DNA from: Akkermansiaceae bacterium
Lineage (GTDB): Bacteria > Verrucomicrobiota > Verrucomicrobiia > Verrucomicrobiales > Akkermansiaceae
Direction of reading: 5' to 3'
Length of the DNA stretch: 42,838 bases
Assembly: GCA_028822935.1 (NCBI GenBank)
Contig: JAPKCM010000037.1
Span: 1-42,838 of the forward strand
Below are positions 1 through 42,838 of the stretch, in pieces (position 1 is the first letter of the stretch; every line of letters starts with the position of its first letter). The notes beneath the pieces are model-generated. The model was not told the DNA's origin, ran no database searches, and saw nothing but the letters and a program-made list of their open reading frames with translations. Position numbers and translations under genes: made by a program.

Positions 1-54
1 CCAGCCGCTCCTGTGCAAATGCCAGCCGCTCCTGTGCAAATGCCAGCCGCTCCA
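1..54 (+). repeat. 21-bp tandem repeat encoding QMPAAPV
   Basis: Two perfect 21-base copies (1-21 and 22-42) and a partial third (43-54) encode P-A-A-P-V-Q-M units. The array runs off the left edge, so its full copy number is unknown. The repeat is in frame with the membrane protein gene and is part of it. Confidence 0.85.
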
Positions 55-1440
55 GTTGCTGCCCCAGCTCCGATGGCTGTCCCGGCACTCCAAATGGCCG
101 TGCCCGCTGCCCCAGTGTCGGTGGCTGCCCCCGTCCAGGCTCCCCTAGCCCCCGCCCCTCTCGTTCAATTGGGACAACAAACTGTCCATCTTCAGGGAGC
201 ACCCGCTCCTGTTGCCGCTCCAAATCCACTCGGAGCCCCGGTTCAAGCGGCATCGGCCATTGGCGGAACCTCCGCGACCATCGGAGGAACTCCAGTCGTC
301 GTCATCAAGAAAGGATTCGGCCGCGCGGCCAAGGTCACTATTTCTTCGATGCTTGCTGTGGGTCTCGTCATCGCCGTCATGATTTATATGGATCGTGGCG
401 ATGCGAAAGAGCGCGTTGAGCGCCTCAACGAAATGACCGCCCCTTACGCTGACATCGATCCCAGCCAGCCCCTCCCCACCCAAGCACTCAGCGAAAACGA
501 TGTTTCCATTGTCTTGAATGAATTGATCACTTTTGGTGCGAAGGATGAGGGCGTCCGCCCCACCTACCTTACTGTCCTTTGGATGGGTGAAGGAGCCCAC
601 ATCGACAAGCAGATCGCCGAGTTTTCCACCGGTGAGTCAATCAACACCGACATTCGCCTTAAACTCTTCGACGTGCTCGGAAAGCGCAAAGGCGAAAGCG
701 CCATCCCGGCCCTCATCAACTACGGAGGAAGAACCGAAAACGCCGCCGAAGGAAAAGCGGCCATCAGTGCTGCTGGAAAAATGGCCACTGCGGAAAACTT
801 CAGCGAACTCCTCACCGTCATTTCCATCGCCGAGGATAAGTCCGTGAAGGCTCAGGCCGTCACTATCTTGAGTGAGGTCGTCTCCTCCTCAGAGAATCGT
901 GAAGCCTTCGCCGGCCCCATCGTGGGATCCTATAAGTCCGCGGTCGACGACGAGACCCGTTCCGCCCTCCTCCGCCTTCTGGGCGCTGCCGGTGGAGAAG
1001 ATGCAGCAGCCATCGTCAAAGAAGCAATCGAGGGAGACAACACCTCGATGCAGCTCTCAGCCATCGCCGCGCTCAAGCAATGGCCCGATGGATCTCAATT
1101 CGAAGTCCTTTTCGAGTTTGCTGACGGACAAGAAGACGACACCATGCGTCGTGAAGCTTTCGAGGCCATGATCAACTTCCTGGCCAAAACCGAAGGACTC
1201 GAAGAAGAAGATAAGGAAATCTTCTGGTCCGACGTCGCCACCGTGGCCGTGGGACAAATCGAGCAGCTCAAAGTGGTCGGCTCCATGGTCAACCAAAACG
1301 GCCTCTGGGCAGAAGCGGTCCTCGACTACTTCATCCAGGACGAAGATGCCGATGCCTCCGACCGCGTCATCGACCGCTCGGAGCGGGCCAAGCGCGCCCT
1401 CGGAGAACGCCTTCGCCGTCTCAACAAAGACGACGAATAA
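1..1440 (+). CDS. Pro/Ala-repeat single-span membrane protein with helical-repeat C-terminus (5' partial)
   Basis: The reading frame is open to the left edge of the window, so the true start lies outside; the GTG at 13 sits inside a repeat and is not credible as a start. The N-terminal part is Pro/Ala/Val-rich and opens with tandem QMPAAPV units, consistent with an unstructured cytoplasmic linker. A hydrophobic segment encoded at about 331-390 (around SSMLAVGLVIAVMIY) is a single membrane span. The roughly 340 residues after it are Ala/Glu/Leu-rich helical pairs (for example around RSALLRLLGAAGGEDAA) that resemble HEAT-type repeats and would lie outside the cytoplasm. Family unknown. In related bacteria such Pro-rich linkers can follow kinase or FHA-type domains, but nothing here shows that. 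A strong terminator follows 26 bases after the stop. Confidence 0.75.
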   Translation, partial: PAAPVQMPAAPVQMPAAPVAAPAPMAVPALQMAVPAAPVSVAAPVQAPLAPAPLVQLGQQTVHLQGAPAPVAAPNPLGAPVQAASAIGGTSATIGGTPVVVIKKGFGRAAKVTISSMLAVGLVIAVMIYMDRGDAKERVERLNEMTAPYADIDPSQPLPTQALSENDVSIVLNELITFGAKDEGVRPTYLTVLWMGEGAHIDKQIAEFSTGESINTDIRLKLFDVLGKRKGESAIPALINYGGRTENAAEGKAAISAAGKMATAENFSELLTVISIAEDKSVKAQAVTILSEVVSSSENREAFAGPIVGSYKSAVDDETRSALLRLLGAAGGEDAAAIVKEAIEGDNTSMQLSAIAALKQWPDGSQFEVLFEFADGQEDDTMRREAFEAMINFLAKTEGLEEEDKEIFWSDVATVAVGQIEQLKVVGSMVNQNGLWAEAVLDYFIQDEDADASDRVIDRSERAKRALGERLRRLNKDDE

Positions 1441-1465
1441 GGCCCTCGAAGCTCCCTAATCTTCC

Positions 1466-1495
1466 AAAGCGCTGTCATTCGACAGCGCTTTTTTT
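1466..1495 (+). terminator. Rho-independent terminator
   Basis: The 11-base arm AAAGCGCTGTC and its complement GACAGCGCTTT enclose the four-base loop ATTC. A run of T follows directly. It lies 26 bases after the stop of the gene ending at 1440. Confidence 0.9.
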
Positions 1496-1767
1496 GCTTC
1501 AGGTTTTGAGGTCGCAGTTGCTGCCTCGCCCCTCTTATACCAAGTAGTGTTTCAAAAGAGACGAATACCCCACGCGGAAAGAGGTCCAATTTCTGTGATA
1601 TTCTTCCCTCTTATACCACGTCATAAGATTACCGCTACGTCTCGGACTGCGGCAATTTACTCTCGTTGTATGCACGGCATACTTGGGAGGCACCCTTATC
1701 TCGTAAACCTGAGCACCTGATCCAAGTGGTATTAGGAAACAGTGAGGGAACAAGGAGCCATGTTTCT
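1496..1767. other. Non-coding stretch with three related TATACCA motifs
   Basis: No convincing gene is seen between the terminator and the convergent gene ending at 1768. CTCTTATACCAAGT (1532-1545) and CTCTTATACCACGT (1608-1621) are near-identical direct copies. TAATACCACTTGG occurs on the other strand at 1722-1734. A short inverted repeat, GTATGC-ACG-GCATAC, lies at 1668-1682. The pattern could be the remnant of a short dispersed element or a set of protein-binding sites; which one cannot be told from one copy of the region. Confidence 0.4.
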
Positions 1768-3438
1768 CTACAGCCTTGGCTTGGGGGGCTTCACGGGAGA
1801 TTTCCACGCGGGAGCCTCTTGCAATTTCACCTTCCGCTTATAAATTCGGTGCCGCGTCGCGATGTAGAGCATATCTCCATGGACAGCGCAGTAATTGACG
1901 CGCCCGTCTTCATAAGCGGGACGTGGAAGAACAAGCTGAACCCGTCCTGGTTGGTCAAAGATCTGAAGTCCGGCAAAGGTCCCCACCAAGAGATGACCGG
2001 AAGCAACGGTGCACTGCCCATCGAGCCCCACCGTAGAATTTTGCGTCGGCTGCTGCGCATAAAAGTAGGCCTGCCGATTCTTGAGTGACCCATCTTCTTC
2101 GATGGAAAAGGAATGAACATAGGGGCCCGCAAACTCACACACGAAAAGCTGAGTCTGATCCGCGCTCATTCCAATGCCGTTGAGCCCATTGACGCTCGCC
2201 GCCATCTTCCGCTTCTTCGTCTTGAGATCGATATGCCACACCTTTCCCTCTTTAGGGTCGGTGAAGTAAAGGTGCCCGGCATGGGACACCACGATATCAT
2301 TGGCTCCCGTTCCGGTATCGATGACTTCGTGCTTTCCCGTCGCCAAATCATAGGCGCGAATCTGCTTCGCGGATGCAGTATAGAGAATTTTGCCCTCAGG
2401 CCCCAAAGCGATCCCGTTGGCCCTCGCCGTCTCCTTCGCCACGAGGCTCTCTTTTCCATCCGGCGTGATTTTGAAAAGCTCACTATCCGGGACGTCCGTA
2501 AAGTAAAGGGTGCCATCGGCCGCGATCGCGAGGCCTTCCGACCAGTTGTGCCCTTCACTCACCACCTGCCAGTCTTCGCCAGGAATGAGCCACTCGGAAG
2601 CACGTGATTTGCACTTTTCCGGATGAGTCCTCACCGGAGTCTTCCCGTGATCCAGCCACAACCAGCGCAGCGCCTCGACCATCAGCTTATTTCCTTCCTT
2701 ACGACTGTGCCCGCCATCGCCCCATCGATGGGTGTGTTCGTAACCGGAGAACTCGAGCGCCCGCTGCATCGTCTGATTGGCCATCCACCAGTCTCCGCCA
2801 TAAATATTTTGATCGTTTTTGCCATCCTGTAGGAAAATGCGGAGCGGCTTGGGTTCGGTCTTGCGGATCAAGGCTGGATAGTCGTTTCCGCCCCGAAGCC
2901 CCACGTAGGTGCCGATCATGGAGTAAACCCGACGAAACTGATCCGGACGTTCCCAAGCTGCAGTGAAAGCGGCAATCGCTCCCGACGAGCCTCCACAAAG
3001 AGCACGATCGTCAGGATTATCAGAGATCTTGAGGTTGAGCCGGGGAATCATTTCCTCCACGAGGAAGTTGGCGTAGTCCGGGCCCATCCCATCGTATTCC
3101 AACGAGCGGTTGAAGCGCGGTTGCGCATTCTCGTTCGCGGCCGGCACCACTCCGGGATTGATGAAAAGCCCAATCGTCACCGGCATCTCGCCTGCCGCGA
3201 TCAACTTGTCGAAGACATCGGGCACGTAGCCCTCTTTCCCCGGGTTCCGGACAAATCCCGCTCCATCTTGAAACACCATCAGGCAAGCCGGCTTCGAGCC
3301 ATCATACTGAGCAGGCACATAAATCCAGTAATCCCGCATCGTTCCGGGGAAGATCTTCGAATCGCTAAATTGATGCTTGGTGAGTGTCCCCGCATTAAGA
3401 ACCGGCATAAAAAGTGTTAAAATAAAGAAAAAGCGCAT
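1768..3438 (-). CDS. Secreted esterase fused to SMP-30/gluconolactonase-like propeller
   Basis: 556 residues. Residues 1-16 form a signal peptide ending near LNAG, so the enzyme is exported. Residues ~20-265 match an enterochelin-esterase-like (esterase D type) alpha/beta hydrolase: GGSSG at 149-153 gives nucleophile Ser151, an Asp in QDGKND (205-209) is a plausible acid, and His244 in GDGGHS fits the catalytic His. Residues ~288-535 form an SMP-30/gluconolaconase/LRE-type six-bladed propeller, with WSEGLAIAADG (Glu301), TGANDIVV and NGLNGIGMSADQT supplying the usual metal-binding Glu/Asn/Asp positions. A function in hydrolysing carbohydrate esters and lactones is plausible but the substrate is unknown. 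It diverges from the CotH gene at 3542, with 103 bases between them that presumably hold both promoters. Confidence 0.85.
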   Translation of the reverse strand: MRFFFILTLFMPVLNAGTLTKHQFSDSKIFPGTMRDYWIYVPAQYDGSKPACLMVFQDGAGFVRNPGKEGYVPDVFDKLIAAGEMPVTIGLFINPGVVPAANENAQPRFNRSLEYDGMGPDYANFLVEEMIPRLNLKISDNPDDRALCGGSSGAIAAFTAAWERPDQFRRVYSMIGTYVGLRGGNDYPALIRKTEPKPLRIFLQDGKNDQNIYGGDWWMANQTMQRALEFSGYEHTHRWGDGGHSRKEGNKLMVEALRWLWLDHGKTPVRTHPEKCKSRASEWLIPGEDWQVVSEGHNWSEGLAIAADGTLYFTDVPDSELFKITPDGKESLVAKETARANGIALGPEGKILYTASAKQIRAYDLATGKHEVIDTGTGANDIVVSHAGHLYFTDPKEGKVWHIDLKTKKRKMAASVNGLNGIGMSADQTQLFVCEFAGPYVHSFSIEEDGSLKNRQAYFYAQQPTQNSTVGLDGQCTVASGHLLVGTFAGLQIFDQPGRVQLVLPRPAYEDGRVNYCAVHGDMLYIATRHRIYKRKVKLQEAPAWKSPVKPPKPRL

Positions 3439-3541
3439 AGCGCAGTAAAGCGATCAGGGGGGCTGCTGGCAAGAGAGAGACCAATTTCGCTTCCCTGCTT
3501 CCATCCTGCGCCCATTCCGATATCCTAAAGGGACTCTTCTG

Positions 3542-6500
3542 ATGAATATTTCACGCCTCCTCCTCCTCCCCGGATTTCTGATCTCGATGCTTCCGGCGCA
3601 AGTCGTCATCAATGAGATCCACTATAATAGTGAACCGAACACTTCCCATGATGAATTCGTGGAGCTCTACAATGCCGGCACGGACCCCGTCGACGTCTCC
3701 GGATGGTTTTTCCAGCAAGGAATCAATTTTACGATTCCCGCAAATACTGAGATCCAGGGCCTCAGCCACCTCGTCATTTCACAAGATCCCGCCGCGATGC
3801 AGGGCATCTATGGCGTAGACTCCGTCGGGCCCTTCGGTGGCGGCCTCTCCAGCGCGGGCGAAACGGTGGAGCTCCGCCAAGCCAATGGCACTCGCGCAGA
3901 CATCGTAACTTATCGCTCGGAATTCCCCTGGCCCATCGGAGCCAATGGAAATGGTTCCTCGATGGAGCTGGTCGACCCCTCTCTTGATAACAATTTGGGG
4001 GCTTCATGGCGCAGCTCACTCGTTCCCGGCATCCTCCCTGAAGCCACTCTCATTCCCGCATCAGCCTCCTGGAGTTGGCGCAAGGGAGACAGCGAGGCCT
4101 CAAGCCCGGTCGATCTCTGGCGCGGCGAGAGCTTCACCGAAGACGCCACTTGGAACTCCGAGAGCATGCCCATCGGTTTTGGCTCCGTCTCCGGGCTCAC
4201 CTTTGCCAATCCCATCGCTGACATGCGATCCAATTACACCTCTGTCTTTTTCCGGAAAGAATTCACCATCGCTCCAGGCGAAATCTCTTCAAACCTTCTT
4301 CTCCGCTTTCTCTCCGACGATGGCTTTGTCGTTTGGATCAATGGCCAGGAAGTCCACCGCTATCAAGTCAACGGCGGCGATCTCAGCATCGGAATGACGG
4401 CAAACTCCAATGGCGATGAGAGAAATTGGATCGAGCACCTCGTCACCACCGCGAACAGCTTCCTCCACGAGGGAACCAACACGATTGCCATTCATGCCTT
4501 CAACCAAGTCGTCACCAGCAGCGATTTTGGCATCAATTTTGAAGTTATCCGCCCTGCTCCTGTCGCAGGCGCCCCTCCAGTCCCGAGCCCCGGAGCGGCC
4601 AACTCCGCCCTCACTACGAATGCTCCGCCCGCTATCCGGCAGGTCGATCATTCTCCCAATCAACCTGCAGCGGAAGAAGACACCGTCATCACAGCAAAAA
4701 TCACCGACCCCGATGGAGTCGCTTCAGTAAGTCTTGCGGTCCAGCTCGTTTTTCCAGGAAACTACGTTCCCGCTTTTCTCGCGAAAGCGACCTCGGCCTT
4801 GATCGCCGATCCAGAGAGCCCGCGCACCCCTAACCCAGCCTATTTCGATGCCGTAAATTGGATCACCCTTGCGATGGTCGATGACGGCTCAGGCAACGAT
4901 GCCCTCGCCGGCGACAACATCTACACCGCAACGGTGTCCGGACAAGCGAATCGGGTTCTCGTGCGCTATCGTATCTCCGCTACGGACTCCAGTGGCACAA
5001 ACGTCGAGGTTCCCTACGCCGATGACCCGGCCTTGAACTTTGCCTACTTCGTTTACAACGGGATCCCGGATTACCAGGCCGACGCCCGCTCGGTTCTCGG
5101 AGCTCCCCACACTTACTCGGCGGAAACGATGACCTCGATTCCGAACTACCACGTCCTCACCACCTCCGCGAATTTCGACCAAGCGGTGGCTTACAACGGG
5201 AACCAAATCGATCGAAACCGATATGCTGCACGAAGCGCCTACAACTGGAACTGCAGTTTCATCTACGATGGCAAGGTCTACGACCACATCGGCTACCGTC
5301 TCCGCCAAAGAAATGCGCGCTACGCCGGAAATGGCAAGAGGAGCTTCAAATTCCGCTTCAATCGCGGTAGCTATCCCACCTTCCGTGACTCTGATGGTAA
5401 CAAATACCCCGAGCCCTGGAAGTTCCTCGCCACTCATAAAATGATCGGTTCACGGGGCCATTCCACTTGGGGAATGGACCAATCGACAAACCACAAAATC
5501 TACAACATGACCGGGACCCCCGCTCCCAATACCCATTGGTTCAACATGCGGGTGATCCGTGGTGCCGACGAAGCACCCAATCAATATCAAGGCGACCATT
5601 TCGGCATGCTCCTTGCCCTCGAAGAATTTGATAAGCGCTTTCTTGATGCCCACGGCATGGAAAAAGGAAACCTCTACAAGCTCATCAGTGGCCGCACCGA
5701 TGGAGTAAGCGTGCAGCGTTATCAAGCGGCTGATGCAGTCGATGATGGTTCCGATTTCAAGAACATCATCTTCAACCTCCGCCCCGCCAAGGACGACACT
5801 TTCCTGAACACCTACGTCGATTACAACCACTGGAATCACTACCACGTGGTCAATGACATGATCCGCCACTACGACGTCGCACCCAACACGGCAGAGCACC
5901 TCAAGAACCGCGCCTTTTATTTCAAGCCCATGCCTGGAAATCCTCTGGGACAATTGCAAACCCTCCCCTGGGATTCGGACACCAGCTGGGGGCCGAACTG
6001 GAATGGAGGCATCGACTTCCCAGCCAATGCGATCGTCAGCGGCAACAATATTCCCACCCGCGAACCCTTTGCTACTGCTTACAAAAACGTCGTCCGAGAA
6101 ATGCGCGATCTCATCTGGACGCCCGAGCAAATCAGCCTTCTTTTAGATCCTCCGGCTAGTAAGCTCAAAGATCTTGTTTCAGCGGACCGTGACCGCTGGA
6201 CCGGGGCGATCGGAGGAAGCCAATCGGAACGCGATATCGAGCCTATCGTGGCCGACATGAAGAAGTTCGCCTTCGATGGCGGCTCATGGGTCGGTGGCAC
6301 AAACGGTGCCATGGCCCCCATCTCAAACGATTCCGGCGTTTCCGGTCAGAGCGGACGCGACGCCTACCTTGATGCTCTTGCCGCCGACCCCGCCCTTCCC
6401 GCCAAGCCCACCATCACTTATTCGGGAACCGCGGGTTTTCCTCAAGACGAACTCGCCTTCACCAGCTCTGCCTTTTCAGATCCCCAAGGCGCGGGCAGCT

Positions 6501-8128
6501 TCGCCGCGATGGAGTGGCGGGTCGCCGAGATCACTCCCATCGGCGGAGGTACCGAGGTGCTCATGCCCGGCGGAGCAACTTGGACTTACCTCGATGATGG
6601 CAGCGACCAGGGAACGACCTGGAAGGACATGAACTTCGATGACGCTTCCTGGAAAACAGGAGCCAGCCCGGCAGGTTATGGAGGCATCAGCGGACTCACC
6701 CTTACGACAGCCATTCTCTTCGGAGATGACAACTCGAATAAGCACATCACGACCTATTTCCGGACCACGACCAACCTCGCTGACCCCTCTGCGTTCGAGT
6801 CCTTTACCTTTGGTCTTCTCGTCGATGATGGGGCCGTCGTTTACGTCAACGGATCACCGGTCATTCGTGATGGCTTCAACACAAACACCGTCGTCAATTA
6901 CGACACCCAAGCTGACTCCAACGGCGGAGAGTCGACCTTCGACGAATTCGTGGTGGATTCCTCCTTCTTCATTGCAGGCGAAAACGTCATTGCCATCGAG
7001 GTCCATCAACGAAGTCTCAGCAGCTCGGACATGGGCTTCGAAATGGTGCTGTCCGCGACCCGCAATCTTATCGAGGGCGGAGAAGATCCCCTCTTTGAAT
7101 GGAATGCCGATTGGGAATCCGGAGCGCTCACCTCATTTAGCCCCTCCATCGAGGTCCCCAGCATCACCCGGGATGGCAAAACCTATCGCGCTCGCGTGCG
7201 CCACGAGGATGCCAGCGGTCGATGGAGCAATTGGTCCGATCCAGTCGAGTTCCTCGCCACTGCGCCCGCCATCCAGCCCTGGCTCGATGGACTGATCATC
7301 AGCGAGGTGATGTATCATCCAAGCGATCCCACCCCCGAAGAACTCGCACTCGACCCGACTTTGGAAGAGAGCGACTTCGAGTGGATCGAGCTCATGAATA
7401 TCGGCTCCACCCCGCTGGATCTCACCAACGTGCGTTTCACCAAGGGAATCGAGTTCGACTTCATCAACAGCACCAAAATGACCATCGCTCCCGGCGAACG
7501 CCTTGTCGTGGTCGCTAAGGAATCAGCCTTCAATCTCCGCTACGGATTTGTCACGACCCCGGACTTCGTCATCGGCACCTTCTACAAAAATCTCTCAAAC
7601 GGCGGAGAACGACTGAAGCTCTCGATGGGCGCAGGCACTTCCATTCGGGATTTCGAATACAAAACCGACCTTCCTTGGCCCACCGCCTCTGATGGCGGTA
7701 ATCGCAGCCTCGTCTACCTCGTGGTCCCCGCCTCTCTCCTTGATCCGACTCTCCCCGAGAGCTGGCGCGCCGGCGTTTCCAATGGCGGCTCGCCTGGAGA
7801 AGGTGAATCGACGACCTTCGCTGGTGATCCTAATGGCGACGACGATGGAGACGGCATCCCGAACCTCATCGCTTATGCCGCACCTGGAGGTCTGACCTTG
7901 ACGATCACGGAAGGCGGCTATGCCGAACTCAGCTATCGTCGATCCCTCGCTGCTGACGATGTCTTCATCTTAATCGAAACAGGAAACGGGAGTTGGCAAC
8001 CCATGGGAGCTGGGTATCCCCTCGTAGACGAAGTCTTCTATGCCGACGGCACGAGCTCTTTGAGCTATCGCAGTGCGGCTCCCGTCAATGCAACCGAGAT
8101 CTTTAGGCTCAAAGCCTTCCAACGCTAA
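3542..8128 (+). CDS. Giant secreted lamin-tail-domain / CotH-kinase-like protein
   Basis: 1528 residues with a signal peptide (~1-19, ending LPAQ). Domains in order: lamin-tail domain (~20-160, starts VVINEIHYNS); galactose-binding/PA14-like beta domain (~170-335, with LRFLSDDGFVVWINGQEV); Ig/cadherin-like segment (~365-500); CotH region (~530-890, with FKFRFNRG and PWDSDTSWG, acidic residues D811 and D813); second galactose-binding-like domain (~1020-1180, LLVDDGAVVYVNGSPV); second lamin-tail domain (~1250-1400, IISEVMYHPSD); and a C-terminal module (~1430-1528) opening with an Asp-rich DGDGIPNL loop. CotH of spore formers is a protein kinase for coat proteins; whether this copy phosphorylates anything is unknown. 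It is probably displayed at the surface. AAAGGGA lies 9 bases before the start, one of the few Shine-Dalgarno-like leaders here. Its C-terminal module resembles that of the protein at 22095. Confidence 0.9.
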   Translation: MNISRLLLLPGFLISMLPAQVVINEIHYNSEPNTSHDEFVELYNAGTDPVDVSGWFFQQGINFTIPANTEIQGLSHLVISQDPAAMQGIYGVDSVGPFGGGLSSAGETVELRQANGTRADIVTYRSEFPWPIGANGNGSSMELVDPSLDNNLGASWRSSLVPGILPEATLIPASASWSWRKGDSEASSPVDLWRGESFTEDATWNSESMPIGFGSVSGLTFANPIADMRSNYTSVFFRKEFTIAPGEISSNLLLRFLSDDGFVVWINGQEVHRYQVNGGDLSIGMTANSNGDERNWIEHLVTTANSFLHEGTNTIAIHAFNQVVTSSDFGINFEVIRPAPVAGAPPVPSPGAANSALTTNAPPAIRQVDHSPNQPAAEEDTVITAKITDPDGVASVSLAVQLVFPGNYVPAFLAKATSALIADPESPRTPNPAYFDAVNWITLAMVDDGSGNDALAGDNIYTATVSGQANRVLVRYRISATDSSGTNVEVPYADDPALNFAYFVYNGIPDYQADARSVLGAPHTYSAETMTSIPNYHVLTTSANFDQAVAYNGNQIDRNRYAARSAYNWNCSFIYDGKVYDHIGYRLRQRNARYAGNGKRSFKFRFNRGSYPTFRDSDGNKYPEPWKFLATHKMIGSRGHSTWGMDQSTNHKIYNMTGTPAPNTHWFNMRVIRGADEAPNQYQGDHFGMLLALEEFDKRFLDAHGMEKGNLYKLISGRTDGVSVQRYQAADAVDDGSDFKNIIFNLRPAKDDTFLNTYVDYNHWNHYHVVNDMIRHYDVAPNTAEHLKNRAFYFKPMPGNPLGQLQTLPWDSDTSWGPNWNGGIDFPANAIVSGNNIPTREPFATAYKNVVREMRDLIWTPEQISLLLDPPASKLKDLVSADRDRWTGAIGGSQSERDIEPIVADMKKFAFDGGSWVGGTNGAMAPISNDSGVSGQSGRDAYLDALAADPALPAKPTITYSGTAGFPQDELAFTSSAFSDPQGAGSFAAMEWRVAEITPIGGGTEVLMPGGATWTYLDDGSDQGTTWKDMNFDDASWKTGASPAGYGGISGLTLTTAILFGDDNSNKHITTYFRTTTNLADPSAFESFTFGLLVDDGAVVYVNGSPVIRDGFNTNTVVNYDTQADSNGGESTFDEFVVDSSFFIAGENVIAIEVHQRSLSSSDMGFEMVLSATRNLIEGGEDPLFEWNADWESGALTSFSPSIEVPSITRDGKTYRARVRHEDASGRWSNWSDPVEFLATAPAIQPWLDGLIISEVMYHPSDPTPEELALDPTLEESDFEWIELMNIGSTPLDLTNVRFTKGIEFDFINSTKMTIAPGERLVVVAKESAFNLRYGFVTTPDFVIGTFYKNLSNGGERLKLSMGAGTSIRDFEYKTDLPWPTASDGGNRSLVYLVVPASLLDPTLPESWRAGVSNGGSPGEGESTTFAGDPNGDDDGDGIPNLIAYAAPGGLTLTITEGGYAELSYRRSLAADDVFILIETGNGSWQPMGAGYPLVDEVFYADGTSSLSYRSAAPVNATEIFRLKAFQR

Positions 8129-8155
8129 GAGACTTACACTCAAAACATGCCAGGA

Positions 8156-8176
8156 AATTCAAATATTTATTGAATT
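8156..8176. repeat. AT-rich inverted repeat after the CotH gene
   Basis: AATTCAA (8156-8162) and TTGAATT (8170-8176) are perfect 7-base arms around a 7-base loop. It lies 27 bases after the stop of the CotH gene and upstream of the micro-ORF. There is no T run, so it is a poor terminator; it could be a binding site or chance in an AT-rich gap. Confidence 0.35.
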
Positions 8177-8253
8177 CCAAAACACTATGTAGTAGTGCCT
8201 TACCCATAGGTTGAACTTATTCACTAAGATTTAACCTCCTCCACCCCCCAACA

Positions 8254-8409
8254 ATGAAAATCCTTACTTTAGGTTACCTTCTTTTAGCCTCTGCTACTCA
8301 AGCAGCAGCCCAAGCTCCGTCCTCTGAAGTGAAAAGTGTCCCCGAGCTATCCACTGCCTTCTTGGGCGGTATTTGTGGCATTCTGTTCCTGCTTTGGCGT
8401 AAGAAGTGA
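8254..8409 (+). CDS. 51-residue micro-protein: signal peptide plus PEP-CTERM-like tail
   Basis: An ATG-started frame encodes 51 residues. Residues 1-~20 ([20 protein letters not shown]) look like a signal peptide with a plausible cleavage site at AAAQ-A. Only about eight polar residues follow before the tail at 29-51: V-P-E-L-S, then a hydrophobic helix ([15 protein letters not shown]) and R-K-K. This is the tripartite layout of a PEP-CTERM sorting signal (motif, helix, basic end), but the third motif residue is Leu instead of Pro. There is essentially no mature domain. The stop lies 82 bases before the helicase start. No Shine-Dalgarno sequence is evident. The reading as a real gene rests on the coherent start-signal-tail organisation in a gap that otherwise has no gene. 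Confidence 0.6.
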
Positions 8410-8491
8410 TTCATACCTAAGGCATTCTGTTCTTGCTATCAGCCTAAATTCACTGAAAGAGGGAACTTCGCAGACCACTGCGAACTTACTG

Positions 8492-10225
8492 ATGGATACT
8501 CTTCCCTTTTCTGAACTCGGACTTTCCGGGCCCCTTCTCGAAGCCGTTGAAAAAATGGGCTTCGAACAACCCTCCCCTATTCAGGCAAAGACCATCCCCC
8601 TTGCCCTTACCGGTAAGGACATTATTGGGCTCTCTCAAACCGGCTCCGGAAAGACGGCCGCCTTTGCCCTGCCTACGCTCCAGCAGATTGATGCCACACT
8701 GATGAAGCCGCAGGCTCTCATCGTCTGCCCCACCCGCGAACTCGCAGTCCAGGTCTGCGAGGAAGTCTTCAAGCTCGGTTCCGCTTTAGGAAATATCCGC
8801 TCCATGCCCGTCTATGGTGGAGCCCCGATCGACCGACAGCTGCGTGCTCTTCGAAAAGGAACCCACATCGTCGTTGGCACCCCTGGCCGCCTTTTAGATC
8901 ATCTCCGCCGAAAAAGTTTCGATCCAAGTCACATCAAAACGGTCATTCTGGACGAGGCCGACCGCATGCTCGACATGGGCTTCCGCGAGGAGATGGAAGA
9001 CATGCTCAAGGCCCTGCCCAAGAGCCGTCAGACTCTCTTCTTCTCCGCCACCATGAATCCAGGCGTGCGTCGCCTCATCGAAAGATTCGGTAACGAACCC
9101 GAGCTTATCGAGATCGAGCGCAAGGCCCTCACCGTCTCCAGCATCGACCAGTCATGCTACGAGGTCCGCGGCCGCTCGAAGGTGGAAGCCCTCTCCCGCA
9201 TCATCGACATCGAGCAACCCAAGCTTTCCCTCATCTTCTGCAACACTAAGCGCGTCGTTGATGACCTCACCGAGTCTCTCCTCGCCCGTGGCTTCACGGC
9301 AGACCGCCTCCACGGCGACATCACCCAGTCCATGCGTGAGCGCGTTCTCGCCAAGTTCCGTGAAGGAACCGTCGAGATCCTCGTCGCTACCGATGTCGCC
9401 GCTCGCGGACTTGACATCGATGATGTCGAACTCGTTGTGAACTTCGAGCTCCCACAGGACCCCGAGGACTACGTCCACCGCATTGGCCGCACCGGTCGTG
9501 CAGGACGCGATGGCAAAGCCGTCAACTTTGTCTTCGGCCGCGACATCTATCGCCTCCAGACGATCGAGAAATATATTCGTCAGCCCATTCGCCGCGAGCG
9601 CATCCCCACCCGCGAGCAAGTCGAGGGACGCCGGGCCGACCAACTCTTCGAGACGATCCAGGAGCGACTGGAAGCTGGCGACTACAAGAGCTACCAGCCC
9701 TATCTTGACCGCCTTCTCGAGCAAGGTCACACCGCGACCGATATCTCCAACGCCCTCATCACTCTCATCCGCGAAACCAGCGGCCGTGAAGGCCAGTTCA
9801 TCGCGGAGGATAATGACAAGAACGAACCCTTCTCAAACGAGCGTTCCGGGCGTGACCGTGGTAAGAGGAATGATCGTAGCGATCGTAATGACAGGCGTGA
9901 TCGTGGTGACCGCGACCAGCCCCGTGAGCGCAACCGCTTCGAGCGGAGTGATAAATCCAAGGGGCCGGGTAGCGCCAAGATGTCCACTCTCTTCCTCACT
10001 GTCGGCAAGGCACAGAGCGTCATGCCTGGTGACATTGCCGGAATGATCTACCGCGAGTGCGAACTCCCGGACGGCGTCCTCGGACGCATCCGCATCTTCC
10101 CGAAGCACACTCTCGTGGATGTCGAATCGACGCACGCCGATAGCGTCATCTCGAGTCTCCAAAATTCCCGTCTCCGCAATCGCTCCTTCCGGATCGATCA
10201 CGACCGCGGCCGCAACGAAGACTAA
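8492..10225 (+). CDS. DEAD-box RNA helicase with DbpA-type RNA-binding C-terminus
   Basis: 577 residues from ATG 8492 ([15 protein letters not shown]). The frame is open back to a GTG at 8336, but that extension has no family resemblance and overlaps the micro-ORF, whereas the Q-motif region fits the start at 8492. Motifs: Q motif PSPIQ (28-31), SQTGSGKT (48-55), PTREL (80-84), TPGR (130-133), DEAD (154-157), SAT (185-187), ARGLD and [11 protein letters not shown] in the second RecA domain. A low-complexity Arg/Asp-rich linker ([17 protein letters not shown] region) leads to a ~75-residue DbpA/CsdA-like RNA-binding domain. ATP-dependent RNA unwinding in ribosome assembly, RNA decay or cold adaptation is the family role. 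It converges on the glycosylase gene with a 2-base gap. Confidence 0.93.
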
Positions 10226-10227
10226 AG

Positions 10228-10935
10228 CTAAAGCAAGCCCAGCTCCTTCAGCTGCTTCGTCGCCGTTCCCACGAAATCCCGGTTCGCCGCCGGGGAGGCC
10301 GGTGAAGGATGCAAGATCTTGCCCAAGTTCTGAGAGCCGTCGCTTGCGACTCCTAGCTGCTTCTCTGCGAAGGCACCCACCCCAATCAGGTGATTAGGCT
10401 CGAGAACTTCGATGATCTTCTCCAGATGGGTGAGACAAGCCGCCTGCACAGGCACCATACAATCCTTTGGAAGCTTATCCGGCGTTAGATTGGCTCCCGT
10501 ATCTTTCATCCAAACCAAAGGACAGAAATTAGTGACAAAGTGATCCTGGAAAAAGGAATCCGCGGTTCCGAAGACGTCCGCAAAGAGCCCCCACAGCCTC
10601 CGCCCCGACACCTCGGAACGCTCGCAATCAAATCCAGTCACCGGACGCTTCTTGTGCTCTGGATCCGGTTGATCCACGGAACCGGAAATCCCCATCCAAT
10701 CGCGCACGTGGGGGATTTCCCCAAAAGGCACGCCCGTTTGCGCCATCCCGTAAGGCCCGGGATTCATCCCGAGAAAAAGAACCTTCTTCTTCCCGCTTCC
10801 AAAGCGCGTGAGATAGTCGCAGTGCCGCTCCCAAGCATACTCCAGGGGATTGTAGGTCGTATAAACGGGCTCGGGAAAGGTGAGCCCCCGTAATTCCTTT
10901 CGAAGGTCGTCGGCAGCTTGAATGAGCGGATGCAT
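10228..10935 (-). CDS. SMUG1-like uracil-DNA glycosylase
   Basis: 235 residues. The motif FLGMNPGPYGMAQTGVPFGE (54-73) and HPSPASPAANRD (209-220) are the two active-site loops of the single-strand-selective monofunctional uracil-DNA glycosylase family: Asn58 is the catalytic-loop residue and His209 the second-loop His. The VRDWMG segment after the first loop is also typical. The enzyme removes uracil and oxidised pyrimidines from DNA at the start of base-excision repair. Length and architecture are normal for SMUG1. The gene lies alone, tail-to-tail with the helicase, and downstream of the PEP-CTERM gene terminator on the same strand, so it probably has its own promoter in the 10936-10973 gap. 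Confidence 0.92.
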   Translation of the reverse strand: MHPLIQAADDLRKELRGLTFPEPVYTTYNPLEYAWERHCDYLTRFGSGKKKVLFLGMNPGPYGMAQTGVPFGEIPHVRDWMGISGSVDQPDPEHKKRPVTGFDCERSEVSGRRLWGLFADVFGTADSFFQDHFVTNFCPLVWMKDTGANLTPDKLPKDCMVPVQAACLTHLEKIIEVLEPNHLIGVGAFAEKQLGVASDGSQNLGKILHPSPASPAANRDFVGTATKQLKELGLL

Positions 10936-10973
10936 CGAGGCGAAGTGTCAAATAGAGCTCCGCCGGAAGAAAT

Positions 10974-11011
10974 AAAAAACCGCCTCACCGCACGAATGCA
11001 GAGAGACGGTT
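10974..11011 (-). terminator. Rho-independent terminator of the PEP-CTERM gene
   Basis: Read on the minus strand, AACCGTCTCTC pairs with GAGGCGGTT, with one bulge or mismatch, and TTTTTTATTTC follows. It lies 16 bases after the stop of the gene ending at 11028. Confidence 0.7.
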
Positions 11012-11027
11012 GAAATCATAAAGGTCT

Positions 11028-11777
11028 CTAGCGACGACGGATCCCAAAGAGAGCGAGTCCGGCGAGCCCGAGCAATCCGGTAGAGGGCTCGGGGACAAAG
11101 ACGGCCTGGGTGTCGGCCCAGAACTGGAGTCCGGTGGTAAGATTGATCGTTCCATCGGCGAAATTGGTGGTGTTGCCAAGGTTGGTGTTCCCCCCGGCTG
11201 CGGCAATTCCGCCAGAGGCGTTGCCGCCGAATCCTGCCCCGTTTGCGCCCGACCAGTCACCTAGCGCGCCAGGGTCGGTAGCGGTGCCAACGGAAATCCC
11301 ATCAAGAAAAAGTTCGATTTGAGGTTGCCCACTGAGGCCGCCATTGATGCTCATGGTCCAGACAAGCTCGATGTCTCCACCTGCTTTTTGGGCTCCGCTG
11401 AGGATGCTATCGACCTGCAAAACAGTGTTTCCGGCATTGCTAGCCTGCCTGAGACTGAGAGTCGTGCTTGAAGGGACATAGACGAGCGACAAGCCGATCG
11501 TTCCACCGCCGGTCTCCCAAAGAACGTGGTTTTGATCGCTTGCTCCTGCGGGGTCGTTAAAGTCGACGGATAGCGCGAAAGTGGCGTCCTTGAGATCAAC
11601 ACCAGTGACGCCATTGACGGCGCGCGCGTTGAAGGTCGGAAGGAAGCTATTTAGAGCGTTGAGGGTTTCATCGGGAGCTCCCAATCCACTGAGGTTGGGA
11701 ATGGACACCATCGCTCCGTGGCTTGATGCCACAGTGGCGATCAGAATGACGTGTGCGGAAAGGAAGAATTTCTTCAT
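11028..11777 (-). CDS. PEP-CTERM sorted secreted protein with LamG-like fold
   Basis: 249 residues. Signal peptide ~1-22 (MKKFFLSAHVILIATVASS). The body is rich in Gly, Thr, Ser and Asn with alternating beta-strand patterning (WTMSINGGLSGQPQIELF, LNSGTSVGT-like strands) typical of concanavalin/LamG-like jelly rolls. The C-terminus VPEPSTGLLGLAGLALFG followed by IRRR is a canonical PEP-CTERM signal: motif, hydrophobic helix, basic tail. In the PEP-CTERM/exosortase system such proteins are exported, processed by exosortase and usually glycosylated at the surface. No exosortase gene is in this window. Ligand unknown. Confidence 0.9.
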   Translation of the reverse strand: MKKFFLSAHVILIATVASSHGAMVSIPNLSGLGAPDETLNALNSFLPTFNARAVNGVTGVDLKDATFALSVDFNDPAGASDQNHVLWETGGGTIGLSLVYVPSSTTLSLRQASNAGNTVLQVDSILSGAQKAGGDIELVWTMSINGGLSGQPQIELFLDGISVGTATDPGALGDWSGANGAGFGGNASGGIAAAGGNTNLGNTTNFADGTINLTTGLQFWADTQAVFVPEPSTGLLGLAGLALFGIRRR

Positions 11778-11846
11778 AAAATTAGGTGGGCATTCTGCCG
11801 GGAAATGGGATCGAAGGCAAGGAGGTTCTTTTGAAGAGAGACGAAA

Positions 11847-12353
11847 TCAGGACTTTCCTCCGCCGTGGCCATAGTTGCGGGGGAGAAGAAGCTCGGTGAC
11901 GCTGCCTTTTTCGAGATCGGACCATTGGGCGACCGAGAAATCGATAATGAGGACACCTGCGGTGGGTAGATTGTCGAGGGACTCTCCCGTGAGGCGGGCG
12001 CAGAGGGAGGTCCAAGTGGGGTTGTGACCGACGAGCATCGCGGTCTCGATTTCGTCGGGGAACTTGCGGGCATGGTGGACGATTTCACCCGGCGAAGCCC
12101 CATAAAAAGAATCAACCACCTGAATCTCTTCCTCCGAAAACCCGAGCTCGGCCGCAATTAACCCGGCCGTCATGCGCGTCCGCACCGAAGGACTCATCAA
12201 GATCGCTTCCGGAACATAGCCACGCTTCTTCAAGACCGACCCCATCAAGGAAGCTGCCTTCAGTCCCCTCTTATTCAGGGGCCGATCGATATCTCTGAGA
12301 TCCGGGTCATCCCAAGATGACTTGGCATGACGGGTAAGAAGGAGGCGTTTCAT
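11847..12353 (-). CDS. sixA: SixA-like histidine phosphatase
   Basis: 168 residues. LLLTRHAKSSWDD opens the protein with the RHG-type signature; His9 is the phospho-acceptor and Arg8 its partner. LMSPSVRTRMTA (52-63) gives the second Arg, and LVGHNPTW (107-114) contains the second catalytic His110. Length and the short insert-free fold match SixA, which dephosphorylates phosphohistidine in signalling or phosphotransfer proteins (in E. coli the nitrogen PTS protein NPr). The local substrate is unknown. It precedes the PEP-CTERM gene by 69 bases on the same strand. Confidence 0.88.
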   Translation of the reverse strand: MKRLLLTRHAKSSWDDPDLRDIDRPLNKRGLKAASLMGSVLKKRGYVPEAILMSPSVRTRMTAGLIAAELGFSEEEIQVVDSFYGASPGEIVHHARKFPDEIETAMLVGHNPTWTSLCARLTGESLDNLPTAGVLIIDFSVAQWSDLEKGSVTELLLPRNYGHGGGKS

Positions 12354-12514
12354 TGGATGATGGTGCTAAGCCAGTCTGTATTTCGCACGCTGATGACTCA
12401 GCGCCATCGGCGGTGACCACCCCTACCGGCGCAGAGCTCTTTGGAGAGTTCCTATGCAGCTTCGGCAAGGGAAGTTTTCCCAGCTAGGCGGAAAGCAGAA
12501 GGGCAAAGTGCTCT

Positions 12515-14233
12515 TTACTTTTTCTCTTGGAGGCTGGGGTCCACATGACCTTTGACGGTGTAGATATTTCGCTTGCCCGCTTTGAGCTCGGCTTCACGGC
12601 GCTTGAGGTAAGCGTGAGAGATGAGCTTGGCTTTCTCCTGATCGGCTGCGTCGTAGTCCCAGAATTCCTGCACGATTTTTTCGGCTGCGGGGTAGTGGGA
12701 ACCGTCATCGCCGACACGTTTGCGGGTTTCAGCGAGTTGCTTCTTCAGCTTGGCGACGAGCGCCACTTGGGCAGGATCGTGATAAAGATTTTTGGTCTCG
12801 TGGGGATCGTTAATGAGGTCGTAGAGCTCCCAGCCTGGAGGGGTTTGGTAGCCCCCGTCGTAGTTACAGCCGTAGAAATAGATGAGCTTGTGGGTCTTGG
12901 TGCGGATGCCGAGATGACCGGGGTTATCATGGTGGGCCATGTGCATCCAGTAGCGATAGTAGGCGGTCTCCTTCCAACCGGCAGGTTCTTTGCCCGTGAC
13001 GAGATGCTCTTTGAAACTCTTACCCTGCATCGAGTTGGGAATTTTGATGCCGGCGAAGTCGAGCATAGTGGGGCCGAAGTCGACATTCTCGACACAGGAG
13101 TCGAGGACAAGACCGGCTTTGATCTTGGCGGGGTAGCGGACAAGGAGCGGCATTCTCTGAGATTCTTCGTACATCCAGCGTTTGTCCTGGAAGTCATGCT
13201 CGCCCAGCATGAAGCCTTGGTCGCCGGTGTAGATAATGATGGTGTTGTCCATCTGGCCGGTCTCCTCGAGGTGCTTAAAGAGGCGCGCAAGGTTGTCATC
13301 GACTCCCTTCACGCAGCGGAGGAATTTCTTGAGGTAGGCATTGTAGGCCATGCGAGTGTTCTGTTCCTCGGTGAAGTTCTTCGCATCGAAGTTTCTAGGG
13401 AACTCAGCAGGGAAACGCGGAGGAAGGTCCATGAGGTAATTCCGCCGCGGGTTACGTGATCCGTTAGAAGTTCCGATATGGGAAATGAGTTCGTCATCAG
13501 CACCACGCGTGGCGATGGATCCCCACTGGGAGCCACGGGTCCAGAGGGTTTCGGGCTCGGGGATATCCACCTCCTTGAGGTAGTCTTCGTAGCGCAGGGC
13601 ATTCTGAAAGTAGTCATGCGGGGCTTTGTAGTGGTGCATGAGGAAGAACGGCTTTTCCTGATTCCAGCCTTCTTTGAGCCAGTCGAGAGCGATGTCGGTG
13701 ATAACATCGGTGGAGTGTTCCCCCTTATATTTGATGGTGTTTTTTTTCCATGGCTTATCACCGCGGATGCGGAACTCGGGATCGAAATAGGAACCCTGTC
13801 CAGCGAGGACGGAGTAGTAATTGAAGTCCGCTGGTTCGGCCTTGAGATGCCATTTCCCAATCATGGCGGTGTGGTAACCGGCTTTACCGAATTCGATCGC
13901 TAGGGTCTGTTTTCCCGAAGTGACGCTGCCCGCGAGATCGAAGGCCCCATTGGTATGATTGTATTGCCCCGTGAGAACGCAGGCGCGAGAAGGTGAGCAG
14001 ATCGCGTTGGTGCAGAAGGCATTCTTAAAAAGAGCACCTTCCTTGGCGAGACGGTCGATATTGGGCGTCGGAGCGATCTCGGCGAGGCGGCTTCCATAAG
14101 CGGAGATGCCATGCGCAGCATGGTCGTCCGACATAATGTAGAGGACGTTTGGCCGGGAGTCGTGGGTGCCTCCGTGATGATCGGCGTGAGCCGGAAAGCT
14201 GAGAGCAAGCGAGAGGAGAATTCGGACGGTCAT
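12515..14233 (-). CDS. Secreted formylglycine-dependent sulfatase (S1 family)
   Basis: 572 residues with a short signal peptide (~1-18, ending AHA). PNVLYIMSDDHAAHG (29-42) supplies metal-binding Asp36/Asp37. CSPSRACVLTG begins at Cys79, the C-x-P-x-R signature converted to formylglycine. GKWHL (~146) and YTGDQGFMLGEHDF provide further active-site and metal residues, with Gln in place of the more usual Asn of DNG. The C-terminus (GIRTKTHKLIYF, ELYDLINDPHETKNLY) matches the DUF4976 tail of S1 sulfatases. It removes sulfate esters from a polysaccharide or glycosaminoglycan outside the cytoplasm; the subfamily and substrate cannot be assigned from sequence alone. An anaerobic or aerobic formylglycine-forming enzyme must be encoded elsewhere. 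It is the last gene of the minus-strand run that begins at 17231. Confidence 0.92.
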   Translation of the reverse strand: MTVRILLSLALSFPAHADHHGGTHDSRPNVLYIMSDDHAAHGISAYGSRLAEIAPTPNIDRLAKEGALFKNAFCTNAICSPSRACVLTGQYNHTNGAFDLAGSVTSGKQTLAIEFGKAGYHTAMIGKWHLKAEPADFNYYSVLAGQGSYFDPEFRIRGDKPWKKNTIKYKGEHSTDVITDIALDWLKEGWNQEKPFFLMHHYKAPHDYFQNALRYEDYLKEVDIPEPETLWTRGSQWGSIATRGADDELISHIGTSNGSRNPRRNYLMDLPPRFPAEFPRNFDAKNFTEEQNTRMAYNAYLKKFLRCVKGVDDNLARLFKHLEETGQMDNTIIIYTGDQGFMLGEHDFQDKRWMYEESQRMPLLVRYPAKIKAGLVLDSCVENVDFGPTMLDFAGIKIPNSMQGKSFKEHLVTGKEPAGWKETAYYRYWMHMAHHDNPGHLGIRTKTHKLIYFYGCNYDGGYQTPPGWELYDLINDPHETKNLYHDPAQVALVAKLKKQLAETRKRVGDDGSHYPAAEKIVQEFWDYDAADQEKAKLISHAYLKRREAELKAGKRNIYTVKGHVDPSLQEKK

Positions 14234-14269
14234 ATTTGTCAGACAAGTCTCTCCCTTGCGGAAAAATTG

Positions 14270-15073
14270 TCAAACCCCCTCTTCTAAGACGCTAGCCTCC
14301 AAGGCGAGGTATTTTTCGATTTCACGCGAGGGATTATCGGCGCGCATGAGGGCCTCGCCGATGAGGACAGCATTAGCCCCGTAATCGAGGACCTGCTGAG
14401 CATCTTGAGGAGATTTCAGGCCGGATTCGGAGACGAGAATAACATCAGCCGGCACCTCATCTGCAAGGGATTCAGTCGTGGTGAGATCCGTGGTGAAGGT
14501 TTTGAGGTTCCGGTTGTTGATCCCAATAAGATCGGCACCGAGGTCGAGGGCGCGCTCCATTTCAGGGAGGTCGTGAACTTCCACGAGGACGTCGAGTTGG
14601 AAGTCCTTAGCCGTTTCGTAGAGATGCTTGAGGAGATCGTCATCGAGACAAGCCACGATGAGGAGAATCGCATCGGCCCCGGAAATAATCGCTTCGTAGA
14701 TCTGGCATTCATGGACCGTGAAATCCTTTCGAAGAAGCGGGATGGGAGAAATCTTGGAGATCTGTGTGAGATAAGAAAGGTGCCCCTGGAAGAATTTCTC
14801 ATCGGTGAGGATCGACATGCAGGATGCCCCGCCATCGATATAGCGCTGGGCTTGGCGGACGGGATCGAAGTTGGGATCGATAACACCGGCAGACGGCGAG
14901 GCCTTCTTCACCTCCGAAATGACGCCTAGTTTTCCTTCGCCGCGCTCAAGCGCGGAACGAAAGCCACCGAAGTCATTACGCATCAGCGCAGATGCTTTGA
15001 GCTTATTCGTGAGAGGGATGAGATGTTCGATCTCCTGCTTTTTGTAGGCGACAATTTCGTCGAGCTTATTCAT
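14270..15073 (-). CDS. trpC: Indole-3-glycerol phosphate synthase
   Basis: 267 residues from MNKLDEIVAYKKQEIEHL. GVISEVKKASPSAG contains the catalytic Lys of the family, LLRKDFTVHECQIYEA the second Lys/Asp and phosphate-binding features, LVEVHDLPEMERAL the Glu strand, and GINNRNLKTF and VSESGLKSPQD the later barrel strands. It converts carboxyphenylamino-deoxyribulose phosphate to indole-3-glycerol phosphate in tryptophan synthesis. An upstream ATG at 15100 has a purine-rich AAGGGG only 3 bases before it and would overlap the lipoprotein gene by 17 bases; family comparison favours 15073. No other trp gene is nearby. Confidence 0.95.
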   Translation of the reverse strand: MNKLDEIVAYKKQEIEHLIPLTNKLKASALMRNDFGGFRSALERGEGKLGVISEVKKASPSAGVIDPNFDPVRQAQRYIDGGASCMSILTDEKFFQGHLSYLTQISKISPIPLLRKDFTVHECQIYEAIISGADAILLIVACLDDDLLKHLYETAKDFQLDVLVEVHDLPEMERALDLGADLIGINNRNLKTFTTDLTTTESLADEVPADVILVSESGLKSPQDAQQVLDYGANAVLIGEALMRADNPSREIEKYLALEASVLEEGV

Positions 15074-15083
15074 GGGGAAAATT

Positions 15084-15518
15084 TCACTTGGGACGGGCAA
15101 GGGTCATCGTCCCCTTGTCCCCGTTTCCTTCAAAGCGGAACTTGAATTCCTTGGGGGTGAGTTTGCCCGTCACGGCATACGTGCCGTAGTTGTTTGGCAG
15201 CTCCATTTTATCATCCACGGGAAGGGAATGGTCCGCTTGAAGAGTGGTTTTGACAGGATGCTTGTAGTCGCCAAATTGGAGAGCTCCCCAGCCTGCACGG
15301 TAGCGAAAGGTCCAAGTATCAGGTTCCTTGGGATCTTGCGTGACAAGACACCAAAGCGGGCCCTTGTGCCCATTCACCTCGCTTTTCCAAGTCCCCTTCC
15401 AAGGACCTGTAGGACGGTCTCCTTGTTTAAAGCTCTGAACCGCCTTTCGATATTCGACGTGATAATTCGAGGTGCAGGATGTTAGGCCGAAGGCAAGTAA
15501 CAGAAGAATGACCCGCAT
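15084..15518 (-). CDS. Small hypothetical lipoprotein
   Basis: 144 residues. A type II signal peptide (MRVILLLLAFGLTSC) places the lipidated Cys at position 15. The mature part is about 130 residues with alternating charged and hydrophobic strands (LWCLVTQDPKEPDTWTFRY, KEFKFRFEGN), which suggests a small beta-barrel or lipocalin-like fold. No known family recognised. It lies 3 bases after chdC and just before trpC, so it is likely co-transcribed with both. Confidence 0.75.
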   Translation of the reverse strand: MRVILLLLAFGLTSCTSNYHVEYRKAVQSFKQGDRPTGPWKGTWKSEVNGHKGPLWCLVTQDPKEPDTWTFRYRAGWGALQFGDYKHPVKTTLQADHSLPVDDKMELPNNYGTYAVTGKLTPKEFKFRFEGNGDKGTMTLARPK

Positions 15519-15521
15519 TAC

Positions 15522-16352
15522 CTAAAGACACACCACGGTGAACAGTTCGTCGAGAGGAAGTTGCATCCCGATGTAGAAATCCCCAAACTCGGCGTAGCGG
15601 GCGGAGACTTCATCGAAGCGCATTTCGTAGACGATGGATTTGATTTGGTAGGTGTCATGCGCGAGCAGGGTGACACCCCATTCGTGCTCATCGAGTCCAG
15701 TGGAACCAGAGATGAGTTGGAGAATCTTGCCGGAATATTTCCGCCCTGTCTTGGCGTGCCCTTTCATGAGCTGAGCACGCTTTTCGAATGGGAGCGAATA
15801 CCAGTTGTAGTCATCGTGTGAGGCACGCCGTTTCGACATTGGATAGAAGCAAATGGCGGGCCAATCCGGAAGAACCGGATACATGCGATGTTTGAGGTAG
15901 TGCTTCATGCGCTCGTCGAACTCATTGAGCTTTTCCTCAAATTCGGGAGTGCCTTCGATCATCCCTTCTTCATCCACGAGGGTGTCTTTGCCATACACCT
16001 CACGGGAGGTGGTGTATTCCGAGCGCTCGGTTTGCGAGAGGTAGGAATAACTCGGCGCAAGGACATCGACTCCAAGAGAGAGGGTGAGCCGCTTTTCGAA
16101 GTAGGTGGCATCATGCAAATCGGGGGTAAGAAGCATGAATCCAATGTCCGCCTTGGGCGTGGCGATAGAGAAGATCAGGAGTTGGGTGTCAGGATGAGAA
16201 CGGATCTCTTGGACGAGCTCGGTGAGGCGCGTCTTGGCCTCACGTTGTTCGGCCCCTGAGAGGAGATTCCATTGACCGTGGTCGATTTGATAAAAGAGGT
16301 GGAGGACGTGCCAGCCTTCAAGCGGCACGAGAGGAGCAGGAGCTTCAGACAT
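15522..16352 (-). CDS. chdC: Coproheme decarboxylase (HemQ/ChdC)
   Basis: 276 residues, the usual size for ChdC. The N-terminal half is a chlorite-dismutase-like ferredoxin fold. The C-terminal half carries the ChdC hallmarks: FYPMSKRR (Tyr170, the redox-active Tyr position), NWYSLPFEKRAQLM, and GHAKTGRKYSGKILQL with His199 as heme ligand position, then GLDEHEWGVTLLAHD. The missing chlorite-dismutase Arg is consistent with decarboxylase rather than chlorite-degrading activity. It turns coproheme into protoheme using peroxide, the last step of the coproporphyrin-dependent heme pathway. It is packed between a membrane protein gene (12 bases upstream) and a lipoprotein gene (3 bases downstream). 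Confidence 0.93.
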   Translation of the reverse strand: MSEAPAPLVPLEGWHVLHLFYQIDHGQWNLLSGAEQREAKTRLTELVQEIRSHPDTQLLIFSIATPKADIGFMLLTPDLHDATYFEKRLTLSLGVDVLAPSYSYLSQTERSEYTTSREVYGKDTLVDEEGMIEGTPEFEEKLNEFDERMKHYLKHRMYPVLPDWPAICFYPMSKRRASHDDYNWYSLPFEKRAQLMKGHAKTGRKYSGKILQLISGSTGLDEHEWGVTLLAHDTYQIKSIVYEMRFDEVSARYAEFGDFYIGMQLPLDELFTVVCL

Positions 16353-16364
16353 GTTGTTTGGTAG

Positions 16365-17231
16365 TTACTCGCGATTGACGTTTGAGATACGGACCTTAGC
16401 AAGTTCATTATCTTCTTTCTTGTAAGAAGGATTGGTTCCAGGCGCACCCTCAACAAAGAGAACCGACCAAGGGTCGATATCCTCGTTCATATAAGCATTG
16501 ATTTCCGAGGGATTCTCAAAGCCCGCAGTCGAGGTAAGGGTAATTTCGGCACTCCCCGTTTTTTTGAACATGCCATTTTCGACATCCAGGGAAATGGGGT
16601 CGCCAATCAATTCTTGCTTGCTATTGCGAAACGAGACGGCGAGCGCGGCGGTTCCCGATCCGGTCAATTTAATCCGAGCACAAGGAATCAAACAGGCCTT
16701 GAGCTGGACCCCGTGGTCAGCATCTTCACCTGTCCGGACCGGCTTGCGCCAATAGGTTTCGATTTCGGCGACTGCCGCATAGATGCCTTCGATGGGGAAA
16801 TCTTCATCGAAAAGAACCAACTCCGGCTCAGGAGCGTTCTCGTAATAGCTAGAAACCCCCCAAGAAGCGGCTCCGAAAAGAATGATCAACACCGAAAGGA
16901 GAGACACTTTTTCCACCATAGAGAGGCAGGAAACGGCGTTTATCAGGTAGCTGATAATTCCTCCTTGGTTTTCACCCGCTAGGTGGGGCACCTCTTCGTC
17001 CTTCTCCCCGGAAGCGTCTATATCCAGCTCGTTCTCGGAAGAATCATCAACCTTCTCGTCCTCTGGCTCGCTCTCCTCGCCCGAGCCCTCAAATTCCCCC
17101 TCCTGCCCGGAGGAGACTTCGCTCGATTCAACGCTCTTATCGGTGCGAGACGCAGGAACAAGCGGAATTTTCTCCTCGTCGCCAAGATCCCAATAATCGT
17201 CTTCAGCTTCGGTATTTGAATCAGGTTTCAT
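16365..17231 (-). CDS. Acidic single-span membrane protein
   Basis: 288 residues from MKPDSNTEAEDDYWDLG; an ATG at 17312 is in frame but adds a segment overlapping the divergent promoter area. Residues ~5-85 are highly acidic (Glu, Asp, Ser) and probably disordered in the cytoplasm. A hydrophobic helix lies at ~107-128 (VSLLSVLIILFGAASWGVSS). The outer ~160 residues are beta-rich (VQLKACLIPCARIKL, GTAALAVSF, AEITLTSTAGF). No family recognised. First gene of the run leading to chdC, so a link to heme delivery or the envelope is possible but not shown. Confidence 0.65.
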   Translation of the reverse strand: MKPDSNTEAEDDYWDLGDEEKIPLVPASRTDKSVESSEVSSGQEGEFEGSGEESEPEDEKVDDSSENELDIDASGEKDEEVPHLAGENQGGIISYLINAVSCLSMVEKVSLLSVLIILFGAASWGVSSYYENAPEPELVLFDEDFPIEGIYAAVAEIETYWRKPVRTGEDADHGVQLKACLIPCARIKLTGSGTAALAVSFRNSKQELIGDPISLDVENGMFKKTGSAEITLTSTAGFENPSEINAYMNEDIDPWSVLFVEGAPGTNPSYKKEDNELAKVRISNVNRE

Positions 17232-17350
17232 TATCTTCTGGGTGCGAGAGATAACTAACAGAGGAGGGGTCACCTTGCAAAGCGCGAAAGGGCGAGGAAA
17301 AAGAGTTTGCATCTTGGGCCTCTCTGGGCGATTTCTTTGGCCCTACCACC

Positions 17351-17584
17351 ATGGCTGATCTCGAAGACAAAAATCCGGAGAATGTAGGAGGCAAATATTA
17401 CGTCGATTCCCAGTGTATCGATTGTGATCTCTGTCGCGAAACTGCTCCTCTCAACTACCAACGCTCTGATGATGAAGGGTATTCCTACGTCTTCAAGCAA
17501 CCGGAGACCGAAGAAGAAATAGAACAGTGCGTCGAAGCCATGGAAGGTTGCCCTGTTGAGGCGATCGGCGACGACGGCGAATAG
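17351..17584 (+). CDS. Single-cluster 4Fe-4S ferredoxin
   Basis: 77 residues. QCIDCDLCRETAP gives Cys22, Cys25 and Cys28, and CVEAMEGCPVEAI gives Cys60 and Cys67 with the CP of ferredoxin ends. Four of these (22, 25, 28, 67) would hold one cluster; Cys60 is extra. The remainder is acidic, as expected for a soluble electron carrier. Partner unknown. It starts the plus-strand run and is 10 bases upstream of the DUF721 gene, and it diverges from the membrane protein gene of the chdC group. Confidence 0.9.
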   Translation: MADLEDKNPENVGGKYYVDSQCIDCDLCRETAPLNYQRSDDEGYSYVFKQPETEEEIEQCVEAMEGCPVEAIGDDGE

Positions 17585-17594
17585 CCGCCTCCTG

Positions 17595-17981
17595 ATGAAA
17601 AAGCCTGGCTCGGGGAAAAAAGCCAGCCCGCAAAAAATCCGCTCACATTTTATGCGCGACTGGATCGGGGGGCATTTTCCTCTCGATCTGAATCGGAACG
17701 TCTCTGATGCATCCACTTTCATTGAGGACATCCTCGAGAGTGTGGGCATGCGTGGCGGACTCGATGAGGATCGCGTTAAGGAAGCTTGGAAATCCCTCGC
17801 CGGAGACGCCATTGCCAGCCAGACCGAGCCCGTTTCCCTCCGAAAGGGCTGCCTCACGCTGAAGGTTCTGCAACCTGCGATGCGTTTTCACCTCGAACAG
17901 CTCAAGCCGCAACTTCTGCGCAAGCTCCAGTCGGAACTCGGCGAGGAAAATATCACCAAGCTCAGAATGACGCTCGGGTAA
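17595..17981 (+). CDS. DUF721 / DciA-like protein
   Basis: 128 residues from ATG 17595 (MKKPGSGKKASPQK); an in-frame upstream ATG at 17556 would overlap the ferredoxin gene. WKSLAGDAIASQTEPVSL then GCLTLKVLQPAMRFHLEQLK is the DUF721 core. In many bacteria DciA loads the replicative helicase DnaB; it is the ancestral counterpart of DnaC. The N-terminus is basic and probably binds DNA. Short intergenic gaps (10 and 8 bases) suggest co-transcription with the ferredoxin and HAD genes. Confidence 0.82.
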   Translation: MKKPGSGKKASPQKIRSHFMRDWIGGHFPLDLNRNVSDASTFIEDILESVGMRGGLDEDRVKEAWKSLAGDAIASQTEPVSLRKGCLTLKVLQPAMRFHLEQLKPQLLRKLQSELGEENITKLRMTLG

Positions 17982-17989
17982 CATCACTT

Positions 17990-18625
17990 ATGTATCAGAA
18001 TCTCCTCTTCGACTGGTCCGGCACCTTGGTCAACGATCTCCCTCCCACTCTCTTCGCCACCAATGCGGTGCTTGAAGAAAATGGAGCTCGCGCGATGGAA
18101 CTGGCGGAATTCCGCAAGCGCTTTCGCCTCCCCTATCCCGAGTTTTACGAAGAAGTCCTCCCCGGAATCCCAATCTCCAGCCTCGAGGACACCTTCCGCT
18201 CCGCTTTCCATCGATCGCCAGAGCAAGTCACCGTCCTCCCTCACGCCCGTGAGATGATGGAGTGGTGCGCGGAGCAGAAAATCCGTTGTATTGTCCTCTC
18301 GAGCATGGACGCAACCATCTTTGCCAAGCAAGCCGAGGAGCTAAAAATGAGCCATTTTTTTGAAGCGATTTATGCTGGAGTGATCGATAAGCGCCACCGG
18401 ATTGGGGATATCCTAACCCATCACGCCCTCGATCCTTCTCGCACCGCCTTTGTGGGAGATATGGTCCACGATATCGATACCGCCCACCATGGAGGAATCG
18501 CCTCCGTCGCGGTGACCACGGGATACGATCCCCAAGTCCGTCTCGAAAAGGCTGAGCCCACTCACCTTTTCCACGATCTCACTGCCTTCCGGGAATGGCT
18601 TGAGACCCAGCCGACCCGTGCTTAG
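17990..18625 (+). CDS. HAD-superfamily hydrolase, DWSGT motif
   Basis: 211 residues from ATG 17990, directly after the DUF721 stop; the longer frame back to 17786 lies inside that gene and is rejected. Motif I is FDWSGTLVND with nucleophile Asp8, but the usual second Asp is Ser10, a change also known from phosphonatase-type HAD enzymes (DWAGT). Motif II is VLSSMD (Ser104/105), motif III a Lys near 134, motif IV FVGDMVHDIDT (Asp157, Asp161). A helical C1 cap spans ~20-80. Substrate unknown; a phosphatase, phosphonatase-like or phosphoglycolate phosphatase-like function is possible. Confidence 0.8.
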   Translation: MYQNLLFDWSGTLVNDLPPTLFATNAVLEENGARAMELAEFRKRFRLPYPEFYEEVLPGIPISSLEDTFRSAFHRSPEQVTVLPHAREMMEWCAEQKIRCIVLSSMDATIFAKQAEELKMSHFFEAIYAGVIDKRHRIGDILTHHALDPSRTAFVGDMVHDIDTAHHGGIASVAVTTGYDPQVRLEKAEPTHLFHDLTAFREWLETQPTRA

Positions 18626-18634
18626 ATTTGGCCC

Positions 18635-18979
18635 GTGGGAGATCAAATCATCATCAAGGGCCTGCAACTCGATTGTCATATCGGAGTTCCTGCCGAGGAA
18701 CGAGCCGAGCCTCAGAGCCTCCGAGTCCATCTAACTTTACAAGTCCCGCCATTTCCGAAGAGCGATGAGATTGAAGGCACCGTGGACTACAAGGAAGTAG
18801 CGGATCAGGTGCGAGCGCTGGCGGCGAGCGGCGAGCGTAAACTCATCGAAACTCTCGCCCAAGATATCGCCTCCCACATCCTTTCTTCATTCCCGGTAGA
18901 TCGAGTCCGCGTGGAACTCGATAAGCGCATCCTACCCGAGACCGATTGGGTCGGCGTCATCATTGAACGCACAAATTGA
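18635..18979 (+). CDS. folB: Dihydroneopterin aldolase
   Basis: 114 residues from a GTG start 9 bases after the HAD stop. LQLDCHIGVPAEERAEPQ carries the conserved Glu of the pterin site, VDYKEVAD the substrate-loop Asp-Tyr, LIETLAQDIA the Glu73 helix and VRVELDKRILPE the catalytic Lys strand. It cleaves dihydroneopterin to hydroxymethyl-dihydropterin and glycolaldehyde in folate synthesis. Length normal. The other folate genes are not in the window. Confidence 0.92.
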   Translation: MGDQIIIKGLQLDCHIGVPAEERAEPQSLRVHLTLQVPPFPKSDEIEGTVDYKEVADQVRALAASGERKLIETLAQDIASHILSSFPVDRVRVELDKRILPETDWVGVIIERTN

Positions 18980-19001
18980 ACAAGTCAGCGATTCACGTGT
19001 C
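18977..19001 (+). promoter_or_regulatory. Possible ECF-type promoter before the sigma-factor gene
   Basis: TGAAC at 18977-18981 and GTC at 18999-19001 are separated by 17 bases, which fits the AAC-N16/17-GTC pattern of ECF-recognised promoters. It lies 60 bases before the sigma gene and could be autoregulatory. The match is short and may be chance. Confidence 0.25.
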
Positions 19002-19060
19002 TCTCATCTACGAGCGACGGAGAATTTCCCCTGCGACCCGTTTTCAAGTTCGCCCCACCC

Positions 19061-19648
19061 ATGTTCCGAGAAGAAAAAATCGACCCCGATCACGAACTCG
19101 TCCGCCGCGCGCAGGACGGGAACACCCGTGCATTCGATGACCTCGTCGTCAAGTATTCCACCAAACTCTACGGCATGGTCTACCACATGACGGCGAACAA
19201 GGAGGACACGCACGACCTTTTGCAGGATATCTTTGCAAAAGCCTACCGCTCACTGAAGCGATTTCGCGGAAAATCGACCTTTTATACTTGGATCTATTCC
19301 ATCTCGACCAACATGACTCTCAATTTCCTAAAAAAGAGGAAACGACGGAGTGCTTTGAGCCTCGATAACGTGGATTCAGGCATTCAAAACAACGACGCTC
19401 TGGTCGATTTGGGACACGCTTCCAACCCGCGCCACCAAAGCAACATCAATGAACTTCAAAAAAAATTGAACGAAGCGCTGCAGGCGCTGTCAGAGGACCA
19501 CAGAGCAGTTGTTACCATGTTTGACATTCAAGGGGTTCCCCACGCTGAAATCAGCAGAATTCTTGGAGTGACGGAGGGGACAGTTCGTTCCAGATTGTTT
19601 TATGCACACAAACAGCTGCAGGGCCACTTGCAGGAGTATGTTCGCTAA
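19061..19648 (+). CDS. ECF (RpoE-type) RNA polymerase sigma factor
   Basis: 195 residues. Region 2 spans ~20-92, including DLLQDIFAKAYRSLKRFRGKS, which holds the -10 recognition helix, and FYTWIYSISTNMTLNFLKKR. Region 4 spans ~135-187, with ALSEDHRAVVTMFDIQGVPH and ISRILGVTEGTVRSRLFYA, the -35 helix-turn-helix. No C-terminal extension. It directs RNA polymerase to a dedicated regulon, usually under control of a membrane anti-sigma factor. The two genes downstream are the obvious candidate partners. It is separated by 81 bases from folB and has the only ECF-like promoter match in this group. Confidence 0.95.
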   Translation: MFREEKIDPDHELVRRAQDGNTRAFDDLVVKYSTKLYGMVYHMTANKEDTHDLLQDIFAKAYRSLKRFRGKSTFYTWIYSISTNMTLNFLKKRKRRSALSLDNVDSGIQNNDALVDLGHASNPRHQSNINELQKKLNEALQALSEDHRAVVTMFDIQGVPHAEISRILGVTEGTVRSRLFYAHKQLQGHLQEYVR

Positions 19649-19696
19649 GATCTTCTTGGTTTCCCTTGAATTTTAAGAGAAAAAAATAGCTTTATC

Positions 19697-20083
19697 GTGA
19701 ACAACTCAGACCAGATCCAGAAACTCGTCAGCTTGAAGCGCTACGAGACTCCCCCCGATGGATATTTCGAGGACTTCCTCGAAGAGTTTCAGCAGCGCCA
19801 ACGCCAAGAGCTTCTTAAGAAATCGTCACTCAGCCTCCTCAGTGAGCGCGTCGGCACATGGTTTCGCGAGCTGGGCTCCATCAAATGGGTCGCTGGTGCA
19901 GGGGTCGCTTACGTGACTCTGACTATTGGCTTTGTTGTTTATTCCTCGATTTCCGGACCAGAAGTTGAACAAAACATTGCACCTGCCTCCTATAAGCGGG
20001 ATTCCGCAGAGCCTCTCCCTGCTGTCGATTTTGAAGATGGCAGCAACTTCCGCTCTCGACAGGACACAAAGCGAGAATTCTAA
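19697..20083 (+). CDS. Single-span membrane protein, putative anti-sigma factor
   Basis: 128 residues from GTG 19697 (NNSDQIQKLVSLKRYE). The N-terminal ~60 residues are soluble, with a Lys/Arg/Glu-rich helix (FLEEFQQRQRQELLKK). One membrane span lies at ~63-86 (IKWVAGAGVAYVTLTIGFVV). The outer tail of ~40 residues is Asp/Ser/Arg-rich and probably unstructured. No zinc-binding HxxxCxxC motif of the ZAS family is seen. The role as anti-sigma is inferred from position (48 bases after the ECF sigma gene) and topology. It is followed after 15 bases by the HtrA-like gene. Confidence 0.6.
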   Translation: MNNSDQIQKLVSLKRYETPPDGYFEDFLEEFQQRQRQELLKKSSLSLLSERVGTWFRELGSIKWVAGAGVAYVTLTIGFVVYSSISGPEVEQNIAPASYKRDSAEPLPAVDFEDGSNFRSRQDTKREF

Positions 20084-20098
20084 TCGACTCTTTCATTC

Positions 20099-20977
20099 AT
20101 GACCTTCTCCAAATTTTGCCGCGGCCTCATGGTCGCTGCCTTTTTCTCTCAAGCCTCCTTCGCTCGAATCACCCTCACTCTCCCCCCGGAAAAAGAAGGA
20201 GGACCTGATAGCCAAGCCATTGCCCTGCCCGTCGATACCGAGGGCCACTACGTCACCGTAGGAATCGTGGGAGCCGATGCCTCTAAGGCACGCGCAAGCA
20301 ATCTCGCATTTTCTCTAATCGCGCAGGACCCCCAGTCCCGCTGTACCATCCTCAAGGGGCCGATCGTTCAAAAATTTCCGGCCTTGGGCTCTTCCAAAAA
20401 GCTAAAACCTGGCAGCGCACTTTACTGGAAGCCGAACAAGTCCGGAGCGATCTGCCGCGTCGTGAGCTGGGAGACTTCCTTTCACGAGCGCCAATTGCCA
20501 CTCAGCTTCCTTCGCGTCCACTGCAGTGCTGCTCTTCCAAAACCGGGTCAACCTCTCTACAATGAAGCAGGAGATCTGGTGGCAATCGCTCACCAACCGA
20601 CGCCCGATTTTGGCAATGGCGTCTACGCCCTCCCCATCGAGGCGATCAAGCGGAACCTCACCGACTACCGGACCAACAAATCCCTGAGGCGCTGCTGGCT
20701 TGGCCTGCACCTTGACCACTTGAATCCCATTCCCGCCGTGGAAGGCATTCGTCCTGAATCTCCCTCCGCTAAGGTCGGACTGAAAAAAGGTGATATTCTT
20801 ATCAGCCTCGGTGAATGGTCCATCACGACCTACTCCTCCGCGATTAACGCATTTTACTATCTCCTTCCAGGTCAAGAAACCAACTTTCGGGTCCTCCGCG
20901 GCACGCAACTTCTCGATCTTAAAATCACTCCCTTGGCTCACCCTGGCTATTCTGCAGTGCCTGAGACCGGGGAATAA
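20099..20977 (+). CDS. HtrA/DegS-like pseudoprotease with PDZ domain
   Basis: 292 residues with a signal peptide (~1-22, ending ASFA). Residues ~35-190 follow the S1C (HtrA) protease fold. EGHYVTVGIVG (48-58) matches the strand that holds the catalytic His in HtrA, where the position is Ile56. PGQPLYNEAGDLVAIA (149-164) matches GNSGGPLVNxxGExIGI, where Pro149 occupies the nucleophile Ser position. GVYALPIEAIKRNL (174-187) matches the usual GxxFAIP helix. Residues ~198-278 form a PDZ domain: WLGLHLD, EGIRPESPSAKVGLKKGDIL, then LLDLKI. The chain looks unable to cut peptide bonds but able to bind C-terminal peptides. With the sigma and membrane protein genes it suggests a sensor rather than a protease. 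Confidence 0.75.
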   Translation: MTFSKFCRGLMVAAFFSQASFARITLTLPPEKEGGPDSQAIALPVDTEGHYVTVGIVGADASKARASNLAFSLIAQDPQSRCTILKGPIVQKFPALGSSKKLKPGSALYWKPNKSGAICRVVSWETSFHERQLPLSFLRVHCSAALPKPGQPLYNEAGDLVAIAHQPTPDFGNGVYALPIEAIKRNLTDYRTNKSLRRCWLGLHLDHLNPIPAVEGIRPESPSAKVGLKKGDILISLGEWSITTYSSAINAFYYLLPGQETNFRVLRGTQLLDLKITPLAHPGYSAVPETGE

Positions 20978-20991
20978 GTCCTTCACGAATC

Positions 20992-21411
20992 GTGGCAAAT
21001 CATCCGGCCAGCTTCTCGGTCCGCACTTCGGGGAAAGGAACCTACGAGATTTCCCGACAAGTCGCGTCCGTCGTTTCCGAGTCCGGGATCGAAACAGGCA
21101 CGGTGACCGTCTTCGTCCAGCACACCAGCGCCAGTCTGGTGATTATGGAAAATGCGGATCCAAGTGCGCGCACGGACCTCGAGAACTTCTTCGACCACCT
21201 TGTCCCTGAGGATACCCCCTATTTCATCCACACCGACGAGGGTCCCGATGACATGCCTTCCCATATCCGCATGGTCCTCACCCGTACCAGCGAAGTGATC
21301 CCGATTATTAATGGACAAATGACCCTCGGGACCTGGCAGGGCCTTTTCCTCTTTGAGCATCGGGACCAGCCACACACCCGCATGATCACGATCATGGTGC
21401 AGGGGAATTAA
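20992..21411 (+). CDS. YjbQ/UPF0047 family protein
   Basis: 139 residues from GTG 20992. FVQHTSASLVIMENADPSAR, then DDMPSHIRMVL, then LGTWQGLFLFEHRD are the three conserved blocks of the YjbQ family, a trimeric enzyme reported to have thiamine-phosphate-synthase activity. Length is typical. It is 14 bases after the pseudoprotease gene and ends 4 bases inside the convergent gene that starts at 21833. Whether it belongs functionally to the sigma operon is unclear. Confidence 0.9.
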   Translation: MANHPASFSVRTSGKGTYEISRQVASVVSESGIETGTVTVFVQHTSASLVIMENADPSARTDLENFFDHLVPEDTPYFIHTDEGPDDMPSHIRMVLTRTSEVIPIINGQMTLGTWQGLFLFEHRDQPHTRMITIMVQGN

Positions 21412-21833
21412 TCCTCCGCACGCATCGCCTTTAGCCGCTCTTCCTGAGCGTCGAACAGAAAAATCGAGCGCTTGAAATCGATCAAGCTATGAAGTTTTTT
21501 GGCCTCTTCGCGCGAGCGATCATCGATGATCATCGTGAGCTTTCCCATCTCTGCCGCAGGAATTCCCGCCAAAAGACGAGGATCAGACACGCGAAAGACA
21601 ATCTCGCGAATCTTGAACCATTTTTTCACGAGGTCCACATGCTCGATCTCACCATAGGGAAGATCGATCACTTGCATCTCCCCTTTTCCACCGGAGAACA
21701 CATTGCCCTTCAATTGCCAGGAAAGCTCCACATGGTCGGAAAGAAAACGAAGTTTGCCCAAGATTTCCTCGCGAGCAAGGGGATCGGCCGGAGGAATCTG
21801 GAAGCTGATATTGACTGGATCGGTTAGCATCAT
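21408..21833 (-). CDS. Hypothetical PH-domain-like protein
   Basis: 141 residues; two adjacent ATGs (21833 and 21830) are both possible starts. The central part alternates strands and turns (LSWQLKGNVFSGGKGEMQVI, LPYGEIEHVDLVKKWFKI, LTMIIDDRS) and ends in a helix (REEAKKLHSLIDFKRS), an order resembling bacterial PH-like domains. No signal peptide or membrane span. No family name can be given with confidence. It overlaps the yjbQ stop by 4 bases tail-to-tail. Confidence 0.6.
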   Translation of the reverse strand: MMLTDPVNISFQIPPADPLAREEILGKLRFLSDHVELSWQLKGNVFSGGKGEMQVIDLPYGEIEHVDLVKKWFKIREIVFRVSDPRLLAGIPAAEMGKLTMIIDDRSREEAKKLHSLIDFKRSIFLFDAQEERLKAMRAED

Positions 21834-21977
21834 CGTTTCTTCGTGACTCTAAACGAAGCCCGGAAGGATAGAAAGAGGAGAAGAGCAGCCTACTCCTTGC
21901 AGAGCGTCGGCGAACGTATTTTCATGAAAGCTTCCGATCTCCGATCGTCCTGAACCCCGGCAACTTTCCTCGCTTGC

Positions 21978-22016
21978 GCTGCCTCGCCTAAATCAGTAAA
22001 TTATTCAACAGGCAGC
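21978..22016 (+). promoter_or_regulatory. Stem-loop in the leader of the second CotH gene
   Basis: GCTGCCT (21978-21984) pairs perfectly with AGGCAGC (22010-22016) around an AT-rich loop of 25 bases. It lies upstream of the terminator at 22042 in a 261-base gap with no gene, so the gap contains at least two stem-loops. It may be part of a leader transcript or a small RNA; the promoter could not be placed. Confidence 0.35.
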
Positions 22017-22041
22017 TGATCTTCATCACTTGATTTCCAAC

Positions 22042-22074
22042 ACCGCTCCCGCACTCCGGGCGCGGTCTTTTTTT
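22042..22074 (+). terminator. Strong terminator 20 bases before the second CotH gene
   Basis: ACCGCTCCCG pairs with CGGGCGCGGT (one mismatch or bulge) across a four-to-five-base loop, and is followed by CTTTTTTTA. The start codon of the downstream 4.5-kb gene is at 22095. The convergent gene ends upstream, so this hairpin either ends a short transcript from the 21834-22040 gap or acts as an attenuator of the CotH operon. Confidence 0.75.
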
Positions 22075-22094
22075 ACCCCCCATCCCCGCTCTAA

Positions 22095-25000
22095 ATGATT
22101 TCCACCTCTCTCCGATCCTTCGCTTGCTTCATCGCTGCCGCGAGTGCCTCCTTTAATCCAACTTACGCGACACCCGTTGTCGGGGTTGATTTCTCAACGG
22201 GAGATTCCTTTAACTCAACAACTGATGATCTCGTTATCGGCGATGGCATTACGATCTCAGACTGGAGTGTCGCAGGCGGCGGAGGAATCACGGGAGATGG
22301 AAATGGCAATACCGGACGAGCTTCCGCCCCCGTCGGAAAATTTAATGGGCCTTCTCTAGCCAACGGAACCCCTCCTGCGTTCGGAAGTGCCCCACCTACG
22401 CAGGGAATTCACTCGTTTACCATCACGATTGATTCAAGCACCACGATTAATCTGACGAACGTCAACTTCGACTTCAGCCGGGCAACGGGGGGGCGCGCCC
22501 AACGATGGTTGGCCTTTCGCACGAGCTTAGACAGTGGACTTCTCTACAGTGAAAATGGTCCTGCACGTCCCGCATTCACCTCGGTTGGGCTTGCGCTCAC
22601 AGATGCCAAATACCAGGGACTGACAGATACAACGGTCACTTTTTACTGGTATAGCGGAGGCCAAGGGTCAGGCGACTGCGATATCGATTCCATCGTCGTC
22701 GAAGCCGATCTGGCCGCTGCTAATCCGCCCACCGTGACCAACTCTGCTGCGACCCATGTCGAAGCGACCAGTGCCACGCTCAATGGTATCGTCACTGATA
22801 CCGGAGGAGCCGCTCCTCTCATCACCATTTTCTATGGAACCAGCGATGGTGGCACCACCCCCGGGAACTGGACCAGTTCGGTCGATCTCGGAAACGAGAC
22901 CGCCTCTTTCGTCACCGACGTCACCGGCCTGTCACCTTCGAGCAATTATTTCTTCCGCAGCTATGCCGAGAATTCTGCCGGGACAGATTGGGCCCCCTCC
23001 TCTGCGACCTTTACCACCAATGCCATCTTCCCTTCCAGCATCGATAATTCCCCTGCCATCAATCTCAGGGGAACCTCGGCAAGAGTGGGCGGAGAGGTGA
23101 CCAACACCGGAGGATCTTCCCCCGTTGTGACTCTTTACTGGGGCGATAACGACGGCGGAACAAGCACCGGCGCATGGGACAATTCAGTCGCACTTGGAGC
23201 ACAAAGTGGCTCCTTCGAGACCGATCTCGCCAACTTAAATCCCCTGACAACTTACTATTTCCGCAGCCTCGCGATCAACGGAGGGGGGCAGGTTTGGGCT
23301 TCGCCTACCGAAGCATTCACCACCTTGGAAGTCCGTGACCTTGTCATCAATGAGTTCATGGCCGCCAATGACGGTGGCCTTTCGAATAATCCGAATGCCT
23401 GGTTTCCCATCGCGAATCAAGTCAGCGGGCGCACCGATGACTGGATCGAGATTGCCAATCGCAGTAGCGGGCCTCTTCCTCTCGATGGCTGGTTCCTCAC
23501 TGATGACTCCACCAATTTGACCCGGTGGGCTTTTCCCGCTGGAACAACGGTGCCCCAGAATGGCTTCATTATCGTTTATGCTTCCGGTGACGGCATCCCG
23601 GATGCCAATGGAAACCTACACACCAACTTCAAGCTATCTAAAGGCGGAGACTACCTCGCCCTCGTGGATTCCATGTTTGCCGTGGCCTCGGAGTTCGCCA
23701 GCGGTGGCATGAATTACCCGAGCCAAGACGCTGATATTTCCTACGGCTTACACCCGGTCAGCGAGCTTCCAGTTTACTTCGAATCTCCCACTCCCGGAGA
23801 TGACAATGACACCAATGGTCAGGCCCGCGTCGCTGATACAAAGTTCAGCTTAAAACGAGGCTACTATCAAACTGCCATCAATGTGGAAATCACCAGCGCC
23901 ACTCTGGGAGCGACCATTTACTATACCACCGATGGCACCCTCCCCATCGATGAATTGGGAAACCCCGGCGCAAGTGCTCAAACCTATTCCACTCCGATCG
24001 CCTTAAACCGGACCACCGCGATCCGGGCGGCCGCGGTGAAGGTCGGGTTCGTGCCCACGAACGTAGACTGCAACAGCTATTTCCTTCTCGATATCGATGG
24101 CGCGGCATCCAACGGCATCGACACAAGCGGACTCAATCTCCCCTTCCTACAGCAAAGCCAACCCGCAGGATGGGGCAGCCTCACTTCAGGCGACTATAAC
24201 ATGGATTCCGAGGTCTCCCAAGAAACCACCACCGCGACTGGGCATGCCACCTCGACTGCAAAAACGATGCTCGAGGGAATGCGGGATATCCCCACCATTT
24301 CCATCGTCATGAATCGCGACGATTTTAGTGGTTCCAACGGCATTTATACCAACTCCGGCAATAAGGGATTTGCTTGGGAACGAGCCTGCAGTGCTGAGTT
24401 CATCCCGGCAGAAACGGACACGCGTAGTGACTGGCAAGAGAACTGCGGACTCCGGGTTCAGGGAGGAGCCAGCCGGAACCCCAGCAGTAGCCCGAAACAC
24501 TCACTGAGCTTCCGCTTCCGCGAGAGATATGGCGTCAACAAACTCAAAGAGCCGCTTTTCCCAGGCTCCGCAGTGGACGAATACAACGTCATCGCGCTCC
24601 GTGCCGGATACAATAATTCATGGATTCACCGCGATGCCGGCCAGCGCGGCCGTGGCTCCATGATCCGTGACCAGTGGATGCGTCAGAGCATGCTCGACAT
24701 GGGCCACTCCGCAGCAGGCGAGGGCTTCATGGCCCACGTCTTTGTCAATGGCCTCTACTGGGGACTTCATAATATTTGCGAACGAGGAGATGCCTCTCAC
24801 TACGCAGAGCACAATGGGGGCGACGCAGACCTTCTCGATGCTCGAAATGGTTCACAATACACCGATGGAAACAGCACCGCTTGGAACCAAATCAGTGGGG
24901 TGGTCGATAGCGCTGACTGGCAGAACATTCAACAGGTCATCAATATCGACCAGTATATAGATTACCAACTAATCAATCGCTACGGATCCAATCAAGATCT

Positions 25001-26591
25001 CAAAACAAGTGGCAACTGGCGCGCTGCGGGCGGAGGCCCCTTCCCTTCCGGCATGCCCGAGCAGATGGCCCCCTGGGACCTCTATTCCTGGGACGGAGAA
25101 CGCTGTCTCGAAAGCCAAAATTCCAGCAGCATCCCTCTCGACCCCATGGGAGTTCGCGGCACCTTGGAATCAAACGACGAATACAAAGTCCGTCTCGCCG
25201 ACCGTGTGCAGAAGCATTTCTACGGAAACGGAGCCCTCACCCCAAGCAAGACCGCAGCCCGCTGGGAACGCTACGTAACCGACATCGACCGAGCCATCAT
25301 TGCCGAGTCCGCACGCTGGGGCGACCACCGCCGAGCCACCCCATACACTCGCGACACCGAATGGCTCACTGAGCAAAACCGCCTCTACACGAGCTACTTC
25401 CCGGTCCGCACTAACAACGTGCTCAACAACCTCACCCTCCTCACCCTCGACGCCCCTACCTACCTTGTCGGAGGAAGTTCTCAAGTCGAAGGTCTCATCC
25501 CCTTCGGTTCAACCCTCACCGTTACGGGCAGCAGCACCATTTATTACACCACTGACGGCAGCGACCCTCGCCTCGATGGAGGTGCCATTTCTCCAAACGC
25601 GGCTGCAGTGAGCAGTGGAGGCACTATCCCCATCTCTGTGGGAGCACTCGTGAAAGCCCGTGTCCGAAGCGGCTCGACTTGGTCCGCCGTCACCGACGGA
25701 ACGTACCTCGTTGGACCCATCGCCCACTCCACCAACATCGTCATCTCCGAGATCATGTATCACCCCAACGGCATGGACGAGAACACCGAGTTCATCGAGT
25801 TGCTGAATGTCAACGGCTCCAACGCCATCGACCTCTCGCTCGCGACCTTCGCCGGCATCGACTACACCTTTCCCCTCGGTGAGTCCCTTGCACCAGGCGA
25901 GCGCATCGTCATCGTAAAGGATCCCATCGCTTTCGCTACCGTCCACAATACCGCAGGCATGAGGATCGCCCCGGGAGATTACGCTTCCAGCCTGAGCAAC
26001 GACGGCGAGGAACTTGCCATCATCAACGGGCTGGGTGTCGATGCCCAACGTTTCACATACAACGACGTAGATCCATGGCCCAGAGCAGCCGATGGCGACG
26101 GATTCACCCTCACCCTAATCGCGCCCGAAACATCCCCTCTCCACTCGCTCGCCTCGAACTGGCGCAGCAGCACCGCCCTCAACGGCACCCCCGGCGGAAG
26201 CGACGCCGAGGCCTTCTCAGGAGATCCACTGGCTGATGCCGATGGAGACGGACTCAACGCCCTTCTCGAATACGCGCTTGGTTCAACTGCTGGAGACGCC
26301 GGTCCCAGCCCTGAAGCTCGAGCCACCGCAGGAACCGGAACCTTTGATGATGGAAATGGTGGAACAACAGAATTCCTAACCTTCTCCTACCGTCGTAATC
26401 TGGCAGCAGATGACATCCTCTATCAAGTCCAGCTCTCCTCCGACCTCGACAACTGGGCTGACACTGGATCCGAATATGTTACCTCTGTTTCAAATGAAGA
26501 TGGCACCGAAACGGTCACCGTCCGCAGCGTCACTCCCATTACTGATCTGCCGAAAAAATTCATCCGCTTGAAGATCAACCTTATCCCATAA
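22095..26591 (+). CDS. Giant secreted lamin-tail / CotH-kinase-like protein, second copy
   Basis: 1498 residues with a signal peptide (~1-26, ending TYA). Domains in order: discoidin-like beta domain (~28-205); two fibronectin-III-like repeats (~212-305 and ~313-405, each with TLNGIV/ARVGGEV and GLSPSSNYFFRSYAEN-type strands); lamin-tail domain (~413-560, DLVINEFMAAND); CHB_HEX_C-like strand domain (~581-665, ATIYYTTDGTLP); CotH kinase-like domain (~731-1090, TISIVMNRDDF, LRVQGGASR, and PWDLYSWDGERC with Asp995 and Asp1000); a second CHB_HEX-like domain (~1141); a second lamin-tail domain (~1215-1350, IVISEIMYHPNG); and a C-terminal module (~1380-1498) with DADGDGLNALLEYALG. The CotH block is closer to the family pattern than that of the protein at 3542. 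The gene ends 2 bases before the FG-GAP gene. Confidence 0.92.
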   Translation: MISTSLRSFACFIAAASASFNPTYATPVVGVDFSTGDSFNSTTDDLVIGDGITISDWSVAGGGGITGDGNGNTGRASAPVGKFNGPSLANGTPPAFGSAPPTQGIHSFTITIDSSTTINLTNVNFDFSRATGGRAQRWLAFRTSLDSGLLYSENGPARPAFTSVGLALTDAKYQGLTDTTVTFYWYSGGQGSGDCDIDSIVVEADLAAANPPTVTNSAATHVEATSATLNGIVTDTGGAAPLITIFYGTSDGGTTPGNWTSSVDLGNETASFVTDVTGLSPSSNYFFRSYAENSAGTDWAPSSATFTTNAIFPSSIDNSPAINLRGTSARVGGEVTNTGGSSPVVTLYWGDNDGGTSTGAWDNSVALGAQSGSFETDLANLNPLTTYYFRSLAINGGGQVWASPTEAFTTLEVRDLVINEFMAANDGGLSNNPNAWFPIANQVSGRTDDWIEIANRSSGPLPLDGWFLTDDSTNLTRWAFPAGTTVPQNGFIIVYASGDGIPDANGNLHTNFKLSKGGDYLALVDSMFAVASEFASGGMNYPSQDADISYGLHPVSELPVYFESPTPGDDNDTNGQARVADTKFSLKRGYYQTAINVEITSATLGATIYYTTDGTLPIDELGNPGASAQTYSTPIALNRTTAIRAAAVKVGFVPTNVDCNSYFLLDIDGAASNGIDTSGLNLPFLQQSQPAGWGSLTSGDYNMDSEVSQETTTATGHATSTAKTMLEGMRDIPTISIVMNRDDFSGSNGIYTNSGNKGFAWERACSAEFIPAETDTRSDWQENCGLRVQGGASRNPSSSPKHSLSFRFRERYGVNKLKEPLFPGSAVDEYNVIALRAGYNNSWIHRDAGQRGRGSMIRDQWMRQSMLDMGHSAAGEGFMAHVFVNGLYWGLHNICERGDASHYAEHNGGDADLLDARNGSQYTDGNSTAWNQISGVVDSADWQNIQQVINIDQYIDYQLINRYGSNQDLKTSGNWRAAGGGPFPSGMPEQMAPWDLYSWDGERCLESQNSSSIPLDPMGVRGTLESNDEYKVRLADRVQKHFYGNGALTPSKTAARWERYVTDIDRAIIAESARWGDHRRATPYTRDTEWLTEQNRLYTSYFPVRTNNVLNNLTLLTLDAPTYLVGGSSQVEGLIPFGSTLTVTGSSTIYYTTDGSDPRLDGGAISPNAAAVSSGGTIPISVGALVKARVRSGSTWSAVTDGTYLVGPIAHSTNIVISEIMYHPNGMDENTEFIELLNVNGSNAIDLSLATFAGIDYTFPLGESLAPGERIVIVKDPIAFATVHNTAGMRIAPGDYASSLSNDGEELAIINGLGVDAQRFTYNDVDPWPRAADGDGFTLTLIAPETSPLHSLASNWRSSTALNGTPGGSDAEAFSGDPLADADGDGLNALLEYALGSTAGDAGPSPEARATAGTGTFDDGNGGTTEFLTFSYRRNLAADDILYQVQLSSDLDNWADTGSEYVTSVSNEDGTETVTVRSVTPITDLPKKFIRLKINLIP

Positions 26592-26593
26592 TT

Positions 26594-27754
26594 ATGAAAT
26601 CACTCACTCTATCCGCCCTCCTCGCCCTCCCCGTGCTCGCCTTACCAAAGGCCGTTTTTGAAGCGCAAACAATCGATGACAAAATCACGGTGGGCTATGG
26701 GCTCGCGGTGGCCGATGTCGATGGCGATGGAAAGTTGGACATCCTCTTAGCAGATTCACATCGCACCGTCTCCTACCGGAGCCCCGATTGGAAAATGCAC
26801 GAGCTCACCGGAAAACTGACCGAGAAGGATCATGTCTGCCTCTGTGCCAAGGACATCACGGGCGATGGCAAAGCCGAGATCGCAGTGGGCGGAGAGTGGA
26901 ATCCCGGTGACACCAAGACCAGCGGAGCCGTTTTCTCACTCAACGAACACGCTGATTGCTTCGCGCCTCGCTCCACTAACAAACTGCATCACGAGCCCAC
27001 GGTCCACCGCATGCACTGGGTTGCGGAAAAGGATCGTCGCCATTTTCTCGCCGTCCTCCCTCTCCACGGCCCCGGCAACATCAAAGGTGAAGGCGAAGGA
27101 ATCAACTTCCTCGGCTACCGCCCCGAAATCGATCCCGCAAAGGACTGGCAAACTTTCCTCATTCATAAGGGCTTCCACCTCGCTCACAACTTCGACCCCG
27201 TGAAGTGGAATGACTCCGGCAACGAAAGCATCCTCGTTGCCTGCAAGGAAGGAGTTCATCTTCTCTCGCCTTCAGGAAAGGAACAATGGACCGCCAGTCC
27301 CATTACCAGCGCGGGCGCTGGGGAAGTCCGCCTTGGCAAACTCCCAAACGGAAAAAGATTCATCACCACCATCGAACCCATGCATGGGAACCAAGTCGTC
27401 ATCAATCCGGAAACAGAAAAGGGCTTGTGGTCTCAAGATCGCCAAGTAATTGATGACTCCTTACAACAAGGACACGCGCTGGTCACCGGCGACTTTTTAG
27501 GACTCGGCTATGACCAAGTGGCCGCTGGATGGCGCAATCCTTCCAAAAAGGACAAAAAAGTGGGCATTCGGCTCTATGTTCCTACCGATGAGGATGGAAC
27601 GGCCTGGGAGCTCCACTCGGTGATCGATGACAACACCATGGCCTGTGAAGACATGAAGGCCGCCGATTTGGACGGCGACGGAAGGCTCGACCTCATCGCC
27701 GCCGGGCGCGCCACCAAGAATGTCATCATTTACTGGAACAAGACTTCCAAGTAG
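26594..27754 (+). CDS. Secreted FG-GAP/VCBS repeat protein
   Basis: 386 residues, signal peptide ~1-18 (MKSLTLSALLALPVLALP). Calcium-binding type DxDxDG repeats occur at both ends: DVDGDGKLD (41-49) and DLDGDGRLD (358-366), with DITGDGKAEIAVGG (near 93-106) between. The layout fits a seven-bladed FG-GAP beta-propeller. It starts 2 bases after the CotH gene, so the two are almost certainly translated from one mRNA and may work together at the cell surface. Ligand unknown. Confidence 0.88.
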   Translation: MKSLTLSALLALPVLALPKAVFEAQTIDDKITVGYGLAVADVDGDGKLDILLADSHRTVSYRSPDWKMHELTGKLTEKDHVCLCAKDITGDGKAEIAVGGEWNPGDTKTSGAVFSLNEHADCFAPRSTNKLHHEPTVHRMHWVAEKDRRHFLAVLPLHGPGNIKGEGEGINFLGYRPEIDPAKDWQTFLIHKGFHLAHNFDPVKWNDSGNESILVACKEGVHLLSPSGKEQWTASPITSAGAGEVRLGKLPNGKRFITTIEPMHGNQVVINPETEKGLWSQDRQVIDDSLQQGHALVTGDFLGLGYDQVAAGWRNPSKKDKKVGIRLYVPTDEDGTAWELHSVIDDNTMACEDMKAADLDGDGRLDLIAAGRATKNVIIYWNKTSK

Positions 27755-27843
27755 AAGCAGACCCTTTCTGTCTCACCGATTGGGTTTGCCTTTTTTCCCG
27801 GTGATCGCTAAGGCAACGGCCCCGCGACAAGCGGGATACCGCC

Positions 27844-29277
27844 ATGGAAAAGAAAAGTGATTTCGGACTGATCGGTCTGGCCGTTATGGGTCAGAATCTC
27901 GTGCTCAATGTGGAAAGCCGCGGCTTCCAAGTTTCGGTGTATAACCGCACCACCTCCAAGATGACTGATTTCATCGCGGAAAACCCCGGCCGCAATCTCG
28001 TCGGCGAAGAAACTCTCGAAGGCTTCGTGCAGTCGCTCGCCGTTCCTCGCAAGATTCAGATCATGGTGCAGGCAGGTGGTCCGGTTGACGCAGTGATCAA
28101 AGCGCTCATGCCGCTTCTCGATCCAAATGACATCATCATCGATGGCGGAAACTCCCTCTACACTGACACCGAACGTCGCGACAAGTATGTCGGCGAGGCG
28201 GGCTTCCGTTTCATCGGAGCCGGTGTTTCCGGTGGCGAAGAAGGCGCACTCAAAGGCCCTTCCATCATGCCCGGCGGACCTGCTTCCACTTGGGAAGTGA
28301 TGAAGCCAATCTTCGAAAGCATCTCGGCCAAGGTCGATGGCGAGCCTTGCGTGGTTCACATCGGAGAAGGCGGTGCCGGCCACTTCGTCAAGATGGTCCA
28401 CAACGGCATCGAGTATGGTGACATGCAGCTCATCTGTGAGGCTTACAATATTTTCAAAGCAGCTGGCTTCACCAACGAAGAGCAGGCGGCCATTTTCGCT
28501 GACTGGAATGAGGGCGAACTTGAGTCCTTCCTCATCGAGATCACCGCGAACATCTTAAAACAGAAGGATCCTGAAACCGGTAAAGACATCGTCGATCTCA
28601 TCGTCGACAAAGCCGGTCAAAAAGGAACCGGACGTTGGACCGTCATGGGATCCGTTGAGCAAGCTGTCCCTTTCTCCACCATCGCTGGTTCAGTCGAAGC
28701 GCGCATCCTCTCCTCCATGCGCGATCAGCGTAAGATTGCTTCCGGTATCCTTCAGGGACCCAGCAACTGGGACTTCGATCTCACCATGAGCAAAGAAGAT
28801 CTCGTCAAGAAAGTGCGCAACGCGCTCTATGCGTCCAAGATCGTTTCCTACGCGCAAGGCCTCGACCTCATCACGAAGGTGGGCGCTGACAAAGGCTGGG
28901 CGCTCAACCTCGGCGAGATCGCTAAGATCTGGCGTGGTGGCTGTATCATCCGTGCACGTTTCCTCAACCGCATCACCGAGGCCTACACCGCAGCGACTCC
29001 TCCCACCAACCTCATGTTGGCAGATTTCTTCACGAAGGTTCTCAACGAAGGTCAGCAAGACTGGCGTGAAGTGGTCGCTCTCGCTGCGACCAATGGAATC
29101 CCCGTTCCATCGATCGGCGGATCACTCGCATACTACGACGCCTACCGCGCCGAGCGACTTCCCGCGAACCTTCTCCAGGCTCAACGTGACTTCTTCGGAG
29201 CGCACACCTACGAGCGCACGGACAAGCCCGAGGGCGAATTCTTCCACACCGAAGATTGGCCTGAGCTCATGGGCTAG
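27844..29277 (+). CDS. gnd: 6-phosphogluconate dehydrogenase (decarboxylating)
   Basis: 477 residues, the full length of the long-chain family. GLIGLAVMGQNLVLN (8-22) is the dinucleotide site, and NRTT (34-37) the NADP-selective loop. GVSGGEEGALKGPSIMPGG (127-145) binds substrate, and GHFVKMVHNGIEYGDMQ (179-195) contains catalytic Lys183 and Glu190. DKAGQKGTGRW is the family signature. It oxidises 6-phosphogluconate to ribulose-5-phosphate, CO2 and NADPH in the oxidative pentose phosphate pathway. The gene stands alone, with a terminator downstream. Confidence 0.97.
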   Translation: MEKKSDFGLIGLAVMGQNLVLNVESRGFQVSVYNRTTSKMTDFIAENPGRNLVGEETLEGFVQSLAVPRKIQIMVQAGGPVDAVIKALMPLLDPNDIIIDGGNSLYTDTERRDKYVGEAGFRFIGAGVSGGEEGALKGPSIMPGGPASTWEVMKPIFESISAKVDGEPCVVHIGEGGAGHFVKMVHNGIEYGDMQLICEAYNIFKAAGFTNEEQAAIFADWNEGELESFLIEITANILKQKDPETGKDIVDLIVDKAGQKGTGRWTVMGSVEQAVPFSTIAGSVEARILSSMRDQRKIASGILQGPSNWDFDLTMSKEDLVKKVRNALYASKIVSYAQGLDLITKVGADKGWALNLGEIAKIWRGGCIIRARFLNRITEAYTAATPPTNLMLADFFTKVLNEGQQDWREVVALAATNGIPVPSIGGSLAYYDAYRAERLPANLLQAQRDFFGAHTYERTDKPEGEFFHTEDWPELMG

Positions 29278-29297
29278 ACCCACCAAGGACCTCCTTT

Positions 29298-29333
29298 TAA
29301 AAACGGCTCACTCGAAAGGGTGCTCCGTTTTTT
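29298..29333. terminator. Bidirectional terminator between gnd and rnr
   Basis: AAAACGG-CT-CACTC pairs with GGGTG-CT-CCGTTTT around a GAAA tetraloop, with a symmetric internal CT/CT loop. T runs flank it on both strands, so it can end both the gnd transcript and the convergent rnr transcript. Confidence 0.85.
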
Positions 29334-29374
29334 GTGGATAAAGCACTTAGCGTTGTTGGTGAACCAGCGAGTTC

Positions 29375-31783
29375 TTATTTTCTCCGGCGCTGTTTTTTCG
29401 CGGGCTTTTTCTCCGACTTATAAACCGTTTTCTGTCGAGGAGGCTGGGCTTGTTTCTTAGTCGTGGTTCCGGTGATTGCAATGACCTGAAAGTTGACCCG
29501 CATATTGAGTCGATCCACTTCCATGACCTTCACCTTAAGGCGGGTCCCGGAAGTAATCTCGCCATCGCGGCGGCTATAGAACCGTCCCGAATTGGACTCA
29601 AAGGACCAGTGACCGTCCGGGAAGCCCTCTCGCTTCACCACGCCACGTTGCATGATATCGGTGCACTCCATGAAGAGCCCCATCGCCCGGATTTCTGTCA
29701 CGATGGCATCGAAGACCGGCGGCTCTTTATATTTCATTCCCAGCTCCAACCACTCGAGCATTTTCATGCGACGACTCTCCGTCTCGGCGCTCGAACTGGT
29801 GCGCTCGGTTTCGGAAATGTGAGCCGCGATTTCAACACAACCCTCCTTCTTGGGAACGGGATCGAGTTGCTTAGGAGGATTCTCAAGAAGACTTTGGAGA
29901 GCTCGATGCACGATGAGATCCGCGTAGCGTCGGATCGGACTCGTGAAGTGACAGTAGTCACTCTTCGCAAGGCCGTAGTGGCCATCAGGGTCCACAGCAT
30001 AGGCCGCACGTTGCATGCTTTTAAGAAGGCCCAACTTGATGGCATGTTCCTCGATGCTACCTCTCGCCGCATCGATAAGTTGCTGGATGTGCTTCCGGTT
30101 ACTAAGATCACCCGGTTGGTATCCATGGGATCGGGCCAGCTCGGCAAAGTCGTTCAAGCGGTCAGGATCCGGATCACCGTGGATTCGGTAAATCGCGGAG
30201 CGACTGGAATTCTTAATTTTCTGAGCCACCGCTTCGTTCGCCGCGAGCATGAATTCTTCGATCAACTGGTGACTCTCGTTGTATTCGTCCTTTTTGTAAC
30301 CGGAGGGAACACCCTTGTTGTTAATCATGAGGGTGATCTCGGGCATATCCATATCGAGCCCGCCTCGGGCGAAACGACGTTTCCGAAGAACACTCCCTAG
30401 CTTCCAGGCTTCACGGATGTGGTCCCCGAGTTTCCCCCCGTCTTCTTTGTTCTCCAAAATTTCCTGCGCTTCCTCGTAGGCATATTTCCGGGGCGTGTTG
30501 ATGACGGCATCGACAAAACGAGCCTTCTTCATCGCACCCGCCGTCCCGAAGTCCATCACGACGCATTTGGTGAGACGATCCACTCCCGGATTCAGAGAGC
30601 AAACGCCGTTACTAAGAACTTCAGGAAGCATCGGGATGACGCGGTCGACGAGATAAGTTGAATTTCCTCGCTCACGCGCTTCTGCATCCAGCGCGGTTCC
30701 CGGTTTTACGTAGTAGGAAACGTCGGCAATATGAACCGCCAGTTGCCACCCAGATTCCGTCTTCGCGACCCATACGGCATCGTCGAAGTCCTTCGCTGTC
30801 GAGGGGTCGATGGTGATGACGTCTTTCTTCCTCCAGTCTTCGCGACGCTTGATTTCATCGGCAGGAATTGCTTGAGGAATGTCCTCCGCTTCCTTGACCA
30901 CGGCGGAAGGAAATCCCCGGGCCACTCCGTGCGCCGCGATGATTTGCTCAACGTCAACCCCAGGTTCGCCAGCGAAGCCGAGAACCTCGACCACATGTCC
31001 CGTCGGGCTTTCATGGGGATCAAGCCACTCGGTGATTTTCACCACGACAATCTGGCCGGGCTTGGCCCCCTTGCTATCAGAAAGACGAATGCCTCCGGGA
31101 ACCCGCGTGTCTTCGGTGAGGAGAATTCCAAATTTCCCGCGCGTTTGATACGTTCCCGTGACGATGCTGGAACGACGTTCGACAATTTCAAGAACCTTGG
31201 CCCGCATGTCAGGCTTCATCCCCTTCCGACTTGCAGGAGGACGACCCGTCGGCTTCACCAGGCAGACGCTCACGGTGTCCCCATCAAGAGAGGTCCCCAA
31301 TGCTGTCGAAGCAACGTAATAACGCGGCTTGGTAGAAAGATCGACGCCACTGGCGAGGTTTCCTTCGTCGGTGTAGTTCGGCATGAACCAACCGTGGCCA
31401 GCGGGGTTGAGTCGGATCGTCCCAACTAGCTGAGGAGCCTTCCCGCTAGAAGGTTTCCCGCTAGATGCCTTCCCGCTAGAAGGTCTCCCGCCAGCTGCTT
31501 GCTTACTCTTTCCTGCTCTGGCTGGAGCTTGGTCCCGACTCGCATTCTTATGATCCTTCTGGGCAGGTGCTTTTCCAGCAATAAAACGGCCCTTTTTCCC
31601 CAGAGAAATTTCGCCAGCGCGTTCCATGTTAAGAAGTAACTCGCGGAGATCTGAACGCTTCGTGCTTGGGATTTCGAGGAATCGCGCCAACTCACTTTTA
31701 TTAAGAGGCCGTCCCCCATCGGGATCGATCAATGCAAGGATGCGCTTCTTCAGCGGGTTATTGCGGGGTGCTTTACCGGGCAT
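29375..31783 (-). CDS. rnr: Ribonuclease R
   Basis: 802 residues from MPGKAPRNNPLKKRIL; the ATG at 31810 adds nine residues and is less like the family. An N-terminal winged-helix region (~1-65) is followed by a Lys/Ser/Gly linker with SSGK repeats (~102-116), cold-shock domains (~120-275), the RNB catalytic domain with IDPSTAKDFDDAV (325-337, the metal-binding Asp cluster), and an S1 domain near the C-terminus. The last 20 residues are strongly basic (KKPAKKQRRRK). It is a processive 3'-5' exoribonuclease that degrades structured RNA in RNA turnover and ribosome quality control. Convergent with gnd. Confidence 0.95.
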   Translation of the reverse strand: MPGKAPRNNPLKKRILALIDPDGGRPLNKSELARFLEIPSTKRSDLRELLLNMERAGEISLGKKGRFIAGKAPAQKDHKNASRDQAPARAGKSKQAAGGRPSSGKASSGKPSSGKAPQLVGTIRLNPAGHGWFMPNYTDEGNLASGVDLSTKPRYYVASTALGTSLDGDTVSVCLVKPTGRPPASRKGMKPDMRAKVLEIVERRSSIVTGTYQTRGKFGILLTEDTRVPGGIRLSDSKGAKPGQIVVVKITEWLDPHESPTGHVVEVLGFAGEPGVDVEQIIAAHGVARGFPSAVVKEAEDIPQAIPADEIKRREDWRKKDVITIDPSTAKDFDDAVWVAKTESGWQLAVHIADVSYYVKPGTALDAEARERGNSTYLVDRVIPMLPEVLSNGVCSLNPGVDRLTKCVVMDFGTAGAMKKARFVDAVINTPRKYAYEEAQEILENKEDGGKLGDHIREAWKLGSVLRKRRFARGGLDMDMPEITLMINNKGVPSGYKKDEYNESHQLIEEFMLAANEAVAQKIKNSSRSAIYRIHGDPDPDRLNDFAELARSHGYQPGDLSNRKHIQQLIDAARGSIEEHAIKLGLLKSMQRAAYAVDPDGHYGLAKSDYCHFTSPIRRYADLIVHRALQSLLENPPKQLDPVPKKEGCVEIAAHISETERTSSSAETESRRMKMLEWLELGMKYKEPPVFDAIVTEIRAMGLFMECTDIMQRGVVKREGFPDGHWSFESNSGRFYSRRDGEITSGTRLKVKVMEVDRLNMRVNFQVIAITGTTTKKQAQPPRQKTVYKSEKKPAKKQRRRK
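31440..31499 (-). repeat. 15-bp tandem repeat in rnr encoding SSGKx
   Basis: Four 15-base units (31440-31454, 31455-31469, 31470-31484, 31485-31499) share the core TTCCCGCTAGA on the plus strand; units 1 and 3 are identical. They encode S-S-G-K-A/P units in the linker between the winged helix and the cold-shock domains. In-frame copy changes would alter linker length only. Confidence 0.85.
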
Positions 31784-31899
31784 GCAAGAGTATGCGTCAA
31801 CTTTGCCCATCTAACAACCGCTGATCTCAGCACCCGATTCTGTCCAGTTTGAAATCTTTCCCCTTTTTTTCCCTCGCTTCATAAGAAAATCGCATTATC

Positions 31900-31923
31900 A
31901 TGTATTTACATGGTATTTTTTTT
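31900..31923 (+). promoter_or_regulatory. Palindrome with T run upstream of the pseudopilin gene
   Basis: CATGTA-TT-TACATG (31900-31913) is a perfect inverted repeat, followed two bases later by an ATTTTTTTT run. It lies 62 bases before the pseudopilin start in a 174-base divergent gap shared with rnr. The stem is too AT-rich for a good terminator; an operator is the more likely reading. Confidence 0.3.
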
Positions 31924-31984
31924 AATCAGAAGGTTGCCAAGCTGCGTCAAACTATTCTAGTCTCAGCCACTGAACTTATCGTCT

Positions 31985-32587
31985 ATGAAAGCACACACAT
32001 CCCGCTCACTTTCTCGGAAGGGTTTCACTCTAGTGGAACTCCTCGTTGTTGTCTCCATCATCGCCATTCTCGCGACCCTCGCGGTTGCAGGGGCAAAAAC
32101 CGCTATGGAAGCGGCCAAAAAGGCGAAAGCTAGAGCCGCAATGAAAACCTTGGCCGATGCTGTCGACCTCTACTATGACCGCTATGACTCACTTCCACTA
32201 AGCGAAGGAGCCGACGGAGACACCGAGTTCCGGACCGACTCAGAGCTCATGAACGTCCTTTGTGGCTTAGAAAGCGCCAAAATTGAGAATCCTTATCTGA
32301 CGTCGTTTTTCGAATACAAGTCTGCCAAAGGACGGGGCAACAACCAATTCGATGGACTTGCACGAACCGAGACCGAAGCACAACTCTTTGGCCCATGGAA
32401 AACTAGAAACATCAATGAGCGCTACTATCAGCTGATCCTCGATCTCGACTACGACAAGGAAGTCCGCGAGCCTTCAAACCTTGGAAATAAGATCCAATAT
32501 GGCAGACGCTACCTCATTTATTCCTATGGTAAGGACGGCAAGATCGGCCAGGAATATAACATCGATAATCTCTATAACTGGAGATAA
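31985..32587 (+). CDS. Type II pseudopilin (GspG-like)
   Basis: 200 residues. SRKGFTLVELLVVVSIIAIL is a prepilin-type signal: peptidase cleavage after Gly13 leaves Phe+1 and Glu+5, the residues needed for N-methylation and assembly. The hydrophobic helix runs to ~36, and ARAAMKTLADAVDLYYDRYDSLP is the amphipathic continuation seen in GspG/PulG. The C-terminal half (YLIYSYGKDGKIG, NIDNLYNW) is typical of the pseudopilins common in this phylum, where many copies are scattered. The gene stands alone without secretion ATPase or platform genes. It is terminated by the hairpin at 32615. Confidence 0.9.
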   Translation: MKAHTSRSLSRKGFTLVELLVVVSIIAILATLAVAGAKTAMEAAKKAKARAAMKTLADAVDLYYDRYDSLPLSEGADGDTEFRTDSELMNVLCGLESAKIENPYLTSFFEYKSAKGRGNNQFDGLARTETEAQLFGPWKTRNINERYYQLILDLDYDKEVREPSNLGNKIQYGRRYLIYSYGKDGKIGQEYNIDNLYNWR

Positions 32588-32614
32588 AGCCTCCTTCAGC
32601 CCACTTTAACATCT

Positions 32615-32644
32615 GACCGCTTTCTTCCGAAAGCGGTCTTTTTT
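32615..32644 (+). terminator. Terminator of the pseudopilin gene
   Basis: GACCGCTTT (32615-32623) pairs with AAAGCGGTC (32630-32638) around a short loop, followed by six T. It overlaps the final stop codon of the convergent minus-strand gene by 2 bases. Confidence 0.9.
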
Positions 32645-33911
32645 ACATACAGGGAACGAGAATGCCGTCCCGCATTCCGTGGATCTTCTTCTTATCGGCA
32701 GGCACAATCGTCGCCAGACAGCCGCCTAGCTGCGTCCCCCCCTGATCATCGACAAAGTAGTAAGGACAAAGACGAGCCCTCCCCGTCATCACCTTTTCGA
32801 TCCCTGATTCTGAATCAAAATAAGGATGCTCCACTAAGCGGGTCTCACTGAATTCCTGTAACACCCATGGCTGCAATTTAAAATCCTTCTGCGCCGTCGC
32901 GATCGCCTCCGCCCATTCGTCCGACGGGAGGTCATGTCCGATCATAACCCCGCGAGAGCCCCAGGCCCGTTCATCAAATCCGCTAATTTTAAGCACCAGT
33001 CGACGATCCTTCTGGCTAAACTTGGCCACTTCATCCCATGAATTGACCCCGAGTCGAGGCAATGCCGCGTGTGGAGGCAGCTCGACCGGATCCACCACCC
33101 AGCCATGAGGAATCAATTCCCTCAGGCGTCGAAAATGGCTTCCGCGAAATTCCTTCTCCCAAATGCCTTTCAGCGCTGGAGCACAGAAAAGAGCGAGCCA
33201 CAATTTCTCCTCGAAATGAGGCTTAAAGGGAGGAGTCACCCGTCCTCTCTCACAGAGTTGCTTCGCCAGAGGAATCGACTCCCAGTCAAACAGCTCAAAA
33301 AAACGATACACCTCCCGCTCTCCGCCACTCCATGCCTCAGCCGCCACCGTTCTAAATTCTTCCCCCAGTTCGCCCGCCAGCCATTCCATTTCCGGCCGAT
33401 AGTCGGCCGATTCCTCCGAGATTAAGATATCGGCTCCGTTTGGAAAGAGAGAGCGAAACCCCTCCACCATCCCTTCAGCTCCTCCCAAAACATCGAAACC
33501 CGCATTGGCATAAGTCTTTCCCAACCAACCCAAGGTCCCCATCCCGCCAGGAACACTATCAAGTTCGGAAACAGAGAAGCCATCTTCCGTGACCAAAAGA
33601 TCAGGTCGGATCACTCTCGGGGCCCTGCCTCGCTCTGCTTCAGAGCGTTGATGATCGATCAACCAAGTCGGCTTCCCGGCGTCCAACACTTCCGCAATCC
33701 ACGGCGTCATTTTGCCAGCGGCACTTTGCCGATAGAGGAGGTCACAACTCTGCTGAAAACGATTCAAAAGATGCCCCAAACCGCCCAGAAATTTCCGCTC
33801 CTTTTTGGAAAGCTGAAAGGGACGCGGCGACCACAGCCATTCGCGCTCAGCAAAGAAACCTCCCTCGGGAGCGGAGGCTTTGAGAGAATCGAGAGTCAGA
33901 TCATTGGCCAC
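32643..33911 (-). CDS. ATP-grasp-like protein of unknown function
   Basis: 422 residues, no signal peptide. RVIRPDLLVTEDGFSVSELD followed by SVPGGMGTLGWLGK, and later RLVLKISGFDERAWGSRGVM and LQPWVLQEFSETRLVEHP, resemble the ATP-binding Lys/hinge and metal-binding strands of ATP-grasp enzymes such as the glutathionylspermidine-synthase group. This similarity is an inference from motif order only. Its reaction is unknown. The stop lies inside the pseudopilin terminator. It is 59 bases downstream of recR on the same strand. Confidence 0.6.
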   Translation of the reverse strand: MANDLTLDSLKASAPEGGFFAEREWLWSPRPFQLSKKERKFLGGLGHLLNRFQQSCDLLYRQSAAGKMTPWIAEVLDAGKPTWLIDHQRSEAERGRAPRVIRPDLLVTEDGFSVSELDSVPGGMGTLGWLGKTYANAGFDVLGGAEGMVEGFRSLFPNGADILISEESADYRPEMEWLAGELGEEFRTVAAEAWSGGEREVYRFFELFDWESIPLAKQLCERGRVTPPFKPHFEEKLWLALFCAPALKGIWEKEFRGSHFRRLRELIPHGWVVDPVELPPHAALPRLGVNSWDEVAKFSQKDRRLVLKISGFDERAWGSRGVMIGHDLPSDEWAEAIATAQKDFKLQPWVLQEFSETRLVEHPYFDSESGIEKVMTGRARLCPYYFVDDQGGTQLGGCLATIVPADKKKIHGMRDGILVPCM

Positions 33912-33970
33912 AGAAAAATCCTAGCGTGGAAATTGATCACGGCAACTCCCGAGGCAAAGTGCCACATCGC

Positions 33971-34576
33971 CTAAAATCCACGGCGCCCTTCAAAGGCCCG
34001 CGTCAGGGTAAGTTCATCCGCGAACTCCAGCCCGCCCCCTGCCGGAAGCCCCTGTGCCAGTCGCGTAACACTACAGTTGATATTTGAAAGGGCCTCAGCG
34101 AGATAATTTGCGGTGGCCTCCCCTTCAACATCCGAACTGGTTGCAAGGATGACCTCCATTCCCTCCACCTCGCGCACCCGACGAATCAAGCCGCCGATGC
34201 GAAGGTCCTCAGGACGGACATCATCGAGAGGCGCCAAGCGCCCTCCAAGACAATGATACAATCCCTGATAAACACCGGACCGCTCGATCGGAATGACGTC
34301 GGTGGGTTGCTCCACCACGCAGATAATCTTGTGATCGCGCCCTTTCTCGTCGCAAACTGGACAGGTTGATTCACCCGCAAAAAATCCGCAACTCCCGCAA
34401 GACTTCACCTTGGAGTCGCACGACTCCAGTGCCCTCGCCAAATCCAGCGGAGTCGCTCTGCCATTCTGCAAAAGATGAACGGCAATGCGCTCCGCACTGC
34501 GGGGACCCACTCCTGGAAGCCTTTTCAGCTCCGCGATCAACTCACGGACTTCGATGGGATACTCGACACTAGCCAT
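33971..34576 (-). CDS. recR: Recombination mediator RecR
   Basis: 201 residues. RLPGVGPRSAERIAVHLL (19-36) is the helix-hairpin-helix DNA-binding motif. CGSCGFFAGESTCPVC (60-75) gives the four-Cys zinc site. ICVVEQPTDVIPIERSG (86-102) starts the Toprim domain, and ATSSDVEGEATANYLAEAL carries its acidic residues. It acts with RecO and RecF to load RecA at gaps. Its start overlaps the end of the upstream membrane protein gene by 8 bases. dnaX, often adjacent to recR, is not here. Confidence 0.96.
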   Translation of the reverse strand: MASVEYPIEVRELIAELKRLPGVGPRSAERIAVHLLQNGRATPLDLARALESCDSKVKSCGSCGFFAGESTCPVCDEKGRDHKIICVVEQPTDVIPIERSGVYQGLYHCLGGRLAPLDDVRPEDLRIGGLIRRVREVEGMEVILATSSDVEGEATANYLAEALSNINCSVTRLAQGLPAGGGLEFADELTLTRAFEGRRGF

Positions 34577-35081
34577 CGGATCGTCGGGAGCTTGGTTGTT
34601 CGAGGAGGTCCTTTTTTATTTGAGTGACATTCTCGACCTCGCCTCTGTTCACCGCATCACAAGGCATGCGATGAGTCCGTGCATAAAGGAATGAGGAAAA
34701 CCAAGCCCAGAGAATTCCCAGGGTCATCCCGAAAGGTTTCCAAAAGATTCCCCAAACGGCAAAGACCGGAATCAGAGCAAGAGAAAGTATCAGTCCGGAA
34801 AGCCCTATAATGATGCGACGAAGACCGCCCGGCGTTCCTAAAATCGCAGCGACCAGTGCAAAAACCGAAACCAGTCCAATCAGAAATCCCGTCGGCCCGG
34901 TAAGCCCAGCCGTTGCCGAAAAATCAATTCCTCCGCTCTCCCATCCGCCCCTGAGCCATTCGTTCGCGGAATCAAATATCCCCATGAACTCAGTCGCGAC
35001 CCCTAAAAGGAGCGCGACCAGACTAAAGATCGGAAACGAGACCGCAATACGGCCCGCCGGCTGTCGGTGATGGTTTGACAT
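34569..35081 (-). CDS. Small hydrophobic membrane protein
   Basis: 170 residues with about three to four predicted spans: ~12-33 (VSFPIFSLVALLLGVATEF), ~60-82 (GPTGFLIGLVSVFALVAAIL), ~85-108 (IIIGLSGLILSLALIPVFAV) and possibly ~112-131 (WKPFGMTLGILWAWFSSFLY). The C-terminal ~35 residues are polar. No family recognised. It overlaps recR by 8 bases, which implies translational coupling, but no functional link is apparent. Confidence 0.7.
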   Translation of the reverse strand: MSNHHRQPAGRIAVSFPIFSLVALLLGVATEFMGIFDSANEWLRGGWESGGIDFSATAGLTGPTGFLIGLVSVFALVAAILGTPGGLRRIIIGLSGLILSLALIPVFAVWGIFWKPFGMTLGILWAWFSSFLYARTHRMPCDAVNRGEVENVTQIKKDLLEQPSSRRSDG

Positions 35082-35220
35082 GGTTTCGAGGCACGGCCTC
35101 CTGACAAGAGCGTAACCGAAATCCGAGTCTGGCTCAATCTCATTCCCTCCCTTCGACAGGCAGGCGATCAGGCCAGGGAAAAAAGAATACCATTTGCTGA
35201 ACGACCCTCGCTTTTAGCAA

Positions 35221-36519
35221 TTAGCCCTGCATCAAGGCTTCGATCTCCTCGACCTCAATCGGGAAGTTCTCAAAAAGGTTGATGTTCTCTTCCTCGCCAA
35301 TGAGAACATCGTCCTCAAGGCGAACTGCGAGACCTTCTTTACGAATGTAGATTCCCGGTTCAATGGTGAAGACATTGCCCACTTCGACAGGGGAATTGAA
35401 GGGCGAGACGTCATGCACATCGAGGCCAAGATGGTGCGAGGTGCCGTGCATGAAGTATTCACTAATGACTGCTTTCTTTTCTTCGGGAGTCACCGCCTTA
35501 TCGACATCGGCTTGCTCGACCAACCCCAAGCCCACCAGCTCCTGGGACATCATTCCAATGACCTGCTCTTGGTAATCGGTCGGCTTGATTCCCGGACGAA
35601 GAATGGTATTGGCCCCGCGCATCACGCGAAGCACCGCGTTATAAACATCACGTTGACGATCGGTGAACTTTCCGTTCACCGGCACCGTCCGGGTCATATC
35701 GGCATTCCAGTTTCCATACTCAGCACCGACATCCATGAGAACCATCTCCCCATCCTGACAAATCGCTTCGTTTTCGAGATAGTGGAGCACGCAGCCATTC
35801 TTCCCCGATCCAATGATGGGCGTGTAAGCAAACCCGCGCGACTTGCTCTTGATGAATTCGTGAATGTACTCCGCTTCGATCTCCCACTCGCCCACTCCAG
35901 GCTTGATGAAACCCAGAACCCGACGGAACCCCGCCTCGGTAATATCGACCGCTTTTTGAAGAAAACGGACCTCCTCCACATCCTTGATCATGCGTAGTTC
36001 ATTTGTCAGCGGTGCCACTCGCTCATAGCGATGAAGCGGGTAGCGCTCCATGCACTCCTTAATAAAGCGTCCATTGCGGGTTTCCACGATGTTTGAAGCA
36101 CTAATATGCTCATTGGTATGTAGATAAATGTGCTCCACTTGCGGGGCCAGGCGATGAAGGAACGCTTCAAAGTTAGCCGACCACTGCACGTTCTTAATCC
36201 CCGAAACTCCTTCGGCTTGCTCCTTGTTCAGCATGTCGCCCTCCCAAACCGCAATCTTCTCTGAGGTCTCACGCACAAAGAGAACTTCACGATCCCCTTC
36301 CTGTTGAGCATCCGGAAAGATAAGAAAGACGGTCTGCTCCTGATCGACTCCTGTAAAATAAAAGAGGTCATTGTTTTGACGAAAAGGAATGCTCCCATCG
36401 GCATTGGTCGGCAGTAAGTCATTGGCATGAATGATCACCAGACTGTTCGGCTTCAGCTTATCCACCAAACCGGCACGATTTTTGGTGAAAAAGGCGGGAT
36501 CGATTGCGTCGTATCTCAT
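35221..36519 (-). CDS. pepP: Xaa-Pro aminopeptidase (M24B)
   Basis: 432 residues. The N-terminal ~165 residues are the creatinase-like domain (FRQNNDLFYFTGVDQEQTVF). The catalytic domain has all five metal ligands of the pita-bread fold: Asp263 in LMDVGAEYGNW, Asp274 in NADMTRTVPVNG, His362 in HGTSHHLGLDVHD, Glu387 in FTIEPGIYI and Glu402 in VRLEDDVLI. It releases the N-terminal residue from peptides with proline second. Cytoplasmic, no signal peptide. It lies 139 bases upstream of the membrane protein gene. Confidence 0.95.
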   Translation of the reverse strand: MRYDAIDPAFFTKNRAGLVDKLKPNSLVIIHANDLLPTNADGSIPFRQNNDLFYFTGVDQEQTVFLIFPDAQQEGDREVLFVRETSEKIAVWEGDMLNKEQAEGVSGIKNVQWSANFEAFLHRLAPQVEHIYLHTNEHISASNIVETRNGRFIKECMERYPLHRYERVAPLTNELRMIKDVEEVRFLQKAVDITEAGFRRVLGFIKPGVGEWEIEAEYIHEFIKSKSRGFAYTPIIGSGKNGCVLHYLENEAICQDGEMVLMDVGAEYGNWNADMTRTVPVNGKFTDRQRDVYNAVLRVMRGANTILRPGIKPTDYQEQVIGMMSQELVGLGLVEQADVDKAVTPEEKKAVISEYFMHGTSHHLGLDVHDVSPFNSPVEVGNVFTIEPGIYIRKEGLAVRLEDDVLIGEEENINLFENFPIEVEEIEALMQG

Positions 36520-36612
36520 GCCGCTAATGGAGGGGGTTTTATCGACGAGCGCAAGAGAAGAAAAAGAAATGCCAACAGAGCCCCTGACCCGGCGAAGCCC
36601 GCCTCATTGAGG

Positions 36613-38625
36613 CTAACCCTTCTTCTCGCTGCGATGCAGAAGATAGGCTGCCAATCCGACCCCGAGTGAAAGCACCTCGGCTCCGTAGAAGAACCAAATC
36701 ACTTCGCCCCCGCTGATGAAGCCGTAGCTGTGAAGACCCACCTCGAGCATGTTGACGTGCCACCAAGAGAAGGCCACCACCATGCCCATGAAGATGCAGA
36801 GGAAGTGGATGCCCCATTCCCCAAGCCAACCTCCTAGGCGGGCATGAAGAATCAGGAGTGCCAGCAGGACAATTAAAAGTGCGCCATTTTCCTTGGGGTC
36901 CCATCCCCAGAAGCGTCCCCAGGAATCATTGGCCCAAATCCCGCCATAAACCGTTCCAACCAACGAGAACACGAGCGTGAATCCCACGATCCCATAAGCC
37001 GCACGCGTCACGAATCGCTGGAAAGACTTGTTTCCTTCGATCACTCCGGCGAGGCGAAGGTGAACGTAAACTTGCGAAAGGAAGCAAGCAACCAATCCAC
37101 CCGAGTAACCCAAGGTCACCGCGACAACATGCGTCGAAAGCCAGTAGTTCGAGTTCAGAACCGCCACCAGGGGATCCATGTGATCCTTGGCATCACCATA
37201 TTCGAAACGAAAGGCGAGAAAGAGGCCTACCATTCCGAAAAAGGACGCAAGCGAGAGCAGAAGTCGACGGCGAGTGATCAGCTCTCCTAATCCAAGGAGA
37301 ATCACTGCACCTGCCGTAATAAATGGAATGGTATCGTAAAGGTTCCCCACCGGCGGACGTCCCGTCACCAAAGATCGATGCACGATTCCCCAGACGAGAA
37401 TGCAAACTGCGATGAAAAAGGTGATTCCCGCAAAACGCTGAACCCACGTTCCCATTTTCCCTTGAGTCACAAGCCAACCGATCGCGCAGATAACGAAGCT
37501 GAGAATAAAAAATGCGAGGGCATACTTAAAATAGCTCCGCTTGTAGTAGGTAATCTCAGTAGGAATTTTCTTCCCCAACCCTCGATCTGCACTCCGCTGG
37601 GTGAGATCTTCCTGCCACGCAGTCAGACCATCGAGGAAGGCCCTGGAATCCGGCTGCTGGGCAAGCGGCGCAAGTTCTTCGAGGGTTTGAAGGTCGGCAA
37701 TCGCAGGTTCCCATTGTGCCGATTTCCCTTCAATCAGATCGGTTAAGGTTCTCCCTAAAGGACGCCATTCTTCCGACTCATCGTAGGGTGGAATCCAGTT
37801 CAAACCAAATCGGGTCTTCGTAATGAATTCCTCAATCGTGCCCAGAGTGCTCCGCATCGCTTCAGGAATCTCGCCATTGTTAGCGTCTGCAGCGCTGCGG
37901 ATCGCTTCGCTCACTTCAGGAAGAATGGCCATCCAATGACTAAACTTCTGGAGACTTTCAGGATTCTCAACCGCAGGAGGCAATTGCTCCGTCGGAATTT
38001 GCATTCCGTTGCGGGCAAAATCGAGCGCACTGGTGAGCGCCTGATAACTCAAGATTTGCTGCGCAAACTCGGTGAGCTGTTTCTCCTTCATCTCTAACTC
38101 ACGATTCTCTGATTCCCTCGTCAACTCCTGACCACGCTGCATCAGCTTGTCATAGATCGGAAAAATATCTTCAAAGCTCAGACGTGTGCGCAACTTGTCG
38201 ACCTTCAAACCCAGGTTCGTCACGATTTCGGAATTATCGAGCCGGAACACCGGGAGTTGATTCGCAATCTCCGGGCGGAAAAGACAGTCTAGAAGCCACT
38301 CCGTAGCACTGATCTTGATCGTCTTGCCGCGAGTCTCAACCTTCATCTTCAACGAACCGTGAAGCTGCAGAAGTTCGAAGCGCGCAAAGGTCGAAAGCGG
38401 TTTCACCCGTCCCCCGCTCTGCACCGGAATTTGTGAGGCCACTTCCAACACGGATTCAGGCCAGGGTTCATATGCCGGCACTTTTTTTACCGTCGGAGGA
38501 ATACGGCTCCCATTGATGGCGTAGCCAATGAGAGCAAATTCTAGGATCAGAAAAAAGATCACGAGCCCCCAGCGAAGTGCTAGGTTCTTTTGAGCGGGAT
38601 TTGGAAGAGCAAGAGGCGGGGTCAT
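36613..38625 (-). CDS. ccsA: System II cytochrome c assembly protein CcsA, long form
   Basis: 670 residues from ATG 38625, whose ATGA overlaps the resB stop; a longer frame to 38736 lies inside resB and is rejected. One N-terminal span (~15-37, LVIFFLILEFALIGYAI) is followed by an extracytoplasmic stretch of ~330 residues rich in Glu and Leu helices. The C-terminal ~300 residues are the CcsA/ResC core with about eight spans, conserved His residues, and the heme-handling motif GRFWGWDPKEN (WGWDPKE at 573-579), then LHARLGG and WWHVNMLEVGLHSYG. With ResB it exports heme and attaches it to CxxCH cytochromes. The size is about twice that of a minimal CcsA because of the large N-terminal extension. 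Confidence 0.92.
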   Translation of the reverse strand: MTPPLALPNPAQKNLALRWGLVIFFLILEFALIGYAINGSRIPPTVKKVPAYEPWPESVLEVASQIPVQSGGRVKPLSTFARFELLQLHGSLKMKVETRGKTIKISATEWLLDCLFRPEIANQLPVFRLDNSEIVTNLGLKVDKLRTRLSFEDIFPIYDKLMQRGQELTRESENRELEMKEKQLTEFAQQILSYQALTSALDFARNGMQIPTEQLPPAVENPESLQKFSHWMAILPEVSEAIRSAADANNGEIPEAMRSTLGTIEEFITKTRFGLNWIPPYDESEEWRPLGRTLTDLIEGKSAQWEPAIADLQTLEELAPLAQQPDSRAFLDGLTAWQEDLTQRSADRGLGKKIPTEITYYKRSYFKYALAFFILSFVICAIGWLVTQGKMGTWVQRFAGITFFIAVCILVWGIVHRSLVTGRPPVGNLYDTIPFITAGAVILLGLGELITRRRLLLSLASFFGMVGLFLAFRFEYGDAKDHMDPLVAVLNSNYWLSTHVVAVTLGYSGGLVACFLSQVYVHLRLAGVIEGNKSFQRFVTRAAYGIVGFTLVFSLVGTVYGGIWANDSWGRFWGWDPKENGALLIVLLALLILHARLGGWLGEWGIHFLCIFMGMVVAFSWWHVNMLEVGLHSYGFISGGEVIWFFYGAEVLSLGVGLAAYLLHRSEKKG

Positions 38626-39824
38626 GACACAGCTTTGGATGACTTGCGGGTGCTCCGCATGATGTAGAGAGAGAGCATCGTGAGAAAGTGCGTGAAAAGC
38701 GCAGCTGTCGAGACATAGAAGGCCCACTCGGGCCAACGATCCGAAGGATTGCTCACGATGGCGAAACCGGAAAACGGCCTTCCTTGAGGCTTATCCCAGC
38801 GGGCTTGGTAAAGAGTGAATCCACCATGACGCATTGGATGGTTCATAATGATCTCGTAGTCCTCACGATTTCCATCGGTCACCTTCGTGACATCGCTCTG
38901 GAACCAGCGGGCCTTCCGGGTACCGGGATAGTAATCGCCTACCGTTTTGTTCAGCTCCACCTCAAAAGGCATGGGCCAAACCTTGCGAGTGAGGAGCATC
39001 CCGTAGCGGGTTCCATCGATCACAAAAGAAATGGGTTGAGGATTCAGATTCGAGAGCATCAGTTCGTAAACCTCGTCTCCTTTGCTCACGGTCACGTAGC
39101 AACCCGGCATGTTCTCTTCCTGGGTCGTGCTTCTTTCCACCTCATGGATGAAATAGCCATCGACCACCTTGTGGTCTTTTGCTCGCTCAAGATCATTTTT
39201 AGCAATCGCCATCGAACTGGCACCGAGATAGCCGGTCACTTCAAGCTCGAAGGGAAGCTCGGGAAGATCGACATGAAGCGTGTCCTCGTTCCGAAGCGGT
39301 TCCAGTTCCGCTGAAGAAATCACGGTGGGAGCGGTGCGGTCGCCCTTTTCGTCATAAGCGAAGACTTCGATATCCGAGCTGTGGTAGCTCTGGGCGTAAT
39401 CGGATTTTTCTCCCTGATAAATCATCATGAGGCCTTCCTTCTTGGCGATGCTCGAAACGGCACCTGCAACCAGCATGAAGAGAATGGCAAAGTGACTCAC
39501 GAGAACTGCCGCCGTGCGCCAGCCTTTCCTCATCCGAACAATGCCCCCGCAGAACATGTTGATCGAAAGCACCACAATCACCCAGTAGGTGCCTGGAAGG
39601 GGAAGAAAAATGATCTTATCGTGCTCGTTTCGAGGAACAACAAAGAGAGAATCGATATCGAAGTATTTATCGATGGCCTGATAAAGACCAATATACTGCT
39701 GCTCCCACGTTCCGAAGAAGGTGAGCAAGAAGAGGAGGATGAAACAGACCACCGCGATCTCAAAGCCCGATAAAACACGGAAGATCTTCTGCCCCAGGGA
39801 ACGTTCTATTTTTGGCTGACTCAT
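38622..39824 (-). CDS. resB: System II cytochrome c assembly protein ResB
   Basis: 400 residues. Spans at ~17-40 (GFEIAVVCFILLFLLTFFGTW), ~77-97 (TYWVIVVLSINMFCGGI), ~105-125 (VLVSHFAILFMLVAGAV) and ~368-390 (FYVSTAALFTHFLTMLSLYI) flank a large extracytoplasmic domain. LTFFGTWEQ and the HPMRHGGFTLYQARWD block near ~325-340 are typical of ResB/Ccs1. It partners with CcsA in apocytochrome chaperoning and heme ligation. ATGA overlaps on both sides couple it to the lipoprotein gene upstream and ccsA downstream. Confidence 0.93.
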   Translation of the reverse strand: MSQPKIERSLGQKIFRVLSGFEIAVVCFILLFLLTFFGTWEQQYIGLYQAIDKYFDIDSLFVVPRNEHDKIIFLPLPGTYWVIVVLSINMFCGGIVRMRKGWRTAAVLVSHFAILFMLVAGAVSSIAKKEGLMMIYQGEKSDYAQSYHSSDIEVFAYDEKGDRTAPTVISSAELEPLRNEDTLHVDLPELPFELEVTGYLGASSMAIAKNDLERAKDHKVVDGYFIHEVERSTTQEENMPGCYVTVSKGDEVYELMLSNLNPQPISFVIDGTRYGMLLTRKVWPMPFEVELNKTVGDYYPGTRKARWFQSDVTKVTDGNREDYEIIMNHPMRHGGFTLYQARWDKPQGRPFSGFAIVSNPSDRWPEWAFYVSTAALFTHFLTMLSLYIMRSTRKSSKAVS

Positions 39825-40381
39825 GGTGCTGGAATGATGTGGAGGTCAACGAATTCGAGTGAAGCCGCGTAAGCAAGAAAGGCTTCCTTTTGGGCCGATA
39901 CATCAGCGGCTGGGCCGGTCATCTTTAAAGTAATAACGTCCTCGCCGCTTTCACGGACGAATCCAACGAGGCCTTGGTCCGGCTTTCCGGGATTTCCCAT
40001 GCTCGCCGCCAAATCACCACTGGCTTCGACGAGGTAGGCTTCCTTATCGAGAACCTGAATTTCCGTAAAGGCAGTGAGGTCAGCCGCAGGCTCCTTGCCA
40101 AACTGCCCCAGCCAACGATTCGAGTTGGGAAGCACCCCGCCTTGCGAAATCCCCATGAAAATTCCAACCGAATCCTCAGGCCCAGCGAGATAATTAATGA
40201 TTCGCATTTCGGTTCCGTGAATCCTCCGCCAGGTCAACGGAGGATAGTCTTTGATGTTGCCGGGATACTTTTGATCAAAAAGCGTGAGTGCCCGGGTCTC
40301 GCTAACCGAGATGGAACGTTCGCTTTCGTGGCAACTCGTGAAAAGAGCCGCCACCAGCGTAAGAAGTGCGGGAATTCGCAT
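39821..40381 (-). CDS. Lipoprotein at the head of the cytochrome c biogenesis operon
   Basis: 186 residues from ATG 40381; the upstream ATG at 40426 adds 15 residues before a proper signal peptide and is not favoured. MRIPALLTLVAALFTSC is a lipoprotein signal with Cys17. The mature part (about 170 residues) has WRRIHGTEMRIINYLAG, LVEASGDLAASMGNPGK and VITLKMTGPAADV, typical of a conserved protein accompanying resB/ccsA in this phylum. No further function can be given. It overlaps resB by four bases (ATGA). Confidence 0.8.
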   Translation of the reverse strand: MRIPALLTLVAALFTSCHESERSISVSETRALTLFDQKYPGNIKDYPPLTWRRIHGTEMRIINYLAGPEDSVGIFMGISQGGVLPNSNRWLGQFGKEPAADLTAFTEIQVLDKEAYLVEASGDLAASMGNPGKPDQGLVGFVRESGEDVITLKMTGPAADVSAQKEAFLAYAASLEFVDLHIIPAP

Positions 40382-40464
40382 GGGTGAGGGAGACGTAACC
40401 CCGAAATAGTAAATTTCAAATTTCAAAATCTCGCAATATTTTAATCGTCCGTCATCTTTCCACC
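40382..40464. promoter_or_regulatory. Divergent promoter region of the resB operon and psd
   Basis: 83 AT-rich bases separate two divergent starts. On the minus strand TTGCGA, 17 bases, then TTTACT form a weak -35/-10 pair pointing to the lipoprotein gene. The tandem AAATTTCAAATTTCAAAA is notable. The assignment is a guess from spacing. Confidence 0.25.
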
Positions 40465-41358
40465 GTGGAGCCGATCAAGTATCTCAATCGCGAATCCGGA
40501 CAGATCGAAACCGAACAAGTTTACGGCGAAGGATTCCTCCGCTGGGCCTACGGAAATCCGCTGGGAAAGCTTGCCCTACATAGCTTCGTGAAGCGTCCCT
40601 TCTTCTCGAAGTGGTACGGCAATCGCATGAATCAGCCCAAGACCGCCGGAAGGGTCGGCCACTTCCTCGAGACCTACGGACTCAGTGATGAGGATTTCAT
40701 TAAAAAACCCTCAGAATTCTCCTCCTTCAACGATTTCTTCTACCGAAAGCTCAAACCGGAAGCCCGCCCCCTCGCCCACTCCCCGGCCGTCCTGCCCGCC
40801 GATGGCCGCCATTTGGGCTTCGCTAAAGCGAGCGGGATCAGCGGAGTGTTCGTGAAAGGCCAGAAGTTCGATGTCGCCGGCCTCCTCGGATCTGCCGAAC
40901 TCGCCAAAAAGTATCAAGACGGCCCCCTTCTCCTGTCGCGGCTCTGTCCCGTCGACTACCACCGCTTCCACTTCCCCTGTGCTGGCATTCCAGGCGAAAC
41001 CCGCGTCCTTAACGGCCCCCTCTTCTCCGTCTCTCCTCTCGCCCTCAGACAGCGCCTTTCCTACCTCTGGGAAAACAAGCGCACTATCACCGAGCTCAAA
41101 ACCGAAAAAATGGGCACCGTCATCTGCATGGAAATTGGCGCGACCTGCGTCGGCTCCATTCACCAAACCTTCACTCCCGGACAGCCGGTCGATAAAGGCG
41201 CCGAAAAAGGCTACTTCGCCTTCGGGGGGTCTTCCACCCTCCTCCTTTTCGAACCGGGCACCGTTCAGCTTGATCCAGATCTCCTCAAATCGAGCGCCCA
41301 ACAAATGGAGCTCTACGCCAAAGTCCGCACCAGCGCAGGCTCCCTCACATCAGATTGA
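40465..41358 (+). CDS. psd: Phosphatidylserine decarboxylase
   Basis: 297 residues from a GTG start. LPADGRHLGFAKASG, LCPVDYHRFHFPCAG (with the catalytic Asp-His-His elements), NGPLFSVSP, NKRTITEL, and GYFAFGGSSTLLLFEPG are the conserved blocks. The autocatalytic cleavage site is Gly255-Ser256 (GGSS instead of LGST), which leaves a pyruvoyl group on the new alpha chain. The enzyme makes phosphatidylethanolamine from phosphatidylserine at the inner membrane. It overlaps the convergent gene by 14 bases. Confidence 0.95.
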   Translation: MEPIKYLNRESGQIETEQVYGEGFLRWAYGNPLGKLALHSFVKRPFFSKWYGNRMNQPKTAGRVGHFLETYGLSDEDFIKKPSEFSSFNDFFYRKLKPEARPLAHSPAVLPADGRHLGFAKASGISGVFVKGQKFDVAGLLGSAELAKKYQDGPLLLSRLCPVDYHRFHFPCAGIPGETRVLNGPLFSVSPLALRQRLSYLWENKRTITELKTEKMGTVICMEIGATCVGSIHQTFTPGQPVDKGAEKGYFAFGGSSTLLLFEPGTVQLDPDLLKSSAQQMELYAKVRTSAGSLTSD

Positions 41359-41755
41359 TGGACGCGTAGCGCTTCAAAAGAAACACCATGGCCCAGAAAA
41401 GCGCGATGGTGATCAGGACATTGAGTCCTAAAGCCGGATAAAATCCCATTCCCCTTCTCAGCATCCAGGGGAGAATGAGAAACATCGGCATCGTCGGAAG
41501 CACGAACCAAAAGGTGTAATATGCGTGGTTCGCGATTCCCTCTCCCCGATCCGCCACCGATCCAGCGGTGCGATCATGCCACATCCAGATCATCGCAATC
41601 AGCGAAGTGAGCGGCAGGGCGATCAGGAGCGCCGACAGCTTATCGCTGAAAAGCTGAATCTTGGTCACCGCGAGAATCACCACCGCGGTGAGCAGAATCT
41701 TCACCAGATCGAAGAAGCTGGGCGTGAGAACTTTGAGAACTTCGTTTTTGTCCAT
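41345..41755 (-). CDS. DUF3147-like membrane protein
   Basis: 136 residues with four likely spans: ~16-36 (LVKILLTAVVILAVTKI), ~40-58 (LSALLIALPLTSLIAMIWMW), ~77-95 (YYTFWFVLPTMPMFLILPW) and ~106-126 (ALGLNVLITIALFWAMVFLL). The SDKLSALLIALPLTSL segment resembles DUF3147 family proteins. Function unknown. Its 3' end overlaps psd by 14 bases tail-to-tail. Confidence 0.7.
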   Translation of the reverse strand: MDKNEVLKVLTPSFFDLVKILLTAVVILAVTKIQLFSDKLSALLIALPLTSLIAMIWMWHDRTAGSVADRGEGIANHAYYTFWFVLPTMPMFLILPWMLRRGMGFYPALGLNVLITIALFWAMVFLLKRYASINLM

Positions 41756-41790
41756 TGCGATGGGCCTATTTTGACGCCATTTTATAACCC

Positions 41791-42633
41791 ATGCAAGGAG
41801 TTCGATTTTCCCTCACGATACTGGCCCTCGGCCTCGCCGCCTGCTCACCCAATCCCTCAGTGACCCGGCAGGTCATCTCGCAAGCTCTTCCCGCAGTTGC
41901 TCAAGCTTCGCTCAAACTGAGCGCAACCCAAAAAGCCTCCATCGGACGTAAGATCTGGCAAAACGAATCCGGTGGAAAAGTGAGCGGCCTCACCCATTGG
42001 AATGATGGGGAAGAATTCCCCTCCATGGGAATCGGCCACTTCATCTGGTATCCCAAAGGATTCAATGGCCGCTGGACCGAGACTTGGCCGGAGTTCGTCC
42101 GCTACGCCCGGAGTCAGGGGAAGCAAGTTCCCGCCGTCGGCACCCTCCCCGACTGCCCCTGGCCCGATAAAGCGGCGTTCCAACGTGACTTCAATGGTGC
42201 CCAACTCAACGGACTCCGAAAGTGGCTGGCGGCAAACATCACGGTGCAAACTGAATTCATCGCCTACAAGTCACGCGCCGCCCTTCCCAACGTTCTCGCC
42301 GCCGCCCCACCGGCCCAACGTGCCCGCATTCAGCAAAACTACGACAAAGTCTCCACCAGCTCAAATGGGATCTACGCCCTCGTCGACTACGTCAATTTCA
42401 AGGGCGATGGCACCAATCCTCGCGAGCGTTACGCCAAGCAAGGCTGGGGCCTGATGTGGGTTCTCATGGAAATGAAGGAAGTGCCCGGTGGTCAAGCTGC
42501 TGCGAAAGAGTTTGGACAAGCAGCCAAGCGCCGCCTCGACCTTCGCATTAAGAACTCCCCGCCCGCTCGTGGAGAGAAGCGCTGGCGCGCCGGATGGCAC
42601 AACCGCTGCGAAAGCTACGGACGCCCGCTCTAG
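41791..42633 (+). CDS. Conserved hypothetical lipoprotein
   Basis: 280 residues, lipoprotein signal MQGVRFSLTILALGLAAC with Cys18. IGRKIWQNESGGKVSGLTHW, then SMGIGHFIWYPKG, then WPEFVRYARSQGK, and later YALVDYVNFKGDGTNPRERY, QGWGLMWVLMEMK form a pattern conserved in a widespread Gram-negative family of unknown function. The GHFIWYP and NxxG blocks and the helical content resemble lysozyme-like folds, but no activity is established. It diverges from the DUF3147-like gene by 35 bases. Confidence 0.85.
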   Translation: MQGVRFSLTILALGLAACSPNPSVTRQVISQALPAVAQASLKLSATQKASIGRKIWQNESGGKVSGLTHWNDGEEFPSMGIGHFIWYPKGFNGRWTETWPEFVRYARSQGKQVPAVGTLPDCPWPDKAAFQRDFNGAQLNGLRKWLAANITVQTEFIAYKSRAALPNVLAAAPPAQRARIQQNYDKVSTSSNGIYALVDYVNFKGDGTNPRERYAKQGWGLMWVLMEMKEVPGGQAAAKEFGQAAKRRLDLRIKNSPPARGEKRWRAGWHNRCESYGRPL

Positions 42634-42638
42634 AAGAC

Positions 42639-42674
42639 AAAAAACCCGCTAAGATCGCGATGACCTTGGCGGGT
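42639..42674 (-). terminator. Terminator of the right-edge minus-strand gene
   Basis: On the minus strand ACCCGCCAAG pairs with CTTAGCGGGT (ten pairs, one G-U) and is followed by six T. It lies 20 bases after the stop at 42695. It may also end the plus-strand lipoprotein transcript, though without a T run in that direction. Confidence 0.8.
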
Positions 42675-42694
42675 AAAATTGTTTAGGGGCCGAC

Positions 42695-42838
42695 TTACTT
42701 TTCTTTCTTAACGTCGTCCGCCTTCTTAACGTCGTCCTTCTTAACGTCGTCCTTCTTAACGTCGCCCGCTTTCTTAACGTCGCCCGCTTTCTTAACGTCG
42801 CCCGCTTTCTTAACGTTGTCCGTTTTCTTGCGAAGCTC
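42695..42838 (-). CDS. C-terminus of a protein with KKAGDV/KKDDV repeat tail (5' partial)
   Basis: The last 47 codons of a minus-strand gene whose start lies beyond the right edge. The visible part is almost entirely Lys, Asp, Val, Ala and Gly: E-L-R-K-K-T-D-N-V, then three KKAGDV units, two KKDDV units, one KKADDV and a final KKEK. The stop is TAA at 42695-42697 and a terminator follows. Family cannot be judged from the tail; charged repetitive tails of this kind occur on nucleic-acid-binding, ribosome-associated and envelope proteins. Confidence 0.65.
   Translation of the reverse strand, partial: ELRKKTDNVKKAGDVKKAGDVKKAGDVKKDDVKKDDVKKADDVKKEK
42704..42831 (-). repeat. 15-18-bp tandem repeat encoding DVKK units
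   Basis: An imperfect array with the shared core GTTAAGAA on the minus strand: 18-base units (encoding KKAGDV) at the right, 15-base units (KKDDV) in the middle and an 18-base variant near the stop. All units keep the reading frame. Confidence 0.85.

Follow-up and report, generated by a model that had tools for sequence, protein, structure and literature searches.

The closest described counterparts of the locus analyzed here are the RpoE-RseA-DegS(-RseB) system of E. coli and the AlgU-MucA-AlgW(-MucB) system of Pseudomonas, in each of which an ECF sigma factor is combined with an anti-sigma factor that spans the membrane once and with a periplasmic HtrA-fold protein that carries a PDZ domain. 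According to excerpts of PMC10202637 and PMC8545111, the hydrophobic C-termini of outer-membrane proteins are read by DegS and AlgW, and RseB and MucB are described in those of PMC10202637 as proteins that cover the anti-sigma factor in the periplasm and protect it from proteolysis. In the CnrH-CnrY system, whose anti-sigma factor belongs to class II, and in the SigW-RsiW system, the anti-sigma factor wraps its sigma factor, and in CnrY it is two helices that wrap CnrH (excerpts of PMC7406223 and PMC5358783).

The locus described in this work resembles the first two systems in that it encodes an ECF sigma factor, a one-span protein that is a candidate anti-sigma factor, and a periplasmic protein that combines the HtrA fold with a PDZ domain. 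However, this HtrA protein lacks all three catalytic residues and, by eye, a membrane anchor, the candidate anti-sigma factor itself bears an end that looks like a PDZ ligand, and the cytoplasmic part of this candidate is modelled as two helices. In its modelled sigma factor arrangement and in the two cytoplasmic helices predicted by the model, the locus is like CnrH-CnrY and SigW-RsiW, although no solved anti-sigma factor is matched by the sequence of its one-span protein, and neither a periplasmic PDZ-ligand tail nor a pseudo-HtrA partner is mentioned in the partial descriptions of those systems that were compared. The role proposed below for the HtrA-fold protein is like that of the shielding proteins RseB and MucB, from which it differs by its HtrA and PDZ fold and by the absence of an RseB-type Pfam match at E values up to 1. 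The parts are known, and the arrangement is new. None of the papers searched joined a pseudoprotease, an anti-sigma factor and a PDZ domain, and among the matches listed for sigma and anti-sigma factors of Akkermansia and for envelope stress and sigma factors in Verrucomicrobia no title was on the subject.

Organization of the locus

The window, by which we mean the whole stretch of 42,838 nucleotides that was analyzed, contains three open reading frames on the forward strand, which are the sigma gene (gene 1), the gene for the one-span protein (gene 2) and the pseudo-HtrA gene (gene 3) (Table 1). Genes of the DciA, HAD and FolB types are located upstream and a UPF0047 gene is located downstream, as assigned with Pfam. 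An earlier note on this DNA had described a trio of an ECF sigma factor, a one-span protein without a zinc motif and an exported HtrA-fold protein, and this anatomy was confirmed by the open reading frames, the profile searches and the structure model. Gene 1 encodes an ECF sigma factor, as shown by matches over the cut-offs to PF04542 (1e-15) and PF08281 (5e-14) in Pfam and by a score that exceeded the cut-off of TIGR02937 in NCBIfam. Elsewhere, the window encodes two very large proteins, of 1528 amino acids (3542-8128) and 1498 amino acids (22095-26591), which have lamin-tail and CotH kinase domains.

Table 1. Features of the locus, with positions in the window
Feature	Position	Strand	Basis
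Candidate ECF-type promoter TTGAAC-N16-TGTC	18976..19001	+	Before the sigma gene; TTGA overlaps the folB stop codon
ECF sigma factor, 195 aa (gene 1)	19061..19648	+	ORF list, Pfam, NCBIfam, homologues
One-span anti-sigma factor candidate, 128 aa (gene 2)	19697..20083	+	GTG start; conservation, adjacency, model
Likely membrane span of the gene 2 product, residues 64-83, N-terminus inside	19886..19945	+	By eye; helix 273-297 of the fusion model
C-terminal -Arg-Glu-Phe of the gene 2 product, predicted PDZ ligand	20072..20080	+	Covariation with gene 3
Exported pseudo-HtrA protein, 292 aa, triad lost (gene 3)	20099..20977	+	Profiles, alignment, model
Carboxylate-binding loop WLGL of the gene 3 PDZ domain, residues 200-203	20696..20707	+	Conservation of the Gly column
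PDZ domain of the gene 3 product, residues 201-276	20699..20926	+	PF13180 (Pfam), E 2e-8; pLDDT about 95-98

Gene 2 as a candidate anti-sigma factor gene

The product of gene 2 contains neither Cys nor His, and therefore no zinc motif, and it has one hydrophobic stretch (about residues 64-83, judged by eye) and a conserved N-terminal motif, LKRYExPxxGYFxxFLxxFxxRQR. The best Pfam match of the window protein had an E value of only 0.28, and there was no match in NCBIfam; DUF5345, the family concerned, was dropped as being at the level of chance (one of 35 members). Among the other gene 2 members the best Pfam match was that of a single member to DUF4120 (E 0.013), and the 35 members together matched 11 Pfam families at E values up to 1, none of them an anti-sigma family. 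When the gene 2 profile was compared with solved structures, only two matches were obtained (E 1.3 and 4.4), and no solved anti-sigma factor was matched.

The sigma factor and the gene 2 product were modelled together as an artificial construct, an in-frame read-through of the two genes with the stops replaced by Gly, using a 113-row alignment that was built from 45 of 46 in-frame read-throughs (one with unknown bases was left out) and from 34 of 84 loci, each entered with one row for the sigma factor and another for the gene 2 product. In this fusion model (pLDDT 80.4, pTM 0.69), the gene 2 part is predicted to form two cytoplasmic helices, at 211-228 (pLDDT about 75-83) and 235-270 (pLDDT about 84-96), before the membrane helix. 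The sigma part was most similar to SigW of the SigW-RsiW complex (TM 0.91 of target, rmsd 2.1), followed by CnrH of CnrH-CnrY (0.85) and Bartonella RpoE-NepR (0.77), and its full-length fit was poor to sigma-E with RseA (0.46-0.50), to AlgU with MucA (0.48-0.49) and likewise to polymerase-bound sigma factors. With a second aligner, SigW was aligned over 158 residues (Z 18.0) and CnrH over 154 (Z 15.5), and AlgU (Z 15.3) and sigma-E (Z 15.2) were aligned only over the 90-99 residues of the first domain.

Class I anti-sigma domains (ASDI), including that of RseA, have four helices, the first three of which are bundled on sigma-4. The modelled fusion fits a CnrY-like clasp in which the product of gene 2 would hold the sigma factor with two helices, and it is compatible with the previous proposal that the two proteins are a sigma/anti-sigma pair. 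A pair of the RpoE/RseA type found no support: the sigma factor scores 138 bits against the RpoE profile TIGR02939, which is below its cut-off of 236 bits, and the arrangement predicted by the model resembles that of SigW and CnrH with their anti-sigma factors more than that of sigma-E with RseA.

Conservation of the sigma factor and gene 2, and presence of gene 3

The sigma factor and the one-span protein are a conserved unit and not chance neighbours, because their genes are adjacent on a single contig in 36 of 38 genomes, the genome of the window included. A match to the sigma factor of at least 56% identity was found in 37 of the 38 (56-86% in 36 of the 37 other genomes), and a match to gene 2 was also found in 37. 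In G015 the two genes are located at two contig ends, and G024 has no gene 2 and only a 31% match to the sigma factor. The unit was found across Verrucomicrobiales, including Akkermansiaceae: gene 2 was detected in 292 of 386 genomes of the order, and the gene 3 profile was matched at E 1e-15 or better in 171 of them; the weaker ones among these 171 matches, which are located in longer frames, may be DegP-like paralogues.

The earlier note had proposed a search for co-occurrence of the three genes; this was borne out for the pair of the sigma gene and gene 2, but the trio is not fixed, because gene 3 is optional. Of the 37 loci in the nearest set, 10 have gene 3 behind gene 2 and 27 lack it, and in the latter the pair is retained and is followed by a UPF0047 gene or by other genes. 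At least 13 changes, by gain or loss, in the presence of gene 3 were counted on the tree of the sigma factor. Separately, 18 loci of one genus in the same family (L358-L375, genus g13) encode proteins matched by the gene 2 profile with no ECF sigma gene found alongside, and these proteins represent an orphan or paralogous anti-sigma-like family.

Loss of the catalytic triad in the product of gene 3

The product of gene 3 begins with what by eye resembles a cleavable signal peptide and contains the trypsin-like domain and the PDZ fold of HtrA/Deg proteins. Its profile matches a DegP-like chain (E 3e-33, profile positions 34-280 of 297), its score against TIGR02037 of NCBIfam is only 33.8 bits for a cut-off of 416 bits, and its structure model (pLDDT 89.9, pTM 0.83) aligns with the structures of DegQ, DegP and DegS, with a best Foldseek E value of 3e-17 and, for a DegP chain, a Z score of 24.4 and an rmsd of 2.7 over 258 residues (rows within 1 of this Z score were considered tied).

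At the catalytic places, the window protein has Ile56 instead of His, Arg81 instead of Asp and Pro149 instead of Ser; the replacements of His and Ser had been read from the sequence before and were verified by the alignment, which extends the loss of the triad to the family. Among the 77 rows of this alignment (76 of the 78 gene 3 rows and the window protein), the Ser column holds Ser in one row, the Asp column holds Asp in one row, and the residues listed for the His place do not include His. The loss of the triad is probably old, because the losses are shared by carriers that belong to different families of the order. The Asp place is occupied by Arg in 59 of the 77 rows, a conserved replacement that may itself have a function. 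The Gly of the WLGL motif, which we take to be the carboxylate-binding loop with the same role as in PDZ and HtrA families, is retained in 76 rows.

Dependence of the gene 2 C-terminus on gene 3

The gene 2 product of the window ends in -KREF. In a first alignment, an -REF end was found in all 10 one-span proteins with gene 3 behind them and in none of the 27 others. A larger set started from 200 loci, of which 60 were chosen by a hit of the gene 3 profile in the genome, 20 by its absence, 80 by the sigma factor and the rest from the nearest genomes. Removal of 49 duplicates and of 21 other loci (8 that lacked a gene 2 match, 4 in which the sigma hit was missing or incomplete and 9 with less than 1000 bases downstream) left 130 unique loci, 80 with and 50 without gene 3, a ratio that does not indicate prevalence because the sampling was chosen. 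The four loci lacking a full sigma hit were L157 and L174, with gene 3 and a hydrophobic end, L179, with gene 3 and an end that is not hydrophobic, and L103, without gene 3.

The last residue of the gene 2 product is hydrophobic in 79 of the 80 loci with gene 3 and in 17 of the 50 without it, and Glu or Asp followed by Phe, Leu, Tyr or Met at the end was found in 59 and 6 of these loci, respectively. In loci with gene 3, the entropy is 1.4 bits at the last position and about 3.5 bits four and five residues further upstream; in loci without gene 3, it is 3.2 bits at the last position. The final Phe is encoded by TTC in 28 cases and by TTT in 24, and since both codons are used, selection on the tail seems to act at the level of the protein. 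When the evolution of the tail and of gene 3 was fitted on the sigma factor tree, dependent evolution was favoured with a likelihood ratio of 35.3 (4 degrees of freedom, p 4e-7), and the fitted rate of tail loss was at its lower bound with gene 3 and 4.5 without it. None of the 79 finished simulations (of 160 planned) with independently evolving tails reached this likelihood ratio, their maximum being 14.5, and two control positions showed no dependence on gene 3, namely the last residue of the sigma factor itself (likelihood ratio 6.0, p 0.20) and the sixth-last residue of the gene 2 product (5.1, p 0.28). A model-free sign test on independent pairs was not significant alone (6 pairs, median p 0.25).

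A forecast was fixed before further loci were fetched, and 43 of the 52 fetched loci were counted (7 had already been seen and 2 had a short downstream part). All 16 new loci with gene 3 had a hydrophobic end, which is not a distant test because they come from three genera that had all been sampled already. Among the 27 new loci without gene 3, for which the forecast was about a third or less, 14 had a hydrophobic end, and 4 of the 9 in which the sigma gene adjoins, so that the forecast was missed over the 27 and loosely met over the 9. The other 18 had no sigma gene found alongside; 17 of them belong to one genus and are probably paralogues, and the remaining one, in G268, sits at a contig start. 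With 24 loci added to a pooled single tree, one of the 16 being left out, the counts were 94 of 95 with gene 3 and 21 of 59 without it (likelihood ratio 39.6, p 5e-8).

The covariation of the tail with gene 3 is solid as a pattern in the sequences, and a PDZ-ligand-like end whose conservation depends on gene 3 supports the earlier suggestion that the dead HtrA protein may bind the tail of the anti-sigma factor. Individual loci illustrate the pattern and its limits. For example, L178, the sole locus of the 80 without a hydrophobic tail, is also the sole row in which the loop Gly is lost (to Glu). L179, which is outside the 80 owing to its missing or short sigma hit, has gene 3 with an intact loop and an -MPK end. 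L126 (G033) ends in -RDL and was counted as lacking gene 3, and a 114-residue frame behind its gene 2, in which a PDZ-like domain is weakly matched (E 2e-4), is perhaps a decayed gene 3. Some loci without gene 3 keep -EF or -EL ends. In L195 (G109) and L196 (G098), a gene in the opposite direction takes the place of gene 3 and the gene 2 product still ends in -YREL or -YRQL; these are possibly fresh losses of gene 3, which could show the decay of the tail.

Proposed mechanism and alternative explanations

In the mechanism that we infer, from the pairing of sigma and anti-sigma factor through PDZ binding and shielding as its purpose to the competitor and the proteases, the product of gene 2 would use its two cytoplasmic helices to clasp the ECF sigma factor of the neighbouring gene at the membrane, as CnrY or RsiW does, and its short periplasmic tail would end as a PDZ ligand (-REF with a free carboxylate). 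The PDZ domain of the pseudo-HtrA protein would bind this end and, being unable to cut, would cap and shield the tail. If proteins with a free hydrophobic C-terminus accumulated in the periplasm, they would compete for the PDZ groove and uncover the tail, and the uncovered anti-sigma factor would be destroyed by active proteases, DegP-like and of the RseP type, which would free the sigma factor. The genome of the window codes for a DegP-like protein in which none of the three catalytic motifs is missing (342.7 bits, short of the TIGR02037 cut-off), and also for a site-2 protease of the RseP type that scores over its cut-off. Binding of the tail by the PDZ domain is the simplest reading because the loop is intact, the triad is lost and the hydrophobic end is nearly always kept where gene 3 is present. 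A read-through model of the tail and gene 3, a construct without a free carboxylate and with the signal peptide in between, left the tail disordered, undocked from the PDZ groove and without a strand (residues 1-20, pLDDT about 54), and this outcome was given no weight in either direction. We consider the chances about even that the gene 2 product is a CnrY-like anti-sigma factor and that the pseudo-HtrA PDZ domain holds and shields its tail until other C-termini compete for this domain. Unfolded outer-membrane proteins commonly end in Phe, and a more specific version, which we put forward tentatively and as somewhat less probable, is a switch in which the end of the anti-sigma factor mimics the C-terminus of an outer-membrane protein, is held by a dead DegS-like PDZ domain and is displaced by unfolded outer-membrane proteins. 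If this were true, a pseudo-protease would occupy the regulatory place of DegS, and the classical relay would be turned from one in which binding activates cutting into one in which binding hides the substrate.

Shielding is taken as the most likely purpose because the fitted loss of the end is fast without gene 3, as if a bare hydrophobic end were a liability. However, this fast loss equally fits plain drift, and it does not separate shielding from its main rival, in which the pseudo-HtrA protein is an adaptor that binds the tail and, on a signal, presents it to an active HtrA protease, perhaps in mixed trimers with the DegP-like protein. The covariation of PDZ domain and tail is the same evidence for both, the genome supplies a DegP-like protein with a full triad, and HtrA proteins commonly form trimers, as is established for the family. 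Repeated changes in the presence of gene 3 while the pair stays would nevertheless be odd for an obligatory activator, and we regard an adaptor as rather unlikely.

A hydrophobic end can also persist alone or serve another partner, because over a third of the loci without gene 3 in the pooled tree keep it. The same loci speak for the explanation that other PDZ proteases, such as a tail-specific protease, DegP or RseP, use the hydrophobic C-terminus as a handle and that gene 3 matters only indirectly. In that case, however, a rate of end loss near zero with gene 3 and high without it would not be expected, nor would the lack of such dependence at the control positions, and we consider this explanation improbable. 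Finally, gene 3 might be a mere neighbour that encodes an unrelated, chaperone-like periplasmic pseudo-protease, the pattern of the tail being co-inherited by descent. The independent pairs, which alone fall short of significance, leave some room for co-inheritance, but the tree-based test with its simulations, the negative controls and L178, in which the loop Gly and the hydrophobic tail are lost together, speak against it and make it very improbable.

Candidate promoter of the sigma gene

The motif TTGAAC-N16/17-TGTC before the sigma gene resembles an autoregulated ECF promoter. It was found in 25 of 128 regions upstream of the sigma gene, mostly of the same genus, compared with a mean of 0.02 in mononucleotide shuffles. 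Part of this conservation may have another cause, because the first half of the motif overlaps the folB stop codon in the window. In the genome of the window the motif has 16 matches, compared with 4 for the reversed pattern. Since 12 of the 16, the sigma locus among these, overlap an open frame of more than 150 codons, a regulon drawn from the motif was rejected, and none is claimed. A match of the TTGAAC-N16-TGTC form (L309, contig C93 of the same genome) is located 44 bases upstream of the first of two tandem genes that are presumably Skp/OmpH-like. The motif, with spacers of 15-18, was found in none of 29 homologous loci of other genomes, in which the start codon is often unclear. Near matches were seen by eye at three of these 29 loci, in G007, G001 and G011.
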